Part shown: positions 1 through 64,000 of the stretch, piece by piece
Layout: each line of letters starts with the position of its first letter
Position numbering within the stretch: position 1 is the stretch's first letter
Origin: Hyphomicrobiaceae bacterium
GTDB lineage: Bacteria > Pseudomonadota > Alphaproteobacteria > Rhizobiales > Hyphomicrobiaceae
Assembly (NCBI GenBank): GCA_022844275.1
Contig: JALHMB010000013.1
Coordinates: 1 to 64,000, forward strand
Length of the DNA: 64,000 nucleotides
Direction: 5' to 3'
Notes under the pieces: generated by a model
What the model saw: only the letters and a program-made list of their open reading frames with translations
Database searches by the model: none
What the model was told of the DNA's origin: nothing
Position numbers and translations under genes: made by a program

Positions 1-488
1 TCCACCCCAGCGACATCGTCGAACGTCACGCCGGTATCGGACTCCACGTAGACCTTGGCCTTGCTCTTGCCGATCTGCATAAGCCCGCCGCCGAGGCCCC
101 CGCCCATGCGCCTTAGGATGAATACCCAGAGGCCGACGAACAGAAGCACGGGGATGACCCAGGAAAGCAGGTCACGCAGGAACGTGCTTTCGATCTGACC
201 TTTGACGACGACGCCGTGCTGCTGGAGCTGTTGGACAAGGCTCGGCTCGACCCGGGTGGTGATGAACATAAGCCGTCCGTCCTGCGGCTCCTTGAGACGG
301 CCGTGGATGAAGCGGTCAGAGACGGTGACCTCGGCGATACGGCCTTCGCGCAGAAAGGTCTCGAACTGACTGTAGGGGATCTGTGCGACTTGCTGTGTGG
401 TTGTGAAAATATACTGAAACAGCAGCAAGCCGATGAAAGCAGCGATCCAGTACCAGATGTTGAACTGGGTTTTCTTATTGACTTCCAT
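1..488 (-). CDS. ftsH: ATP-dependent zinc metalloprotease FtsH, N-terminal part (runs off the left edge)
   Basis: Membrane-anchored AAA+ protease that degrades misfolded membrane proteins and regulators. About 162 residues are visible: a first membrane segment (about residues 11-28), a periplasmic FtsH extracellular domain (about 30-105) containing IPYSQF, a second membrane segment (about 106-125), a Gly-rich RRMGGGLGGG linker and the start of the AAA module (TFDDVAGVD). The AAA and protease domains lie outside the window. ATG at 488 has GGAG about six bases upstream. There is no tilS-like neighbour, which is the usual partner of housekeeping ftsH, so this may be a second, stress-associated copy (inference). 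A TTGA-N6-TCAA box at 774-787 lies upstream. Confidence 0.93.
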   Translation of the reverse strand, partial: MEVNKKTQFNIWYWIAAFIGLLLFQYIFTTTQQVAQIPYSQFETFLREGRIAEVTVSDRFIHGRLKEPQDGRLMFITTRVEPSLVQQLQQHGVVVKGQIESTFLRDLLSWVIPVLLFVGLWVFILRRMGGGLGGGLMQIGKSKAKVYVESDTGVTFDDVAGV

Positions 489-954
489 GACTCTCCAGCC
501 TGCATCCGTTGGGGAACAATCGGCAGAGACTGACGCATCTGGCCTTCAGATCGAGCAGATCGAGCGTGAGCCTGTCTCGAGGCGTGCGCAGCGCCGACCG
601 AAGCCCACGCTGTCCAATGAGGTCAGCCGGGTTGAGGCGTCGATGCCAAGCGACGCTTTCCAGGGCCGTCGACGGTCGCGTCACTGCCAAACTCTCATGT
701 GATCACATCTACTGGCCGGCGGGCGTGACCAGGCGCCTGGCGACGCTAGTAAGCTCAATGTGCATCCGTGGCGTTGACATCGGTCAACGAGTGCAAGTGG
801 CGATGCGGAGGACACTCGAGGTCGTCAAGGTCGGCAGGAGCATTGCGCACTGGCGCTCTGACCTGCAGGAGCTCCTTGAGGGATGGGTGCTGAACGCTCG
901 TTAGGCCAAGGAGGCGAGCGGGACCGCGGCGGATCCGAACGATGGCTCTCCTCA
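489..954. other. Intergenic region between ftsH and the UspA pseudogene
   Basis: No convincing gene is seen here. The stretch holds a FixK/FNR-type palindrome at 774-787. It is the likely promoter region of the leftward ftsH, with a long leader if transcription starts near the box. Confidence 0.5.
774..787. promoter_or_regulatory. FixK/FNR box TTGACATCGGTCAA
   Basis: Perfect TTGA-N6-TCAA half-sites. It lies 286 bp upstream of ftsH, read leftward. A weak -10-like TACTAG (leftward, 747-752) sits at about the expected distance. Nothing on the right-hand strand starts nearby, so ftsH is the only intact candidate target. Confidence 0.5.
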
Positions 955-1361
955 TCACCAGCCTCTGACGGCCAGAACGTCGCATGGTGCTCGCGCCAAC
1001 AGTGCCTCGGCGACGCTGCCAAGGAGAGCTCGGCCGAGGGCTGAACGCCCGTGAGTGCCTGCGACCAGGAAGTCGGGCCGGGTTGCCTCGACCTCGGCTA
1101 ACACGACCTCTACGGGAGCGCGAGCCGGACATCGACGTCGAAGGCGATCGACAGCGGTTCCCCCGCGAGGGAGCGAACCATTCGCGGCAAGGCGGCCTCG
1201 GCATCCTCCTTCTGCCGTTCGGCAATGGCTGCGGGCAGCTCGTCATCGACGATATGCATGACGCAAAGCTTGGCTTGGTGCCGTCGGGCGAGCAGGACAG
1301 CCCGCGCAACGGCGCGATCGGAGCCGGGTGAGAGATCGCTTGCGACCAAAATGCGCTTCAT
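955..1361 (-). pseudogene. UspA-family universal stress protein, frameshifted
   Basis: Single-domain UspA, about 135 codons. The first frame begins MKRILVASDLSPGSDRAVAR and stops after about 83 residues near 1110. A one-base shift near 1113-1120 restores the second half of the fold, with the ATP-binding loop GTHGRSALGRALLGS and the ending PCDVLAVRGW. ATG at 1361 has a strong AAGGAGG, so the gene was recently functional, or the shift is a sequencing error. The Kef-type antiporter gene ends 84 bp upstream on the same strand, suggesting cotranscription. Confidence 0.8.
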
Positions 1362-1445
1362 GGTGGAGACCTCCTTGCTGCAGCTGTGCGTTGGTCCTGT
1401 GAAATAGTCACGGATATGGTTGGGTTCAGCGGCGAACAGAGCGCC

Positions 1446-3170
1446 TCAAGTTCCGATATCCTTCTGATCAGTTGTGGTCTTGGCAGCGAACCTTTCCGGT
1501 CGCTCGTGCGATACGAGGAGCTCGAGGGCGCGGTCCGCCGCATCCTCGAAGGGTTCCAGAACGAGGTCCGCGCCGGCCGCCTGCAACAGAGTGCGATCAG
1601 CAGCGTGGCGGCTTCTGACGGCGATGCACCCTTTGTAGCCTGCGCGGTTGAGGTTCTGCATCACGAGGAGCCGCGCGTCCTCGTGAGTGACGCCGCGCTC
1701 GTGGTCTGGAATGGCGGAGATAACCCAGTCGGCGTCGATCAACGGTAGGCCCGCGACGAATTCTGGATCGGTGGCATCGCCGTAGATCGCGTCTCCGCCG
1801 CGCTGCCGCCAGGAGCGAACGGCGACAGGGTTGAAATCCACCACCAGCACGCGCTTGCCTCGATCAACCAGGCGCAGGGCGAGCGCGGAGCCGAAGCGGC
1901 CGAGGCCGATGACAATTGTATCGTAGGTGACCGGGCGCACCTGGCCGAGGTCGCTGCTTTCGCGAGCAGCGACGTGACGCTCGAACGGCGAAAGGTAGGA
2001 CTCGCAGAATGCATAGAGCTGGTGCGAATAGGTGATCATATACGTTGACGCCGCAATGGTAATGAGCCCGACAAGGGTCACGAGGCCGAGCGCCTCGACG
2101 TTCACGTGACCCAGGGTCACGCCCATCGCCATGAAGATCAGAGAGAACTCGCTGATCTGGGCGACGGTCAGACCGGCGAGGAAACCGGTTCGTTTGCGGT
2201 AGCCCATGGCGCCCAGGATAGCGAGCACAATGAGTGGGTTGCCGATCAACACGAACAGCGACAGGACGGTCGCGGCGAAACTTGTGGAGCTGCCCTGACC
2301 GAGCTGCAGCTTTGAGCCGAGCACAACGAAGAAGAACAGGAGAAGGAAGTCGCGAAGCGGTGCCAGGCGCGCCGCAAGCGCGTCCCGATAGGGGGTTGAG
2401 GCCAGGGCCACGCCGGCGAGCAGGCCGCCGAGCTCCTTGCCGAAGCCGAGCTTGTCGCCGACCGCCGCAAGAGCTGCGGCGAGCGCGACGGCGAACAGCA
2501 GGAGCAGCTCCGGCGTTCGTGCCAGGCGGTCCGTCAGCGGCGCGGCAAGAAACTGGATGAACCCAAGGACGAGCAGGAGGAGTATGCCGCCGAAGGCGAA
2601 GACGGCGAGCGCATCGCGTAGCGAGGCGTCACCTTGCGTGCCCGCGCCTATGGCCGAAAGGCCGATCATTGCAAGCACGACCACAATGTCCTGGACGATC
2701 AGGAATCCGAGCGCGATCTGGCCGTGAAGGGCGTCGATCTCGCGCTTGTCCGAGAGCAGCTTGACGATGATGATCGTGCTCGAGAACGTCAGCGCTATCG
2801 CGACATAAAGACTTGTCACGGTGTCGAAACCGAGCGCGAGGCAAATGAGTAGACCTATGCTGGCCGTGAAGAATATCTGACCCAGACCGGTTGTCAGGGA
2901 CACAAGGCCAAGCGAGCGCACCAGGTTGATGTCGAGCTTCAGCCCGACGAGGAACAGGAGCACGGCGACGCCGAGTTCTGACAAGGTCGAGAGCTTGTCG
3001 CCCGAGCGAGCGATGTGGAGCGCCGACGGCCCGGCAGCGATGCCCGCCAGGATGAAGCTGACGATGAGTGGCTGGCGCAGCAGGTGACCGAGGAAGCCGA
3101 GCGCGGCCGCAAGCACCAGGAGGGCGGCGATTTCGGGGAACAGGGATTGCGCAACGAGGTCGGTCACCAT
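1446..3170 (-). CDS. Kef/YbaL-type monovalent cation:proton antiporter (CPA2) with TrkA-N domain
   Basis: Predicted inner-membrane K+/H+ (or Na+/H+) antiporter of 574 residues. About residues 10-395 form the hydrophobic Na_H_exchanger domain, with the CPA2 signatures GVAVLLFLVGLKLD, ALTFSSTIIIVKLL and GFLIVQDIVVV. About residues 410-540 form a Rossmann TrkA-N/RCK domain (TIVIGLGRFGSALA, then GDATDPEF) that binds nucleotide and gates transport. The start MVTDLVAQ at 3170 was chosen because the longer open frame upstream is Arg/Pro-rich and looks non-coding. The downstream neighbour is the frameshifted UspA. Its likely role is pH and potassium homeostasis under stress. Confidence 0.9.
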   Translation of the reverse strand: MVTDLVAQSLFPEIAALLVLAAALGFLGHLLRQPLIVSFILAGIAAGPSALHIARSGDKLSTLSELGVAVLLFLVGLKLDINLVRSLGLVSLTTGLGQIFFTASIGLLICLALGFDTVTSLYVAIALTFSSTIIIVKLLSDKREIDALHGQIALGFLIVQDIVVVLAMIGLSAIGAGTQGDASLRDALAVFAFGGILLLLVLGFIQFLAAPLTDRLARTPELLLLFAVALAAALAAVGDKLGFGKELGGLLAGVALASTPYRDALAARLAPLRDFLLLFFFVVLGSKLQLGQGSSTSFAATVLSLFVLIGNPLIVLAILGAMGYRKRTGFLAGLTVAQISEFSLIFMAMGVTLGHVNVEALGLVTLVGLITIAASTYMITYSHQLYAFCESYLSPFERHVAARESSDLGQVRPVTYDTIVIGLGRFGSALALRLVDRGKRVLVVDFNPVAVRSWRQRGGDAIYGDATDPEFVAGLPLIDADWVISAIPDHERGVTHEDARLLVMQNLNRAGYKGCIAVRSRHAADRTLLQAAGADLVLEPFEDAADRALELLVSHERPERFAAKTTTDQKDIGT

Positions 3171-3776
3171 GTGCCTGCCACAAGACGCATGTCTGCCTGG
3201 TCGCGGATGTTCTGGCTCGGCCTGGCACGCTCTCCATTCGCACGGGTCACACGCAGATGCGACCCGTCGCATACAGCACGGCAGGAGGACGATGCGTGCG
3301 TTCGTATGTTGCTGTTGGCAGTCGCGGCGATGGTTCGCGCGGCCGCCGGGTTGGGAGGCTTGTTGCCGACAATTCGACCAGAGCCGCCTTGGGCCGGACA
3401 TGTCACAAGACCGACATGCAGGTGATCCGCAGCTTCTGAACGTGGAGCAGGCGGGTCCGGCGGAGTCCTCCGCGGCTGCCGTGGCGACGCGCTCCGCCCT
3501 GGCTTGACGACCGTTACGATCGAGGAGACGGCCGGGAGGCGAAAGGACCCGCTGTGCATATGCTCGCGCGGAGCGGTCGTCCACGCCTCCGGTTAGTCGC
3601 AAGCGAACGCTTCTGCCAGAACCAGAACCGGATCGGTGTCGCCATGACATTGACGGATATCAATGCGCACCAACGCATGGCAATGGAGAATTCGTCCATC
3701 GATCAATTGGGGAGTGGCGCGTCGTATCAGTTGAGGTGGTCGCGGCTATGCAGATCACGAAGCGCGAGATGGCGAG
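3171..3776. other. Divergent intergenic region, kef-type antiporter / acyl-CoA synthetase
   Basis: About 600 bp without a recognisable gene. It contains the FixK/FNR box at 3650-3663 and presumably promoters for both divergent genes. Several short open frames exist here but show no family features. Confidence 0.5.
3650..3663 (+). promoter_or_regulatory. FixK/FNR box TTGACGGATATCAA with class II-spaced -10
   Basis: TTGA-N6-TCAA palindrome centred at 3656.5. A GAGAAT -10-like hexamer (3686-3691) is centred 32 bp downstream, the spacing of a class II FNR-activated promoter (box at about -41.5). Transcription would start near 3698 and read into the acyl-CoA synthetase gene at 3777. Confidence 0.65.
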
Positions 3777-6464
3777 ATGAGCGTACGCCATCTTGAATAC
3801 CTCTTCCGGCCAAGATCCGTTGCCGTGATCGGGGCCTCGGATCGGCCGCAGAGCGTCGGTGCGACGGTCATCCGCAACGTTCTCGCCGGCGGTTTTGCTG
3901 GCCCGGTGCTGTCGGTCAATGCAAGGCGTACCACGGTGGCTGGGCGGGCGGCGTATGCCAATGTGGCCAGTCTTCCCGAGACGCCGGACTTGGCAGTCAT
4001 CTGCACGCCTCCGCAAACCGTGCCGGGGCTGATTGCGGATCTCGGCGCACGCGGAAGCAAGGCCGCCATCGTTCTGACCGCCGGTTTGGCGCAGGTCACC
4101 GACGCCCGCGGAAACACCTTGCAGCAGGCGATGCTGGCAGCTGCCAAGCCCCATGTGTTCCGGATCCTTGGGCCGAACTGTGTCGGTCTCTTGGTGCCGG
4201 GATGCGGACTGAACGCAAGCTTTGCGCACACCGCGGCGCTGCCCGGTCATGTCGCCTTCGTTTCGCAATCGGGTGCGCTCGCCACAGCTCTCCTCGATTG
4301 GGCAAAATCGAGAAACATTGGCTTCTCCCACTTCATCTCCATGGGCGACGCTGCCGACGTCGATTTTGGTGATGTGCTCGACTACCTCGCCAGCGACCCA
4401 GGTACCCGAGCCATCTTGATGTATGTGGAATCGATCAGCGCCCCTCGGAAATTCATGTCGGCTGCTCGAGCGGCAGCCCGCAACAAGCCGGTGCTTCTGG
4501 TCAAGGCCGGCCGCGCCCCCGAGGGCGCCAAGGCTGCCGCCTCTCACACGGGTGCCATGGCTGGCTCCGACATCGTGTTCGACGCGGCGATCCGGCGCGC
4601 TGGCATGCTGCGCGTATCGACTTTGATGGACCTGTTCGCCGTCGCCGAAACGTTGGCACGGGCACGCCCCCTCGCCGGAGATCGCCTCGCCATCGTGACC
4701 AATGGCGGCGGTGCCGGCGTGCTCGCCGCCGACGCCCTGTCGCTCGGAGGCGGCAAGCTTGCCGAGCTCTCACCTGCAGCAATGAGCGCTCTTGATCGGA
4801 CACTGCCCGCCACCTGGTCGCATGGCAATCCGGTCGATATCATCGGCGATGCGCCGGTCAACCGCTACGTCGAGACACTGCGGGTGCTGCTCGATGATCC
4901 GGCAGTGGATTCCGTCCTGTTCATGCATGCGCCTTCCGCCATCGTGCCGAGCGCAGAGATCGCCCGCGCCTGCGCACCATTGATGAAGACGGCCTCGCGA
5001 CACGTCATGGCTTGCTGGCTGGGGGGCGACGGGGTCGAGCAGGCGCGAAGGACGTTCGCAGACGCCGGGATTCCAGTCTACGACACGCCGGAGCAAGCGG
5101 TCGGCGCTTTCCTGCAGGTCGTCGAGTACAAACGCAATCAGCAACTGCTGGTGCAGACGCCATCTTCCGCGCCGAGCGAGTTCGGGCGTGACAGGGCGAC
5201 GGCCCGTCGCTTGATCGATGCCGCGCTCGCCAGCGGCAGAGCGCTGCTCACAGAGCCTGAGGCAAAGGCATTGCTGGCCGCCTATGGCATCAGCGCGGTC
5301 GACACCCGCGTCGTGGCAAGCGTCGAGGAGGCCACGTCGGCGTCGGCTGCCGTCGGCTTTCCGGTCGCGATGAAGATCCTTTCGCCGCAAATTTCCCACA
5401 AGTCCGATGTCGGCGGAGTAGCCCTGGGTTTGGAGAGCCCGGAAGCCGTTCGGGCGGCAGCTGAGGACATGCTCAAGCGCGTGCGCCTGCTGCGGCCGGA
5501 TGCAACAATCTCCGGCTTCACCGTACAGACCATGGTCAAGCGGCCACGCGCGCACGAGTTGATCGTCGGCGCCGCCTGTGACGCCATCTTCGGGCCTATC
5601 GTCTTGTTTGGCCAGGGAGGCACGGCTGTGGAGGCCATCAGCGACCGCGCCGTGGCTTTGCCGCCCCTGAACCTGACGCTGGCGCGCGACCTGGTTTCGC
5701 GCACGCGGGTGGCGCGGCTGCTTGCCGGCTACCGCGACCGCCTGCCCATCGACCATGACGCCCTCAATCTGGTGCTGCTGCGGGTATCGCAGATGATCTG
5801 CGATTTGCCCGAGGTCGTCGAGCTGGACATAAATCCTCTGCTGGCAGACGACCAAGGTGTGATTGCCCTGGACGCCCGTGTGCGGGTGGCACGCTCAGTG
5901 TTGCCGGGTACTGCGCGCCTGGCCATCCGGCCCTATCCGGACGACCTCGAGGAGGCCGCCTCTTTCCGCGGCAGGAACGTGCTGATCCGGCCGGTGCGCC
6001 CAGGCGATGAGGCGGAGCTTCGTGCCCTGATTTGCGGCACCGGGATAGGGGAGCTGCGCCTGCCCTTGTCTCGTCTCATTCGCGAGCTGCCAAGCTCCGA
6101 GCTGGCGCGGCTCACGCAGATCGACTATGAGCGCGAGATGACGTTCGTCATCGAAGGTTCATCTGGCTTCTTGGCCGGCGTGCACTCGCTGACCGATCCG
6201 GACAATATCCGTGCCGAGTTCGGACTCTTCGTCCGCCGTGGCGTCGCAGCAGTCGAGCTGGAGCGCCTGCTGCTGGACAAGCTGATCGGCTACCTACGGG
6301 ATCGAGGCACCCGCGAGGCCCGGGGCGAGTTTCCGGCCAACAATGTTGCGCTGACGGAGCTGGCGCAGTCGCTGGGGTTTCGCAGCGAACCGGCTGCGGG
6401 ATCGGGCAGGGATTGGCGGAGGCTGGATCTGCGAGTGCGGCGAGGGAACGGCGCGTGCACATGA
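3777..6464 (+). CDS. ADP-forming acyl/acetyl-CoA synthetase family protein with C-terminal GNAT domain (Pat-like)
   Basis: 895 residues. In order: CoA-binding domain (about 5-130, PRSVAVIGASDRPQSVG), succinyl-CoA-synthetase-like ligase domains (about 130-460), with the phosphorylatable His257 in ASHTGAMAGS, an ATP-grasp domain (about 485-705), and a GNAT domain (about 734-875). The family either makes acyl-CoA with ADP formation or, when fused to GNAT, acts as a lysine acetyltransferase (Pat/PatZ) that silences acetyl-CoA synthetase. Here His257 is retained, while the GNAT pyrophosphate loop reads VRRGVAAVELERLLLDKL and lacks the usual R/Q-x-x-G-x-G/A. Acetyltransferase activity is therefore doubtful. 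A paralogue begins at 62746. A FixK/FNR box lies 113 bp upstream. Confidence 0.88.
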   Translation: MSVRHLEYLFRPRSVAVIGASDRPQSVGATVIRNVLAGGFAGPVLSVNARRTTVAGRAAYANVASLPETPDLAVICTPPQTVPGLIADLGARGSKAAIVLTAGLAQVTDARGNTLQQAMLAAAKPHVFRILGPNCVGLLVPGCGLNASFAHTAALPGHVAFVSQSGALATALLDWAKSRNIGFSHFISMGDAADVDFGDVLDYLASDPGTRAILMYVESISAPRKFMSAARAAARNKPVLLVKAGRAPEGAKAAASHTGAMAGSDIVFDAAIRRAGMLRVSTLMDLFAVAETLARARPLAGDRLAIVTNGGGAGVLAADALSLGGGKLAELSPAAMSALDRTLPATWSHGNPVDIIGDAPVNRYVETLRVLLDDPAVDSVLFMHAPSAIVPSAEIARACAPLMKTASRHVMACWLGGDGVEQARRTFADAGIPVYDTPEQAVGAFLQVVEYKRNQQLLVQTPSSAPSEFGRDRATARRLIDAALASGRALLTEPEAKALLAAYGISAVDTRVVASVEEATSASAAVGFPVAMKILSPQISHKSDVGGVALGLESPEAVRAAAEDMLKRVRLLRPDATISGFTVQTMVKRPRAHELIVGAACDAIFGPIVLFGQGGTAVEAISDRAVALPPLNLTLARDLVSRTRVARLLAGYRDRLPIDHDALNLVLLRVSQMICDLPEVVELDINPLLADDQGVIALDARVRVARSVLPGTARLAIRPYPDDLEEAASFRGRNVLIRPVRPGDEAELRALICGTGIGELRLPLSRLIRELPSSELARLTQIDYEREMTFVIEGSSGFLAGVHSLTDPDNIRAEFGLFVRRGVAAVELERLLLDKLIGYLRDRGTREARGEFPANNVALTELAQSLGFRSEPAAGSGRDWRRLDLRVRRGNGACT

Positions 6465-6497
6465 GATTGCGGGCTGTCCGAAGCGGCGACCGGGGTT

Positions 6498-7178
6498 TCA
6501 GCGGCGTCCATGCGCCAGTCGGTCGAGTGACGCGTGATTGCGTATGATGATGCGCCGCGATGTCGGCATTTGGATCGCAAGGCCCCTTTCCAGGCCGGTG
6601 AACGTCCGCGATACGGTCTCGATGGTGAGGCCAAGGTAGTCGGCGATGTCCTGGCGTGGCATCGGCAGCTCCAGGCAGTCGCCGCCCTGCAAACGGTCTG
6701 CCATTTCCAGCAGGAATGTGGCGATGCGCTCGGGTGCCGTCATGCCGAGCAACAGCGCCTGCTCTTGGACCCTGAACAGTTCTTGGCCGATCAATGACCA
6801 TAGTTGATCGGCCGAGCCGCTGTCGTTCTCTGCCAGCACAATCAGGGCGCTGCGCTTTGCGACGACCACTCTCAGTTCGGTGACGGCTTCAGCGGAGAAG
6901 GTGTGCTCGTCCCGGACCTCAAGGCCGAAGAGGTCACCCGGTAGGCAGAACGCCCCGATCTGGCGCCGGCCGTTGACGAGAACCCTGCAGGTGCGCACGG
7001 CGCCGCTGATCACTTTGTAGATGCGATCCGCAGGCTCATTCTGGCCGTAGATCTCAGCGCTGCGGGAGAACGTCTTGAGGGTGCCCAGGTTATCTATCGG
7101 ACCGTCAATGGGGGCATCCGCGTCAGCCAGCTTGCCCCGCGGCTTGGAAGAACCTGTCAACGTGGTCTGCGGCGGCAT
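6498..7178 (-). CDS. fixK: FixK-like Crp/Fnr-family transcription regulator
   Basis: 226 residues. A cyclic-nucleotide-binding-like beta barrel (about 30-140; SGAVRTCRVL, GRRQIGAFCLPGDLFGLE) is followed by a dimerisation helix and a winged HTH (about 170-215). The recognition helix IETVSRTFTGLE has Glu187, Ser190 and Arg191, the E-x-x-S-R set used by FNR/FixK to read TTGA-N6-TCAA. There is no N-terminal cysteine cluster, so this is FixK-type rather than an oxygen-sensing [4Fe-4S] FNR. Cys64, Cys78 and Cys168 are the only cysteines. It lies 33 bp from the convergent synthetase gene. It is the obvious candidate regulator for the boxes across this window (inference). Confidence 0.88.
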   Translation of the reverse strand: MPPQTTLTGSSKPRGKLADADAPIDGPIDNLGTLKTFSRSAEIYGQNEPADRIYKVISGAVRTCRVLVNGRRQIGAFCLPGDLFGLEVRDEHTFSAEAVTELRVVVAKRSALIVLAENDSGSADQLWSLIGQELFRVQEQALLLGMTAPERIATFLLEMADRLQGGDCLELPMPRQDIADYLGLTIETVSRTFTGLERGLAIQMPTSRRIIIRNHASLDRLAHGRR

Positions 7179-7408
7179 AACTGCAACCCTCCGTCTCCGA
7201 GCAAAGCGCGGCTCAGTGGCTTGATCGCCGCCTGACCGGGCCTCTATCGTGCTCTCGCAGCGCCGGCATCCCGCGGCTGGGCCTCAGGTTGCGGCGCGGT
7301 CGTCGGAACAAGCGCTCGAGCTGGAACGCGCTTGACCGTTGCGCATGCGACCTCCATAATGCGACATGTAAGACGCGACACGCGTTTCGTATATAGGGCT
7401 GCAGACGA

Positions 7409-7789
7409 ATGAAAACAACCAGTGCGACTAAAGTCGACCCAGCCTCCTCGGCCGGTTGGACCTTCCTGACGAACCACGCCCATGTGCTGCTGTGTCTGGT
7501 CGCGCAACCGGATGCCAGGATGCGCAATGTTGCGGCGCGCGTGGGCATTACGGAGCGGGCCGTGCAGCGCATCGTCGCCGAGCTGGAGGAGGCGGGCTAT
7601 CTCGACCGGGTGCGAGAAGGGCGCGCCAACCGCTACCTCGTGCACGCGCACCTATCCCTGCGCCATCCCGTCGAAGGACATTGCACCATCGGTCAACTCA
7701 TCGAGACGGTGGTCGGACGACAGGCCCGCCCCGGACCGCGCGTCAACAGGGGTCGTCGCCAGCATGCGTCGTCTTCCCGCGAAACCTGA
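7409..7789 (+). CDS. Small winged-helix transcriptional regulator (MarR/ArsR-like)
   Basis: 126 residues. About residues 20-85 form a winged HTH: WTFLTNHAHVLLCL, RMRNVAARVGITERAVQRIV as helix-turn-helix, then LEEAGYLDRVREGRANRY as the wing. The C-terminal 40 residues are basic and poorly conserved-looking. It is divergent from the FixK-like gene with 230 bp between them. No sensor domain or ligand can be identified. Its 3' end overlaps the decayed isomerase frame on the other strand. Confidence 0.75.
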   Translation: MKTTSATKVDPASSAGWTFLTNHAHVLLCLVAQPDARMRNVAARVGITERAVQRIVAELEEAGYLDRVREGRANRYLVHAHLSLRHPVEGHCTIGQLIETVVGRQARPGPRVNRGRRQHASSSRET

Positions 7790-8150
7790 CCCGGTTTCGC
7801 TCTGTTCCTTCCGACCGCTGGTCCGCCGGAACAGCGGTTAGCGGCCGCTTGAGGCCCAGGGCAACCTTGGCTCTCGCAGTCGCACTGAGGACGTACCAAG
7901 CCTCGGTCTTGCCGTTCCGCAGTCCGAACGACCCTGCATAGCCATCGTCCGGATGCACCTGGATGGAGAGCGCCTCGCTCGTGAATAACAGCTTGACCAG
8001 GAGCGAAGTACTTGGGCTGCGCTCGCCGGGCCGTTCGTACCAGATTTCGCCGATGCGGACGCCTTCGCGGCCTGCGTTGCTCCAAGGCCTCAAATCGACC
8101 ACACCCCACGGCCTCGGGTGCGCCAATGCGCGCGCAAGTTCGATCGCCAT
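7743..8150 (-). pseudogene. Class I mannose-6-phosphate isomerase, truncated
   Basis: The frame gives about 105 residues that match the N-terminal half of a bacterial class I phosphomannose isomerase: PWGVVDLRPWS, RIGEIWYERPGE, the zinc motif IQVHPDD (64-70) and GKTEAWYVL with the next metal-ligand Glu. After KRPL, about residue 103, similarity ends and the frame runs on antisense to the HTH regulator gene. Full-length members have about 250-400 residues, so the C-terminal half is missing and the product is probably inactive. The frame stays open upstream through 8681, so the original start is uncertain. Confidence 0.7.
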
Positions 8151-8249
8151 GTCCAATAGTGCAACCTTCGGCAGACCGGGAGCTGTGACACCAATGGTGC
8201 CGTAGCACCCCGAAAAGCACGGCGGCCGCTTTTTTCCGGCCTGCCTATG

Positions 8250-8449
8250 CGGCCATCTCGGCCGCCGCTCGCCGGGAAACCCGGCGTTTCCAGCCCCTCC
8301 CACTTGTGGAGCAGGTTTTGCCTTGCGCGGTAGGCTCGGCTCTTGATCGTGCCGACGGCGCAGCCGCCGACCCGAGCGGCCTCCGCCCGGTCGGGTTGAC
8401 GTGCCATGGAGCTGGCAAACGCGCGAAGTCGAGGACGTTCGGCCAGCAA
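8250..8449 (-). pseudogene. ECF sigma-70 factor remnant with internal deletion
   Basis: One frame carries a region 2-like start (RPRLRAFASSMA) joined directly to a region 4 end (EAARVGGCAVGTIKSRAYRARQNLL). The latter is the typical DNA-binding HTH of alphaproteobacterial ECF/EcfG-like sigma factors. The intervening 80-100 residues are absent, so this is a deletion derivative. It overlaps, in another frame, the open frame that runs between the 8681 GTG and the isomerase fragment. Confidence 0.6.
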
Positions 8450-8505
8450 ACCGTCGCGAAAATGTGGCAGGCAATCGCGGGGCGGAGCCTTGCGGAGGTG
8501 TCGCA

Positions 8506-8681
8506 GCTAGTCTGACCGCAACAGCGATGACCGGTCGTTCGAGCCGCGCACTAAGGTTATCGACGCGATCGGCGATATGTCCAAGTGTCGCGTCCCGCGG
8601 CGACAGGAACGATCGCGAGCCGTCTGCGAATTTCACCGTCACGCGGTTTGGCGGCTGCTCGTTTGTATGCGCATTGATCAC
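8506..8681 (-). CDS. Small hypothetical protein, 3' end unclear
   Basis: GTG at 8681 is preceded by a strong AGGAGG, and the first 58 or so residues look like a genuine small protein (VTVKFADGSRSFLSPRDATL, then HIADRVDNLSARLE). No stop follows where one would be expected. The frame continues into the sigma-factor and isomerase debris down to 7743, so the natural end seems to have been lost by deletion. I do not recognise the family. Confidence 0.4.
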
Positions 8682-9022
8682 GGTGCCCTCCTGACAAATC
8701 ACTAGGCGAAGCGGGCCGTTGACTCCTTCGGCATTCGACGCCCGAGAAAGAGATCCGCGCATGCCGCATGCGAGCCGAACTGCCATCAACAGCGACGACG
8801 GGTCGACGCGGCAGAGGAGAAATCTACACCCGGCTTTCGCGGGAAACTGTTCAGAATTGCTCACATGCGTGCGGAAGCGGCCGTTACCAGCTTCGGCGAG
8901 GTGATCCGGCTCGTGATGCTGAGCGAGGAGTGGCTGACGGGCGGCTCGCTGGCGCTGCCGGGCATCCCGCGGCCCCTCTGTTGGGCAGGTTGATGCAGCG
9001 CGTCGTTCTGGTTGGCCAATCG

Positions 9023-9109
9023 CTACAACAGAGCCGGGGCGACGCCGAGGGCGACGCCCACGACAGAGAGGCTGAAGACAACTGACGCCAGCCAAACAAC
9101 TTCACGCAT
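9023..9109 (-). CDS. Possible 28-residue single-pass membrane peptide
   Basis: A short frame starts MREVVWLASVVFSLSVVG and ends PALL with TAG. It is almost entirely one hydrophobic helix. The Shine-Dalgarno sequence is weak and the peptide lies beside an IS66 scar, so it could be chance or the truncated head of a larger membrane protein. Confidence 0.25.
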   Translation of the reverse strand: MREVVWLASVVFSLSVVGVALGVAPALL

Positions 9110-9132
9110 CTCTCTTTGCACGGCGACCCACA

Positions 9133-9726
9133 TTGTCTGCCTTCGCACTCGCGGATATCGAGGCCAGCGCCCGCCGCAAGGCCGAGGGCAAGACACCTGC
9201 GCCGATATCGCCCTTAGCGGTCGAAGCCGTCCGGCGCATCGATGGCCTGTTCGAGATCGAGCGTGGCATCAACGGGAAGACCGCCGACGAGCGCCGCGCC
9301 GTCCGTCAGCATCTGAATAGGCCGCTCGTCGCCGATCTCAAATCCTGGATGCAGACCGAGCGGCCCAAGCTTTCGCGCGGCAGCGATCTCGCAAAGGCCA
9401 TGGACTACATGCTCAAGCGCTGGCCGAGCTTTACGCGCTTCCTCGACGATGGCCGCGTTTGCTTGTCGAACAATGCCGCCGAACGCGGACTGCGCGGCAT
9501 CGCTCTGGGAAGGAAGTCGTGGTTATTCGCCGGTTCCGATCGCGGTGGCCAACGTGCCGCCGCCATGTACAGCCTGATCGTCTCGGCGAAAATGAACGAC
9601 ATCGATCCGCAAGCATGGCTCGCCGATGTCCTCGCCCGCATCGCCAGCCACCCCGCCTCCAGGCTCGACGATCTGCTGCCGTGGAACTGGCGAACACACG
9701 GCCCCCTCGTCACCCAAGCGGCCTGA
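9133..9726 (+). pseudogene. IS66-family transposase TnpC, C-terminal fragment
   Basis: About 197 residues match the C-terminal third of IS66 TnpC: DIEASARRKAEGK, RRIDGLFEIERGINGK, AKAMDYMLKRWPSFTRFLDD, SNNAAERGLRGIALGRKSW and the C-terminal domain ending LLPWNWRTHGPL. The N-terminal zinc-finger and first catalytic region are missing, so this is a 5'-truncated remnant. The sequence after the stop (to about 9775) looks like an IS66 right end, with the run GCGGCGCTCACCGGGTGCTT. Confidence 0.85.
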
Positions 9727-9806
9727 AGACCACCACGCCTGCGGCGCTCACCGGGTGCTTACCCCACATTTGCTCGCTTCCATGAACAACGTGCCCCATC
9801 GCGCTA

Positions 9807-9824
9807 GCCAAGAACCTTCTTGGC
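9807..9824. repeat. Short palindromic hairpin
   Basis: GCCAAGAA and TTCTTGGC are separated by two bases. It lies 130 bp beyond the 3' end of the leftward Crp/Fnr gene and has no T-run, so terminator function is uncertain. Confidence 0.35.
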
Positions 9825-9953
9825 GGATCTCTTGAGGGGTGTCTGTGCGATTCTGATCAGATTGCAGCGCCGCGCGGATTCGCGCGTCACGATCGCGTGA
9901 GGCGATGCACAGTCACGCTGCTGTCGTCAGCCGCTAACAGAAGCGACGCAAGC

Positions 9954-10625
9954 TCACTTCTTCGTCTGCGGTTGGTCGTGGAGAATCACGTTCAGCAACG
10001 AGCTGTGAACCTCGATGCCGCCGTTGTAGTCGATGAAGCCAAGCCTCCGGAACTTGTTCATGAAAAAGCTCACCCGAGCGCGCGTCGTGCCGATCATTGC
10101 TGCAAGTGTTTCCTGACTGATCCTGGCGATCACCGGCTCGGGCTTGCCATCCGTGCCGAAATTCGCCAACAGCAGGAGCAGGCGGGCAAGACGCTTTTCA
10201 CTCGAATTGAACAATTGATCGACCAGGTCCTCTTCCACGCGGATGGTGCGTCCCAACAGGTGCGCGATGAACATCTCCGAGAAGGCGGTCTCGTCACGGA
10301 CCAGGCGGACGACGGCCGCTTTCTCGATGCGCACGATTACTGACTCCGCAATGGTCGCAACCGTCGCTATACGCCGCGGTTGCCCGGCCAAGCAGCCCTC
10401 GCCGAAGAAATCGCCCGAACCAAGAATTGCGATGACGGCCTCTTTACCTTGCGAGGAGAAGGCGGTGACCTTGACCTTGCCCTTTTGAATGTAGAACACC
10501 GCATCCGCAGGTTCGCCCTGTGAAAACACAGTTTGATCCTTGCCGTACTGCACAATGCTGCGCCGCTCGCCGACTCTGGCGATGAAGGACTTTGCATCGA
10601 AGGACCCGCTTGCCTTGTTTACCAC
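9954..10625 (-). CDS. Crp/Fnr-family transcriptional regulator (rhizobial type)
   Basis: 223 residues. A cNMP-binding-like barrel (about 20-130; VFSQGEPADAVFYIQKGKVKV, GSGDFFGEGCLAGQ) precedes a winged HTH (about 155-215; ISQETLAAMIGTTRARVSFF). The recognition segment TTRARVSFFMNKF lacks the E-x-x-S-R of FNR/FixK, so it should read a different operator. SSEKRLARLLLLLANFG and GFIDYNGGIEVHSSLLN are typical of a family common in Rhizobiales. The effector is unknown. A 950 bp stretch without obvious genes lies upstream. Confidence 0.85.
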   Translation of the reverse strand: MVNKASGSFDAKSFIARVGERRSIVQYGKDQTVFSQGEPADAVFYIQKGKVKVTAFSSQGKEAVIAILGSGDFFGEGCLAGQPRRIATVATIAESVIVRIEKAAVVRLVRDETAFSEMFIAHLLGRTIRVEEDLVDQLFNSSEKRLARLLLLLANFGTDGKPEPVIARISQETLAAMIGTTRARVSFFMNKFRRLGFIDYNGGIEVHSSLLNVILHDQPQTKK

Positions 10626-11581
10626 GGCACCCCCTCCTTCTGCAGCTACGGGGTAGCTTCAATACTCTCTGCCGATCGTAGCGTTCGCAATTGCCCGCTC
10701 GCGCGAGGGTTAGCACCACGACTGGCCAGAGAGCATCATCTTGCGGCCCAGGCACACTCCTGCATTCGAGGTGACAACCGGACTCGCAGCACAGTGGCGC
10801 GGGGACGCAGGAGATTGATTGGGTCAGGGTACCAAGGGGAGAGTCAGATGTTCCGTCGCATCGCGTCGTCGCTGCCTGGGCGCGCATCGAGTTCTGGCGG
10901 CTTTCCTCCGGCGGGGGAACTGGCGCAAGCGAACAGCGAGCAAACACGCAAACATGTCCTCCGAGCTGATAGGCGGCTGCGGGTTAGGCTTCTACCGCAG
11001 CGCAAACAATTCGGTGGAAACCCTGAATGCGATAGGTCCATTCACCTGACCATACCGGACCACATCGTGCTCTCAACAAGTCAATTGTGTAGAATTGTGT
11101 TGTGGTTAACTCCCTGCGCGGCGGCGCGAGCGCTGGTCTCCTCGGCCTGGCCTGCATCAGCAGCGCACCTGCCGCCATCGCCTGGGAGCAAGACAGAGAC
11201 GCAGGGCCGCCCACAAATCTGCGCACTTTCAAGATTGGCACCGGTCGATTGAGATGGATCGTGACCACCCGTTGCGGCATTACGATCAGCTTGGCGCAGG
11301 CTGCGTCGGCGCTGTTTGGACGGTGATGGTGATGTCAGTTCGCCCGTGCGCGGCAACCGACTGCGTCGACGCCGCGGCGCAGGGCGAAGGCTCTCGCTGA
11401 CCGGTGGTCGTTGGACATGGGTGGCGTTGCTCAACGAGGGTGGCTCTTGTGCTCGCAAATGCCGTCTTGGCGGCCTTTCCCTTCTGGTCTGCTCATCTAT
11501 GCCGGCAGCTTTGGCAACGGCGCTTTCATCCAATGAGACGGGTGCCCTCTGCGGTCGCCTGCGTGCTCCAGGGGCCGTTGC
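10626..11581. other. Long region without a recognisable gene
   Basis: Several open frames exist. One of about 135 codons starts at an ATG near 10848 with GGGGAGAG upstream, but its product has no family features and unusual composition. I see no IS pieces, tRNA or FixK/FNR box. It may hold promoters for the Crp/Fnr gene (leftward) and marC-like gene (rightward), or decayed sequence. Confidence 0.4.
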
Positions 11582-12214
11582 GTGATGACACTTGATTTCC
11601 TCGTCTCGAGCTTCGTGACATTGCTGGTGGTGGTCGACCCGGTGAGCCTGGCGCCGATATTCAACACACTCACGCGGGGGCTATCTGCTGTCGAGGAGAA
11701 ACGGATCGCGCTTCGGGCCTGCTTTCTGGCCGGAGCGATCCTCTGTGCGGTTGCGCTTGGTGGCGATTGGCTGCTCGCGCAACTGGGAATCACCCTGCCG
11801 GCGTTCCGCGTAGCCGGCGGGTTGCTGCTCTTCGCAGTCGCCTTCGACATGGTGCTGGGCTGGCGCGGTGAGCGCGAGAGCAGGGAGGCGGAGGACGCGG
11901 TGCAGAAGGACCGTGCGCAGCACATCGCAGCATTTCCGCTTGCGATTCCGCTGATGGCAGGTCCCGGCGCAATCACGGCAACGCTGCTGATTGCGGGCCG
12001 CGCCGACGGCCGCCTAACCTATCTGCTCATGCTGCTTGCCGTCATTGCTGCAGTTGTCGGAGTGTGTTTGGCCGCTTTTCTTTCCGCCGGCCCCATCTCG
12101 CGCAGGCTCGGCACCACTGCCAACCTCGTGCTCTCGCGCCTGCTGGGCATCATCCTCGCTGCACTAGCCGTGCAGTATGTCATCGACGGTCTACGCGCAG
12201 CACTGTGGGCATAA
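11582..12214 (+). CDS. MarC family (UPF0056) inner membrane protein
   Basis: 210 residues with six predicted membrane helices. The first contains the family signature LLVVVDPVSLAPIFNTLT, and later PLAIPLMAGPGAITATLL matches the second conserved block. The family is of unknown transport function, despite its name from the mar locus. It can start at GTG 11582 or ATG 11585. The cytoplasmic loop around residue 100 is charged (RGERESREAEDAVQKDR). Confidence 0.88.
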   Translation: MMTLDFLVSSFVTLLVVVDPVSLAPIFNTLTRGLSAVEEKRIALRACFLAGAILCAVALGGDWLLAQLGITLPAFRVAGGLLLFAVAFDMVLGWRGERESREAEDAVQKDRAQHIAAFPLAIPLMAGPGAITATLLIAGRADGRLTYLLMLLAVIAAVVGVCLAAFLSAGPISRRLGTTANLVLSRLLGIILAALAVQYVIDGLRAALWA

Positions 12215-12491
12215 CTCCAATGCATGCCAGCAGGCACCCGGTGTGGTGCGCATGGTCTCACACGATGGCAAGGCTGGTGAGCACACTTCGGTAGGCAAGC
12301 TTGCATGCACGGCGAGACATGCTGATGGAGCGCGCGGCGAACTGCGCTGACGCAACGTGTTGGGTCATGTCGTTGCACCAATGGGTGTCGCTCTTGCTGA
12401 CCGGGGTGGGCCGTCATATAGCACGGCGATCTTGGCAGAGGTCGACGTTGGCTCGCATGCGGCCCGGCGCTCCGGCCCGAGGAGAGCAAAC

Positions 12492-13937
12492 ATGGTTGGT
12501 ATTGCCGGCATTCTCGTCGCTCTTGGACTTCTGATCTTTCTGTCGTATCGGGGCATCAGCGTCTTGTTGCTCGCGCCGCTGATGGCGTTGATTGCGGTCG
12601 TGTTCGCTGGCGCGCCGGTGCTCGCGTCGTATACGCAGATATTCATGCCGGCGCTCGGCAGCTTCATCGTGCAATTCTTTCCCTTGTTCCTGCTCGGCGC
12701 CGTGTTTGGAAAGCTCATGGACGATACCGGGGCGGCCCGGTCGCTGGCTCGCCAGGTCGTGGCTTGGCTGGGCGAGGGCAGAGCAATCCCTGCCGTCGTG
12801 CTGGCCTGCGCCGCATTGACCTATGGCGGCGTTTCCTTGTTCGTAGTTGCCTTTGCCGTCTACCCGATCGCTGCTGCCATGTTCGAGCACGCCAACTTGC
12901 CCCGTGCACTGATCCCGGCGTCGATAGCCCTCGGCGCCTTCACGTTCACCATGACGGCGCTCCCGGGTACACCGGCCATACAGAACGCCATCCCCATGCC
13001 CTTTTTCGGGACCACCGCCTTCGCGGCGCCCGGTATCGGGGCCATTGCCGGGTTGATCATGCTGGTGTTGGGTCTGTTCTGGCTCACTTACCGAGCGAGA
13101 AGCGGCTCACTGACCAGCCCAGGCGCAGCGGCGCCACGAGAGCTCACACGCAAGGAGTTGAGGGAATACGCGCAATCGGAGGGATATGACGTCGTGGAGA
13201 TCGCGTCTCCACAAACCCCGAGCGTGGACAACCTCCCTGCCGCCTGGGTTGCGGCTGCGCCGATCGTGCTTGTCGTGCTGCTCAACTATGTCTTCTCGGC
13301 GCACGTGCTTCCCGCCCTCGACTCGAGCTATCTTGCCGACAAGCGCTTCGGCGCGGTCAGCTTCACTTCGGTCAGAGGCGTGTGGGCAATCCTGCTGGCG
13401 CTGACCGTGTCGATCGTCGTTATGGTGCTGCTCGGTCGGAGCCGACTCGAGAATCTCAAGGCCACGCTCGACGACGGGGCCAACGCGGCAACTGCGCCGG
13501 CGTTCAACACCGCGTCGCTCGTCGGCTTTGGAGCCGTCGTCGCCTCCCTGCCCGCCTTTGCCCTGATCCGTGACGGCGTTCTCAGCATTGCGCCGGGCGA
13601 TCCGCTCATATCGCTTTCCATCGCCGTGAATATCCTGGCTGGGATTACCGGATCGGCGTCGGGCGGCATGAGCATCGCATTACAGACGATGGGCAGCACG
13701 TACCTCGAGCTCGGACTGGCGGCTGGCATCCATCCCGATCTGTTGCATCGGGTAACCGCCATTGCCACCGGTGGGCTCGACGCGCTACCCCACAACGGCG
13801 CCGTCATCACGCTGCTGGCGGTATGCAGGATGACGCACAAAGAGGCCTATCGCGACATCTTCGTCGTGGCTTGCGCGATCCCGATTCTCGCGCTCATTGT
13901 CATCCTCATCATTGCGCGTCACACGGGATCGTTTTGA
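12492..13937 (+). CDS. GntP/CitM-like permease
   Basis: 481 residues, 12-14 hydrophobic segments. Blocks such as FFPLFLLGAVFGKLMDDTG, TYGGVSLFVVAFAVYPIA, PGTPAIQNAIP and TGSASGGMSIALQ are those of the GntP family, which imports gluconate or other small organic acids with protons. The ATG at 12492 was chosen over an upstream in-frame start (12357) because it has AGGAGAG seven bases before it and the upstream 45 codons are not hydrophobic. The substrate cannot be told from sequence. Confidence 0.87.
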   Translation: MVGIAGILVALGLLIFLSYRGISVLLLAPLMALIAVVFAGAPVLASYTQIFMPALGSFIVQFFPLFLLGAVFGKLMDDTGAARSLARQVVAWLGEGRAIPAVVLACAALTYGGVSLFVVAFAVYPIAAAMFEHANLPRALIPASIALGAFTFTMTALPGTPAIQNAIPMPFFGTTAFAAPGIGAIAGLIMLVLGLFWLTYRARSGSLTSPGAAAPRELTRKELREYAQSEGYDVVEIASPQTPSVDNLPAAWVAAAPIVLVVLLNYVFSAHVLPALDSSYLADKRFGAVSFTSVRGVWAILLALTVSIVVMVLLGRSRLENLKATLDDGANAATAPAFNTASLVGFGAVVASLPAFALIRDGVLSIAPGDPLISLSIAVNILAGITGSASGGMSIALQTMGSTYLELGLAAGIHPDLLHRVTAIATGGLDALPHNGAVITLLAVCRMTHKEAYRDIFVVACAIPILALIVILIIARHTGSF

Positions 13938-13968
13938 GCGTTGTCCAGTGTCCACCTGTGCCCGCTAG

Positions 13969-15212
13969 CTAGCCGTTGATGCGCACGTAGTATGCGCCGG
14001 CCCAGGCTGCCAGCACGGTGAGTATCAGTCCCGGCATCACGCGAAGTTCGAACTGGCGGTTGCCGCTGGTGCGGGAAAGGATCATCCTGACGGCCGAGTT
14101 CGTTGATATGCCGGCGAGGATCGGCAGCACGGCGTCGCTCGGCGCGATCTTGCCGGACGCAACCAGCAACGCGACGGAGATTGCGGCCGAATGGGTGTTG
14201 ACGAGGCCAGCAAGGGCCGCGGCGAGAACTATTCCGGCGTTGCCCAGCCATTCCTGCAACGCGGCCGAGGCGACCAGGATCGATGCCAGAGTGAGCGAGA
14301 ACACCAACGCCGTCGCCAGGCTGAACGCGCGCGTGGATTGGTTGGCCGGCTCTCCTTCGCTGGGCCGGCGTAGCGCCAGAATGGTGCACGTCCCACCGTA
14401 AAGGGCGGCTACGATGCCCGCGGTCATGAGCGGGACCATCAGGGCCTGCAGAGTGGCCTGGTTGACTGCCGCAAGAAGCAGAGCCATCTGAACAATCGTC
14501 GCGACGGACGACAAGGACGCTCCGGCAACGGCCGAAGCCAAGAGGTTAGGCGCTTTGGCGACCCGATCGCCCATGGCATTGATGGTTGCGGTGCTCGATA
14601 TGAATCCGGATACGAGACCAGTGAGCGGCAACCCCAACCGCACGCCGAACAAGCGGATCGCAACATGGCCATCACGAGGATGACGACGATCCATAGCGCA
14701 TAGGGGTTGAGCGTTGCGTAGGGTCCCATAGGCTGATCGGGAACAACCGGCAGCACGACGAGGGTTGCGGCTGCCAGCAACAGGCCGTCGCGCAGCTCAT
14801 CCTCGGTCAAGACAGAGCGCACGAATTTATGCAGTGGCTCCCGGGCGGCAAGCAGGATCGCTACAACGACGCCGACGCCGGCCGCGATTTCCGGCCTGCG
14901 AATCGAAAGTCCACCGAGCAGCACGGTCATCACGAGAGCAATCTCGGTCGTCAGGCCGACGTCTTCGTCTTTTGCGCGCCAGTAGGCGACTGCCGTCAAT
15001 ACAAAGACGCCCACCATGGTTGTTGCCAGGAGCAGCTCCCCGCCGGCGAGGACGCTTACAGCTCCCGTCAACGATGCGATGGCGAACGTTCTTATGCCCG
15101 CGGGCACGGGCGATGCGTCATGCGCCCTGCGGCGCTCGCGCTCGGCACCGATCAGAAGTCCGATGCCCAGCGCCTCCACCAGGTTGAGCAGGACCAAAGG
15201 CTCAGTGCTCAT
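13969..15212 (-). pseudogene. MgtC/SapB-DUF4010 family membrane protein, frameshifted
   Basis: Two overlapping frames together make a normal-length (about 415 residues) membrane protein. The first (from ATG 15212) begins MSTEPLVLLNLVEALGIGLL and has the MgtC-like GAERERRR and PVPAGIRTFAI blocks. It is interrupted near 14665. The second continues with GHVAIRLFGVRLGLPLTGLV, SGFISSTATI and the DUF4010 C-terminal helices to AYYVRING. A single indel explains the break. It may be a real disruption or a sequencing error. Confidence 0.8.
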
Positions 15213-15466
15213 CGAAGGCAATCTTTCCTTGGCTGGGTCGTAGCGCCATGATCGGGTCAAACTCCACTTGGGCTCGGTGTGACTTTGCGGCCGTGCATCA
15301 GGCAAGGTCACGAGGTTTGGTTATCGATACGCCTGTCGATAGCCATCACTCGTGGCGGAGCGTCATCCGTCCGCGCGATGCCCGCCAGGCAGCTTGGGCC
15401 GCTATCGCTCGGCGCTCTTGATTGCCGCACCTCCTCTGTGAGCGCTCATCCCGGCAACCGTTGGCC

Positions 15467-16948
15467 TCACAAACGCAGGACCCAGGGTCCGACCGTCAGC
15501 ACAAGCAAAGCAACGGTCGCGGCGCCCGCCAGATCGAGGATAACCCCAACCGTCAGCATCTGCTCGATACGGATCAGGCCGCCTCCATAGACGATGGCGT
15601 TCGGTGGCGTCGCCACGGGCAGCATGAAACCCACTGACGCTGCCAGTGCGACGGTCATTGCGAGAACCACTGGCTCGAGCCCGATGCCGATCGCCATGGC
15701 GCCGGCGACCGGTAGGAAGATGGCTGCAATGGCCGTGTTGCTGGCGAGTTCGCCCAGGAGGATGACAAGAACAGCGACCGCCAGAACGAGAGCGATGAGT
15801 GGCAAGCTTCCCAGACCACTGGCCGCGTTGCCCACCCATGCCGCGAGCCCCGACGACTTGATCGCCTCTGCCAGGGAGAGCCCCCCGCCGACAAGGACAA
15901 GGATGTCCCAACGCACGCACTGCGCATCCTGCCAGGTCAACAATGGCCTGCCGCCTTTTCTCGCCGAAGGCAGCAAGAACAGGAGTATGGCGGCAGCAAC
16001 GGCAATGCCCGCGTCCGAGAGGTTGAGCCGCGGAAGCATGGCTTGCAGCAGCGGCAAGGTCATCCAAGCGATGGCCGTCAACCCGATGACTGCAGCGACC
16101 AAGCGCTCGGCAAACGACATCGTTGCGAGCTTGATCCCGAGCGCTTCGTCACCTCCGAGGGCACCGCGGTCGAGCGCCGGCAGCGAGAAGCGCAGAAAGC
16201 CTCGTGTCAACACCACCCAACTCAGAGGGAGAAGAATGATCACCGCTGGCACACCGACAAGCATCCACGCGGCAAAGCCAATGCTCACGCCATAGGTGTC
16301 ACGCATGAAGGCCGCGAACAGGGCGTTGGGCGGCGTCCCGATCAGGGTGGCCATGCCGCCAATCGAAGCCGCATAGCCGATGCCCAGCATCAACGCCGCG
16401 GAGAACTTGGCGACCTCGAGCTCGAGACGATCTTCGGTGCGGCGTCGGACGGCGGCGATAACCGACTGACCGATCGGCAGCATCAGCATGGCGGTTGCGG
16501 TGTTGCTCACCCACATGCTCAAGAATGCAGTGGCGATCATGAGGCTGAGTATCAGCCCGGGCGCCTGCCTGCTGCCTGAGCGCAGCACGTGATGCGCCAG
16601 CCGTCGGTCGAGACCCCATTTCTGGGTGGCTCGCGCCAGCAGGAACCCTCCCAGGAACAGGAATATCAGGGGGTGCGCGTACGGTGCAGCAGCCGCCTCG
16701 ATCGTCTGGATGCCGAGCAAGGGGAACAGCACGAACGGCAGCAACGCCGTCACGGCCAATGGCACCGCCTCCGTCATCCAAAAGCTTGCCATCAAGAGCG
16801 CAACCGCCGCGACCTGCCAGGCTCCTTGCGACATCCCGACCTGAGGTGGAGCCAGCAGCATGGTCGCGGCCACCATCAGTCCCGCCGAGAGCCCCAAAGT
16901 GCGAGGCCAGCCAAAGTGTGGCTCGTTGATCGTCACCGGGGCAGACAT
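15467..16948 (-). CDS. DASS (SLC13) family sodium/anion symporter
   Basis: 493 residues, about 11-12 membrane segments. Both SNT motifs that build the substrate/Na+ site are present: SNTATAMLMLP (about 148-158) and ASNTAIAAIFLP in the second half. PLAVTALLPFVLFPLLGI and GFMLPVATPPNAIVYG are family blocks. The family imports di/tricarboxylates or sulfate; which one is open. The start MSAPVTINEP at 16948 is preferred over one 20 codons upstream, because the extra residues are basic and derive from a palindromic region. Confidence 0.88.
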   Translation of the reverse strand: MSAPVTINEPHFGWPRTLGLSAGLMVAATMLLAPPQVGMSQGAWQVAAVALLMASFWMTEAVPLAVTALLPFVLFPLLGIQTIEAAAAPYAHPLIFLFLGGFLLARATQKWGLDRRLAHHVLRSGSRQAPGLILSLMIATAFLSMWVSNTATAMLMLPIGQSVIAAVRRRTEDRLELEVAKFSAALMLGIGYAASIGGMATLIGTPPNALFAAFMRDTYGVSIGFAAWMLVGVPAVIILLPLSWVVLTRGFLRFSLPALDRGALGGDEALGIKLATMSFAERLVAAVIGLTAIAWMTLPLLQAMLPRLNLSDAGIAVAAAILLFLLPSARKGGRPLLTWQDAQCVRWDILVLVGGGLSLAEAIKSSGLAAWVGNAASGLGSLPLIALVLAVAVLVILLGELASNTAIAAIFLPVAGAMAIGIGLEPVVLAMTVALAASVGFMLPVATPPNAIVYGGGLIRIEQMLTVGVILDLAGAATVALLVLTVGPWVLRL

Positions 16949-16990
16949 CACCAGCCTCGCTTCGGGCCTCAGTTCGGGAGATCGCTTTAC

Positions 16991-17006
16991 GCGGCGCTTG
17001 CGCCGC
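16991..17006. repeat. Palindrome GCGGCGCTTGCGCCGC
   Basis: Seven-base inverted halves around TT, 43 bp upstream of the DASS gene start. It could be an operator for the permease or a chance GC-rich palindrome. Confidence 0.35.
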
Positions 17007-17127
17007 ACTCTGTAACGATACCCGCCCGCGCTTCGGCGCCAAGAAGTTCAGCCCGGAATCGCGAAGAGCCGGCAAAGCCGAGGGTAAGCGCTCGTCCATC
17101 ACGTGCACCAAAGCGTGTTCCCGCACG

Positions 17128-17141
17128 TTGACGGATGTCAA
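17128..17141 (+). promoter_or_regulatory. FixK/FNR box TTGACGGATGTCAA
   Basis: Perfect TTGA-N6-TCAA, 226 bp upstream of the YeeE gene and 180 bp upstream of the divergent DASS permease gene. A weak GATTTT at 17163-17168 lies at the -10 distance for the rightward gene. Confidence 0.55.
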
Positions 17142-17367
17142 TGCATGGGCAGCCGGTTGCTGGATTTTGCCAACCAGATGGCGAGACATCGCAGGAGCCA
17201 GCTCGGCCATGCATCATCAGCGCACAAGATCGGCGCCGGTCCTTGGTGACGCGAGTGCTGGCGACGCGCGCCGCGACCAAGTTGGCAGCTCGGTATGAAA
17301 ACAAATGCGCGCCAACGACCAATTCGGCATCAAATTGTTCTCAAAACTGACGACTGGGAATTGCGAC

Positions 17368-17922
17368 ATGGCAATTGACATCAATCAAGGCAAGGATGTC
17401 TCGGCTGCCCACCGCGTGGACTGGACGCCCTACCTCGCCGGAGCGGGCATTGGTGTGCTGAGCTGGGTGGTGTTCGTTGTCGTCGCCAACCCCATCGGCG
17501 TCACGACGGCATTCTCGCAACTGGCTGCCGGTGCCGCACTGCCGATCCTCGGCACCGACGCCGTCGCGCAGAATCCCTATTGGCAGCGGCACCCGCTGAG
17601 ACTTGACTACGGCACGTTGTTTCTGGTCGGCATCTTTCTTGGAGCGCTTGCATCGGCTGTCGCATCCCGCACCTGGCGGATCGAGCATGTGCCCTCGGTG
17701 TGGCGCGAGCGGTTCGGTCCGTCGATCGCAAAGCGCTATGCGGGGGCTTTTCTCGGCGGTGCACTGGCGCTGTATGGCGCGAGGCTTGCGAACGGATGCA
17801 CCAGTGGCAACGGGATCTCGCAAGGGCTGCAACTTGCTGTCGTTGGCTGGACCTTTCTCGTTGTCATGTTTGCATCGGGTCTGGCGACGACATGGCTGCT
17901 GTTCCGCACCACCACCCGCTGA
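17368..17922 (+). CDS. YeeE/YedE-family sulfur-compound permease, subunit 1
   Basis: 184 residues with four or five membrane helices. GARLANGCTSGNGISQG carries the conserved cysteine (GCTSG) of the YeeE/YedE (DUF395) family. Members import thiosulfate or related reduced-sulfur species. Such proteins often occur as two half-size partners, as here with the next gene 18 bp downstream. ATG at 17368 was chosen from homology of the hydrophobic start. A second TTGA-N6-TCAA match (17375-17388) falls inside the first codons. Confidence 0.87.
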   Translation: MAIDINQGKDVSAAHRVDWTPYLAGAGIGVLSWVVFVVVANPIGVTTAFSQLAAGAALPILGTDAVAQNPYWQRHPLRLDYGTLFLVGIFLGALASAVASRTWRIEHVPSVWRERFGPSIAKRYAGAFLGGALALYGARLANGCTSGNGISQGLQLAVVGWTFLVVMFASGLATTWLLFRTTTR

Positions 17923-17940
17923 ACGTTCAGGAGCTCGGGA

Positions 17941-18492
17941 ATGTTTCCGGTAACCGGCATCGCCGCTCTTCTACTTGCAGTCGTCTTCGGATTTGCCTTT
18001 GGCTGGCTGCTACACCGTGGTCGCGTGACCAACTACGACGTGATCGTCAACCAGTTTCGACTTCGGGATTTCACCGTCTTGAAAGTCATGCTCACCGCGA
18101 TCATCGTTGGCGGCCTCGGCGTGCTCGCTCTCGTCGATCTTGGGGCGGCAACGTATCATCTGCGGGACGCCAATATGCTGGCGGTCGTTCTCGGCGCGGC
18201 ACTATTCGGCGTCGGAATGGTGGTCTACGGCTACTGCCCGGGTACTGGCGTGGCCGCCGTCGCGACCGGCAGCGTCCATGCTCTCGTCGGCGCCGGCGGC
18301 ATGGTCTTGGGAGCGATACTCTATGCCGTCACTTTCGATTGGGTGCGGGAGGCAATCATTCCTGTAGGGAGCCTCGGCAAGGCAACACTCACAACTTTGA
18401 CGGGCATCCCGCCCTTGTGGATCTTCGGCGGGCTCATTGCCGGCGCCGTGTTGTTGTTCTGGATCATCGAGCGGCGAGCGGGGGCGCCGTAG
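17941..18492 (+). CDS. YeeE/YedE-family sulfur-compound permease, subunit 2
   Basis: 183 residues, five predicted membrane helices. VVYGYCPGTGVAAVATGS contains the second conserved cysteine motif of the DUF395 pair. FGWLLHRGRVTNYDVIVNQF and LRDFTVLKVMLTAI are typical of the second half. It follows its partner closely and precedes the Dps gene by 62 bp, so the three probably form one transcript, linking sulfur uptake with oxidative protection (inference). Confidence 0.87.
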   Translation: MFPVTGIAALLLAVVFGFAFGWLLHRGRVTNYDVIVNQFRLRDFTVLKVMLTAIIVGGLGVLALVDLGAATYHLRDANMLAVVLGAALFGVGMVVYGYCPGTGVAAVATGSVHALVGAGGMVLGAILYAVTFDWVREAIIPVGSLGKATLTTLTGIPPLWIFGGLIAGAVLLFWIIERRAGAP

Positions 18493-18554
18493 GAAACGTC
18501 TGCTATCGGAGTTGTCTGCAATATGCGCACTGGCAAGCCAGCGGAGTCCGAGCC

Positions 18555-19037
18555 ATGAAAAGCCACGCTGTACCTGAGATCGCCAATGATCTTGCGGAGA
18601 CCACACGCAAGGACATGATCGGCGCTCTGGCGGGAGTGCTGGATGACGTGTACTCGCTGATGATTCGCACCCACGTCTATCACTGGAATGTCGAAGGGCC
18701 GTTGTTCGAGCCGGTGCACAATCTCACCGAGGCGCAGTATACGGCCATGTTCGCGGCTGTCGACGAGATCGCCGAGAGAATGCGCGCCCTCGATGGCAAG
18801 CCGGCCGTGAAGGTCAACGGCTTTCCGACCGGGGTATCCAACCTGCCTGACGCGCAACCGGCAGAAGGCATGATCGCCGACCTCGTTCAGAGGCACGAAG
18901 CCGTCATAAGGCGCATGCGCAAGGCTGTTGCCGCGGCCGATGAGGTGGATGATGTGGCCACAGCCGACATGCTGACCGGGCTGATCGCGCGACATGAGAA
19001 AGACGCCTGGATGCTGCGCTCGACGATTCGTCGTTAG
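18555..19037 (+). CDS. dps: Dps-type DNA-binding ferritin-like protein
   Basis: 160 residues, the usual Dps length. The inter-subunit ferroxidase ligands are recognisable: HVYHWNVEGP (His43), His55, Asp70 and Glu74 in AAVDEIAERMRALDG. Dps dodecamers oxidise Fe2+ with H2O2 and coat DNA in starved or stressed cells. The N-terminus is short with few lysines. ATG at 18555 follows AGTCCGAGCC, a modest ribosome site. It is the last gene of the YeeE pair cluster. Confidence 0.9.
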   Translation: MKSHAVPEIANDLAETTRKDMIGALAGVLDDVYSLMIRTHVYHWNVEGPLFEPVHNLTEAQYTAMFAAVDEIAERMRALDGKPAVKVNGFPTGVSNLPDAQPAEGMIADLVQRHEAVIRRMRKAVAAADEVDDVATADMLTGLIARHEKDAWMLRSTIRR

Positions 19038-19267
19038 CGTGCGGCGGCGCAAATCGACATGAAAGGTGACTTTGCAGATCGGCGCGCATTGCGACCCCAA
19101 GTCAGGAACCCGGCGCTATCCTCGCGCCCAGCCGGCGCTCGGCTCGCCGCGCTCCTCGCAGCCGACAAGGCACCTGCCGATTATCCTCGCAACACCGCGG
19201 CCGCTCGCGCTCTCCGGGTGACGTCGGCACTGGTTGCGGTAGGGCCGTACGCGCGCCGGAGAACGCA

Positions 19268-20374
19268 TTGACCGATTACCTGATGCTCGCTGCAGGGCTT
19301 TTGCTGCTGATTGGTGGAGCTGAGCTTCTCGTGCGTGGCGCCTCGAGGCTCGCCCTTACCTTTGGTGTTTCCCCCCTCGTGGTCGGACTGACCGTGGTCG
19401 CCTTCGGGACCAGCTCACCGGAGGTGGCGGTGTCGGTGCAATCAGCGTTGCAGGGCCAGGCCGAAATTGCGGTTGGAAACGTGATCGGCAGCAACATCTT
19501 CAACGTTCTGCTGATTCTCGGCATATCCGCCTTGATCGTGCCTTTGATCGTCAATCAACAGCTGATCCGGCAAGAGGTCCCAATCATGGTCGGCACCTCG
19601 TTGCTGTTGCCTGCGCTGGCCTGGGATGGCGGCTTGTCGCGCATCGACGGACTGATCCTGACCGGCTGCCTGGGCATCTACACGGCCTTTCTTATCATCC
19701 AAAGCCGCCGTGCGAACCGGACCCCTCCAGCGCTTGCGCCGGCGGCCGGCGACGCCCACCGGGGTTGGCACGCCAAGCTTGCGGCCCAATTCGGACTGAT
19801 CGTCGCCGGCCTGGCTCTGTTGGTACTGGGCGCAAACAGCCTCGTTGCAGCGGCCGTCGCGATTGCCAAGGCCCTCGGCGTCAGCGAAATGGTCGTCGGC
19901 CTCACCATCGTTGCGGCAGGTACGTCCCTGCCTGAGGTTGCGACCTCGCTCGTGGCTGCGATCCGCGGGCAGCGTGATATTGCCGTCGGCAACGTCGTCG
20001 GCAGCAACATCTTCAACATCCTGGGCGTGCTCGGCCTGTCCGCGGTCGTAGCCCCTGGCGGCCTGATCGTGGCACCGGCAATGATGGCATTCGACATACC
20101 GATAATGACGGCCGCGGCAATCGCATGTCTGCCGCTCTTCTTCACGGGCAATCTGATTGCGCGCTGGGAGGGCGGACTGTTTGCTGTGCTCTACGTCGCC
20201 TACACCATGTACGTGGTGCTGGCAGCGCAGCAGCACGATGCGCTGTCGACCTACGGCTTCGTGCTCGGCACGGTCGTTCTGCCGCTGTGCGCATTGACGA
20301 TTGCCATCATCGCCTGGCGTGAGTGGCGTGCCAGGCATCGATCCGGGTATCCAAACATGCGTGACACCGCATAG
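19268..20374 (+). CDS. Ca2+/cation:proton or sodium antiporter, CaCA family (YrbG-like)
   Basis: 368 residues, ten membrane helices in two inverted halves. Both alpha repeats are intact: GTSSPEVAVSVQSA (47-60) with GNVIGSNIFNVL, and GTSLPEVATSLVAA with GNVVGSNIFNIL. These hold the ion-coordinating acidic residues. TTG at 19268 is the likely start, since MTDYLMLAAG is the usual beginning of the family and GGAG lies about seven bases upstream. The protein would exchange Ca2+ (or Na+/K+) across the inner membrane. The opposite strand stays open under its 3' end. Confidence 0.9.
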   Translation: MTDYLMLAAGLLLLIGGAELLVRGASRLALTFGVSPLVVGLTVVAFGTSSPEVAVSVQSALQGQAEIAVGNVIGSNIFNVLLILGISALIVPLIVNQQLIRQEVPIMVGTSLLLPALAWDGGLSRIDGLILTGCLGIYTAFLIIQSRRANRTPPALAPAAGDAHRGWHAKLAAQFGLIVAGLALLVLGANSLVAAAVAIAKALGVSEMVVGLTIVAAGTSLPEVATSLVAAIRGQRDIAVGNVVGSNIFNILGVLGLSAVVAPGGLIVAPAMMAFDIPIMTAAAIACLPLFFTGNLIARWEGGLFAVLYVAYTMYVVLAAQQHDALSTYGFVLGTVVLPLCALTIAIIAWREWRARHRSGYPNMRDTA

Positions 20375-21295
20375 AGCAGGCGGGATCGGTACCGCAATCA
20401 TCGTCGCCGTGGTGGGCCAGCCATCGTCAGCGTGCGGTCGTCGCGCCTTGCGCCACAGGGCCTTGACCGCCACCACGTCTACGGGCGCGGCGGCGAGGAG
20501 GTCCTCCGCGACACTGCCGAGCACAGCATGTGCGATGCCCGATCTGGCATGCGAGCCCACAGCCACAAGGTCCGGCCGGAGAGCGGCGATCTGATCGCGG
20601 ATGACGCGCTGAACCGGGCCTTCCAGTAGGACAGTCTCAAAGCGCGGCGCGGCGTCACCGAGCGCGGCCGCAAGTTGTCGCGCGCTTTCGCCGATGAGCG
20701 CCGATACTCTCGCTCGCTCGTCGCGAGTGAGTTGGTTCTGCGTTTCGTGGCCCAGAAAGGCCGTGAAAGGGCGACGCGTGGCATGAACGAGATGGACTTC
20801 ACCTTTGGGAACGAGACGGGCAGCCATGGCGGCGGCCGCCTGCGCGTGCGTGGAGAGGTCGACTGCCACGAGCGCCCGCAGGTTCGGCCCCTTGACCGCA
20901 TCCTTCACGACGAGCACCGGCAAGCGGCCGTGGCGCAGGACACGCTCGGCCGTCGTCCCCTAAAACAGCTCGCGCGCATCATTGCGATGAATGCCGAGCA
21001 CGATCAGATCGGCGCCGTACTCCTCTGATCGCTGGATGATGCCTGCGCAGTCAAGCCCGCGAATCACCTGTTGCGCGAACTTCGCCGACCTTCCAGGGGG
21101 CAATGCGTTCATCTGCTGGGCGATAGCGGCTCTTGCGGCTGCTTCGTGTTGCAGAGTAATGCCTTCGATGAGAGTTTCGTCGACGATGTGAATGATCTCC
21201 AGCTCCGCCTCGAACTCATCGGCTATCGCAATCGCGCGGTGCAGCGCGCGCTCGCAACGTTCGGAGAGATCGGTCGCCATCAGAACTTTCTTCAT
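20375..21295 (-). pseudogene. Tandem UspA protein interrupted by an in-frame TAG
   Basis: ATG at 21295 follows a strong GGAGG. The first domain begins MKKVLMATDLSERCERALHR and runs to LIVLGIHRNDARELF. TAG at 20960-20962 then interrupts the same frame, which continues GTTAERVLRHGRLPVLVVKD into a second UspA domain with GSHARSGIAHAVLGS and PVDVVAVKAL. The paralogue at 57816 reads DTFRGTTVERVV across the same point, so the amber codon replaces one residue. There is no stop where the second domain should end near 20370, and the frame runs on antisense to the exchanger gene. It is probably inactive, or makes a single-domain product. Confidence 0.8.
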
Positions 21296-22080
21296 TGCGG
21301 ACCTCCAGCGGCCAGGGACAGGGCTTGGACGCCTGCGTTGCAGGCTTGGCTTGATTGCACGGCGCTCCGATCGAATGGTCAACCTACGCATAAGTCAAGC
21401 GTTGCGAACGCGAACCGCCACAGCCGGGCGAGATCGAGCCGCGCTCGCCCCGCGCTCGCGCGAGCCGCATCCCGCGGCACGCCCGAAGCATGCGTATCTC
21501 ACGGACCAGGGCTGCAGCTTGCCCGCTCCTGTGGATTAGATATCAGCGCAGGCTGCAGGCGAGCGCCAAGAGCCGACTTCCCGGCCCAAGAGCACACCTG
21601 GGCCGGTGTCGCGCGGCGATGGTGGCATGCATCGGCAGCGCAGAGACGAACTCGCTCTCGATGCGCTCTTGGAGGGCGGCGCGAGCGGCGCTGGTCGCAC
21701 CTCGAGTATGGAGCCCGCCTGTTGCCGGGTGGCATGGCGTTCCGGACGATGCTCTACTGCGCGTTGCAGCAATCGGCAGTGCTCAGCGATCAGGCAAGAG
21801 CGCATTGATCGACGGGGCCGGCGAGATGACGGAAGGCAGGCGAGCACGCGGGAGAATACCGTCATTCGAGACCTGCCAACGAGTCCGCAGTCTCGCGACC
21901 GTTGCATCCTGGCAACTCGACAAGATGAGGGCCTCGAGGTTCGTTGTCGTCCGAAGTGCGCTTGTCGGTCTCCCCGGGTGTTGCCCGCGCTGGCCCGTCG
22001 TGGTTCGCGGGCGATCGCACCGGATACCGCGCCTGCCGTTTGTCCACTCAGCGAGTTGAACACGTACGCTGGAGCGAGCC
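21296..22080. other. Region without a recognisable gene
   Basis: About 785 bp upstream of both the UspA gene (leftward) and the small membrane protein (rightward). Open frames here are Arg/Ser/Pro-rich with no family features. No FixK/FNR box with both half-sites was seen. Confidence 0.4.
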
Positions 22081-22572
22081 ATGCCTGCGACGCTGTTGGA
22101 ATGGATGGAATTGCTGAGCTACGTCGTTACAGTCTTCGGTCTGCCGCTGGCGATCTACGTATTCCTGGTCGAGCAGCGCAAAGAGCGTCAGGCCGAGGAG
22201 GAGTCCATACACCAGCGCCTGTCCGACGAGTACAATGACTTTCTCAAGCTTGTCATCGACAACTCCGATCTGCAATTGCTGAGCCGTGCCGCAGCGCCGG
22301 CAGGGTTGTCGGAGGAGCAGCAGGAGCGCAAGCAGGCCATGTTCGGCATCCTGGTAGCGCTGTTCGAGCGCGCCTACATCCTCGTCTACGAAGACGACAT
22401 GGACCGGCAGCGCCGCCGGCTCTGGCAAAGCTGGGAGGACTACATGCATGACTGGTGCAAGCGGCGTGACTTCCGAGAGGCACTGCCTCAACTTCTCGAA
22501 GGCGAGGATCCCGATTTCGCGCGCCACATCTTCCGCCTGGCCGGTCTGGGGGCGGAACGAGGCCCCGAGTGA
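22081..22572 (+). CDS. Hypothetical membrane-anchored protein
   Basis: 163 residues. One membrane helix near the N-terminus (about 13-29, YVVTVFGLPLAIYVFLVE) is followed by a charged, helical cytoplasmic domain (QRKERQAEEESIHQRLSDEY, FLKLVIDNSDLQLL). A C-terminal region rich in Trp, Tyr and acidic residues (LWQSWEDYMHDWCKRRDF) ends the protein. This layout recurs in proteins annotated only as hypothetical. I cannot assign a function. It is convergent with the last Mrp-like subunit. Confidence 0.7.
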   Translation: MPATLLEWMELLSYVVTVFGLPLAIYVFLVEQRKERQAEEESIHQRLSDEYNDFLKLVIDNSDLQLLSRAAAPAGLSEEQQERKQAMFGILVALFERAYILVYEDDMDRQRRRLWQSWEDYMHDWCKRRDFREALPQLLEGEDPDFARHIFRLAGLGAERGPE

Positions 22573-22622
22573 ACGTGCGCAAGACCAGCGGATGAGGCTC
22601 GAGGAGTCATCGCGCACGCACG

Positions 22623-24323
22623 TCAACTGATAGCCAGCAGGATGACGGCCGCCACGAGCAGGACGGCAAGACCCGCACGTCGCGCCAGCACAACCTCGGC
22701 CTCGGATAGCACTGCCTCGGCGCGGGATAGCCCCATCCGCAGTGCGAGCCCTGGCCGCGGCGAAAGGAGGTCAGGCTTGGGCAACGCTCGGCGCACAGCC
22801 GACGCGAAGTTCGCTCCTCGCCATGCCCGCAGCAGCAGCAGCAACAGATCGCCCGGCGGCAAGGAGAGCCTGTCGACGCTCCACTGCAGTCTCCGGCCGG
22901 CGAGCGCAAGGGCCAGCCCGAGCCCGATCGGCCATACGGCATTGGCGAGTTCGCCGAACGAGATGCCGAGATCGACGGGCGCTTGTGCGAAAAACCAGAT
23001 CGGCCCAGCACAACCAATGACGAGCAGCCACCACCCGGCCCACATCCCCCAATTCGGAGCATGGGCGCCGGGACTGGACGCATGTCGCGCCAGATACAAA
23101 GTGCGCAGCATCACCAGGGTGGTCGCAGCGGCGGCAAGAGACAGGGGCAACGCCACACTCTTCCAACCTGCCGCGATCACGACGGCCTTCAGCTCCGCTT
23201 TGGCGACGGCGCCGCTGGTGAGCGGAGCACCAGCAAGAGCGAGCGCGGGCAGCACCATGCCGCCCGCGACAGCGCCACGAGCCAGTCTTGACGCCACGCC
23301 AAGCATGCTCACTCCAAGAAACAGGAGAGCTTTGGCGAAGGCATGATGGAAGGCATAGAGTGCGGCGGCGAGCCCGGCTGCAGGAGCAGCTTCCGGGGCC
23401 GACAGTGCGACGCCGAGCAGAACGGTGATGAACCCCATCTGGCTGATGCTGGAATAGGCGAGTGCGGACTTGGGCTCGCGTTGGAGCGCCCCGATCAACG
23501 CGCCGCCAAAAACTGCGGTAAGGCCCAGCATGATCATCGTGTGGCCCCAGCCCGGAGCAGCAGTCCCGAGCGGCAGAAAGCGGAGCCACCCGAGCAATCC
23601 AGCTTTGATCATGGCGCCCGATAAGACCGCGCTCGCCGGGGTGGGGGCGGCCGGATGTGCCAACGGCAACCAGACGTGCAAGGGAACCGCACCGACTTTG
23701 ATGCCGAGTGCTATAAGCGTCGCCGCGATCGCCCAGTCTCGAGTCGGCGCCGCAGTCGACGATGCGATGAAGTCCGAGAAATAAATGCTTCCGGAAAGGT
23801 TCATCCAGAGCACGATGGCCACAAACAGCGCCAACTCGCCGGCAATGACCAGCACGATGTAGACGCGTCCGGCATGGAAGGCATCGGGTGAACGCGTGTG
23901 CACCACCAGCCCGTAAGACGCAAAGCTCATCAGCGCGAAGAAAACGTAGAAGCTGACCGCGTCCTGTGCGAGAACGACGCCGAAATTGCCAGCCATCGCG
24001 GTATTGAAGAAGGCAAAGAAGGTCGCGCGGCGCCTGTCTTCGTGCAGGTACGACCAACCATGAATGCCGGCGGCCAGCCACAACGAGGCCGTGAAAATCA
24101 GAAAGATCCGGCCTGTCTCGTCGAGCCCGACGCGCGTGCCGAGCAGCAGCCAAGGCAGATCGACGGTACCCGTGGGCGCAAACAGGGCGACGAGCAGCGC
24201 CGGCAGTGCGGCGAACGCGACGGCGGCGCGGGGCCACGACCCGACCAGCAGGAGTAGCAGCGCGACGAGTGGCGCCAATGCAGGGCCGAGCCAAAGGGCT
24301 GATCCGAGCAGAAGATCAAGCAT
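22623..24323 (-). CDS. Mrp-like operon: third NuoL/M/N-type proton-conducting subunit (HyfB-like)
   Basis: 566 residues, about 14 membrane helices, Proton_antipo_M type. The TM7 lysine region IKVGAVPLHVWLPLAHPAAP (Lys209) is intact. In TM5 the segment FYVFFALMSFASYGLV has Ala130 where related subunits have a conserved Glu (xWELMSLxS), so half of the usual Glu-Lys proton pair is missing. The C-terminal 100 residues form an extra helix-rich tail. The gene lies 23 bp after the second MrpD-like subunit, the only gap in an otherwise overlapping operon. It probably supplies part of the missing MrpA role (inference). Confidence 0.82.
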   Translation of the reverse strand: MLDLLLGSALWLGPALAPLVALLLLLVGSWPRAAVAFAALPALLVALFAPTGTVDLPWLLLGTRVGLDETGRIFLIFTASLWLAAGIHGWSYLHEDRRRATFFAFFNTAMAGNFGVVLAQDAVSFYVFFALMSFASYGLVVHTRSPDAFHAGRVYIVLVIAGELALFVAIVLWMNLSGSIYFSDFIASSTAAPTRDWAIAATLIALGIKVGAVPLHVWLPLAHPAAPTPASAVLSGAMIKAGLLGWLRFLPLGTAAPGWGHTMIMLGLTAVFGGALIGALQREPKSALAYSSISQMGFITVLLGVALSAPEAAPAAGLAAALYAFHHAFAKALLFLGVSMLGVASRLARGAVAGGMVLPALALAGAPLTSGAVAKAELKAVVIAAGWKSVALPLSLAAAATTLVMLRTLYLARHASSPGAHAPNWGMWAGWWLLVIGCAGPIWFFAQAPVDLGISFGELANAVWPIGLGLALALAGRRLQWSVDRLSLPPGDLLLLLLRAWRGANFASAVRRALPKPDLLSPRPGLALRMGLSRAEAVLSEAEVVLARRAGLAVLLVAAVILLAIS

Positions 24324-24346
24324 CGGCGGGGGCTCGTGCGTGGTGC

Positions 24347-25843
24347 TCAACGGGCATAGCCGAACTCCCGCTGCGAGATCAGCTTGGCCCATTCAAGTGG
24401 ACTGACTGGCGTGTCGGCGAAGAGACCGACACCCAATGCGAACGCAGCGGAGAACAGAACCGGCACCAGCAATGTAGCCTTGGCGTCGAAACCCGTGCCG
24501 TGCTCATGCGGCCAAGGGGCGGTCTGGGGCTGGAACCAGGCGCTGTAGAGAATGGGCAGGAAGTAACAGGCGTTGAGCAGGCTCGAGGCAGCCAGAATAA
24601 CGATGACCCACCACTGGCCGGCCTCGGCGGCGCCGGTGCCGAGATAGATTTTCGTGACAAAGCCGGCAGTGGGTGGCACGCCGATCATGCCGAGCGCACC
24701 GATCGTGAAGGCGGCCATGGTCAACGGCATGCGTCGGCCGACGCCATTCATCTCGTGCACATGATGCACACCGAGCGTCTCGGCGAGGTTGCCGGCGGAC
24801 AGAAACAGGGTGATTTTCATCAGGCCCTGGTTGACCAGGTGCACGAGCGCGCCGATGGTCGACAGGGGCCCAAGCACGGCGACGCCAAGAACTATATAGG
24901 AGACCTGGCTCACGGTCGAGTACGCCAGACGCTTCTTCAGTTCGTCTTGCGCGAGCGCGCGCAAGGACCCGTAGAGAATGGTAAAGGCAGACAGCACGGC
25001 GAGCGGCCCAAGGACACCCAGCGCTTCGGCGAACTCGACGCCGAACACGTCGTAAACGACGCGTATGATGGCGAACGCCCCCGCCTTGACCACCGCAACG
25101 GCATGCAAGAGTGCCGACACCGGCGCAGGCGCTACCATGGCCGCCGGCAGCCAACCGTGCAAAGGAAACAGGGCAGCCTTGACGCCGAAGCCGGCGATGA
25201 GAGCACCAAACAACAAGGTGAGCGATAAGCGTTGGTCGGTGCCCAACTCGCGCAGATAGCCGCCAGCGACGAAATCGTGCGGACCGGCAAGCGCATGACT
25301 CCACGCCACGGCGAACAGCAACACGGCCCCGCCCGCCAACGTGTAGCGAAGGTAGACCCGCCCCGCTGCAAGGGCCTCGCGTGTCCCGCGATGAATGACC
25401 AGTGGGTAGGTGACGAGCGTCAGGATCTCATAGAAGACGAACAGCGTGAACAGATTGCCCGCCAGGGCGATGCCGGTGGTGGCGACGATGCACAGGCTGA
25501 AAAAGCCGAAGAAGCGACTGCGATGCGGGGCGTTCTCGAGATAGCCGACGGCGTAGATCGTGGTCAGCGCCCAAAGCCCGGCCGACAGCGTGAGGAAGAG
25601 AAGGGCTAGGGCATCGGTGATCAATACGATGTCGAGACCCGGCACGATGGCGACGCGCACGCTGTAGTCATAGCCGTTGGCTACGCCCCGCAACATCACT
25701 GCGACCAGCACCAGTTTGACGAACGCGCCGGACAGGTTGAGCGCGGTCCGCAGCGCAACTCGCCAGTCGGCGAGCAAGAAGATGACGATGCCGGTGAGCA
25801 ACGGAGTGCCGACCGCGGCGAGGGGGATCCAAGCGCCCGTCAT
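24347..25843 (-). CDS. mrpD: Mrp-like operon: MrpD-type subunit 2
   Basis: 498 residues, about 14 membrane helices. It has the antiporter-module motifs: TM5 FTLFVFYEILTLVTYPLV with Glu139, TM7 GFGVKAALFPLHGWLPAAM with the lysine, and the later KKRLAYSTVSQVSYIVLG block. It translocates protons or Na+ as part of a multi-subunit antiporter. ATG at 25843 overlaps the upstream TGA by one base (TGATG), showing translational coupling. HxH sequence GVHHVHEMNG precedes a late helix. Confidence 0.85.
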   Translation of the reverse strand: MTGAWIPLAAVGTPLLTGIVIFLLADWRVALRTALNLSGAFVKLVLVAVMLRGVANGYDYSVRVAIVPGLDIVLITDALALLFLTLSAGLWALTTIYAVGYLENAPHRSRFFGFFSLCIVATTGIALAGNLFTLFVFYEILTLVTYPLVIHRGTREALAAGRVYLRYTLAGGAVLLFAVAWSHALAGPHDFVAGGYLRELGTDQRLSLTLLFGALIAGFGVKAALFPLHGWLPAAMVAPAPVSALLHAVAVVKAGAFAIIRVVYDVFGVEFAEALGVLGPLAVLSAFTILYGSLRALAQDELKKRLAYSTVSQVSYIVLGVAVLGPLSTIGALVHLVNQGLMKITLFLSAGNLAETLGVHHVHEMNGVGRRMPLTMAAFTIGALGMIGVPPTAGFVTKIYLGTGAAEAGQWWVIVILAASSLLNACYFLPILYSAWFQPQTAPWPHEHGTGFDAKATLLVPVLFSAAFALGVGLFADTPVSPLEWAKLISQREFGYAR

Positions 25844-27297
25844 CACCCAGCCCCAGCGTTCAAGAGCTCGCTCAACGGCCTGGCAGCGAAGTTCAACCCG
25901 ACGGCGATAAAGGCCAGAACGAGGCTGGTCGCCTCCATGCCCCATGGCGCACGTCCGAAACCTGCAATCGGCGGCTCGAGAAATGCAAACGCGAGGGCGC
26001 GCAAGAGGTAGACGGCGCTGAGCAGCCCACCCAGGACGATGATGGCCGCCCACCACCAGGCTCCGGCCGCGAATGCCGCGGAGATGAGCAGCCACTTGCC
26101 GGCGAAGCCGCCAGACGGTGGCAGGCCGATGAGGCTGATGCCGGACAATGCGAAGGCGACCGCGGTCAACGGCATTCGTGTGCCGATGCCGTTGATGGAG
26201 CGGATTCGATCATGGCCATAGACCGCAAGCACGGAGCCGGCACACATGAACAGGGCGGCCTTTGCCGCGGCGTGCGAAGCTGCCAGAAGCAGCGCACCAG
26301 GCAGCGCCTCTGGTACAGATGCAACCGGGAACAGCATGAACAGGTAGCCGACCTGGGCGACGGTCGAATAGGCGACCATCATCTTGAGGCGCTCCTGCAT
26401 GAGCGCCTGTACGCCGCCCCAGAATACCGCGGCGGCGCCAAGCACACCGAGCAACGTGGCCAAATGCGCCCACGCCAGCCCCGGCAGGACATGCAGCCAC
26501 AGCCGTACTACCAGATAGAAGCCCGTCTTGATAACGAGCGCCGAGAGCGCCGCCGAAACCGGCACAGGCGCGTGACCGTGGGCCGGTGGCAGCCAAAAAT
26601 GCAACGGAAACAACGCGGATTTGGCCAACAGCCCTGCCGTCATCAGTGCCGCGGCAGCGAAGGTGGACGGGTTGGCGTCGATACGGTCGCGCAGCTGCTG
26701 CAGATCGAGCGTGGCGTATCCGGCATAGAGGAGTTCGACGCCGACGATGTAGAGGAGGGAGCCGGCGAGAGCGAGCAGCAGATAGCGAAGGGCGGCGCTG
26801 ATCGCGCTGCCGCCAGCCAGCGCGATCAAGCCGATCCCGGAGAGGCCGATCAACTCCTGGGTGACATAGATGTTGAACAAGTCTGCCGACAGATAGAGGG
26901 CGTTCATTCCCCCCCAAAGCATCAGCCACAAGGGCCAATACAGCCACGCGCGGTCGTGTTTGTCGCTCGGCAGGTCCGCGTGGGTTGGCTTGGGGGCGAA
27001 ATAGCCGGCAGCGCATACGCTGATGCAGGCTCCTACCACGCCTGTGATCGCAACCATCACCGCCGCCAAGCCGTCGACGTAGAGGTCGATGCCGAGTGGC
27101 CTACCCCAGCCACCGACGGCATAGCGAAGCACGCCACTTCTCGACACGGCGAAGGCAAGCGCAATGGATGCTGCCGCGGTGGCGAAAGCCGTTACCACAC
27201 CGACGAGAGCCGCAGCGCGCCGGCCGGAAATCAGTGCAATAACCGCCCCCGCCAGGGGAGCTGCCAGCAGCGCCTCCATCCACGCTGCTGTTGTCAT
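25843..27297 (-). CDS. mrpD: Mrp-like operon: MrpD-type subunit 1
   Basis: 484 residues, about 14 helices, the usual MrpD length. TM5 reads FNIYVTQELIGLSGIGLI with the conserved Glu, and TM7 LLAKSALFPLHFWLPPAHG with the Lys. The block ERLKMMVAYSTVAQVGYLFM is typical. The start overlaps the end of the MrpC-like gene by four bases. It forms part of the membrane proton/Na+ pathway. Confidence 0.87.
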   Translation of the reverse strand: MTTAAWMEALLAAPLAGAVIALISGRRAAALVGVVTAFATAAASIALAFAVSRSGVLRYAVGGWGRPLGIDLYVDGLAAVMVAITGVVGACISVCAAGYFAPKPTHADLPSDKHDRAWLYWPLWLMLWGGMNALYLSADLFNIYVTQELIGLSGIGLIALAGGSAISAALRYLLLALAGSLLYIVGVELLYAGYATLDLQQLRDRIDANPSTFAAAALMTAGLLAKSALFPLHFWLPPAHGHAPVPVSAALSALVIKTGFYLVVRLWLHVLPGLAWAHLATLLGVLGAAAVFWGGVQALMQERLKMMVAYSTVAQVGYLFMLFPVASVPEALPGALLLAASHAAAKAALFMCAGSVLAVYGHDRIRSINGIGTRMPLTAVAFALSGISLIGLPPSGGFAGKWLLISAAFAAGAWWWAAIIVLGGLLSAVYLLRALAFAFLEPPIAGFGRAPWGMEATSLVLAFIAVGLNFAARPLSELLNAGAG

Positions 27298-27599
27298 CCG
27301 AATTCACGGTCCTCTGGCAGACGGGCGCTCCCCTCGTCCGCGAACATGCGGCGAAGAAGGGCCAAGGCCAATGCCGTAACGCAGACCCCGACGACGATGC
27401 CGGTCATCACCAGGGCATGCGGGATCGGATCAGGGGGATCGGGACGGGCGGCAAGAGCAACCAGCATCATGAAGACGCCGCTGCCGACGATGTTCAACGC
27501 AAGGATGCGCCGCAGCACATGGCGCGCTGTAAGGAAGCCGAACAGCGCGATGCACAGCATGGCCACCCCGGCGGATGCGTAGACGATGGGGGTCGTCAT
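27294..27599 (-). CDS. mrpC: Mrp-like operon: MrpC/NuoK-type subunit
   Basis: 101 residues, three membrane helices. FLTARHVLRRILALNIVGSGVFMMLVAL and DPIPHALVMTGIVVGVCVTALALAL match the NuoK-like fold of MrpC, including the PHALV(L/M)TGIV motif. It overlaps both neighbours by four bases. Confidence 0.88.
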   Translation of the reverse strand: MTTPIVYASAGVAMLCIALFGFLTARHVLRRILALNIVGSGVFMMLVALAARPDPPDPIPHALVMTGIVVGVCVTALALALLRRMFADEGSARLPEDREFG

Positions 27600-28531
27600 G
27601 GCGCATCCCTCCCGGCGCCCTCGCGCACGTTACCGACGAACAAGGCGAGCAATATGAGCGCGATTGAGATGGTGGCTGCCGCCTCGACGACCAGGATCAG
27701 CGTTCCGGCATGGCGGCTCGGAAATTCGAGGAACCTGCCGCCGCCGACGACGAGCATCACTCCAATGGCGAGGAAGACGGCGAAGCCGAAGCCGATCACC
27801 AAGCGGATGATGACGTGATTGCCAAGGTAGAACGGGCGCGCAAGGTGCAGAAGAATTCCGCCCGCCGCGAGGACGGCGGCCCCCTGGAACGCCCCACCCG
27901 GGGCGTGCCCACCGGCCCAGAGCAGGTATCCGGCAACGACGACCATGAGTGGCAGGAGGATTCTCACCAAGAGATCGAGAATCGGCCCGGCGGGCTCGGC
28001 AGATGGTTTCGGCTCGGCATCGAGCGTCCAGACGCCGAGCACGGCAAGCATCAGCACGGCGATCTCGAGCAGCGTATCGTGGCTGCGGAAATTGAGCAGC
28101 GAAGCCGTGACAGGATTTGTGACGCCACTGTGCGGCATAGCCGCCATGGCCTCGGCGGACAGTCCGCGCCATCCGGCGGGTAGACTGAGGACCGACCAGA
28201 GCAGAATTGCACCGAGGCAAGCCACGAGAAGCCCGCCGCTCAGGCGCGCCAGGTTCAGCCTCAGAGGTCGTGCCTCGTCAACGGCACCGTGCGCGCCCAG
28301 CCGGCGAAGCGCATCAAGCACCAGGGCGCCTGTGACGCCGGAGCCGATGGCAGCTTCTGCGAGGGCAACGTCCGGAGCCCTGAGGCGTACCCAGGCGAGG
28401 GACAGCAGCAGACCGAAGACGATGAACAGGATGGTCGCTTTGAATAGGTCGCTGAGCGTCAGCAATCTCCAGACGAGAAAGACGAGCAAGACGGCAAGCA
28501 ATATGTCCAGGGCGGCGGCGTCAGCTGTCAT
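27596..28531 (-). CDS. mrpB: Mrp-like operon: fused DUF4040/MrpA C-terminal-MrpB subunit
   Basis: 311 residues. The N-terminal half (about 1-170) resembles the small C-terminal modules of MrpA (DUF4040 and MbhE-like: LSLAWVRLRAPDVALAEAAIGSGVTGAL). The C-terminal half (about 185-305) is an MnhB domain (AGYLLWAGGHAPGGAFQGAAVLA, GNHVIIRLVIGFG). In canonical Mrp systems the first module is the end of a large MrpA; here it is joined to MrpB and the NuoL part is absent. The start at 28531 overlaps the preceding gene by 11 bases. Confidence 0.85.
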   Translation of the reverse strand: MTADAAALDILLAVLLVFLVWRLLTLSDLFKATILFIVFGLLLSLAWVRLRAPDVALAEAAIGSGVTGALVLDALRRLGAHGAVDEARPLRLNLARLSGGLLVACLGAILLWSVLSLPAGWRGLSAEAMAAMPHSGVTNPVTASLLNFRSHDTLLEIAVLMLAVLGVWTLDAEPKPSAEPAGPILDLLVRILLPLMVVVAGYLLWAGGHAPGGAFQGAAVLAAGGILLHLARPFYLGNHVIIRLVIGFGFAVFLAIGVMLVVGGGRFLEFPSRHAGTLILVVEAAATISIALILLALFVGNVREGAGRDAP

Positions 28532-28823
28532 GTCCAGTCTCTCTGCGTGCCTGAAGCGTCGCGTGAGCCACCAGATAACAGGCACAGGAACTTGTGAGAA
28601 GTGCCAAAGCCCACACCAGCAATAGTCTGACGACCTCCATTGGACCACTGGTTTGCAGTGAAAGCCCGAGAACAATCAGGCCCAATCCGACGTTGTCGGC
28701 CTTGGTCAAGGCGTGCAGACGGGTCATGACATCGGGAAGCCGCAAGAGACCAATGCTGCCGGCGATGAAAAAAAGCGTGCCGGCGCCGACGAGAGCCATC
28801 GATAGCCAATCAAGCACCGCCAT
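28521..28823 (-). CDS. mrpG: Mrp-like operon: MrpG subunit
   Basis: 100 residues, three membrane helices. GTLFFIAGSIGLLRLPDVMTRLHALTKADNVG is the MnhG/PhaG signature. ATG at 28823 lies inside the 3' end of the MrpF gene (14-base overlap). Confidence 0.9.
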   Translation of the reverse strand: MAVLDWLSMALVGAGTLFFIAGSIGLLRLPDVMTRLHALTKADNVGLGLIVLGLSLQTSGPMEVVRLLLVWALALLTSSCACYLVAHATLQARRETGHDS

Positions 28824-29085
28824 TGTGCCCTCCGACCGGCTTGAGGCGGCGAACGAAGGCAACGCTCACGACGGAGGCCAGAAGCGCGACGACGAGGGCC
28901 ACGTCGGCCAGATGCGACCTGGCGGTCGCATGCGACAGAAGGAGCAGCACGGCCACCGCACCGGTGCCCAGCAGCTGCGCCGCAAGCATCGCATCGGCGC
29001 GCGTTGGTCCGAGCAAAACGCGGCACAGACCGAGGGCGACCGACGCCAGCACGGTGGCTGCCATGAACATCATGAACCCTGTCAT
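28810..29085 (-). CDS. mrpF: Mrp-like operon: MrpF subunit
   Basis: 91 residues, three membrane helices. CRVLLGPTRADAMLAAQLLGTG matches the R-x-x-x-GP-x-x-x-DR-x-x-A family motif. The gene starts four bases inside the end of MrpE. Confidence 0.9.
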   Translation of the reverse strand: MTGFMMFMAATVLASVALGLCRVLLGPTRADAMLAAQLLGTGAVAVLLLLSHATARSHLADVALVVALLASVVSVAFVRRLKPVGGHNGGA

Positions 29086-29603
29086 GGGCTCCTCGGATCT
29101 GCGCGCGCGGCATCGAGTCGGAAGAGATCGGCGATGATCTTCTCGAGGCGCACCAAGTCTTGTGGTACCTGCTCGCCTGCATCGAGAGCGTGGACAATGA
29201 TGCGATCATCCTCGATACTCGCGACCAACGTTCCCGGCAAGAGACTGACGCACAGCACGAAAAAGGCTCGCGCTTGGGTCTCTCCGAGCAAGGACGTCTC
29301 ATAGTCGATGAGGGCTGGGGCAATGGGCACGCGCGGGCGCAGCACACGAGCGGCCACATCTACCCCGCCCTTGAGCGATTCGGCGAGAAAGACTGCCGCG
29401 AACCGCACCACGCCGCGTGCGCTCAGTCGCCAGCGCGGACCGCGGCACGCGAGCCCAACTGCCGTGGCGGCGAGAACCGTTGGCACTCCCACAACCCACG
29501 ATGCAGGGTCAGCTCGGGTGAGCGCGTACCACAGGAACGCATATCCGAAGAGCGACGCGGCAAGCCGACGCGCACTCAGGTCGACAAAGATCGATGCAAT
29601 CAT
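29082..29603 (-). CDS. mrpE: Mrp-like operon: MrpE subunit (first gene)
   Basis: 173 residues. N-terminal helices (about 15-60) are followed by a cytoplasmic domain with VFLAESLKGGVDVAARVLRPR and ETQARAFFVLCVSLLPGTLVA, both hallmarks of MnhE. It is first in an eight-gene leftward operon ordered E-F-G-(A'B)-C-D-D-D. The promoter should lie within 29604-29787. No FixK/FNR box is seen there. Confidence 0.9.
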   Translation of the reverse strand: MIASIFVDLSARRLAASLFGYAFLWYALTRADPASWVVGVPTVLAATAVGLACRGPRWRLSARGVVRFAAVFLAESLKGGVDVAARVLRPRVPIAPALIDYETSLLGETQARAFFVLCVSLLPGTLVASIEDDRIIVHALDAGEQVPQDLVRLEKIIADLFRLDAARADPRSP

Positions 29604-29787
29604 TGGACCCTCATCGCGCGATCACACAATGCAGTCTACGCCAAAGGCGGCATGGGAGCACGCGGATAGTGCCAAACGTTGGACATGAGCTGCCGGGCGG
29701 GCGCTCGCGCCGCAACCGCTGTCACAAGGACAGTCCCCTGCGCGAGGTAACCGGGGACCAGCACCCGATCTCGTCCAACCTCACCAA

Positions 29788-30222
29788 CTAGCGGTGGACA
29801 AGAACGGGAATGGTGCAATGTGTCAGGACTTTCGTGGTCTCGCTGCCGAGCACAAGGGCCTTGATGCCGCGCCGTCCATGGGACGCCATCAAGATGAGAT
29901 CGCAGCCCCCGGCCTTCGCCGCTTCGATGATCGCTTCATAGGGATGGTCGTTGAACACCTGTTCGGTATTGATCGGGGCTCCTGCCCTGGTCGCGATCCT
30001 GACGGCAAATTGCAGGTACTTGTGCGCGCATTCGTTGGCGCGCTCCTCGTAGAACTGGCGCGGCCTCTCCAGGCTCACGGGCCTGCCGCCTGTGCTCCAC
30101 GGCTCCATCACGGTGAGTGCCGTGATCTCGGCGCCGAGCACCTTGGCGAGGGCTACGCCATTAGTTATCGCCTTCTCGGAGAGCTCCGAGCCGTCGGTCG
30201 GAATGAGAATATGTTTGTACAT
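29788..30222 (-). CDS. UspA-family universal stress protein, single domain
   Basis: 144 residues. The N-terminus is MYKHILIPTDGSELSEKAI. The ATP-binding signature G-2x-G-9x-G-S/T is complete in SHGRRGIKALVLGSET, followed by THCTIPVLVHR. It is a more canonical, ATP-binding UspA than the tandem proteins elsewhere in the window. It sits between the Mrp-like operon and the slipin gene, all leftward. RBS GGAGGGC lies just before the ATG. Confidence 0.92.
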   Translation of the reverse strand: MYKHILIPTDGSELSEKAITNGVALAKVLGAEITALTVMEPWSTGGRPVSLERPRQFYEERANECAHKYLQFAVRIATRAGAPINTEQVFNDHPYEAIIEAAKAGGCDLILMASHGRRGIKALVLGSETTKVLTHCTIPVLVHR

Positions 30223-30262
30223 GTAGCCCTCCTGGCCGAGCCTCGGGATTTCGCATGCGCCC

Positions 30263-31045
30263 TCAGGTCAACGCTTTGCTCGGCTGCGACGGTCGCAGCG
30301 CCATGAGCTCCGCGGGTAGCGGGAACACGATCGTCGAGCTCCTCTCGCCGGCGATATTGAGCAGCGTGCCGAGGTAGCGCAGCTGCATGGCCTCGGGTTG
30401 CTTGGCCAGGACCTGAGCGGCCTGCAACAGCTTCTCGGAAGCCTGCAGCTCCCCTTCGGCGTCGATGATTTTGGCCCGTCTCAACCGCTCGGCCTCGGCC
30501 TGCTTGGCGATGGCGCGCACCATGTTCTCGTTCAAGTCGATGTGCTTCAATTCGACATTGGAGACTTTGATGCCCCAGGCATCCGTTTGCTGGTCGAGGA
30601 TGCGCTGCACGTTGGCGTTGATCTTTTCGCGTTCGGCGAGCATCTGATCGAGCTCGTGCTGACCGACCACCGATCGCAACGTCGTCTGCGACAGCTCGCT
30701 GGTTGCCTGATTGTAGTCTTCGACCTGAATGATCGATTTCTCCGGGTCCATCACGCGATAGTAGATGACAGCATTGACCCTGACCGAGACGTTGTCGCGC
30801 GAGATGACGTCCTGCGGCGGTACGTCGAGGACGCGCGTTCTCAGATCCACGCGAACCAACTGCTGGATAAGCGGGATGACAATCACCAGGCCGGGGCCCT
30901 TCACCTTCCAGAAGCGGCCAAGCATGAAGACCACACCCCGCTCATACTCGCGCAGGATGCGAAACGCGTTCATGAGCAGCGCGATAAGGATAAGCAGCGG
31001 CAGCAAGCCGATGAACTGCATAGGAAATTGTGTCCAGTCTGGCAT
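30263..31045 (-). CDS. Slipin/stomatin-family (SPFH/band 7) membrane protein
   Basis: 260 residues. One N-terminal membrane helix (about 10-28) precedes the SPFH domain ([51 protein letters not shown]) and a coiled region with [17 protein letters not shown]. It forms oligomeric scaffolds and is the usual partner of the NfeD protease encoded 11 bp upstream. AAGGAG precedes the ATG. The pair is thought to act in membrane-domain quality control. Confidence 0.92.
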
Positions 31046-31056
31046 TGCGGCACTCC

Positions 31057-32475
31057 TTATTTCACGGGTTCGACAAAGAGGGTCAGGCCCTCGCGCCGCG
31101 AGACGCGCACGGCCTGTCCCGGCTCCAAGCTGCGGTTGGCCTGCGCCGACCAAATTTCGCCGTGCACGCGCACGCTGCCCTCGCCGCTGGCCCATTCGAT
31201 GACCTGGCCGAGGCTACCGATCATCTGTTCCGCGCCGGTCACAACTTTGCGCTGCCGGGCTTTCGTGGCCATTGCGAACACGAAGGTCGACAGAAACAAA
31301 CTGCTCAGGGCGGCGACGACAATCAGCGGCCAAGCGACCCGCATCTCGAAGTCCGCGCCGGCAGGATCGAAGAGAAAGAGTGCGCCGGCAATAAACGCCA
31401 CCGCGCCACCAATGCCCAGAGCGCCGAGACCGGGCGAGAGGGCCTCCGCAGTCATCAGGGCAATTCCGAACAGCAGCAGACCGAGGCCAGCGTAGTTGAC
31501 GGGCAGCAACGCCAGCCCAGCAAGCGCCAGGAGAAGACAAATGCCGCCTAGCACTCCCGGCCCGACCAAGCCAGGCGCGTACATCTCGAACAGAATGCCG
31601 TAGACGCCGATCAGGAGAAGGATGAACGCAAGGTTGGGATCGGCCAGGATGGACAGCAGCTGCACCCTGAGCGTCGGCGAGAGCATCGTGAGTTTGGCGT
31701 CCTTGGTGGACAGGCGTTTGTCTCCGGCCACCGTCGAGACGATGCGACCGTCGATCTGAGCAAGCAGATCCTGTGTGTCGCGCGCGACGATGTCGACCAC
31801 GCGCTCTTTGAGCGCCTCCTCCGCGGTGAGCGTGGCCGCGCCGCGTACAGCGTTTTCAGCCCAGTCGACATTGCGTCCTCGCATCTGAGCCAGGCTGCGC
31901 AGGAGGGCCACTGCGTCATTGACGGCCTTCTGATCCGCGGTTGCAGCAGGCTTGTCGGTCGCGGGCTTGTCCCCCGCCGGCTTGTCGGTCGGCTCCCGCT
32001 TGGGGTCTTGCCTCCCCGGGGCGCCGGGAAGAGTGATCTGGATCGGTGTCGCGGCACCGATGTTGGTGCCCGGCGCCATGGCAGCGATATGAGCGGCGTA
32101 GGTGATGTACGTCCCGGCGCTGGCCGCATGACCTCCGCTCGGCGAAACGTATACGGCGACGGGCACGCGCGAGGCCAGGATGGCCTTGATGATGTCACGC
32201 GTCGACGAGACGAGACCACCGGGCGTATCGAGCTTGATCACCACGAGCTGAGCGCCTTGGGCCTCAGCTTTGCTGATCGCAAGCGAGACGTGTTCGCTGG
32301 TCGCCACGCCGATTACGCCCTTGACCTCGATGCTGACCACGGGCGCAATGGCATCCTTCGCGATCAGGAGCGAGGTTGCGCTGCCAAGCACGAGGATGAA
32401 GGCCATCGAGACGGCCAGAAGCACGCGACCACGTCGGCAAAGCTGGAACCGTTCGGGTCGGGTTTGCGATAGCAT
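31057..32475 (-). CDS. NfeD family membrane-bound serine protease (long form)
   Basis: 472 residues. A signal-anchor helix (about 17-38) is followed by a ClpP/SppA-like protease domain (about 45-250; [15 protein letters not shown], and HAASAGTY with nucleophile Ser119). Then come four membrane helices (about 290-400) and a C-terminal OB-fold NfeD domain (about 410-472, [22 protein letters not shown]). A Lys/Pro-rich spacer with [14 protein letters not shown] repeats interrupts the protease domain. Long NfeD cleaves the C-terminus of its slipin partner in archaea. The TM part is duplicated as a remnant at 53.1 kb. Confidence 0.9.
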
Positions 32476-32541
32476 TGGCGGCCTCGAGTTACCACAGCCC
32501 GCCGGAAGCGACGCACCGCATATTCATTGGCCCGACGAGCC

Positions 32542-32931
32542 TCAGGCGGCGGGACGCATTGTCTCGCGTGTTGCGGTGTCGATGGTGTTCTGAGCCTTCG
32601 AGGTCGCTTCGGCCAAGGAGGCCTGCCCGAGCTTCATCATTTCCGCGAATTCCCGTTGGTAGTCGGAAAACGCCTTCTGGAAGAAACCGGAGTACACGCC
32701 GTAAGCATCCTGGGGACTTGAGCACTTTGCCAGGTTGTGCACGAGTGCCACGTCTTCTTGGAGCCGTTGCGCCAGGAATGTAACCCAATGGCGGTTGATC
32801 TCCGCCCAACCCGTACCGGCTTTGTCGTTGAATTCAGCCATGCCCGCAACGAATGGTTCGCACGCCTGCAGGGCTGTGCTAAACGGTGGCGAAAGGCCTT
32901 CGGCAATTGGGCGGTTTGGGCTCTTGAGCAT
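32542..32931 (-). CDS. Phasin family protein (PHA granule-associated)
   Basis: 129 residues, mainly amphipathic helix: FNDKAGTGWAEINRHWVTFL, VALVHNLAKCSSPQDAYGVY and FAEMMKLGQASLAEATSKAQ, the Phasin_2 type. Phasins coat polyhydroxyalkanoate granules and can assist PHA synthase, whose gene is at 43.3 kb. The start at 32931 is chosen because a perfect FixK/FNR box lies 71 bp upstream, which an earlier in-frame start would overlap. Confidence 0.85.
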   Translation of the reverse strand: MLKSPNRPIAEGLSPPFSTALQACEPFVAGMAEFNDKAGTGWAEINRHWVTFLAQRLQEDVALVHNLAKCSSPQDAYGVYSGFFQKAFSDYQREFAEMMKLGQASLAEATSKAQNTIDTATRETMRPAA

Positions 32932-33001
32932 CGCTGTACTCCTACGAATGCGCTCGGCGTTGCTGGAACCGCCAGAATTCATGCTTTGCGTGCATGTTGC
33001 A

Positions 33002-33015
33002 TTGATTTCCATCAA
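33002..33015 (-). promoter_or_regulatory. FixK/FNR box TTGATTTCCATCAA upstream of phasin gene
   Basis: Full consensus TTGAT-N4-ATCAA, 71 bp upstream of the phasin start and in the short gap after the alcohol dehydrogenase gene. It can only serve the phasin gene. The candidate -10 (AATTCT, leftward) is weak. Confidence 0.75.
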
Positions 33016-33030
33016 ACGGCGACAGTGAGC

Positions 33031-34104
33031 TCAAGGCGAGATTGCCACCTTGAGCACGCCATCGCGCTGGTGCGAGAATAATTCATAGGCGGCTTCGATA
33101 TGGTCGAGCTTGAACCGGTGGGTCACCAGCGCCCTCAGGTCTGCCCGGCCCTCGCCAATGATCGACATCAGTCGCCGCATGCGCTCCTTGCCCCCCGGGC
33201 ACAGGCTGGTGACGATCTTGTGGTCCCCGAGGCCGGCACTGAACGCGGCAAGCGGGATCTTGAGATCAGAGGAGTAGACGCCGAGGCTTGACAGCGTGCC
33301 ACCCGGGCGCAGAACCCTGAGGCATGCCTCGAAGGTTTGTTGGGTGCCGAGTGCTTCGATGGCAACGTCGACGCCGCGTCCGTCAGTGATGCGCATGATC
33401 TCGGAGACCGGGTCCTGCCGGCGAAAATCGATGACGTGGTCGGCACCGAGCTTCTGGGCGACCTCGATGCGCGCGGAGACGGTCTCGACTGCAATGATCG
33501 TCGAAGCACCCATCAGTCGAGCGCCGACGGTCGAGCACAATCCGATCGGGCCTTGCGCAAAAACGGCGACGACATCTCCGATCTTGATGGCGCCACTCTC
33601 CGCGCCCGCGAAGCCCGTCGACATGATGTCGGGGCACATCAAGACTTCCTCGTCCGAGAGGACGTCGGGGACGGGCGCGAGGTTCGCCATTGCGTCGGGG
33701 ACCAGCACAAACTCCGCCTGGCAGCCATCGATGGTGTTGCCGAACTTCCATCCGCCGATCGCCTTCCAGCCGTGCGCAGTATCGACGCCGTCCTGGGCAT
33801 GACAGCCGCACAGCGAGGCGTTGCTGTAGCCGCTCGGCGTGATGGCGCCGCAGATGACACGTTGGCCCTCGCTATAGCCTTTGACGGCTGATCCCAGCTT
33901 TTCGATAATGCCGACAGGTTCATGACCGATGGTCAGGCCCCTGCGGACCGGATACTCGCCTTTCAGGATGTGCACGTCGGTCCCGCAGATGGTTGTCGTC
34001 GTTACCCGGAGCAGGGCGTCGAGTGGCCCGACATCGGGTATTGGCTTGTCGTCGAGCACAATGCGGCCTGGTTCGACGAAGATCGCAGCCTTCATATTGG
34101 GCAT
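33031..34104 (-). CDS. Zinc-dependent medium-chain alcohol dehydrogenase (TADH-like)
   Basis: 357 residues. The catalytic zinc set fits the thermophilic secondary-alcohol dehydrogenase group: Cys40 in TICGTDVH, His61-Glu62 in GHEPVG, and Asp in CPDIMSTGF. The Rossmann fold shows VAVFAQGPIGLCSTVGARLMGA. The structural-zinc lobe is not standard (CGAITPSGYSNASLCGCHAQDG). It oxidises or reduces small alcohols with NAD(P). The start MPNMKAAIF at 34104 has AAAGGAAAG upstream. It lies downstream of the tandem UspA pair, all leftward. Confidence 0.88.
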   Translation of the reverse strand: MPNMKAAIFVEPGRIVLDDKPIPDVGPLDALLRVTTTTICGTDVHILKGEYPVRRGLTIGHEPVGIIEKLGSAVKGYSEGQRVICGAITPSGYSNASLCGCHAQDGVDTAHGWKAIGGWKFGNTIDGCQAEFVLVPDAMANLAPVPDVLSDEEVLMCPDIMSTGFAGAESGAIKIGDVVAVFAQGPIGLCSTVGARLMGASTIIAVETVSARIEVAQKLGADHVIDFRRQDPVSEIMRITDGRGVDVAIEALGTQQTFEACLRVLRPGGTLSSLGVYSSDLKIPLAAFSAGLGDHKIVTSLCPGGKERMRRLMSIIGEGRADLRALVTHRFKLDHIEAAYELFSHQRDGVLKVAISP

Positions 34105-34354
34105 GGGTCTTTCCTTTCTTGGCGCGATGTTGGCACGGGCAAGCAGGCGCGGCAGAGCCCAGACGATTATCCAAGCTGCGACCTCCAAGTCGCGGGCGTC
34201 CGCCATCGGGAGCCGGCGCGCGACCACGCCGCGACTGCTTGTGCGGTGCGTGGCAGGCGACGTCGACCCCTCGCGTGCGCCCATGGCCGTTGTTGCCTGC
34301 AACGACCGCAGACGCCTGCTGATACGCCGGTTGACTTTGCTTTCACGCGGCGGC

Positions 34355-35233
34355 TCATGCATGGCAATGGATGGTCAGTATGTCGCACGGCACCGTCTGC
34401 AAGACGCGTTCCGCGACGCTGCCGAGAAGGGCTCGCTGAACACCCCTACGACCGTGAGTGCCAAGCACCACCAAATCCGTCGGCTGTTGCTGCACGAATG
34501 TGCTCATGACCGTGTCGGGGTCGCCATGCCGGAAGTAGGTTTGGATCGTCGCCCCCCGAGGTCGGTCGCCACCGCCCCCGGACGCGTCCATGGCACATTC
34601 AAGCAAGGCGTGGATGGCGCTTTGCCTGCTTGCCTCGTATGCGGCGATCGCCGAGCCTGGATTGGCTGTGCCCACGAAACCGATGTTGTAGGCGTGGACG
34701 GCGGTGAAGGAGCAGCCCGGAAAGAGAGCGACGGCGCGCTCCAATGCATGTCGAGCCGGCTCCGAGGCGTCGACGGCGATGGCGATCGACCTGTAAGGTG
34801 CGCTGACCCTGTTTCGCACACAAAGCACTGAAACCCTGGGCTCGCGAGTGAGGTGCTTCACGGTCGAGCCGATCAGCCGTTCTCGAATGGACGGCACGCG
34901 GGGAAGTCCGGTGACGAGGATGTCGCAGCGCAGCTTTTGTGCAAACGCAAGGAGGGTTTGTGCGACGGGTCCGGACGCGAGGTGGTGCGAGATCTCAGGA
35001 AGAGGATCGTCCCGATGGTGCTTGACAAGGCGCTCCAGCAGCAAGCGAGCGGCCTTGCGTTGTGGGGACTTTGTGGCGACAGCGTGCTCAACGACATGCA
35101 GGACAACCAAGTGTGCGCGCCACAGCCGTGCGAGCTCAATGGCACGGTCGAAGGCACGGTCACACGCTGGCGTGAGGTCCGTCGCCAGGAGAAGTTTTTT
35201 TGGGAAGACAGGTGCGCTTGGTTGGCCTGTCAC
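34355..35233 (-). CDS. Tandem UspA protein
   Basis: 292 residues, two UspA domains. Domain 1 begins KKLLLATDLTPACDRAFDRA and lacks a clear nucleotide loop. Domain 2 has GTHGRRGVQRALLGSVAERVL, the ATP-binding signature. GTG at 35233 shares GTGA with the stop of the upstream UspA gene, indicating coupled translation, and GGAG lies eight bases before it. A longer in-frame start would overlap the previous gene by over 60 bases. Confidence 0.85.
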   Translation of the reverse strand: MTGQPSAPVFPKKLLLATDLTPACDRAFDRAIELARLWRAHLVVLHVVEHAVATKSPQRKAARLLLERLVKHHRDDPLPEISHHLASGPVAQTLLAFAQKLRCDILVTGLPRVPSIRERLIGSTVKHLTREPRVSVLCVRNRVSAPYRSIAIAVDASEPARHALERAVALFPGCSFTAVHAYNIGFVGTANPGSAIAAYEASRQSAIHALLECAMDASGGGGDRPRGATIQTYFRHGDPDTVMSTFVQQQPTDLVVLGTHGRRGVQRALLGSVAERVLQTVPCDILTIHCHA

Positions 35234-36144
35234 AGCGCGTCTCCGTGATCTCGAGCCGACCGCGGCAAAGCCTGCTCGTTCCCCGTATTCGCTCGACATG
35301 CAGCCCGCACGGACAAGACATCGCATGGTAGGGACCTAAGGAGCGCCTCGGCAACGCTGCCGGTGAAGTCGCGTTGCGCACCGGTACGCCCGTGCGTCCC
35401 CACAACGACCAGATCGGGCGCGTGCTTGCGTACGTACTCGGCCATGACGGCTGCCGGCGCCCCCCGCTCCAGACGCATGTGCAAAGAGCTCTCGGGGTCG
35501 GTCTGCCGGAGAAAATCGGCCATCCTCATCTCGACAGCCCGCAGCGATGAACCTTGCCCGCTCCCCGCCGCCGACATCTCATAGGCGTGCACGACGGTGA
35601 AAAATGCCTTGGGGAACAGCGTCACAGCGCAATCGAGGGCATGCCTCGAGGGCGGCGAGAAGTCGACGGCGACCGCTATGCGCTGATAAGGGCCGTGTCT
35701 GCGTCTTTGGACGATGAGAACCGGATGATCACAGTGGCGCAGGATGCGCGCCGGCGTGCTGCCGAGGAGCTTTGCGCCCAAGGTGCCATCGTGACCTCGC
35801 CCGGTCACGATCAAATCGCAGGGCCCATCCTGCGCCTTTGCGACCACTCGCTCCGCGGGATCACCGACAACGACATGCGAAATGATGCCGTGTTTGAGAT
35901 CGGCTTGGCTGTCACGCACTAGGCGCTCGATCTCGGTTTCGGCTTGTTTGAGCGTGGGTGCCACGCTCCAAAGTCGCAGCGAGGGCGCTTCGATCACATG
36001 CAATACCGTGAGGACCGCTCGCCACTCCGAGGCGTGCTCCGCGGCGCGATCAAAGGCGCGATCAAAGGCGCGATCACAAGCCGGCGTAAGATCGCTGGCC
36101 AGGAGGACGTTCTCAGGTACGCCGCGGCTCCGACTTTCTGTCAC
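35230..36144 (-). CDS. Tandem UspA protein with a four-residue repeat insertion
   Basis: 304 residues, two UspA domains. Domain 1 begins ENVLLASDLTPACDRAFDRA. Domain 2 starts at PYQRIAVAVDFSPPSRHAL and contains GTHGRTGAQRDFTGSVAEALL. Compared with its paralogues it has an extra AFDR in the first helix, encoded by a 12-base tandem repeat (36043-36078). The downstream UspA gene overlaps by four bases. A FixK/FNR box lies 304 bp upstream. Confidence 0.88.
   Translation of the reverse strand: MTESRSRGVPENVLLASDLTPACDRAFDRAFDRAAEHASEWRAVLTVLHVIEAPSLRLWSVAPTLKQAETEIERLVRDSQADLKHGIISHVVVGDPAERVVAKAQDGPCDLIVTGRGHDGTLGAKLLGSTPARILRHCDHPVLIVQRRRHGPYQRIAVAVDFSPPSRHALDCAVTLFPKAFFTVVHAYEMSAAGSGQGSSLRAVEMRMADFLRQTDPESSLHMRLERGAPAAVMAEYVRKHAPDLVVVGTHGRTGAQRDFTGSVAEALLRSLPCDVLSVRAACRANTGNEQALPRSARDHGDAL
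36043..36078. repeat. 12-bp tandem repeat, three copies, inside a UspA gene
   Basis: The unit GGCGCGATCAAA occurs twice exactly and a third time with one change (last bases CACA). It adds in-frame residues to the first helix of the UspA domain. Confidence 0.8.
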
Positions 36145-36243
36145 AGCTCTACTCGCGTTTGAAGGGTCGAGGTCGAGAGTACGTCGGCAACGTATTTATA
36201 AGTGTGCGTGCTCCATCGTCATTGGACGATGCCGTCGGCTACT

Positions 36244-36369
36244 CGGAGCTGAGGCGCCGACGGCTTGACCCTCGATAACGTGAAGGACGCCAAGCTGCGC
36301 GCCATTGGCCACGAGCTCGGACGTGCTCCAGTACCGGATCGTGGCACTCTCCGAGGCCAGTAGCCCGTT
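36244..36369 (-). pseudogene. UspA N-terminal remnant
   Basis: The leftward frame reads NGLLASESAT, then ELVANGAQLGVLHVIEGQAV. It aligns with NVLLASDLTP and EHASEWRAVLTVLHVIEAPS of the neighbouring UspA gene. It is a degraded copy of the first 40 or so residues. Confidence 0.5.
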
Positions 36370-36393
36370 CCTTGGCAGCTCAGCCTGCCAAGG
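36370..36393 (+). terminator. Hairpin, possible rightward terminator
   Basis: A nine-base stem (CCTTGGCAG / CTGCCAAGG) with a six-base loop is followed by CATGTTTTTA. The T-run fits a terminator read rightward, but no rightward gene precedes it; it could also be an operator. Confidence 0.4.
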
Positions 36394-36447
36394 CATGTTT
36401 TTAGGCGGTACTTTGCAACAGAAAACATCGGCCAGATGCTATGCGCC

Positions 36448-36461
36448 TTGATCTTCATCAA
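36448..36461 (-). promoter_or_regulatory. FixK/FNR box TTGATCTTCATCAA upstream of tandem UspA genes
   Basis: Full consensus TTGAT-N4-ATCAA, 304 bp upstream of the 36144 UspA start. The UspA remnant lies between, so the box may originally have served the lost copy. Confidence 0.65.
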
Positions 36462-36914
36462 TGAAAGCGGACGCCAACAGGTGCCGGCTTGGTTAGTTTT
36501 GCGAAGCGGCCAGTGGTCCGTCGAGACAATGGTTCCACGGCGCCTGCTCTAGCGGGGCCGGTGCGGGAAATTGATAATCCGGCTTGCCCAGCAAGCTCAG
36601 CAATGCCTTGCGACGCGGGGGCCTTGCATGACGGGCCGCAATCCGAGAAGGCAGTCCCGCGGCGCGCTCTTGAGCCCGCGCAATGATCGGGCTCAACCCA
36701 GCAAAGAGGATGGCCGCGGGGCTGCTGCGAGCGGCCGCACCAGCGGGCAGCCCGCTGGCATGGCCGCGATCTTGGCGTCGATGATGCCCTTGGAGGCGCG
36801 CTCCAGATAATGGGTGACATGGGGTGATGGCGGCTGGTCGCATCAAGGGCACTCCGGAGTAACTTGAGGGGTGCTCACCTGACCGCTCCACTGATTCGGC
36901 CAGGAGGGCACCCT

Positions 36915-37976
36915 ATGACCAAGAGCGCGGCCAGCACCGCAAGCAAGACCTATGCCGGTCTCGATGTGTCGCTGAAGGAGACCGCAGTCTGCATCGTCGA
37001 TGACGCCGGCAGGATTCTATGCGAGCGCATGCTGCCGACCGATCCGCAAGTGATCGCCAAGTGCCTGGGCAAGCACGCACCGACCCTCGAGCGTTTCGGC
37101 CTGGAGAGCGGCGCCACATCGGCCTGGCTGTGGCGCGAGTTCCGCGCACTTGGCCTTCCCGTCGTCTGCCTCGACAGCCGCCACGCGCATCGCGTGCTAT
37201 CGATGAAGCGCAACAAGAACGACCGCAACGACGCACGCGGCCTGGCCGACCTCGTCCGCATGGGCTGGTACCGCGAGGCCCGGGTCCGGTCCCTCGATGC
37301 GCAGCTCATCCGTTCCCTGCTGCTGTCCCGCCAGCAGCTGCTGCAGTCGCGGCGGGCCATCGAGAACCAGATGCGTGGCGCCTTGAAGACGCTGGGCGTG
37401 ATGACCGGGTCGACCAAAGGACGTGGGTTCATGCCGCGTGTCGTCGAGCTCAGAGCCGACAACGATTGGCTCAGCTCCGTCCTCGATCCGCTGCTCGCCG
37501 CCCATGCTTCGATCGCCAAGCAGCTGAAGGCCATGTCGGCCAGCGTCCTCGACACCGCGCGCAGGGACGGCGATGTGCGCCGGATGATGACCGTGCCGGG
37601 CGTCGGGCCCATGACCGCGCTCGCCTTCAAGGCCGCCATCGACGATCCGCAGCGCTTCACGTCGTCGACGAAGGTCGGCCCATATCTCGGCCTGACGCCG
37701 CGGCAGTATCAGTCCGGTGAGAGCGAGTGGATTGGCGGCATCGGCAAGTCCAATGATCCGCTGTTGCGCAGCTATCTCTACGAGGCTGCCGGCGTACTCA
37801 TGACGAGGCTGCGCCGATCCTGCCCGCTGCAGCAATGGGCGTTGCGCCTTGCCAAGCGCATCGGCTGGAAGCGCGCCTCCATCGCCGTGGCGCGCAAGCT
37901 CGCCGTGATCCTTCACGCCATCTGGCGCGACGGCACCGTGTTCGAGTGGAGCACGACCGAGCCGGCCGTCGCGTAG
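36915..37976 (+). CDS. IS110-family transposase
   Basis: 353 residues, intact. The N-terminal DEDD/RuvC-like domain has TYAGLDVSLKE, FGLESGATSAW and KNDRNDARGLADLVRMG. The C-terminal transposase_20 domain has MMTVPGVGPMTALAFKAAID, then KVGPYLGLTPRQYQSG with the conserved Ser. The strong AGGAGGG fixes the start. IS110 elements lack clear terminal inverted repeats, so the ends (about 36840 and 38100) are guesses. It is the only complete transposase in the window. Confidence 0.92.
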   Translation: MTKSAASTASKTYAGLDVSLKETAVCIVDDAGRILCERMLPTDPQVIAKCLGKHAPTLERFGLESGATSAWLWREFRALGLPVVCLDSRHAHRVLSMKRNKNDRNDARGLADLVRMGWYREARVRSLDAQLIRSLLLSRQQLLQSRRAIENQMRGALKTLGVMTGSTKGRGFMPRVVELRADNDWLSSVLDPLLAAHASIAKQLKAMSASVLDTARRDGDVRRMMTVPGVGPMTALAFKAAIDDPQRFTSSTKVGPYLGLTPRQYQSGESEWIGGIGKSNDPLLRSYLYEAAGVLMTRLRRSCPLQQWALRLAKRIGWKRASIAVARKLAVILHAIWRDGTVFEWSTTEPAVA

Positions 37977-38616
37977 TCGAAGAGCTTCCGCACCAGCGGA
38001 AGGCGTCCCTGCCGGGACGACGGGCAGATTGACCTCGTAGCGACCGTGGCGGGCCTTGACGCACCGCGTGGGTGACATATGAGGCATCTTCTCGACGAAG
38101 CCCATCCTGAGGCGGAGCATCCGACCTCGTAAAGAACCTTGCGCCCGGCATTGGTCGTCGTCAGTCACGCGTACCTGCAAAGAATGCCGCGAAGGATTTG
38201 GGCGGCTCCCTCCCTTCGGTCGGGCCACGCTCTATCGCGCGGCAGAAGGTGCCGCGCGACCGAGCCCCGCTTGCACGGAATGCGCGGGGCTCGGCCCATT
38301 CGGGTTGCGATCGTTGCCGCGTAGTCTGCGTGCGAAGCATCGAGATCTCGGGCAAGCGCCTCCTGCAAACGACGGGCGGCGGCTGAGATTCTGCGCCCGC
38401 CAATCACGTGGCGACAGCTCCGCAACCCCACGTTCCATCAGCGTCCTACCGTGCTCGAAGCCGTCAAGGACAAACCCTCACGGGCGCGCAAGTGCGCGTC
38501 CTTGACCGCTTCTCCGCGCGGAAGGAAGGGCTCGGCGTTGTGGGAATGAAGGGGAGTGGTCAGCAAACAAAAAAATCCGAATACGTGGCCCGTGCCCTTG
38601 ACACGACCACCCACCA
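37977..38616. other. Intergenic region with tandem hairpins, IS110 right flank
   Basis: No gene seen. The first 100-150 bp probably belong to the IS110 element. Two adjacent hairpins lie at 38235-38294. Both flanking genes point into this region. Confidence 0.45.
38235..38294. repeat. Two adjacent GC-rich hairpins
   Basis: The first is a 10-base stem, TCGCGCGGCA / TGCCGCGCGA, with a five-base loop (38235-38259). Immediately after is an 11-base stem, CCGAGCCCCGC / GCGGGGCTCGG, with a 13-base loop (38260-38294). There is no T-run. It may be a bidirectional terminator, a REP-like element or a structured RNA. Confidence 0.55.
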
Positions 38617-39735
38617 TCAAAGAACGGTCTCTACCCGGATCTTGACCGAACCCGCCGGCTTGGTGGAATCGAGCTCCTGGAAGGAGAAGAACAGCGTGCC
38701 GGAGCGCTCGACGATCTGCTGCACGGGCGTGAAGGTCGGCTGATCCATGCCGCATTCATAGCTCGTCAGACGGATTGCGCAGGTGATCCAGGGAATGCGC
38801 GCGGCAACCTTGGCTCCCCAGAGGATCTCGTTGGTGTTGGCGCTGTAGGAGGAGGGCCAGACGTCGGCGATGTCGAAGGGTGATTTGATGTGGCCAGCCG
38901 CAACGTCGGCGCCGAACATCCACTGCATGAGATCGGCATCGAGCGGGAAGTATTGCGCCCACAGGATCGGATAGCCGTGGGCTTGCAGATCGGCTTCGAC
39001 CTCGTGACCGATGCCGGCATCCATATGGTAGGGGCGAGCGAGCACCATGATGCACGCCCGTCCCTCGCTGGCGCACAATTCCAGTATGGCACGGCTCCGC
39101 GAACGGAGTTCGGCGTTGAAGTCGGCGAGCGCGCGGTAGCCAGCCTCGACAGCGTGTTCCGTTTCGGAGAGTGACAGGCCGGGTAGAACGTGCTTCAGCC
39201 CGTCGTGAAGCTGGCGCGGCACGAGCCGGGGCTCGGCCAGCGAGACTAGCGGTGCGACATAGGCGATGCCGTTCTCGGCGAATACATCGCGCTCCTTGAC
39301 AAAGCCGGCCCTGATGTTCTCCGGCGCGGCCATCACCCGCGGGCAGGCGAGCGACTCCATGACATGGCCGCCGAGGAAAGAATCGAGGGAATAGATCATC
39401 GGCGAGAACAGGATGTCGATCTTGCGCTTCTGCCCGAAGATCAGTTCGCCGTAATGCCCTGACACGCACTTGACCGGATAGCAGCAATCCACGGTGCCGC
39501 GACCGCGGCCGTATTCACGCCCTTGTTCCTCGGACGTGTCAGAGGAAAAGACGACGCGCTCGTTTGGCACGCCGAGCGCGCCGAAGAAGCCGAGCCAGAA
39601 TTGGTGCGTCGTCCAGATGTTGAGGACCTTTGGAAGCCCGATCCTGAGCTTGGCGCGCGCCTCAATGTCAGCATCCCGCCCAGGCGCGACGGAAGGCGTG
39701 CGTTCGAACCACTTCGCCAACATTTGGATAGACAC
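38617..39735 (-). CDS. DUF2229-type subunit of 2-hydroxyacyl-CoA dehydratase activase system
   Basis: 372 residues. LRIGLPKVLNIWTTHQFWLGFF and FSSDTSEEQGREYGRGRGTVDCCYPVKC are the DUF2229 hallmarks, normally the C-terminal part of large (about 1400 residue) BadF/BcrA-type activases. The conserved cysteines (DCCYPVKC) suggest an iron-sulfur site. The ATPase half is the previous gene, which overlaps by 68 bases, so the usual single protein is split here. No dehydratase or reductase core subunits are encoded nearby. Confidence 0.82.
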   Translation of the reverse strand: MSIQMLAKWFERTPSVAPGRDADIEARAKLRIGLPKVLNIWTTHQFWLGFFGALGVPNERVVFSSDTSEEQGREYGRGRGTVDCCYPVKCVSGHYGELIFGQKRKIDILFSPMIYSLDSFLGGHVMESLACPRVMAAPENIRAGFVKERDVFAENGIAYVAPLVSLAEPRLVPRQLHDGLKHVLPGLSLSETEHAVEAGYRALADFNAELRSRSRAILELCASEGRACIMVLARPYHMDAGIGHEVEADLQAHGYPILWAQYFPLDADLMQWMFGADVAAGHIKSPFDIADVWPSSYSANTNEILWGAKVAARIPWITCAIRLTSYECGMDQPTFTPVQQIVERSGTLFFSFQELDSTKPAGSVKIRVETVL

Positions 39736-41830
39736 GACGCCGCTCCTCCATATCGGCCTTCACGACCTTCATCTCGTTGACATCCTCGACGAGGCCCTTG
39801 GGGCAGGAATTGCCGCTGATGACGCGCTCCCAGCCCTTCGCGACGGGAACCTTGCTCCACGGCCGGCCCTTGGCGCCCGGCGGCCGCACGTCGATGAAAG
39901 CGCGCTTGCAGTTGACCGGGCACCAACGGCAGATGGTGCTGCTGCTCGTCGTGGTCCGGTACTCGAGCGCCTCGATCGTCTCGAAGCCGCGGAAGCGGCT
40001 CAGGCTGACGCCGTCCCACGCCTCCAGGGCGCACAGGGCGGCACCGATGGCGCCCGCCTCGCCGGAATGGGGATGAATGACGACCTCGGCGTCAGGCACC
40101 TTGGAGGTGATGAAATCAACCTGCGCCTTGACCACGGCAAGGTTGCGGTGGGTACCGCCCTGCAGCACGAAACGGCGCCCAGCCGCGCGCAGGTTCTGCA
40201 ACTGCCCGGCATAAATCCACACGTTGAGCGGCAGGACAGCGGCAAGCGAGGCCATGATCTCCTCGGCTGTCCAGCCTTTGCGCTGCTGATTGACGATATC
40301 CGACTGCAGGAAGACGCCGCAGCCCATGGCCAGTTTCGGCATCGATGTCGCTGCGAAGGCTTTGTCCGCATAGTCCTCCAGGGCAATGCCGTAGCGCTCA
40401 GCCACCCCTTGCAGGAACGCCCCATTGCCCGATGAGCATTGAGAATTGAGGCGGAAGTCGGCGACCGTGCCTTGGCGCAGGATCATGATCTTCACGTCCG
40501 TGCCGCCAACGTCGCAGATCACGTCGGCATCCGGAAACACCTCGATCGCCGAACGAGCATGGGCGACGGTCTCGACCACGCCGATGTCGGCGCCGAGGAT
40601 GTCCTTCAGGAGATCCTTGCCGTAACCGGTCAGCGCCAGAGCTGCCACCTTGCCGACGCCGGCGGAGCGGAGATCGGCGAACAGCGCCTTGGCGTCCTCG
40701 ATCGGGTTGCCTTTCGACTGGACGTAGCAAGAGTAGATGAGCTCGCGGTCCGGCGCGAGCACGACTGCCTTGGCGGTGGTCGATCCGAAGTCGCAGCCGA
40801 CGAATAGCGCCGCGTCGGAGCGAACCGCACCCTTGGCGCCGGCAGCCTTGCCACCGGCATAGCGCTGGCGGAAACCGTCGAGATCGGCGGTGCCGCGCAC
40901 CAATCCTTTGGCGCCCTGCTCAGCCTTTTCCTCGTGCTGGCCCTGATCAATCCACCAGGCGAGGCGATCGGTTCCGGCATAAACGCCGACATTCTCGGCC
41001 TCGCCCTGGCCGATTTCGACGCAGCCGAGCGCCGCGTAGTAGAGCGCCTCTTCTGGCACGGTCACGAGTTCCTGCGGCCCAAGCCCTTCCGGCGGTGCCA
41101 CGCCACGCTCGCGCCAGAGCTTAGCCAGATGGTGGCGCCAGGCCTGCTGCAGCCCGGTGAAGAACAGGTTAGGGCCACCGAGCAACAGCACCTGCGGCGC
41201 CGGAGTGTTGCCCTTGGTGAGGGTGGCAAGGTTCTGATAGACGACCGCCTCGAACAGGCTGGCGATGATCTCTTCGACCGGCACGCCGCCCTTCAAGAGC
41301 GTGTTGGCGTCAGCCTCCGCGAAGATGCCGCACTTCGAGCTGACTTTGTGCAGGCTCATGCCGTCGTAGGGCATCCGGGCCAGCGCCTCCGGCGGGATTT
41401 GCAGCTTGCGCGCCGTCTTCTCGATGAAGGTGCCGGTTCCGCCGCTGCACGCCGACTGCATGTAGACCTGCTTGGACTTGCCCTTGCCGGAGGCGGTGAA
41501 AAAGATCGTCTTCATGTCCTCGCCGCCGATCTCGGAAACAAACCGCACGTCGGGGTGAAGCTTCTCCACCGACGCCGCGACGGCCACCACCTCCTGGACC
41601 AGCTTGCCGCCGACGAGCGAGGCGATCACGCCGGCACCCGAGCCCGTGAAGAAGACGCGGTCGCGCCCAGGCACAAGCCCGCACGCTTCGTGCATGCGGC
41701 CGAGGAACTCGTGCACCTTCTTCGCCTGACGCGTGCCGTGACGCTGATAGTCGCGCCACACGACCCGGTCGTTGGCGAGCGCGACGGCTTTGACCGTGGT
41801 CGAGCCGACATCGAGGCCGATGATGGTCAT
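39668..41830 (-). CDS. BadF/BadG/BcrA/BcrD ATPase family protein, two ATPase domains (CoA dehydratase activase)
   Basis: 720 residues. The first ASKHA ATPase domain (about 1-300) has IGLDVGSTTVKAVAL, SACSGGTGTFIEK and SSKCGIFAEADA. The second (about 325-590) has VGCDFGSTTAKAVVL, NSQCSSGNGAFLQG and AMGCGVFLQSD. Each cysteine pair would ligate a [4Fe-4S] cluster at the dimer interface. A C-terminal Cys-rich stretch (TICRWCPVNCKRAF, GNSCPKGLVEDV) follows. Such proteins use ATP to send low-potential electrons to 2-hydroxyacyl-CoA dehydratases or benzoyl-CoA reductases. ATG at 41830 has GGAGGG upstream. Confidence 0.87.
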   Translation of the reverse strand: MTIIGLDVGSTTVKAVALANDRVVWRDYQRHGTRQAKKVHEFLGRMHEACGLVPGRDRVFFTGSGAGVIASLVGGKLVQEVVAVAASVEKLHPDVRFVSEIGGEDMKTIFFTASGKGKSKQVYMQSACSGGTGTFIEKTARKLQIPPEALARMPYDGMSLHKVSSKCGIFAEADANTLLKGGVPVEEIIASLFEAVVYQNLATLTKGNTPAPQVLLLGGPNLFFTGLQQAWRHHLAKLWRERGVAPPEGLGPQELVTVPEEALYYAALGCVEIGQGEAENVGVYAGTDRLAWWIDQGQHEEKAEQGAKGLVRGTADLDGFRQRYAGGKAAGAKGAVRSDAALFVGCDFGSTTAKAVVLAPDRELIYSCYVQSKGNPIEDAKALFADLRSAGVGKVAALALTGYGKDLLKDILGADIGVVETVAHARSAIEVFPDADVICDVGGTDVKIMILRQGTVADFRLNSQCSSGNGAFLQGVAERYGIALEDYADKAFAATSMPKLAMGCGVFLQSDIVNQQRKGWTAEEIMASLAAVLPLNVWIYAGQLQNLRAAGRRFVLQGGTHRNLAVVKAQVDFITSKVPDAEVVIHPHSGEAGAIGAALCALEAWDGVSLSRFRGFETIEALEYRTTTSSSTICRWCPVNCKRAFIDVRPPGAKGRPWSKVPVAKGWERVISGNSCPKGLVEDVNEMKVVKADMEERRRVYPNVGEVVRTHAFRRAWAGC

Positions 41831-42015
41831 GCCACCCTCCGTGCGGCCGGCGGCGCGGCGGCCACCTGACCCGTCGACGCGGCGAGGTGGAGCAGCGTGT
41901 TGGCAGCGGTGCCGACCATCCCGCCATGCGGAATCCGATACCCCCATGTCCTCCTTGGTCAACGGCTTCGGAGAATAGGCGCGGTAAGGCTCCAAGCGTA
42001 GATGGTTCATGTGGT
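41831..42015 (-). other. Possible decayed 3' end of an upstream gene
   Basis: One leftward frame reads GYRIPHGGMVGTAANTLLHL and ends with TGA overlapping the activase ATG (ATGA), as a coupled upstream gene would. A neighbouring frame carries HLRLEPYRAYSPKPLTKED. Together they look like one frameshifted, truncated gene. I cannot name the family. Confidence 0.35.
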
Positions 42016-42354
42016 TCACAGCTCCGCCCCGGCAGCGCAGATCGTAAGGCGACCCGCGGGACGCTCAACCACAAGCAGGTCGCGCGCGCTGCCAACGGGC
42101 CGCTGGCTGGCGTGGCTTTCAACAACAACCCAGTCACCCTGTGCACCGTTGGGCTGCCGGACCTTCCGGACGCAAAGTGAGTTGTTCCATTCAGCTTCGT
42201 GGTCGGCAATCAGGGCCCTGGACGCCACAGAACAGTGCTTCGAAACGCGTTGCGCCCTCCAAGGCCAGCAGCCACCAGCTACGTCTTCCGAGATGCCGGA
42301 CCGCGAGCCATCCACGACGGATGCTGCCATCTGCTCGCTAGCTGTGTCCGGCAT
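42016..42354 (-). CDS. Hypothetical protein, doubtful
   Basis: A 112-codon frame, MPDTASEQMAASVVDGSRSG to AAGAEL, ends with TGA inside GTGAACC. It contains a more protein-like stretch (ALIADHEAEWNNSLCV, GDWVVVESHASQRP) but has a weak ribosome site and matches no family I know. It may be an unrecognised small gene or chance. Confidence 0.3.
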   Translation of the reverse strand: MPDTASEQMAASVVDGSRSGISEDVAGGCWPWRAQRVSKHCSVASRALIADHEAEWNNSLCVRKVRQPNGAQGDWVVVESHASQRPVGSARDLLVVERPAGRLTICAAGAEL

Positions 42355-42417
42355 GAGCAGGTCTCCAGCGGTGTCATGCGCCGTCCCTGCCTAATGCAGG
42401 AGAGCGCGCATAGGTCT

Positions 42418-42666
42418 TCACTCGTTACGTTTCATGGGCGACGACTTGAGCCTGTCCCTGTACCACCAGATCAGCAGCCTCCTACGGAGGCGGCGCACCA
42501 ACGGCACATCGACCGCCAGGACCAGCAGCCCGAGCGGCAGCATCCAGAACCCGACGACAGGCAGGAAACCGAAAAGGCCTGCGAGAATGAGGCCGATACC
42601 AATGCTGACCCGCGCGAGACGTGAGCGCGGCAGGTCGAACTGGCGTGATCCGATTTTGATCTTCAT
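42418..42666 (-). CDS. Small two-helix membrane protein
   Basis: 82 residues. Two hydrophobic helices (about 20-55: ARVSIGIGLILAGLFGFLPV, GFWMLPLGLLVLAVDVPLV) are followed by a very basic tail (RRLRRRLLIWWYRDRLK). This layout recurs in alphaproteobacterial proteins of unknown function. It lies downstream of the DUF2892 gene on the same strand. Confidence 0.6.
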   Translation of the reverse strand: MKIKIGSRQFDLPRSRLARVSIGIGLILAGLFGFLPVVGFWMLPLGLLVLAVDVPLVRRLRRRLLIWWYRDRLKSSPMKRNE

Positions 42667-42799
42667 CAGCTCTGCCAACGGCGTCGCTCTCAGGAACAGT
42701 GTCGACCGTGACAAACGCTGATCTTGGCAAGAGATCGGCGTGACGGCGGGTCGAGGCAAGGGCTGGTGAGGGAATGCAAACGCCGAACTGCATCAATGT

Positions 42800-42997
42800 T
42801 CACGCCCTGCATGTCTTCATGCCAAGGAGAGCATAGACTGGGCACCAGCGCACAACGGCCGTGACGAGCGGCACTATGCCGATCCAACCCCAAGCCGTCG
42901 TATATGCTGGGCTATAAAGCCCAAGCGCCGCGCCTACCAATGCCAGCCCAAGAACGATGCGCAAGAGCCGATCGATAGAGCCGAGATTCGCCTTCAT
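42800..42997 (-). CDS. DUF2892 (YgaP-like) membrane protein
   Basis: 65 residues, two membrane helices: IDRLLRIVLGLALVGAALG and WGWIGIVPLVTAVVRWCPVY, ending LLGMKTC. These are the DUF2892 hallmarks, including the RWCP..Y..LG..T motif. The domain is often linked to rhodanese and sulfur metabolism. A full-consensus FixK/FNR box lies 82 bp upstream. Confidence 0.87.
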   Translation of the reverse strand: MKANLGSIDRLLRIVLGLALVGAALGLYSPAYTTAWGWIGIVPLVTAVVRWCPVYALLGMKTCRA

Positions 42998-43078
42998 TGC
43001 AGTTGTCTCCTTGCCCGGACTGCAAGCCTGAGGAGTGGTGCTTGCATCGCACTAGAAAAAGAAGCGCCAAGCATGTCA

Positions 43079-43092
43079 TTGATGAAAATCAA
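43079..43092 (-). promoter_or_regulatory. FixK/FNR box TTGATGAAAATCAA
   Basis: Full consensus TTGAT-N4-ATCAA, 82 bp upstream of the leftward DUF2892 gene. Confidence 0.75.
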
Positions 43093-43180
43093 TGGAATAT
43101 CCTGCCCGGCCCCTCGCGTTGGAAAGGGCGTCGTCTATCGCCGTGGGAGGTCCGCGCTGCGGCGGCCCGCTCACGGCGGA

Positions 43181-43194
43181 TTGATGGTTGTCAA
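43181..43194 (+). promoter_or_regulatory. FixK/FNR box TTGATGGTTGTCAA upstream of phaC
   Basis: TTGA-N6-TCAA, 150 bp upstream of the first possible phaC start and about 250 bp from the second. Confidence 0.65.
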
Positions 43195-43343
43195 TGCCGA
43201 TCAGTCGGACGCCGATCAGATGTGTCGATGTGATGAGGCAGTCCCGGGCCCCGTTGTGCAAGCAGATCGACACTACGGTTGTTTGTTGTGAGTGACAGCG
43301 CCGCAACGAGCCGGCCCCATCGGACTCGGCGCACGGGTGGAGC

Positions 43344-45233
43344 ATGCTTCAACAAGGCCCAGATCAAAAAGCCCGGCGCGAGCAAGGGTCAGCCCTCTCT
43401 GAGCTATCGAGTGCCGGGGCATCGCCGCGCAGCTTCTGCTTGATGGCCCCGACGCTCAGCGAATACGCACCGCGAGCAATGCCCTGCCAGGACAGTGAGG
43501 AAGACCCCTCTTTGCGTCTGGCAGAGGTGTTCGACCGCTCGCTTCACTATCTCTTGTCGCGGATCACTCTTGGATTGTCACCGATGGCGCTCGCCAGCGC
43601 CTACTTCGACTGGTGCCTGCATCTCTCCGCATCGCCTGGCAAACAGCTGCAGCTGTGGCAGAAGGGTGTGCGCAAGAGCTCACGCCTTGCCGTGCATCTG
43701 GTCCATTGCGCCGCGCAGGGCGGTCATACCGATCGGGCGTGCATCGCGCCGTTGCCGCAGGACAAGCGCTTTAGCGGCGCCCGATGGCAGGAGTGGCCTT
43801 TCAACGTGATTCATCAGGCTTTCCTTCTTCAACAGCAGTGGTGGCATAATGCGGCAACCGGCATTCGCGGCGTTTCCGCCCATCACGAACGTGTGCTCGA
43901 GTTCACCTTCCGGCAAATGCTCGATGTGTTCTCCCCCTCCAATTTCGTCGCCACCAATCCGGAGTTCCTTCGCAAGACTCAGGCCGAGCTCGGGCTCAAC
44001 CTGGTACGCGGCTTCTGGAATCTGGTCGAGGATTGGGAGCGGGCTTGCAACGGTCGCCCACCGGTCGGAACCGAGAACTTCCGCGTGGGCAGGGAGCTTG
44101 CCACGACGCCAGGCAAGGTCGTTTTCCGCAATCGGCTCGTCGAGCTCATCCAGTACGAGCCGGCCGGCGACAGGGTCTATCCCGAGCCCGTGCTGATCGT
44201 GCCGGCGTGGATCATGAAGTACTACATCCTGGACCTTTCCCCCGGGAACTCGCTGGTCCGTCATCTTCGCGAACAGGGCTTCACCGTGTTCATGATCTCC
44301 TGGAGGAACCCGGGCCGGGACGATCGCTCACTCGGCATGGAGGACTATCACCGGCTCGGCGTGACGGCCGCCCTCGACGCCGTTGCACGCATCGTGCCCG
44401 ACACGCGCGTGCATGGCGTCGGTTACTGTCTCGGCGGTACGCTGCTCGCCGTCAGTGCCGCGGCCATGGCACGTGACCACGACGAGCCGTTTGCCACACT
44501 GTCGTTTCTGGCCGGTCAGATCGACTTCCGGGAGGCCGGTGAGCTCACGCTCTTCATCGGCGAGGGGCAGGTGGCATTCCTGGAGGACATGATGTGGGAG
44601 CAGGGCTACCTCGACGCGCACCAGATGGCCGGTGCATTTCAGCTACTGCGCTCCAACGACCTCATCTGGTCCCGCATGGCGCACGATTACCTGATGGGTG
44701 AGCGGCGACCAGTTTTCGATCTGATGGCGTGGAACAGCGATTCGACCCGCATGCCGTATCGTATGCACAGCGAATACCTGCGCAGGCTGTTCATGGCCAA
44801 CGAGTTGGCCGAAGGCCGCTATGAGGTGGCAGGCCGCCCGGTCGCCCTGGGAGATATTCGCGTGCCCGTATTCGCCGTCGGGACCGAGAGCGACCACGTC
44901 GCACCTTGGCGCTCGGTCTATAAGTTCAACCTTCTCATGGACACCGATGTCACCTTCCTTCTGACCAACGGCGGACACAACGCCGGGGTAGTCTCCCCGC
45001 CTGGTCGGACAGGTCGACATTTTCGGGTAGCGACCCGGACAGAGAGGGATCGCTACATCGATCCGGACACTTGGTTGACACAAACGGCGCAGGCCGAGGG
45101 ATCGTGGTGGCCGGCGTGGTTTGAGTGGCTCCGCACACACTCCCGGGAGAAGACCTCGCCCCCACGCACGGGCGCGCCGGAACGTGCACTGCCGCCGCTG
45201 GCGGACGCGCCAGGCAGCTACGTGCTGGGCTGA
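43344..45233 (+). CDS. phaC: Poly(3-hydroxyalkanoate) synthase (class I-type PhaC)
   Basis: 629 residues from ATG 43344, or 596 from ATG 43443. About residues 60-230 form the PhaC N-terminal domain (FNVIHQAFLLQQQWWHNA, FSPSNFVATNPEFL). The alpha/beta-hydrolase core has the lipase-like box GVGYCLGGT with catalytic Cys362, the Asp in VGTESDHVAPWRS and the His in TNGGHNAGVVSPPG. It polymerises hydroxyacyl-CoA to PHA on granule surfaces. The C-terminal 25 residues are Pro/Arg-rich. Phasin is encoded 10 kb away, and both genes have FixK/FNR boxes. Confidence 0.92.
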   Translation: MLQQGPDQKARREQGSALSELSSAGASPRSFCLMAPTLSEYAPRAMPCQDSEEDPSLRLAEVFDRSLHYLLSRITLGLSPMALASAYFDWCLHLSASPGKQLQLWQKGVRKSSRLAVHLVHCAAQGGHTDRACIAPLPQDKRFSGARWQEWPFNVIHQAFLLQQQWWHNAATGIRGVSAHHERVLEFTFRQMLDVFSPSNFVATNPEFLRKTQAELGLNLVRGFWNLVEDWERACNGRPPVGTENFRVGRELATTPGKVVFRNRLVELIQYEPAGDRVYPEPVLIVPAWIMKYYILDLSPGNSLVRHLREQGFTVFMISWRNPGRDDRSLGMEDYHRLGVTAALDAVARIVPDTRVHGVGYCLGGTLLAVSAAAMARDHDEPFATLSFLAGQIDFREAGELTLFIGEGQVAFLEDMMWEQGYLDAHQMAGAFQLLRSNDLIWSRMAHDYLMGERRPVFDLMAWNSDSTRMPYRMHSEYLRRLFMANELAEGRYEVAGRPVALGDIRVPVFAVGTESDHVAPWRSVYKFNLLMDTDVTFLLTNGGHNAGVVSPPGRTGRHFRVATRTERDRYIDPDTWLTQTAQAEGSWWPAWFEWLRTHSREKTSPPRTGAPERALPPLADAPGSYVLG

Positions 45234-45325
45234 AGGCCTTCACGGGGATTGCTCTTGCAAGACGCCGAGCGTGGGCGCCGTCGCGACACAGCGGGCAGCG
45301 ACGGCAGGGATCAAGGACACGACCG

Positions 45326-45604
45326 ATGGAACTCGACAAGCAACAGGGCGCTGGCAGGCAGACGGCGTGGAAGCGAGGACTGTTCGTGCTGTTCTTCATG
45401 CTCGCATTCAGCATCGCACACCCCCTGCTCAATCTACTGGCAGTCGTGCAATTCCTATGGCTGCTGTTTGCCGGCGCGCCGAACGAATTTCTGCTGCGGT
45501 TCGGCCGGTCAATGTCCGTCTGGCTGGCGGACGCGGCGCGCTTCTTGGCGTGCGCCACGGAGGAGATGCCGTTTCCGTGGAAAGCTTGGCCCGATGCGGG
45601 GTGA
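45326..45604 (+). CDS. DUF4389 family small membrane protein
   Basis: 92 residues. A hydrophobic helix (WKRGLFVLFFMLAFSIAHPL) precedes LLAVVQFLWLLFAGAPNEFL and the conserved FGRSMSVWLADAARFLACATEEMPFPW. It matches DUF4389, whose function is unknown. It lies 92 bp after phaC on the same strand and may be cotranscribed. Confidence 0.82.
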   Translation: MELDKQQGAGRQTAWKRGLFVLFFMLAFSIAHPLLNLLAVVQFLWLLFAGAPNEFLLRFGRSMSVWLADAARFLACATEEMPFPWKAWPDAG

Positions 45605-45757
45605 CCCTCGCCGGCACGCGCGAACATGCCCAGCCTGTGGCCTCGGGCAGCAGCGCCCGATGTCAAACGACAAGGCGCGCAGGGTGACACGCCCTGGCCG
45701 CTCGGCAAGTCCTCCCCCACCTAGACGAGGGCGACACTGGCAGCCAGCGCGAAATGC

Positions 45758-45836
45758 CCCGCCCCGGGAGGGACGCCGGAGCGGGGCGGGATACCGGCAA
45801 GCACAAATTGGGGGGAGGGGCTTGCGCTTGCCGGTA
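45758..45836. repeat. Two consecutive strong hairpins downstream of the DUF4389 gene
   Basis: Stem one is CCCGCCCCG / CGGGGCGGG (45758-45790). Stem two is TACCGGCAAGC / GCTTGCCGGTA (45792-45836), with a purine-rich loop (GGGGGGAGGGG). They could end the phaC transcript or be a structured or repeat element next to the IS66 scar. Confidence 0.55.
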
Positions 45837-45949
45837 AGACGGAAAGGAGAGCTGGCCAGCTAAGCGACCAATGGGTATGGCGACCAATCTCGACATCCTC
45901 CGATCTCCTTGAGGATCGGTGGAAGCAGCCGGTCCGCCCGCTGCCGCTG

Positions 45950-46617
45950 CCGGTGATCAAGGTAGCGGTAGAGACTATCGGTTATCGCCTTGAGGAGGCG
46001 GTTGTCGCCGCCGAACGGCTGCGCGGCGACGACACCACGGTGCCGGTTCTCGCAAAAGGCAGGACCCACACCGGCAGATGCTGGGTCCATGTGCGTGATG
46101 ACCGGCCGTTCGGCGGACGAGCCCCGCCGGCCGCCATGTTCTACTACTTGCGTGATCGTGGCGGTGCGCACCTCGAGGAGCACCTCTCGCGATGGCGGGG
46201 GATACTTCAGGCCGACGCTCATGGCGGCTACAATCGGCTATACGAGGCCGGTCGCATCCCGGGGCCCATCCTCGAAGTGCGGGCTGCTGGGCGCACGCGC
46301 GCCGACCATTCTTTGCGCTCGCCGGTATCGAGGCCAGCGCTCGCCGTAAGGCCGAGGGTAAAGCGCTTGGCGTCATCTCGCCCTTGGCGTTGGCGACCGT
46401 CCGGCGCATTGACGCCCTGTTCGAGATCGAGCGCGGCATCAATGGACGGAGCGTGGAGGAACGGCTTGCGCTCCGCCGGGAGCTGAGCGCACCTCTGGTC
46501 GCCGGGCTCGAAGCTCGGATGCGATCCGAGCGGCCGAAGCTGCCGCGCGGCAACGATGTCGCCAAAGCCATGGACTACATGCTCAAGCGCTGGCCCGCCT
46601 TCACGCGTTTCTTCTCC
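45950..46617 (+). pseudogene. IS66-family transposase TnpC, internal fragment, frameshifted and truncated
   Basis: The first frame has AAERLRGDDTTVPVLAKGRT, VRDDRPFGG, PPAAMFYYLRDRGG and ILQADAHGGYNRLYEAGR, the IS66 catalytic core. Near 46280 the frame shifts and continues AGIEASARRKAEGKALG and AKAMDYMLKRWPAFTRFF. At that point the start of an IS3 element, on the other strand, replaces the rest. Both ends of the gene are missing. Confidence 0.85.
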
Positions 46618-46783
46618 TCGGCCGAGAAGTGTCGCCGGGTCGCCCGGCGAATGTCTCTGACTGTCGCCTCCGCACTCTGCGGAGCCTGTCTCATCATGTC
46701 CCTCCTTGGGGCGACGATGAGCTGAAAACTCTCCTCTACTACGCAATCAAGTCGAACCGTCCGGTAGGTCCTGACGGGGGACA
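46618..46783 (-). mobile_element. IS3-family element, left-end scar with start of orfA
   Basis: Leftward ATG at 46697 with GGAGGGAC encodes MMRQAPQSAEATVRDIRRAT, then RRHFSAEEK, the beginning of an IS3-type OrfA. It breaks off at the IS66 fragment. The outer end, at about 46767-46783, reads TGTCCCCCGTCAGGACC (leftward) and looks like the terminal repeat. Confidence 0.65.
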
Positions 46784-46848
46784 GAAGCAGTCTCAGCCGA
46801 GGCAATCACAGTGTCCAGCGAGCTCGCACCACCCAAATATTAAAGCCA

Positions 46849-47055
46849 TCACGCGACGGCCGAGAAAGAAAGGCCCAGTGTCATGGCCGTCCCGGCGATG
46901 ACCACGTTTTCGGCAACGCTCGGCGTGTGGGCCTTGCGGTGAAAAATGCCCGAATCAACGGCAAGCATTGTCAACACGACGAGCAAGAAGGAGAGCCACG
47001 CCCACGCCGGCATTCCGAGCCAATCACCGGTCATGTATCCAAAGAACAGGTCCAC
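46849..47055 (-). pseudogene. TerC-family membrane protein, N-terminal fragment
   Basis: 68 codons from a GTG at 47055 preceded by AAGGAGA. WLGMPAWAWLSFLLVVLTML, DSGIFHRKAHTPSVAENVV and TLGLSF are the first two helices of TerC (normally about 320 residues). It stops 65 bp from the IS3 scar, so an insertion probably removed the rest. It lies 46 bp downstream of the OxyR-like gene on the same strand. Confidence 0.7.
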
Positions 47056-47101
47056 AGCAGGATCTCCTTTTTGGGCGACGCGTAAACAGAAAAGCAAACG
47101 T

Positions 47102-48022
47102 TCAGTCGCGATCGGGAAGATCGCCGAACTGGTCGGCGACGGCCGCCTTTAAGAAGTCGGCGAGCTTCAGATAGGACGCCTGTTGAGCACTTGCTCTCCG
47201 CCAGACAAGTCCCACCGTGCGATGAAGGGCGCGGCCCCTAATCGACAGAAGCCGCAGATTGGGATCGCCGACGATTTCCCGACGGACATAGAGGCCGGGC
47301 AGGAACGTGATGCCGAGCCCCATCACGACCATTTCGCGCAGTGTGTCGAGGCTGGTGCCCTCGAACTCGTACCGCAGCCTTGCCCCCATCTCGAGGCAAA
47401 GCGACTGGACGGTATCGTGGAGCTGATGGCCTTTGCCGAGGGCGAGAACATCTTGCCCCGCGAGGTCCGCGCGCTCCACCACGGCTTGACGTGCGAGCGG
47501 ATGATCCGCGCCGACCGCAAGATGCAGCGGCTCGCGAAACAGAAATGAACTCACAAAATGCGAACTTTGCACCGGTAGCATCGTGATAACGACGTCGAGC
47601 GCGCCATCTTCGAGTGCGCCAGGCAAGGCGCTCGGCGAGCTTTCTCGCACGTAGAGCTTGAGATCAGGATGTGCCTTGTGCAGCGGCGGCAGGACGTGGG
47701 GAAGAAGATAGGGTCCGATGGTCGGCGGCAGGCCCAAGCGGAGAAGACCAGCGAGCTCGCGGCCTCCGCTGTTTGCGAGCGCGCGGATCTCGCCGATGTC
47801 GATGAGGATTCGACGTGCGACCTCAACGATTTGCAGTCCAACCGACGACATAACTACCCGGTTCCGATTGCGCTCGACCAGTTGCACCCCAAGCCTGTCC
47901 TCTAGGGTTTTCAGCTGCTCGCTCAATGTCGGCTGGGTCGTGCTGCAGCGTTCGGCGGCGCGTCGGAAATGCAAAGTGTCGGCGACTGCGACCAGATACT
48001 CAAGTTGACGAATATTAGGCAT
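47102..48022 (-). CDS. LysR-family regulator, OxyR-like, lacking the peroxidatic cysteine
   Basis: 306 residues. A winged HTH (about 1-60; MPNIRQLEYLVAVADTLHF, STTQPTLSEQLKTLE) precedes a periplasmic-binding-like sensor. The sensor block aligns with OxyR: GKGHQLHDTVQSLCLEMG, then FEGTSLDTLREMVVMGLGIT. The position of E. coli Cys199 is Gln200, while that of Cys208 is Cys209. The disulfide switch cannot form in the usual way, so it may sense something else or be non-redox. It is divergent from the 48.2-49.5 kb cluster. Confidence 0.85.
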   Translation of the reverse strand: MPNIRQLEYLVAVADTLHFRRAAERCSTTQPTLSEQLKTLEDRLGVQLVERNRNRVVMSSVGLQIVEVARRILIDIGEIRALANSGGRELAGLLRLGLPPTIGPYLLPHVLPPLHKAHPDLKLYVRESSPSALPGALEDGALDVVITMLPVQSSHFVSSFLFREPLHLAVGADHPLARQAVVERADLAGQDVLALGKGHQLHDTVQSLCLEMGARLRYEFEGTSLDTLREMVVMGLGITFLPGLYVRREIVGDPNLRLLSIRGRALHRTVGLVWRRASAQQASYLKLADFLKAAVADQFGDLPDRD

Positions 48023-48243
48023 CGTAGGCCCTCCTGCAGTCCGTCGCACGCGCGCTGATCGCCACGGGCCCTGGTCGTGATCGATGATATAGGGTCGACC
48101 CGATTTAGTCCCAAGCTGATAGGAAAATCCGATCAGGCCAGGGTCGGGGACCGATTGGTCATTGGCGTCGGCCTCTATTAACTCTGCGGTACCTAACGAG
48201 AGCCGGCAAATCGCCTTGGCCGTAGACGACAGAGAGGAGAAGT

Positions 48244-48435
48244 ATGAGCGAGAGAGAACGGCCGCACGCGCGTAGCAGCATATTTGCGACGCCGCGGGGC
48301 AGAATCGCCATCTCGGTCTCGACCGAGTGGCACGGATCGGTGAATGGGCACGCCCAGGCCGTTATCGTGATCGCGTCGGAAAGTACCAGCAAACCGGGTC
48401 AGCACTGTGCAGAGGAGAGGAGGACAGAATGTTAG
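48244..48435 (+). CDS. Small hypothetical protein, coupled to the next gene
   Basis: 63 codons, MSERERPHARSSIFATPRGR to EERRTEC. It has a strong ribosome site (GAGAGGAGAAGT) and its stop overlaps the next start (ATGTTAG), the arrangement of a coupled leader gene. There is no recognisable family. It could be a leader peptide or part of a longer untranslated region. Confidence 0.4.
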   Translation: MSERERPHARSSIFATPRGRIAISVSTEWHGSVNGHAQAVIVIASESTSKPGQHCAEERRTEC

Positions 48436-48728
48436 ATTTCGGTCGCATCGGCGATATGGTCAGCCGATTCCTTGGCGGCGCGGTAACGGCCACGGCCACG
48501 GCCACGGCCACGGCCAGCAGCATCGCTGAAGTCCTGGAGCGATCAGGAATTGATTCAGCAAGTCTCGCAGGACTAAATCAAGTCCAGATTATTGAGATGC
48601 TCCAACAGCACGGCGTGAATGCGAGCCTGCTCGAGGCGGTTGACATCAATGCTGTCGCAGATGCGATTGGTCGAGGCGAGGGCTTGCACTCCGTAACCGA
48701 GATCCTGAGCCAGGCCGCGCAGCGCTGA
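48429..48728 (+). CDS. Hypothetical 99-residue protein with a Thr-Ala repeat
   Basis: ATG at 48429 has a strong GGAGAGGAGG before it. The protein begins MLDFGRIGDMVSRFLGG, has a TATATATATA tract (residues 20-29), then predicted helices (SIAEVLERSGIDSASLAGL, QVQIIEMLQQHGVNASLLEA). It lies 45 bp upstream of a beta-carbonic anhydrase gene on the same strand, so both are probably cotranscribed. The function is unknown. Confidence 0.65.
   Translation: MLDFGRIGDMVSRFLGGAVTATATATATASSIAEVLERSGIDSASLAGLNQVQIIEMLQQHGVNASLLEAVDINAVADAIGRGEGLHSVTEILSQAAQR
48486..48515. repeat. Five-copy hexanucleotide repeat (ACGGCC)
   Basis: Five exact ACGGCC units inside the 99-residue protein gene encode the (TA)5 tract. 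Copy-number change by slippage would alter protein length in two-residue steps without a frameshift. Confidence 0.9.
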
Positions 48729-48773
48729 CCGTGATGATCGCTGATCGCCCAACGTTGAACAAAACTGGATACA

Positions 48774-49466
48774 ATGATGATTCCGCCCCGCCTTGCTAAA
48801 GGATACGAACAGTTTCGGCGCGAGCAGTTCCCCAAGGAGGTCGAGCGCTATAAAGTGCTCGCCTTAGAGCAGAAACCCCATACGATGGTGATCGCGTGCG
48901 CCGATAGCCGGGTCGATCCGACGACGATCTTCCAGGCATCGGCCGGCGAGCTTTTCACAGTCCGCAATGTCGCGGCGCTCGTGCCGCCGTTTGAGGAACT
49001 TGGCCACTATCACGGCACGAGCGCTGCCGTTGAGTTCGCTGTCACGGAGCTTGGCGTAGAGTCGATCGTCGTCTTAGGTCACGCACAGTGCGGCGGCGTG
49101 GCGGCTTCACTCAAAGCTGCGGGCAACGCCGCGCCAGCTGGGCTCTTCATCGGCCCCTGGGTGGCGCTCATCGAAGACGTTCGCGACGAACTGCTTGAGC
49201 GGCGACCGCAATTGTCGCCAGAGAAGTGTCAGGAGGCGCTCGAGGAGCTAGCGATCAAAAAGTCGATTCTGAACCTCAACACATTCCCGTTCGTAGCGGA
49301 AGCTGTCTCGCGCGGCGACCTCCATCTTCATGGCGCCTGGTTCTCCATAGGCCAGGGTGAGCTAAGATGGCTTCATCACGCCCGTGGCGCATTTGAGGTC
49401 GTTTCGACGATTTCTCGCAGCCCAAATGGCAACTTCCATCGAGGCGCATCCCTCAAGCTACACTAA
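48774..49466 (+). CDS. Beta-class carbonic anhydrase
   Basis: 230 residues. The zinc ligands and catalytic dyad are complete: Cys42-x-Asp44-x-Arg46 in ACADSRVDP, then His103 and Cys106 in GHAQCGG. FTVRNVAALVPP and HGTSAAVEFAVTELGV are family blocks. It interconverts CO2 and bicarbonate in the cytoplasm, supplying bicarbonate or aiding pH control. It follows the 99-residue protein. No FixK/FNR box was seen upstream. Confidence 0.92.
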   Translation: MMIPPRLAKGYEQFRREQFPKEVERYKVLALEQKPHTMVIACADSRVDPTTIFQASAGELFTVRNVAALVPPFEELGHYHGTSAAVEFAVTELGVESIVVLGHAQCGGVAASLKAAGNAAPAGLFIGPWVALIEDVRDELLERRPQLSPEKCQEALEELAIKKSILNLNTFPFVAEAVSRGDLHLHGAWFSIGQGELRWLHHARGAFEVVSTISRSPNGNFHRGASLKLH

Positions 49467-49744
49467 CGCAGGGCAAAATGTGAGTCTATGCGCAACATTC
49501 CACATGGCGCGTGCGAGGTTGCGTACATTTGATCTCACCGGCTTAAGACACTGCTCGATGGGATGCCGACCGGCTGCTTCCCGTTGGCGCAATTCATGAA
49601 CATCATCGAAGGGCAATCTTGAAGAGTAGAGGAAACCCTCTAGACCCGATGTTCGCCGTGTGAGGGCTGGCGGCTTGCCCGAGGATTGCGCCGGAGGACC
49701 AGCGCCGAGCCTCAGGCATGGGGGACGGGCCAGATAAACTTTAT
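49467..49744. other. Intergenic region
   Basis: Nothing recognisable; it leads into the IS110 remnant. Confidence 0.4.
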
Positions 49745-50170
49745 CACATAAGTTGGACTGGATGTGCACAAGGCGACCGTCTCGGTCGCAGTTGCCGAGG
49801 GTCGGCGCGGGGGGAGGTGCGCTACGTCGGCGTATTCCCAAACCGGCCGTACCATATCGCCAAGCTGGTCGAACGGTTCGGCAAGGGCGATCGGCGCTTG
49901 AACTTTTGCTACGAGGCCGACCCTGGCGGCTACGGCCTCCACCGGCAGCTCGCCGAAATTGGTCACGACTGCATCGTCGTTGCCCCATCGCTCATTCCGA
50001 TCAAAGCCGGCGATCGCGTGAAGACGATCGTCGCGACGCGGTCATGCTGGCCAAACTGCAGCGAGCCAGTGAGCTGACGAGCGTTGGGTGCCCAATGTTG
50101 CGCGCGAGGCTATGCGTGATCTCATCCGCGCCCGTTGGGGGACTCGGCGCCGAAGCGGGCAACAGATCTC
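49745..50170 (+). pseudogene. IS110-family transposase N-terminal remnant, multiply frameshifted
   Basis: Pieces in different frames read GLDVHKATVSVAVAEGRRGG, EVRYVGVFPNRPYHIAKLVE, LNFCYEADPGGYGLHRQLAE and DRRDAVMLAKLQRASELTSV. These are the DEDD domain of an IS110 subgroup different from the 36.9 kb element. At least three frameshifts show an old copy. Confidence 0.75.
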
Positions 50171-50337
50171 CATTCATTGACTGAGGTCAGTGCTTTCACG
50201 TCAACGTCATCCAAGCGGCTTCCGCTATCAAGGAAGAAGCTCTCATCCATAGCGAACACAGGGTCCATGACGCGATACATTGGCCCTCACCGTCCTCAAC
50301 ACGAGATGCAGTTCCAAGCGGAAGACCCGAGCATTAT

Positions 50338-51670
50338 CTACAGGATCGCGGATGCGCCCTCACGGCACTTGCTGAGAGAGGTTCTCCGGCTTGGCATCGA
50401 CCCTTCGAAGAAGGGCCGATAGTCAGCACCGCTTTTGATGATCGCATGCGCAGTGCGCGCCATCTTGGCGGTAATGGCTGTGACCGCCTTGCGCTTGAGA
50501 TCGGTATTGTCGCGATCTCGCGCGATGTAGCGCTCGTATTTGGCTCGAAAGCTGTTGTCGGGTTGGCGGATAGCAACCTGGGCGGCGATCCAGAAGGCGC
50601 GCCGCAGACGAGCATTGCCGAACTTCGATAGCTTCGCGTGGCCGCGGAACTGACCGGACTGATAGGTTGCGAGATCGAGGCCGCAGAATTTCAGGAACTT
50701 TCGATGATGGCCAAAGCGGCGGAGATCGCCGGCCTCAGCGAACACGGTCAGCACAGTGATCGGTCCGATGCCCGGGATCTGCCGCAGACGCTGGTAATCC
50801 GGATTGGATGCAAGCGCCGCGTGCGCTTGCGCCTCTATCAGGTCGCGCTGGCGGACCCGGCTTCGCCCCTCGGCGATGACGATACGGAACATGCTGATCG
50901 CAGCGCTGTCTAGCGCGACCGGCAAGCCGATCGAGGAGGCTGCGGTCTCGTAAATATCGCCCAAAAGGCGAGCTTCTGAGACTTTCCTGCCGACCACGCC
51001 CCAGGACGACTCGACGAAGGCGTCCTTCGAGAGCGCGATAATGCTGGCCGGTGTCGGAAACGCCTCTAGAAAGGCGAGGAACCAGTCGCTGCGAGAGTTG
51101 CCGGCGAACCGTGCGGCCTCCGGAAAATATAATGGCAGGTAGTGCGTCAGGCTGCGATGCCAGCTGGGAAATTTTCGATGCCCACAATCAGGGAGTATTC
51201 AACGCCCGGGGACATCGCTTTCGAAATCACCTCGTGCGTCTTCGACAGCTCCTGGATATCGTTGATACCGGTGAGGAGGCGATCGGCGTAGGTCTGCGTG
51301 GCGCCGATCTAGAGCATGTGCAGGATGACCTGCGCGTCCTTCGGATCGTTCTTATCACAGCCGTTGTGCAGCGCCTAACGCGTCCTTGCCAGCGCGACTG
51401 AGGACACGAGCCGTAGCGAGACGCCGGCCTCGAGCAGGCGGAAGGCGAGCCGGCGGTGGTAGTTGCCCGTCGCCTCGAAGCCCCGCGATGACCGGCTGGC
51501 CAAGTGCCCGCAGTATCGATGAAGCGATCGTGCTCGATGCGCGTGTTCGGCATCACCAACCGGCGCCGTCGAGCAGCGCCCGGCATCTCGATCAGGACGT
51601 CGTTGCGAACTTTCGACACGTCGATGGCTACCAGGATGGCTGGAGCTGGCGTAGTCTTAAGAATGGTCAT
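50338..51670 (-). pseudogene. IS110-family transposase, full length but degraded
   Basis: The start (MTILKTTPAPAILVAIDVSK) and C-terminal domain (RLRQIPGIGPITVLTVFAEA, FLKFCGLDLATYQSGQFRGH, KLSKFGNARLRRAFWIAAQV) are recognisable on the same strand. The region between has several stops and frame changes. The C-terminal 219 codons (50338-50997) are the longest intact piece. It is a third IS110-type lineage in this window. Confidence 0.8.
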
Positions 51671-51836
51671 GGCCGGGCTTCTCCAAAGAGTGGGTTCGAC
51701 ACCTTCACTTTAGAGATCTGCGGCCCGGCCCTGACCACCTGCTTGAGCTCTGATCCTCCGCAGGCGCTCAGGGCCTCCGTCGGGCAAGTTCCCAACATGC
51801 TACGGCGCCTGCTACAAATCAAAGCTCTGGGCCGCG

Positions 51837-51965
51837 ACCTGCCACAAGCTCGGCATCAAGCACATCCGCACCAAGCCCTATACGCCCCAGGCCATCGGCA
51901 AGGCCGAGCGCTTCATCCAGAGCGCCTTCCGTTACGTAGCCAGCAAGCGCCACCCAATTCGAACT
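51837..51965 (+). pseudogene. IS481/IS3-type integrase-core fragment
   Basis: About 43 codons read CHKLGIKHIRTKPYTPQAIG, then KAERFIQSAFRYVASK, the end of an rve integrase domain with the catalytic-glutamate region (GKAERF). The rest of the gene is absent. Confidence 0.65.
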
Positions 51966-52065
51966 TGCGATCGCTGCGCGAGAGCGGCACAACACCCGCC
52001 AACATCGGACGTATGGTCGGGCTGGATGAGATTGACCCGCGCAGCGTGCAGAGATCGGTTGGGCT

Positions 52066-52818
52066 ATGAGTGAAAAGCTGGGACAGGTGCTGGGCTGGCT
52101 GCGCGAGCATTCGCGGCTCGCGGCGCTCGTGGCGCATGTCAACCGCATCGAGCGCGGCATGCTGTTGATCACGATTGTTGGGGCGGTCCTGCTGTTCGTC
52201 TTCGCCGTGCTGGCGGACGAAGTGGCCGAAGGAGACACGCGCGCCTTCGACAAGCGCGTGCTTCTCGCGCTGCGCGTAGCCGGCGATCCGGCCGATCCGA
52301 TCGGCCCCATGTGGTTCGAGGAGATGATGCGCGACTTCACGGCAATCGGCGGTACCGGCGTGCTGGTGCTGATGGTGCTGGCGGTGGCGGGCTTCCTCGT
52401 GCTGACCGGCAAGGGTCATGCGGCGCTGGCGATCATTGTTGCTGTGTCGGGCGGCACGCTGGTGAGCCAGACCATGAAGTGGGCCTATGCGCGGCCGCGG
52501 CCGGAGCTCGTGCCGCATGGCGTCGAGGTCTACACGGCGAGCTTTCCGTCGGGCCACGCCATGATGTCGGCGATCGTTTACCTGACGCTCGGAGCGATGC
52601 TGGCGCGCACTCAGTCGGGCCAGGCGGTCAAGGCCTACATCATTGGCGTGGCGATCTTCCTCACGATGCTGGTAGGCGCCAGCCGGGTCTATCTCGGTGT
52701 GCACTGGCCGACCGACGTGCTGGCGGGCTGGGCGCTAGGCGCGCTGTGGGCGATCGCCTGCTGGCTCGTCATGCTGTGGCTGCAGGCCCGCGGCCAGGTC
52801 GAGGACGAGGCGAGGTAA
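52066..52818 (+). CDS. PAP2-family membrane phosphatase
   Basis: 250 residues, five or six membrane helices. All three phosphatase motifs are complete: K-x6-RP in KWAYARPRP (138-146), PSGH at 161-164, and SR-x5-H-x3-D in SRVYLGVHWPTD (206-217). It dephosphorylates phosphatidic acid, undecaprenyl pyrophosphate or similar lipid phosphates on the periplasmic side. It begins about 100 bp after the integrase fragment. Confidence 0.9.
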   Translation: MSEKLGQVLGWLREHSRLAALVAHVNRIERGMLLITIVGAVLLFVFAVLADEVAEGDTRAFDKRVLLALRVAGDPADPIGPMWFEEMMRDFTAIGGTGVLVLMVLAVAGFLVLTGKGHAALAIIVAVSGGTLVSQTMKWAYARPRPELVPHGVEVYTASFPSGHAMMSAIVYLTLGAMLARTQSGQAVKAYIIGVAIFLTMLVGASRVYLGVHWPTDVLAGWALGALWAIACWLVMLWLQARGQVEDEAR

Positions 52819-53082
52819 GCTCAGAGCGCGCCGCGAACCGCAGACGTCATTCCTGGGCCGCAGACGCCGCCAGGATGCGAATGCGCTGCATGGCGCGGAG
52901 TTCGTCGACAAGCTTCTCATAGACCGCAGTCTCGGTGAATTGCTGTTCGATGGGCGGGGTCGCGGAAGGCTAAGCCCGAGCCTATGATGGCAAAGTCCTC
53001 TAACCCAGGAATCCTTCTGGCTCTGCACCAGATTGGCGTCTGGGCTCCCCTCAGGCCAACTAAAATGTGTCGTCTCGGCAAA
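52819..53082. other. Intergenic region with a short leftward coding remnant
   Basis: On the leftward strand 52847-52970 reads FTETAVYEKLVDELRAMQRI and ends AASAAQE with TGA. It looks like a natural C-terminus of 40 residues preceded by a stop, hence a fragment. I cannot name it. Confidence 0.35.
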
Positions 53083-53233
53083 TCGCCCCCCTAATGCCGA
53101 GGATCCCGATGCCGGGCGTGAAAGCCTCGGCGGTCATGAGTTCGATGGCGAACAACAGCAGTGCGAGGTCCGCATAGTTGACTGGCAGCACTGTGAGAGC
53201 TGCCAGCGCCAGAAGCAAAGCAATTCCTCAGAC
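53083..53233 (-). pseudogene. NfeD membrane-domain remnant
   Basis: The leftward frame reads GIALLLALAALTVLPVNYAD, LALLLFAIELMTAEAFTPGI and GILGIRGA. It matches [20 protein letters not shown] and the following residues of the intact NfeD at 31-32.5 kb. Only about 50 residues remain. Confidence 0.8.
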
Positions 53234-53419
53234 CGCGCCTGGTCGGACATGGGAGACCTCCTCGCATTAGTGGCACCAGTCTGCCACGTTCGAGGAGTTG
53301 TTCAGAGGTTTCCCAATGCTTGCCTTCGGCACTCTCATGCCTTGAGGGCCATCAACCGCGTCACAAGTACTCCGCGTGCCCAGCACTCTTCTCGCCAGTC
53401 CTGCGGATGCCCATCGGTC

Positions 53420-54331
53420 TCACTCGGTCGGCCGCACCGCAAGCACGTCACATGGAAGTGTGCCGATGAGGCGCTCGGCGACACTGCCGATCACTGCCCG
53501 GCGCAGTCCGGTTCGGCCGTGTGTGCCGACAACTACCAGATCTGGGTTGGAGTGTTCGATGTACCGCTTCAGCCCAATATCCGGTGCTCCGATCTCGACC
53601 GCCGTTGTCAGATTCAGACGCGAAGTCCGCGCATTCTCGACGAACTCGGCGATGGCTTTCTCCGCCAAAGCCCGCATCTCCCGCTTGTGACGCTCCGCGA
53701 GATGGCCTGTCACCTTGTCGCTCGCAAGCAGGCCGTGAAGCGCATCATCGTAGACATGGACGACCGTTGCCTTCGCATCGGGAAACAGTTCCAGAGCGCA
53801 CTCGAGTGCCTCTTTCGAGGGCGGCGAAAAGTCTGCCGCAATCGCCAAACTGAGATAGGGCGCGAAAGCGCGGTTGCGCACCGACAAGACCGGTTGCAGC
53901 GCGCGACGCAACACATGGTCCACCGTGGACCCTAGCAGTCGTTGAGCCAGAGATGTCCGCTCGCCAGGCCCCATCACGAGCAGGTCGATGAACAGGCGGT
54001 CGCACTTTCCGAGAATGCGCTCGGCCGGACTGCCGAGTGAGACGAGCGTATCGATGTCGAGCCCTGCCGCTTCCGGATGGCCCTTAATCTGCTGCTCGAG
54101 CAAGACCTCCGACTTGCGAACGCGTTCAGTGAAATCGCGGGCAGGCAGCGTGTTATCGACGACGTGGACGACGAGCAGAGAGGCCTTCCAGCGCCGCGCC
54201 AGCTCGATCGCACGATCCACGGCTCGATCGCAGGTCGGCGTCAGGTCAGTGGCACAAAGGATCTTGCGCGGAGGCTTCCAAATACCGGGCACGGCGAGCG
54301 CTTTCTTCTGATTGCGCCAGCATCCAAGCAC
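53420..54331 (-). CDS. Tandem UspA protein
   Basis: 303 residues, two UspA domains. Domain 1 begins RKILCATDLTPTCDRAVDRA; domain 2 begins APYLSLAIAADFSPPSKEAL and has the ATP-binding loop GTHGRTGLRRAVIGSVAERL. The ATG at 54331 starts only 19 bp from the FixK/FNR box at 54351-54364. The real start may be the GTG at 54292 (VPGIWKPPRKIL), which leaves room for a leader. It is divergent from the HTH-carbonic anhydrase gene and shares its control region. Confidence 0.88.
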   Translation of the reverse strand: MLGCWRNQKKALAVPGIWKPPRKILCATDLTPTCDRAVDRAIELARRWKASLLVVHVVDNTLPARDFTERVRKSEVLLEQQIKGHPEAAGLDIDTLVSLGSPAERILGKCDRLFIDLLVMGPGERTSLAQRLLGSTVDHVLRRALQPVLSVRNRAFAPYLSLAIAADFSPPSKEALECALELFPDAKATVVHVYDDALHGLLASDKVTGHLAERHKREMRALAEKAIAEFVENARTSRLNLTTAVEIGAPDIGLKRYIEHSNPDLVVVGTHGRTGLRRAVIGSVAERLIGTLPCDVLAVRPTE

Positions 54332-54350
54332 GCATGCCTGTAGGTCGTCG

Positions 54351-54364
54351 TTGATCTACGTCAA
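54351..54364 (+). promoter_or_regulatory. FixK/FNR box TTGATCTACGTCAA with class II-spaced -10
   Basis: TTGA-N6-TCAA centred at 54357.5. TATACA at 54387-54392 is centred 32 bp downstream, which places the box at about -41.5 for a start near 54399, 23 bp before the HTH-carbonic anhydrase ATG. The box also abuts the divergent UspA gene, which it might activate or repress. Confidence 0.75.
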
Positions 54365-54421
54365 AGACGCTTCACAAACGAAAACCTATACAAACGACCA
54401 TTGAGAGACGTAGGTGGCGGC

Positions 54422-55357
54422 ATGCTGAAAAAACCACTCTATACCGTGCGCGAGGTGGCCGAGCTCCTGAAAGTCAAGGAGGCGACCGTGCGTGGCTGGA
54501 TGCGGCGCGGAAGTCTTCGCGGCGTGCATATCAGCCGGGAATGGCGGATTGCGGCCAAGGACCTCGAAGCGTTCGTCGAGGCGGGCCACGGCTCAGGTCG
54601 CGGGTCCGAGGGCAAGTTCGGGCAACATGACGTGACGACGCACGGGCTCACGCCGAAGGAAGGTCCGGATTCGCCGCTTGCGTCAGACGTCATCAGGCTG
54701 GACGACATCGACGAGCTCACGTCGGGGTATCACGAGTTCCTCGCGGAGCACTATGCCCGCGAGGCTGAGCTTTATCGCCAGCTCGCGCACCGCGGCCAGT
54801 CGCCAAAGACCATGGTGGTCTCCTGCTGCGACAGTCGCGTCGATCCGTCTCGCGTGTTCAACGCGGGTCCAGGGGCCCTGTTCGTCGTACGGAACGTCGC
54901 CAACCTCGTGCCACCCTACGAGCCCGTCGGGTTCCACGGCACCAGTGCCGCCATCGAGTTTGCAGTCACCGGCCTTCACGTGGAGAACATCATCGTCATG
55001 GGCCACGCGCGGTGCGGCGGCATCCGCGCATTTCTGGAGCGGTTCAGCACCGATCGGTCGAAGGCCTTGCACACTCCTGCAACTGGCGACTTCATCGGCA
55101 AGTGGATGTCGTTGCTTCGCCCCGCCTGGGGTGACGTTGTGAAGGAGAACGCCAAACTTGACACCGAGCGGCGACAGACGGCGCTGGAGCACGCCGGCAT
55201 TCGTCTGTCGATCGAGAACCTGCGGACTTTTCCGTTCGTGAGAGAGAAGCTGGCGCGGCGGGAGCTGTGCCTTTCAGGCGCCTATTTCGACATCGCGACC
55301 GGGCAACTCCAGACACTCGACCCTCAGTCCGGAAGGTTCGAAGTCGTGACGCAGTAG
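54422..55357 (+). CDS. HTH (excisionase/MerR-like)-beta-carbonic anhydrase fusion
   Basis: 311 residues. About residues 5-53 form an HTH_17 winged helix: LYTVREVAELLKVKEATVRG, then WMRRGSLRGVHISREWRI with the W-R-I wing. A flexible linker (55-90) leads to a beta-carbonic anhydrase (about 95-311) with all ligands: Cys135-x-Asp137-x-Arg139 in SCCDSRVDPS, and His195/Cys198 in GHARCGG. The same frame can start at TTG 54401, but ATG 54422 has AGGTGG before it. It may be a DNA-bound enzyme or a CO2/bicarbonate-responsive regulator; no such function is established here. A FixK/FNR promoter drives it. Confidence 0.9.
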   Translation: MLKKPLYTVREVAELLKVKEATVRGWMRRGSLRGVHISREWRIAAKDLEAFVEAGHGSGRGSEGKFGQHDVTTHGLTPKEGPDSPLASDVIRLDDIDELTSGYHEFLAEHYAREAELYRQLAHRGQSPKTMVVSCCDSRVDPSRVFNAGPGALFVVRNVANLVPPYEPVGFHGTSAAIEFAVTGLHVENIIVMGHARCGGIRAFLERFSTDRSKALHTPATGDFIGKWMSLLRPAWGDVVKENAKLDTERRQTALEHAGIRLSIENLRTFPFVREKLARRELCLSGAYFDIATGQLQTLDPQSGRFEVVTQ

Positions 55358-55417
55358 AGCGTTGCCGGCCGACCGATACGGCTGCGCCGCAAATGACCGT
55401 CTTCCCGAAGGACCGCT

Positions 55418-56233
55418 ATGGACATCCTCGTTCACGTTAAGGCCCATGAGATGCGGTCGGAGCCCGTTGGGGTTGCCACCAGGCTCGCCAAGGACCTGGG
55501 TGCACGGCTGACCGGTCTTCACACCTTGCGCGACATGGCGGCGCTGAGGAACATGTTCGGTGACGGTGCCGCAATCGTCACGCAGCGCCAAGCTGAGTGG
55601 GACTCCAAGACAGAGGCCGCAAAATCGCGCTTTCTGGCCGACCTGCGAACGCAACAGCTCGACGGCACTTGGTTGCAGGGTGAAGGTCAAGCCAGCGAGA
55701 TGCTGTCGTTCATGGGCCGCTTGTACGATTTGGTCGTCGTCGAACAGACCGGTGCCGGCGATCCCATCGACTGGGATCCGGTCGAGGAGACCGCCCTCGG
55801 CAGTGGCGCTCCGACGCTCGTCGTGCCGAGCGCCGGTAATTTCCCTCGGGTTGGCGAGCGCGTCGTGATTGCCTGGAACCATAGCCGCGAGGCTTCGCTC
55901 GCGGTCCGCGGCGCAATGCCGATACTCGTCAGGGCGAAGGAGGTTGTCGTGCTCTCGGGCCAACGCCGCGAGTCTTTCTCAAGTATCACGCACTGGCCTC
56001 CACATGATCTCGCGGAGAGTCTGCGCTGCAAAGGCGTCGCGGCAAGAGCCGCGCGCCTTGTCATTGAGGGCGTGACGGATGGAGCCGGGTTACTCAAAGC
56101 GGCTCACGCGCACAGCGCCGATCTCCTGGTGATGGGTGCCTACGGTCGCTCGTGGATGCGGGAATGGTTGCTCGGCGGCGCCACACGTCATGTCCTTCGA
56201 CACATGGACCTTCCGGTTCTGGTTGCACATTGA
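55418..56233 (+). CDS. Tandem UspA-like protein, alphaproteobacterial type
   Basis: 271 residues. It begins MDILVHVKAHEMRSEPVGVA. The second half has GERVVIAWNHSREASLAVRG and MGAYGRSWMREWLLGGATRH. The final loop G-x-S/W-x-x-x-x-x-LGG-x-T-x-x-V is the variant common in this subgroup. It lies 60 bp after the HTH-carbonic anhydrase gene and is probably cotranscribed. Confidence 0.88.
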   Translation: MDILVHVKAHEMRSEPVGVATRLAKDLGARLTGLHTLRDMAALRNMFGDGAAIVTQRQAEWDSKTEAAKSRFLADLRTQQLDGTWLQGEGQASEMLSFMGRLYDLVVVEQTGAGDPIDWDPVEETALGSGAPTLVVPSAGNFPRVGERVVIAWNHSREASLAVRGAMPILVRAKEVVVLSGQRRESFSSITHWPPHDLAESLRCKGVAARAARLVIEGVTDGAGLLKAAHAHSADLLVMGAYGRSWMREWLLGGATRHVLRHMDLPVLVAH

Positions 56234-56334
56234 TCTGATGCAGCAACTGAGCGGGGCCGAGCTGCCAAGAAATCTCAATGTGTTTCGGGAATACCTATTA
56301 AATGCCGGTCTACGCAGCATCAGGATGAACCATC

Positions 56335-56421
56335 GTGAACAACTATGAGGCCGTTCTCGCCATTCTTTGAGTGACCATGGTTCTCGCGATGTTTCTGTTC
56401 TTCATCTATCAGCTTTGGTGA
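56335..56421 (+). CDS. Small membrane peptide with an in-frame TGA, before the NSS transporter
   Basis: GTG 56335 reads MNNYEAVLAIL, then TGA (56368-56370), then VTMVLAMFLFFIYQLW and a final TGA. Together they would form a 28-codon single-helix peptide ending seven bp before the transporter ATG. Small partner peptides of NSS transporters are known (MetS type). The internal stop may be a mutation. The second part alone could start at GTG 56371 or ATG 56377. Confidence 0.4.
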
Positions 56422-56428
56422 CAAGAAT

Positions 56429-57757
56429 ATGAATCCCTCTTGGACGTCGGGTTTTGGGTTTTTCCTGGCTACGGTCGGCTCCGCGATCGGTCTCGGAAAT
56501 ATCTGGAGGTTCGCTTACCTAGCCGGCGAGAATGGCGGCGGCGCCTTCATTGTCGTCTACGTCGTCGCTGTGGCATTCATTGCCTTGCCGGTGCTGTTCG
56601 CCGAGTTTCTGGTCGGGCGGTCTGGAGGTGCGGATCCGACGAGCGCCTATCCAAATCTATCGAAACGCTCAGGTGTTGCCGTCATCGGTTGGATTGCCGT
56701 CATCGGTTGCTTCGTGACGCTCGCTTACTATGCCGTCATCGCGGGCTGGGTCGCGCGCTACCTCTCCGTCGCGCTGATGGGCCGCCTGGCTCCTGGTTCC
56801 GGCGAAAGCTACACGGACGCCTTCAACGCCTTTACCGGTCATGCCGTCGCGCCGGTGCTCTGGCAGGCCGGGGTGATGGCCGCAACGGCCGCTATCGTGG
56901 CGGCAGGTGTGACCGCGGGGATCGAGCGGCTCTGCCGTCTGCTGATGCCAGCGCTGGCCGTCATGGTCGTCGGACTTGCCGCCTATTCCCTGAGCCTTCC
57001 CGGTTCGTCGCGGGCGCTCTCGTTCATGTTCATTCCCGACTGGTCTGCGCTTTCGCGTCCGCAGCTCTACCTGGCAGCGATCGGTCAAGCCTTCTTCTCC
57101 GTGGGCGTCGGCTATGGCGCCATGCTGACGTACGGAGCCTATGCCGGGCGGCGCCAATCTCTGCCGCGCACGGCCGTGTTGGCCGCCATTGCGGATACGG
57201 CCTTTGCACTGGTGACCGGCATTGCCGTGTTCGGCGCTGTATTCGCGTTCGGCCTCAACCCGGCGAGCGGTCCGCCGCTGGCCTTCATAACCTTGCCGGA
57301 GGTTTTTGGGCGCATGCCGGGTGGCACGCTCTTCGCAGTCGCATTCTTTGCGCTTCTGCTGGCCGCCGCGCTGACAAGCGCCGTTGCGCTGCTGGAGGTG
57401 CCGGTGGCCGCGCTGATGCAGCGGCGCGGTATCGCTCGGGCCCGCGCGGCATGGCTTCTTGCTGGCCTGATCTTCCTCGCAGGCGTTCCAACTGCGCTCG
57501 GCCATGGACCGTGGAAGGCTTTCACCGTGCGCGGCATGGGACTGTTGGAGCTGTATGACACGGTCGTTGGCGAGATCCTGTTGCCGCTCTCCGTTCTTCT
57601 CGTATCGGTCTTTGTCGGTTGGCTCTGGGCGGGCGGGCAGGCGGCGCGCGAATCGGGGCTTGCTGACGGCCCGGCACAATGGTGGGTGCGACTGGTTCGT
57701 TTCGTGGTGCCGCTGGTGATCGTGGTTCTTTTTGCGGCGGCACTCTTGAAACTCTGA
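56429..57757 (+). CDS. NSS (SNF) family sodium-dependent transporter
   Basis: 442 residues, 11-12 helices. GFFLATVGSAIGLGNIWRFAY is the TM1 sodium/substrate site. GQAFFSVGVGYGAMLTYGAYA (TM6-TM7 region) and the TM8 block AALTSAVALLEVPVA follow. It imports amino acids or osmolytes with Na+. It is probably fed by the Na+ gradient that Mrp-type systems build (inference). It sits between tandem UspA genes on the same strand. Confidence 0.9.
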   Translation: MNPSWTSGFGFFLATVGSAIGLGNIWRFAYLAGENGGGAFIVVYVVAVAFIALPVLFAEFLVGRSGGADPTSAYPNLSKRSGVAVIGWIAVIGCFVTLAYYAVIAGWVARYLSVALMGRLAPGSGESYTDAFNAFTGHAVAPVLWQAGVMAATAAIVAAGVTAGIERLCRLLMPALAVMVVGLAAYSLSLPGSSRALSFMFIPDWSALSRPQLYLAAIGQAFFSVGVGYGAMLTYGAYAGRRQSLPRTAVLAAIADTAFALVTGIAVFGAVFAFGLNPASGPPLAFITLPEVFGRMPGGTLFAVAFFALLLAAALTSAVALLEVPVAALMQRRGIARARAAWLLAGLIFLAGVPTALGHGPWKAFTVRGMGLLELYDTVVGEILLPLSVLLVSVFVGWLWAGGQAARESGLADGPAQWWVRLVRFVVPLVIVVLFAAALLKL

Positions 57758-57815
57758 TGCCGTGGAAGAACGTCAATCGACGAAATCGGATGGATCGCTC
57801 CAAGGAGGCAAGAAA

Positions 57816-58691
57816 ATGCATGGCTTTGACTCTCAGCTCAGCCTTGTTCTCGCGACCGATCTGTCGGAGCGCTCGGATCGCGCCTTTGATCGCGCCCTGC
57901 GTCTGGCCCGCGAGCAACGGGCGCTCCTGACAATTGTTTACGTGATCGACGACGCGCTGCCCGCTGAGATAGGTCAGCGACTGCATCGGGAGGCGATGGA
58001 TTTCATCAACCATCAGATCGATGCCAGCAAGATCAAGGGCCACGCGGATATCCAAGTCCGGCTTGTTCGCGGCCGGGTTCATCAGACCATCATCGAGCAA
58101 GCCAAGGACACGCACGCCCATCTCATCATCCTTGGTATCCACCGCGCAGATGCGCTGATCGACACGTTCCGAGGGACGACAGTCGAGCGGGTCGTCCGTC
58201 TGGGCGACCGATCCATCCTGGTCGTGAAGAAGAAGCCAATGCGCGCCTACCGCAACATTGTGGTTGGCACCGATCTCTCGCAACCGTCGCGATATGCCCT
58301 CGAACTTGCATTGCGTTTGTTCCCGCACGCCGACGTCACGGTGCTGCACATCACGTCAGCGCCGATTGCCCGGTCGATGCGGCGACACAAGGCTCTGGCC
58401 GATCTCGGGGCTCAACACCAAGCGCAGCTCCTGAGCATGATCGAGGACGTCTCCGCAGAGATGAGCAGGGAGCTCGAGATCAAAGAGTTCAAGCTCAAGG
58501 CGAGCATGGAGGAGGGTGAAACGGTCTCAGTCATTCTCCGCCGTGTCGACGCTCAACGTCCCGACCTCCTGGTCGTTGGCACGCATGGGCGGTCGGGCGT
58601 GAAGCGGTCTATGCTCGGAAGTGTCGCCGAACGCCTGCTGTCTGTCGCGCCTTGCGATGTCCTTGCTGTGCGTGCACGCCTCGAAGAATGA
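57816..58691 (+). CDS. Tandem UspA protein
   Basis: 291 residues. Domain 1 (about 1-145) begins QLSLVLATDLSERSDRAFDRA, and includes IILGIHRADALIDTFRGTTV. Domain 2 starts RAYRNIVVGTDLSQPSRYAL and ends with GTHGRSGVKRSMLGSVAERL, the nucleotide-binding loop, then PCDVLAVRARLEE. It is the intact counterpart of the amber-interrupted gene at 20.4-21.3 kb. AAGGAGG before ATG 57816 fixes the start. Confidence 0.92.
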   Translation: MHGFDSQLSLVLATDLSERSDRAFDRALRLAREQRALLTIVYVIDDALPAEIGQRLHREAMDFINHQIDASKIKGHADIQVRLVRGRVHQTIIEQAKDTHAHLIILGIHRADALIDTFRGTTVERVVRLGDRSILVVKKKPMRAYRNIVVGTDLSQPSRYALELALRLFPHADVTVLHITSAPIARSMRRHKALADLGAQHQAQLLSMIEDVSAEMSRELEIKEFKLKASMEEGETVSVILRRVDAQRPDLLVVGTHGRSGVKRSMLGSVAERLLSVAPCDVLAVRARLEE

Positions 58692-58789
58692 GCTGGGTCG
58701 AAGTATTCCGCCGGTCTTCGCACGCCAGACGCACGAGTCTGTCCGATCAGCTGTGCTTCAGTCAACAACCGAACCAAGGACTTCAGTCC

Positions 58790-59626
58790 ATGTACAAAAC
58801 CATTCTCCTGCACATCAACGATGACAAACGTGTCGGACGCCTGCTAGATGTCGGGGCCCAGGTCGCTCAACGTTTCAACGCCCATCTGAGCGGGCTATTC
58901 GTGCTCCCTTTTGTTCCCGCTCCGCCGATTCAATGGCCGATGGCGCGATCGGTGGTGGGCGGATTACTTGCGGCCTATCGGGAGGAGGCGGAACGAGCAC
59001 ACCAGTCCTTCGAGAGAGCAGTTCAAGGCCTGCAGATCGCGCCCGGATGGCGTCTCTACAAAGCGCCGACCCCGTCGTATTGTAACGCTGTCCTCGATCA
59101 CGGTCGTGCCGCCGATCTCATCATCGCGTCGCAGCGCGTGAGCGACTGGGAGTATGCCGACATGTTCGACATCCCAGAGGATCTCGTGCTGCAAGGAGGG
59201 CGGCCCGTCCTGATCGTGCCGAACTCGGGTGACCTCGAGCCGGTCGGCTCCCGCATCCTCGTTGCCTGGAACGGTAAGCGTGAAGGCGCACGGGCGATCT
59301 TCGACGCCCTTCCCCTTTTGAGCAAGGCGCAGGACGTGCGCGTGCTTTGGATCGATCCCCAAAATGAGGCGATCGGCCCGAGTGACATCGCGACCGCCGA
59401 GATTTGCGCCGCTCTGGCCCGTCATGGCGTGCGATGCGAGGGCGCGCATTCCAAGACCGATCGCGTCGAGGTCGGCGAGGAACTCTTGCGCCAAGCCGGC
59501 AAGCACGGCTCCGATCTTCTGGTCATGGGTTGCTATGGCCGCTCGCGGTTCCGCGAGTTCATCCTTGGAGGCGCGACACGCCACGTGCTCCACAACATGA
59601 CCATTCCCGTTCTTATGTCCCACTAA
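58790..59626 (+). CDS. Tandem UspA-like protein, alphaproteobacterial type
   Basis: 278 residues. It begins MYKTILLHINDDKRVGRLLD. Its middle has DLIIASQRVSDWEYADMFDI and GSRILVAWNGKREGARAIFD. It ends with MGCYGRSRFREFILGGATRH. The variant loop matches that of the 55.4 kb protein, so these two are a separate subgroup. It lies 98 bp after the preceding UspA gene. AAGGA precedes the ATG. Confidence 0.9.
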   Translation: MYKTILLHINDDKRVGRLLDVGAQVAQRFNAHLSGLFVLPFVPAPPIQWPMARSVVGGLLAAYREEAERAHQSFERAVQGLQIAPGWRLYKAPTPSYCNAVLDHGRAADLIIASQRVSDWEYADMFDIPEDLVLQGGRPVLIVPNSGDLEPVGSRILVAWNGKREGARAIFDALPLLSKAQDVRVLWIDPQNEAIGPSDIATAEICAALARHGVRCEGAHSKTDRVEVGEELLRQAGKHGSDLLVMGCYGRSRFREFILGGATRHVLHNMTIPVLMSH

Positions 59627-59689
59627 ATGGAGGGCGTGGAGCGCTGCCGCATGTATCCCGAGGTCTTTAAACGAGCAGGCGGGCTGCAA

Positions 59690-61528
59690 TCATTCCCTTG
59701 CCACCATTCTCGCACGAGGATCTTGCGAGTAGAGCGCCGCGATTTCGGTCGCGAACTTCTCCTGAACCGGGCCGCGCTTGGCTTTCAAGGTCGGCGTCAG
59801 CAGGCCATTGGCAATGGTCCAGGGTTCGAGGGTCAGATGCACAGCGCGCACATGCGCATGGCGGGCGAGATCCTCGAGCTCCTTTTCGAGGATGCGCAGC
59901 ACCTCTGCCCGTGCGTTATCGTGGCTCGGCTCCTCGACGGGTATGCCCTCGGCGCGAGCCAGAGCCGCCCAGTGCTCGTTCTTCAAAGTCAGGACGGCAG
60001 CCAGAAACGGCCTGCCGTCACCGATAACCAGGACGTTCTCGAACAACGGATTCCTCAGGATCCGCGCTTCCACCTCGGTCGGCACGAGCTTCTCTCCCGT
60101 CGACAACACGATGAGTTCCTTGAGGCGACCGCGGATGAAGACGCGACCGTCCTCTATCTCAGCCAGGTCTCCCGTATGGAGCCAACCTTGTTGATCGATT
60201 GCGTCTGCCGTTGTCGCGACAGCCTGCCAGTAGCCGAGCATCATGCTGGGCGAGCGCACCATCAGCTCACCCTTCTGAGAGATGCGCACCTCGACACCTT
60301 CGAGCGGTCGGCCAACCGAGCCGGGCAGATTGTCGTCGACGCTGTTGGATGCTACGACGGGGCCTGCCTCGGTGAGTCCATAGCCCTCGACAAGAGGCAG
60401 CCCCAGTCCGATGAGAAAGCGCGACACGTCGACTGGCAGCGGGGCGCCGCCGGTGACGGCGACACGCACTCGGCCGCCAAACGCGGCGCGCACTTGCATG
60501 CCCACCGAGCGATCGAGGATCGACCACAACCGCCGCTTGACCGAACCAAGCTTCTGCGCCCGACCGTGGCCGGCTTCGAAGTCCTCCCAGCCGGCCCTTG
60601 CCGTGAAAGTGAGAAGTCCGCGTTTCAGCCAATTGTGCTGGGCCTTGCTGCGAATCGCAGCGCACGCACGCTCGTACAGCCTCGGCACGCCGAGGAACAC
60701 CGTCGGCCGTTGCTGGCGGAGATCCTCGGCGAGAAGCTCGATCGACCGGGCGTAGACAACCGTGCTGCCGCCGAGCATGGGCAGATAGTAACCGACCGTC
60801 CTCTCGAAGGCGTGCGCCAACGGAAGGCACGAGAGAAAGACATCGTCAGGGCGGGGCGGGATAACCTTCGCCCCGGCCATGGCGTTCAGCAGCAGCGCGC
60901 GCTGAGACAGCATGACGCCCTTGGGACGCCCCGTCGTTCCGGACGTGTAGACGATCGTTGCAAGAGCGTCGGCATCCGTCGGCGACGAGGAGGGCGACCG
61001 ATTGGCACGCCCGAGAGCTTCGGCCATGGTCGCTACACGGGGTTGAACCGACGTTGCGTTCTTTGCGTCGAGTTCGTCTCTGATCCAGACGTGCGCAAGC
61101 TCGGTCAGGTCAGCGCGCTGCGGCAGCAACGACTGCCAACGAGCAGCGGTGTCGACCACCACCAAACGTGCCCCCGAGTGCTTGAGAATGAAGGTCATTC
61201 CGGCGGGGCTGTCGTGGAGATAGAGTGGTACCACGACCATCCCGAGCGAGAGTGCGGCCAGATCGACGGCAACCCAGTCGATGCCGTTCGGCAGCGCAAT
61301 CGCGACGCGGTCGCCAGAGTTGAGACCCTCGCTGTGCAGGGCAGCTCGGACGTGCGTAACGCGATCGGCGATATCCTGCCAGCTGTGATCTCGCCAGGCC
61401 GCACTGCAATGGTCGAATTGTCGGTAGGCAACAGCGTCTCGAGACGCGGCGACCCGGTCTTGAAACAGGCCCGTCAGTCCCTTGTCGCCTGGGAGAGGCC
61501 AGATTCCGTCCGTCAGATCCCGTGCCAT
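59690..61528 (-). CDS. Long-chain acyl-CoA synthetase (AMP-forming)
   Basis: 612 residues. The adenylate-forming motifs are intact: IVYTSGTTGRPKGVMLSQRA (P-loop), EGYGLTEAGPVV, GWLHTGDLAEIEDGRVFIRG and the C-terminal catalytic Lys in LLTPTLKAKRG. LPLAHAFERTVGYYLPML is typical of FAA1/FadD-like enzymes. It activates fatty acids to acyl-CoA with ATP to AMP. The start MARDLTDG at 61528 lies 67 bp after a FixK/FNR box. A very long open frame covers the other strand, but it is a shadow. Confidence 0.9.
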   Translation of the reverse strand: MARDLTDGIWPLPGDKGLTGLFQDRVAASRDAVAYRQFDHCSAAWRDHSWQDIADRVTHVRAALHSEGLNSGDRVAIALPNGIDWVAVDLAALSLGMVVVPLYLHDSPAGMTFILKHSGARLVVVDTAARWQSLLPQRADLTELAHVWIRDELDAKNATSVQPRVATMAEALGRANRSPSSSPTDADALATIVYTSGTTGRPKGVMLSQRALLLNAMAGAKVIPPRPDDVFLSCLPLAHAFERTVGYYLPMLGGSTVVYARSIELLAEDLRQQRPTVFLGVPRLYERACAAIRSKAQHNWLKRGLLTFTARAGWEDFEAGHGRAQKLGSVKRRLWSILDRSVGMQVRAAFGGRVRVAVTGGAPLPVDVSRFLIGLGLPLVEGYGLTEAGPVVASNSVDDNLPGSVGRPLEGVEVRISQKGELMVRSPSMMLGYWQAVATTADAIDQQGWLHTGDLAEIEDGRVFIRGRLKELIVLSTGEKLVPTEVEARILRNPLFENVLVIGDGRPFLAAVLTLKNEHWAALARAEGIPVEEPSHDNARAEVLRILEKELEDLARHAHVRAVHLTLEPWTIANGLLTPTLKAKRGPVQEKFATEIAALYSQDPRARMVARE

Positions 61529-61594
61529 TGCCTCGATACCTCGTGCCGCAAATCGAGAGATCGAAAAGTATCGCTCGGATCTCGTCCGCCTACT

Positions 61595-61608
61595 TTGACG
61601 CCCGTCAA
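61595..61608 (-). promoter_or_regulatory. FixK/FNR box TTGACGCCCGTCAA with class II-spaced -10
   Basis: TTGA-N6-TCAA centred at 61601.5. Leftward GATACT (61567-61572) is centred 32 bp downstream, the class II activation geometry, for the acyl-CoA synthetase starting at 61528. Confidence 0.7.
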
Positions 61609-61759
61609 ACACGGAGGCCGCGGCCGACGGTTCGTGCTTGCTGAAAGAGCGAACCTCCATGCAGAAGAGAATCGAAGATGGTTACGTCCCGCAACGACTG
61701 CCGCTTTTGCATCGAGCGCCGAAAGCGAGGCCGATGTCGCATCGCAGATCCTCTCGGTC

Positions 61760-62660
61760 GTGAGTGAGCTGCTGGCGGAACTGCATCCGCATCGTTCCGC
61801 CCGTCAGAACGAGCGGCTCGAGAGCGATCTCGATCGCGACCTCGGGATAGACAGCCTGGGCCGAGCGGAGCTGCTGCAGCGTCTCGACCGTGCATTCCGC
61901 GTCTGTCTTCCCGAGCAGCTGATCAGCGATGCCGTAACGCCCCGGGATCTCGTTCGTGCGGTGCTCAAGGCGAAACCAGCGACGAGCGTCGGATTCCTGG
62001 CGCGGTCGACAGCTGAGCCCATCGATCTGACGGAAGCTGCGGAACCATCACTGGCGACGACACTCATCGATGCGCTGGATGCACATGTGCGCGTCCATGG
62101 CGAACGCCCACACATCCGCCTCTCGGTCAGCGATGACGAGGAGCAAGTCATCACATATGCCGAGCTCGTCACGCGCGCACGGGCCGTTGCGGCCGGGCTC
62201 CTCGACATCGGTTTGCAGCCAGGCGAACGAGTCGCCATCATGCTGCCGACCAGCCGCGACTTCTTTGTCGCGTTCTATGGTGTGATCATGACCGGAGCGG
62301 TGCCGGTCCCGATCTATCCACCGCTGGTGCCAAGCTCGTCACCATGCCAGAGGGCACCTTCTCGCGGATGCCGGGATTGCTGCCGTTCAAGCTTGGGCCT
62401 TTCTCGCCGCAGCACAAGCTGGCGTTCCACTAGTCCCGGTCACGATCAAGTGCACGCGCATGGTCTTGGGCCCGGATCAATGTATCCCTCGACGAGGGCC
62501 GGTCACCGTTCACATTGGCGAGCCGATTCATGCGGATGCTACGGACTTCGCGGCGGCCGTACGGTTGCGGGACCTCAGCCGGGCTGCAATTCTGACGCAC
62601 TGCGGCGAGCCAGATCTGGCTTACGAGCGTGTGGAGTTGCCGCCAGACCAACCCTCTTGA
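61760..62660 (+). pseudogene. Acyl carrier-AMP ligase-acyltransferase protein, remnant with large internal deletion
   Basis: The head (from about 61700; in-frame GTG 61760) carries an acyl-carrier domain with the phosphopantetheine serine (DRDLGIDSLGRAELLQRLDR). It is followed by the N-terminus of a FAAL-type adenylation domain (ITYAELVTRARAVAAGLLDI, GAVPVPIYPPLVP). After about 62335 the sequence jumps to a PlsC-like acyltransferase tail (MPEGTFSRMPGLLPFKLG, later PVTVHIGEPIHADATDF) in shifting frames. Over 400 residues of a large lipid-modifying enzyme seem to be missing. Confidence 0.7.
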
Positions 62661-62745
62661 GCCGACGGTTGTGGCCGACTGCCCAGACTGATGGCTTGCC
62701 TTGGTGCGATCGGCAGTTACACGCAGTAGACCGGAGAATGACCCC

Positions 62746-64000
62746 ATGACCATCCGCAACTTCGATTATCTGTTGCGCCCCCGCTCCGTGGCTCTGATCG
62801 GAGCCAGCTCCAAGCCGGGCAGCGTCGGTCTCATAACTGCACGCAACTTGGTGCGAGGCGGCTTTCAAGGGCCGGTTTCGCTCGTCAATCCAAAATACAC
62901 CGCGATCGACGGACACGCCTGCCATCCATCGATCGCATCACTCCCCGAAGCCCCGGACTTGGCCGTGATTGTCACCCCACCCGCGACCGTTCCCGGCCTG
63001 ATCGCACAGCTCGGCAGCAAAGGAACACGTGCTGCCGTGGTCATCACAGCGGGGGTTCGTGACGACCTGAGGCGCGCCATGCTGGAAGCGGCACGACCGA
63101 ACCTGATGCGCATCCAGGGGCCGAATTGCCTGGGGCTGATGGTACCAGGGATCGGTCTCAACGCGAGCTTCGCGGACGAGCCGCCACTTGCGGGAGACCT
63201 CGCCTTTCTCTCGCAGTCGGGGGCGCTGATTACGGCCATCGTCGACTGGGCCACGGTCCGCAATATCGGCTTTTCGCACGTCGTCTCGCTCGGCGACATG
63301 GCCGATGCCGATTTCGGAGACATGCTGGACTACCTCGCTGGCGACACCAAGAGCCGCGCCATCCTGCTTTACATGGAGGCGGTGACGCACGCGCCCAAGT
63401 TCCTCTCGGCGGCGCGGCGCGCCGCCCGCTCCAAGCCTGTCATCATCGTCAAGGCCGGCCGCGCCGCGACCGGCGCCATGGCCGCCTTTTCCCACACCGG
63501 CGCACTGGCAGGAGCCGATGCCGCCTACGAGGCTGCCTTCCGCAGGGCCGGGTTGCTGCGCGTGCGCGAGCTCGACGATCTCTTCAGCGCGGCAGAGATC
63601 CTGGCTCGCCATCCTAAGCCATTCGGCGACCGCCTCGTCATTCTCACCAACGGTGGGGGAGCCGGCGTGATGGCTGCCGATCGCCTGGGCGATCTGGATG
63701 GACACCTCGCGACCTTGTCGGATGCGACCTGCAAGGCGCTCGATCGCATTCTCCCGCCGACATGGCCCCGCGGCAATCCGGTCGACATCATTGGTGATGC
63801 GGATCCGCAGAGGTATTCGGGCACGCTCGACCTGTTGATGGATGAGGATGCGGCCGATGCCGTCCTGGTCATCAATTGCCCGACGGCATTGACGTCCAGC
63901 ACTGCCGTCGCAGAGGAGGTGCTGGCAGCGCTCGAGCGCCGGCAGAGTGCGGGCCGCCGCAACAAGCCTCTGATCACCAACTGGCTGGGTGATCGCGCGG
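62746..64000 (+). CDS. ADP-forming acyl/acetyl-CoA synthetase family protein (runs off the right edge)
   Basis: 418 residues are visible. The CoA-binding domain (PRSVALIGASSKPGSVG) and ligase domains are intact, with the phosphohistidine His250 in AFSHTGALAGADAAYEA and the QGPNCLGLMVPG block. It is clearly paralogous to the protein at 3777 (same order and close sequence). Whether it also has ATP-grasp and GNAT domains cannot be seen. ATG at 62746 has GGAG about 11 bases upstream. It catalyses acyl-CoA plus ADP plus phosphate to acid plus ATP, or the reverse. Confidence 0.88.
   Translation, partial: MTIRNFDYLLRPRSVALIGASSKPGSVGLITARNLVRGGFQGPVSLVNPKYTAIDGHACHPSIASLPEAPDLAVIVTPPATVPGLIAQLGSKGTRAAVVITAGVRDDLRRAMLEAARPNLMRIQGPNCLGLMVPGIGLNASFADEPPLAGDLAFLSQSGALITAIVDWATVRNIGFSHVVSLGDMADADFGDMLDYLAGDTKSRAILLYMEAVTHAPKFLSAARRAARSKPVIIVKAGRAATGAMAAFSHTGALAGADAAYEAAFRRAGLLRVRELDDLFSAAEILARHPKPFGDRLVILTNGGGAGVMAADRLGDLDGHLATLSDATCKALDRILPPTWPRGNPVDIIGDADPQRYSGTLDLLMDEDAADAVLVINCPTALTSSTAVAEEVLAALERRQSAGRRNKPLITNWLGDRA

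Follow-up and report, generated by a model that had tools for sequence, protein, structure and literature searches.

What does a DNA-binding domain do on a carbonic anhydrase (CA), and where could such a protein have come from? The question is raised by a gene at 54422..55357, on the plus strand of the window, the whole 64,000-nucleotide stretch of Hyphomicrobiaceae DNA analyzed in this study. In this single uninterrupted ORF of 311 aa an HTH domain, a linker and a beta-CA follow one another. The HTH, placed at residues 5-53 by the initial annotation, is borne out as an HTH_17/excisionase-type domain at residues 6-54 (54437..54583; Pfam E 2e-13, 50.8 bits against a cutoff of 27), and the excisionase-type profile TIGR01764 of NCBIfam also scores above its cutoff (37.2 against 28.8 bits). 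MerR_1 reached 19.6 bits, under its Pfam cutoff of 21.6, and by this profile the domain does not count as a classical MerR type. Residues 55-94 (54584..54703) form a linker of about 40 residues of Gly/Ser/charged composition that has no counterpart in 21 other aligned CAs. The beta-CA domain at residues 95-311 (54704..55354) is delimited by profile, solved-structure match and alignment, and Pro_CA matches residues 130-296 with E 1.5e-43 and 149.2 bits against a curated cutoff of 25.7 (Pfam).

Translation starting past the HTH and misassembly had been named in advance as findings that could undo the observation. Neither seems likely. The ATG at 54422 has AGGTGG directly 5′ of it, the GC bias at third codon positions is continuous across the linker, and the sole in-frame start between the two domains, a GTG at residue 71, shows no clear ribosome site by eye. 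Translation from the ATG at 54422 is plausible on these sequence features. The stretch across the junction has a single match in its own genome and no 14-mer in common with the rest of the window, which makes misassembly unlikely. The HTH-CA fusion is confirmed as a real feature.

The earlier claim that the CA is complete in zinc and catalytic residues also stands. The zinc ligands (C135, H195, C198) and the D137/R139 pair are all present in the fused domain and identical in 85 of 85 aligned CAs. The best solved match is the pea beta-CA (PDB 1ekj, E 3.4e-42), which has the zinc ligands and the Asp/Arg pair in common with the fused CA but, unlike the fusion, lacks an HTH. At one of nine checked positions the two enzymes differ: Phe180 of the fused CA stands where pea has what we take to be Tyr205 in pea numbering, and Phe also occurs there in 76 of the 85 aligned rows. 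The second, ordinary beta-CA reported 6 kb away is real (48774..49466, plus strand, profile match) and 47% identical to the fused domain. Besides the fusion, the genome holds five CA-family matches, two of them weak.

The HTH half belongs to a family of small stand-alone proteins. With the HTH alone as query, relatives were found in 17 other genomes among 397 of the order; 25 others among 385 of the class and one other among 398 of the phylum (G761) also had one. The stand-alone genes encode 51-123 residues in the 66 gene places read, too short for a CA, and the longer frames around four matches (G285, G861, G1187 and G1210) hold genes of 69-123 aa; unlike the fusion, none carries an enzyme domain. 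Two sets of loci were compared. The first comprises 23 loci (19 from the order search, three from family searches and one from a phylum search), including one class-level locus (L178) and the near-duplicates L161/L162 and L168/L174; the second comprises 31 HTH genes from the class. L193 and L233 are one and the same place. A weak HTH match of G031 (L137) was kept out of both. No relative compared exceeds 64% identity to the fusion HTH. Across 21 stand-alone relatives, a count that leaves out L176 and the L161/L162 duplicate, 22 columns reach a conservation of at least 80%; the fusion HTH nevertheless keeps 18 of them and departs at the other four (I27M, A34G, G38S and T57G), the G38 position being probably the wing. 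A loss of DNA-binding residues among homologues, raised at the outset as a possible objection, thus does not undo the reading. An HTH tree had too few columns to place the fused domain. At L176:5964-6062, a relative breaks down after about residue 40, leaving a 51-residue frame.

Comparison with known proteins helps to judge what such a small domain might do. A protein at L231:6961-7863 (minus strand) resembles the fusion in having an N-terminal HTH_17 followed by a C-terminal ligand-binding-type domain, but its partner domain (PBP_like) is periplasmic-binding-protein-like and not an enzyme. Among solved structures, the fusion HTH weakly matches PDB 6ama and 6amk (E 0.18-0.2, not significant), which we take to be BldC, one of the small MerR-like regulators. 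BldC is a small HTH protein, as is the HTH half of the fusion, but it comes from Streptomyces and has no enzyme domain. As excerpts of the source describe it, this 68-residue MerR-like protein controls development and forms cooperative multimers on direct repeats (PMC5859096). By analogy, this suggests that an HTH protein of BldC-like size may be able to regulate transcription alone.

The fusion itself was found once. In 1,998 genome searches including repeats, run with the full-length protein or the HTH alone on genomes up to G1233, HTH and CA in one frame occurred only in the window's genome among the matches listed; this is the outcome of the database search for HTH_17 plus Pro_CA that had been proposed as a check. 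One order search used a strict cutoff of 1e-58, and a further search of the 397 genomes sampled from the order took just the HTH as query. No HTH match came from the four other genomes of the genus. Among the 60 plasmid matches listed of 340 records, none took in both parts, and the only one covering 80% of the query (plasmid H42) starts at residue 58, past the HTH. Eight phage records matched, none covering 80% of the fusion, and viral contigs yielded no relative. The best 80 of 553 relatives from named genomes, among which records near the window's genome are possibly missing, included none aligned to the HTH. Seen in just one of the genomes searched, the joined form offers no sign of conservation or of long-term selection. 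The initial annotation knew of no described regulator of this design; likewise, no title or abstract opening among the papers listed described a regulator or other protein of HTH-CA architecture, and the portion seen of a paper on cyanobacterial CO2 regulation (PMC13249358) contains no such fusion.

Several genes around the fusion encode universal-stress proteins. A divergent tandem UspA-domain gene lies 5′ of it (53420..54331, minus strand), a layout common to many stand-alone HTH relatives. On the plus strand, a UspA-domain gene begins 60 bp past the fusion (55418..56233) and is possibly in the same operon. There follow, by Pfam, a sodium:neurotransmitter symporter family (SNF) gene at 56429..57757, a tandem UspA-domain gene at 57762..58691 and a UspA-domain gene at 58784..59626, the start of the last being picked inside a longer ORF (58652-59626). 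A single query gave ten UspA-type matches in the genome at E up to 1e-20; seven lie on contig G000:C13 (20462-83578), and two of the seven are outside the window.

The association recurs with the stand-alone genes, as the initial annotation's link to UspA would have it. Using reference proteins verified by Pfam, we found Usp, KefB, cation ATPase, NhaA, Mrp or CA genes within 3 kb of the HTH in 20 of the 23 first-set loci (Usp 14, KefB-type antiporter 11, cation P-type ATPase 11) and in 21 of 31 class loci (NhaA 5, Mrp 5, cation ATPase 6, Usp 6, KefB 3, CA 1); the remaining 10 class HTH genes had none of the tested neighbors. Divergent Usp genes, laid out as in the window, occur at 11/23 and 5/31 loci, respectively; in nine of the 11 the alignment begins 133-253 bp from the HTH, and two are partial and further off. 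At 80 CA-centered control loci, none had Usp, KefB, cation ATPase, NhaA or Mrp, and at a looser cutoff one had a Usp gene within 5 kb. Since these control loci are mostly from other genera, an internal control was added: excluding L228-L241, tested neighbor genes have a density of 0.24 per kb up to 3 kb from the HTH and of 0.03 further out, a difference of about eight times. In a second control of 50 short CA-centered loci from the sampled genomes, NhaA was present in seven and the other tested neighbors in none, so NhaA beside a CA is not special to HTH loci. That genes for cation ATPases and for Na+/H+ or K+/H+ antiporters accompany this HTH family goes beyond the initial annotation; judged by titles or the start of abstracts, none of the papers listed describes an HTH family with NhaA, Mrp, Kef, cation ATPase and Usp genes as neighbors. 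The small HTH_17 protein probably regulates genes of ion/pH homeostasis and universal stress.

Control by FixK/FNR, proposed earlier for the fusion, gains support from the same loci. An FNR/FixK-type box (TTGATCTACGTCAA, 54351..54364) starts 71 bp before the ATG, and a candidate -10-like TATACA (54387..54392, plus strand) would by its spacing centre the box near -41.5, the class II layout. Box and TATACA together would fit a class II FNR promoter under the spacing rule for that class. TTGA-N6-TCAA also stands 5′ of the HTH at 10 of 23 first-set loci (positions -67 to -84; L161 offers only 47 bp of upstream sequence) and at four of 31 class loci (-43 to -116), the window's own being at -71, with about 0.012 expected per 250 bp by chance. 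In Rhodobacter capsulatus and R. sphaeroides, uspA is reported as a gene that FnrL activates directly, and in Dinoroseobacter the same is reported for usp genes (PMC4634722, PMC5398030). The sequence that the HTH itself might bind is a weak lead. By eye, ACAAACGA is seen twice as a direct repeat (54374-54381 and 54390-54397; span 54374..54397), the copies lying 16 bp apart; the pair is a possible operator. In an operator search run afterwards on the HTH upstream regions, the highest-ranking 7-mers proved to be AT-rich sequences or FNR half-sites. On the gene's strand, [AT]CAAAC occurs 0.33 times per upstream region against 0.046 in flanks, and on the other strand 0.08 against 0.05, the flanks being mostly coding. 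The window contains 11 TTGA-N6-TCAA boxes against about 1.2 expected, and a CRP/FNR-type gene at 9954-10625 (cNMP_binding and HTH_Crp_2). With these, several Usp genes and Mrp-type antiporter subunits, the window as a whole (1-64000) looks like a low-oxygen regulon island.

Loci at which the two halves are neighbors but unfused came from 98 genomes around G1130. In six of these an HTH gene lies near a CA: HTH, divergent NhaA and CA in four (L228, L229, L230 and L231) and HTH with a divergent CA alone in two (L232 and L233); a weak HTH match (34%) near the L238 CA was not counted. The CAs closest to the fused domain, up to 62% identical, come from this sample, and those of L228-L233 reach that figure; unlike the fusion, these loci have a separate CA of about 212 aa and an HTH encoded on the other strand. 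None of the six has a strict FNR box 5′ of its HTH. An ion-channel gene (PF00520) is next in L229 and L231, and the loci look like a pH/Na+ homeostasis locus of a type for which we know of no description. NhaA also stands beside an ordinary beta-CA in L024, L028, L030, L032, L034 and L122 from the window's family and in L031 from its order. As CA-NhaA pairs appear both in the HTH loci and in the seven of 50 control loci, CA and Na+/H+ antiport recur together, with the HTH family beside both.

In a tree of 85 CAs, which left out L005, L006, L121 and the duplicate L003, the fused CA joins seven rows at bootstrap 88 and SH-aLRT 81; HTH-linked CAs make up four of the seven. This sequence-based grouping has moderate support; a wider group of 13 rows including L231 is supported at 93/89. 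Five of the six HTH-linked CAs fall inside the fused CA's group, and the sixth (L230) is placed elsewhere with weak support. For the other three of the seven (L007, L234 and L235), the fetched stretch contains neither an HTH nor NhaA.

Other origins for the CA half were considered. Derivation from the CA 6 kb away is unsupported, given 47% identity and the grouping of that CA with L002, L119 and L031 in the tree, and the CA tree lends no support either to an origin in the CA that the family inherits vertically (L004 group). An earlier tree without class-level CAs paired the fused CA with L007 on long branches and is superseded by the 85-CA tree.

Taken together, we consider that the fusion has about an even chance of being a low-oxygen-induced, bifunctional DNA-binding CA, joined from two genes that are apart in other alphaproteobacteria and sometimes share one locus. 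Its partners would be a small HTH_17 protein and a beta-CA of the kind that accompanies an NhaA antiporter. This likely origin, and the unfused HTH/CA loci behind it, go beyond what the initial annotation proposed. In outline, an FNR/FixK-type activator would induce the gene at low oxygen, as the recurring box suggests. The HTH would then bind the short divergent promoter region common to the fusion and the UspA gene (54332-54421), to which the recurring divergent layout and the conserved columns point. The CA domain, with its residues intact, would be an active enzyme that brings HTHs together via the CA dimer and, going by the CA-NhaA linkage, would supply HCO3-/H+ exchange for pH balance alongside antiporters. 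More speculatively, fusion would keep the regulator together with the enzyme and in equal amount, and occupancy of the CA by CO2/HCO3- may influence DNA binding. The fusion may in this way couple CO2 chemistry directly to gene regulation when oxygen is low. Several observations weigh against this reading: the singleton status, the four departed HTH columns, the HTH/CA loci without a strict FNR box, the unplaced HTH in the tree, the grouped CAs without HTH or NhaA (L007, L234 and L235), the position of L230, and the 10 of 31 class HTH genes without tested neighbors.

Some of the same observations feed a second reading, in which joining in frame left the HTH without regulatory work and the protein acts only as a low-oxygen-induced CA. 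We think this possible but lean against it. The restriction of the joined form to one genome among those searched and the departures at conserved positions 27, 34, 38 and 57 would be expected of such a passenger domain. On the other hand, 18 of 22 conserved columns are kept in an HTH no more than 64% identical to the compared relatives, the divergent Usp gene and the FNR box are retained in the layout of the relatives, and with other CAs in the genome, CA supply alone is no explanation.

A bolder idea, which we regard as unlikely, is that the CA is itself a transcription factor, with a zinc site that reads CO2/bicarbonate or pH and gates an HTH controlling universal-stress and ion-homeostasis genes, the protein having arisen when a regulator was joined to an enzyme found in the sort of locus that the regulator's family serves. 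The initial annotation had suggested a sensor of CO2/bicarbonate or pH, or else an enzyme that would be tethered to DNA. Known bacterial regulators with a direct response to CO2 or bicarbonate are, to our knowledge, few. Rather doubtful, too, is the fusion as a one-component, CO2/bicarbonate- or pH-gated regulator (a trigger enzyme), in which substrate or zinc-site occupancy, or the oligomer state of the CA, would switch HTH binding: a precedent for HTH_17 with a ligand-binding domain exists in the HTH_17-PBP_like protein of L231 and the HTH family adjoins pH/ion genes, but the linker of about 40 residues offers no obvious rigid coupling. An artefact, either a misassembly or an internal start yielding a separate CA, is very improbable, for although the fusion is in one genome only and GTG71 could in principle start a CA-only product, the unique junction, the unbroken coding bias and the lack of a clear ribosome site at GTG71 all speak against it.

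A complete CA, a predicted DNA-binding domain and an FNR/FixK-type promoter come together in this one gene, which makes the protein easy to put to the test. Beyond the fusion, the comparison brings to light a small HTH family whose genes are linked to those for NhaA, Mrp, Kef, cation ATPase and Usp.

Elsewhere in the window, two further features were seen on the minus strand. An ORF at 50338-50997 resembles, by eye, a fragment of an IS110-type transposase. Adjacent DUF2229 and BadF/BcrA-type ATPase genes occupy 38617-42019, in an arrangement that is presumably that of activators of dehydratases.
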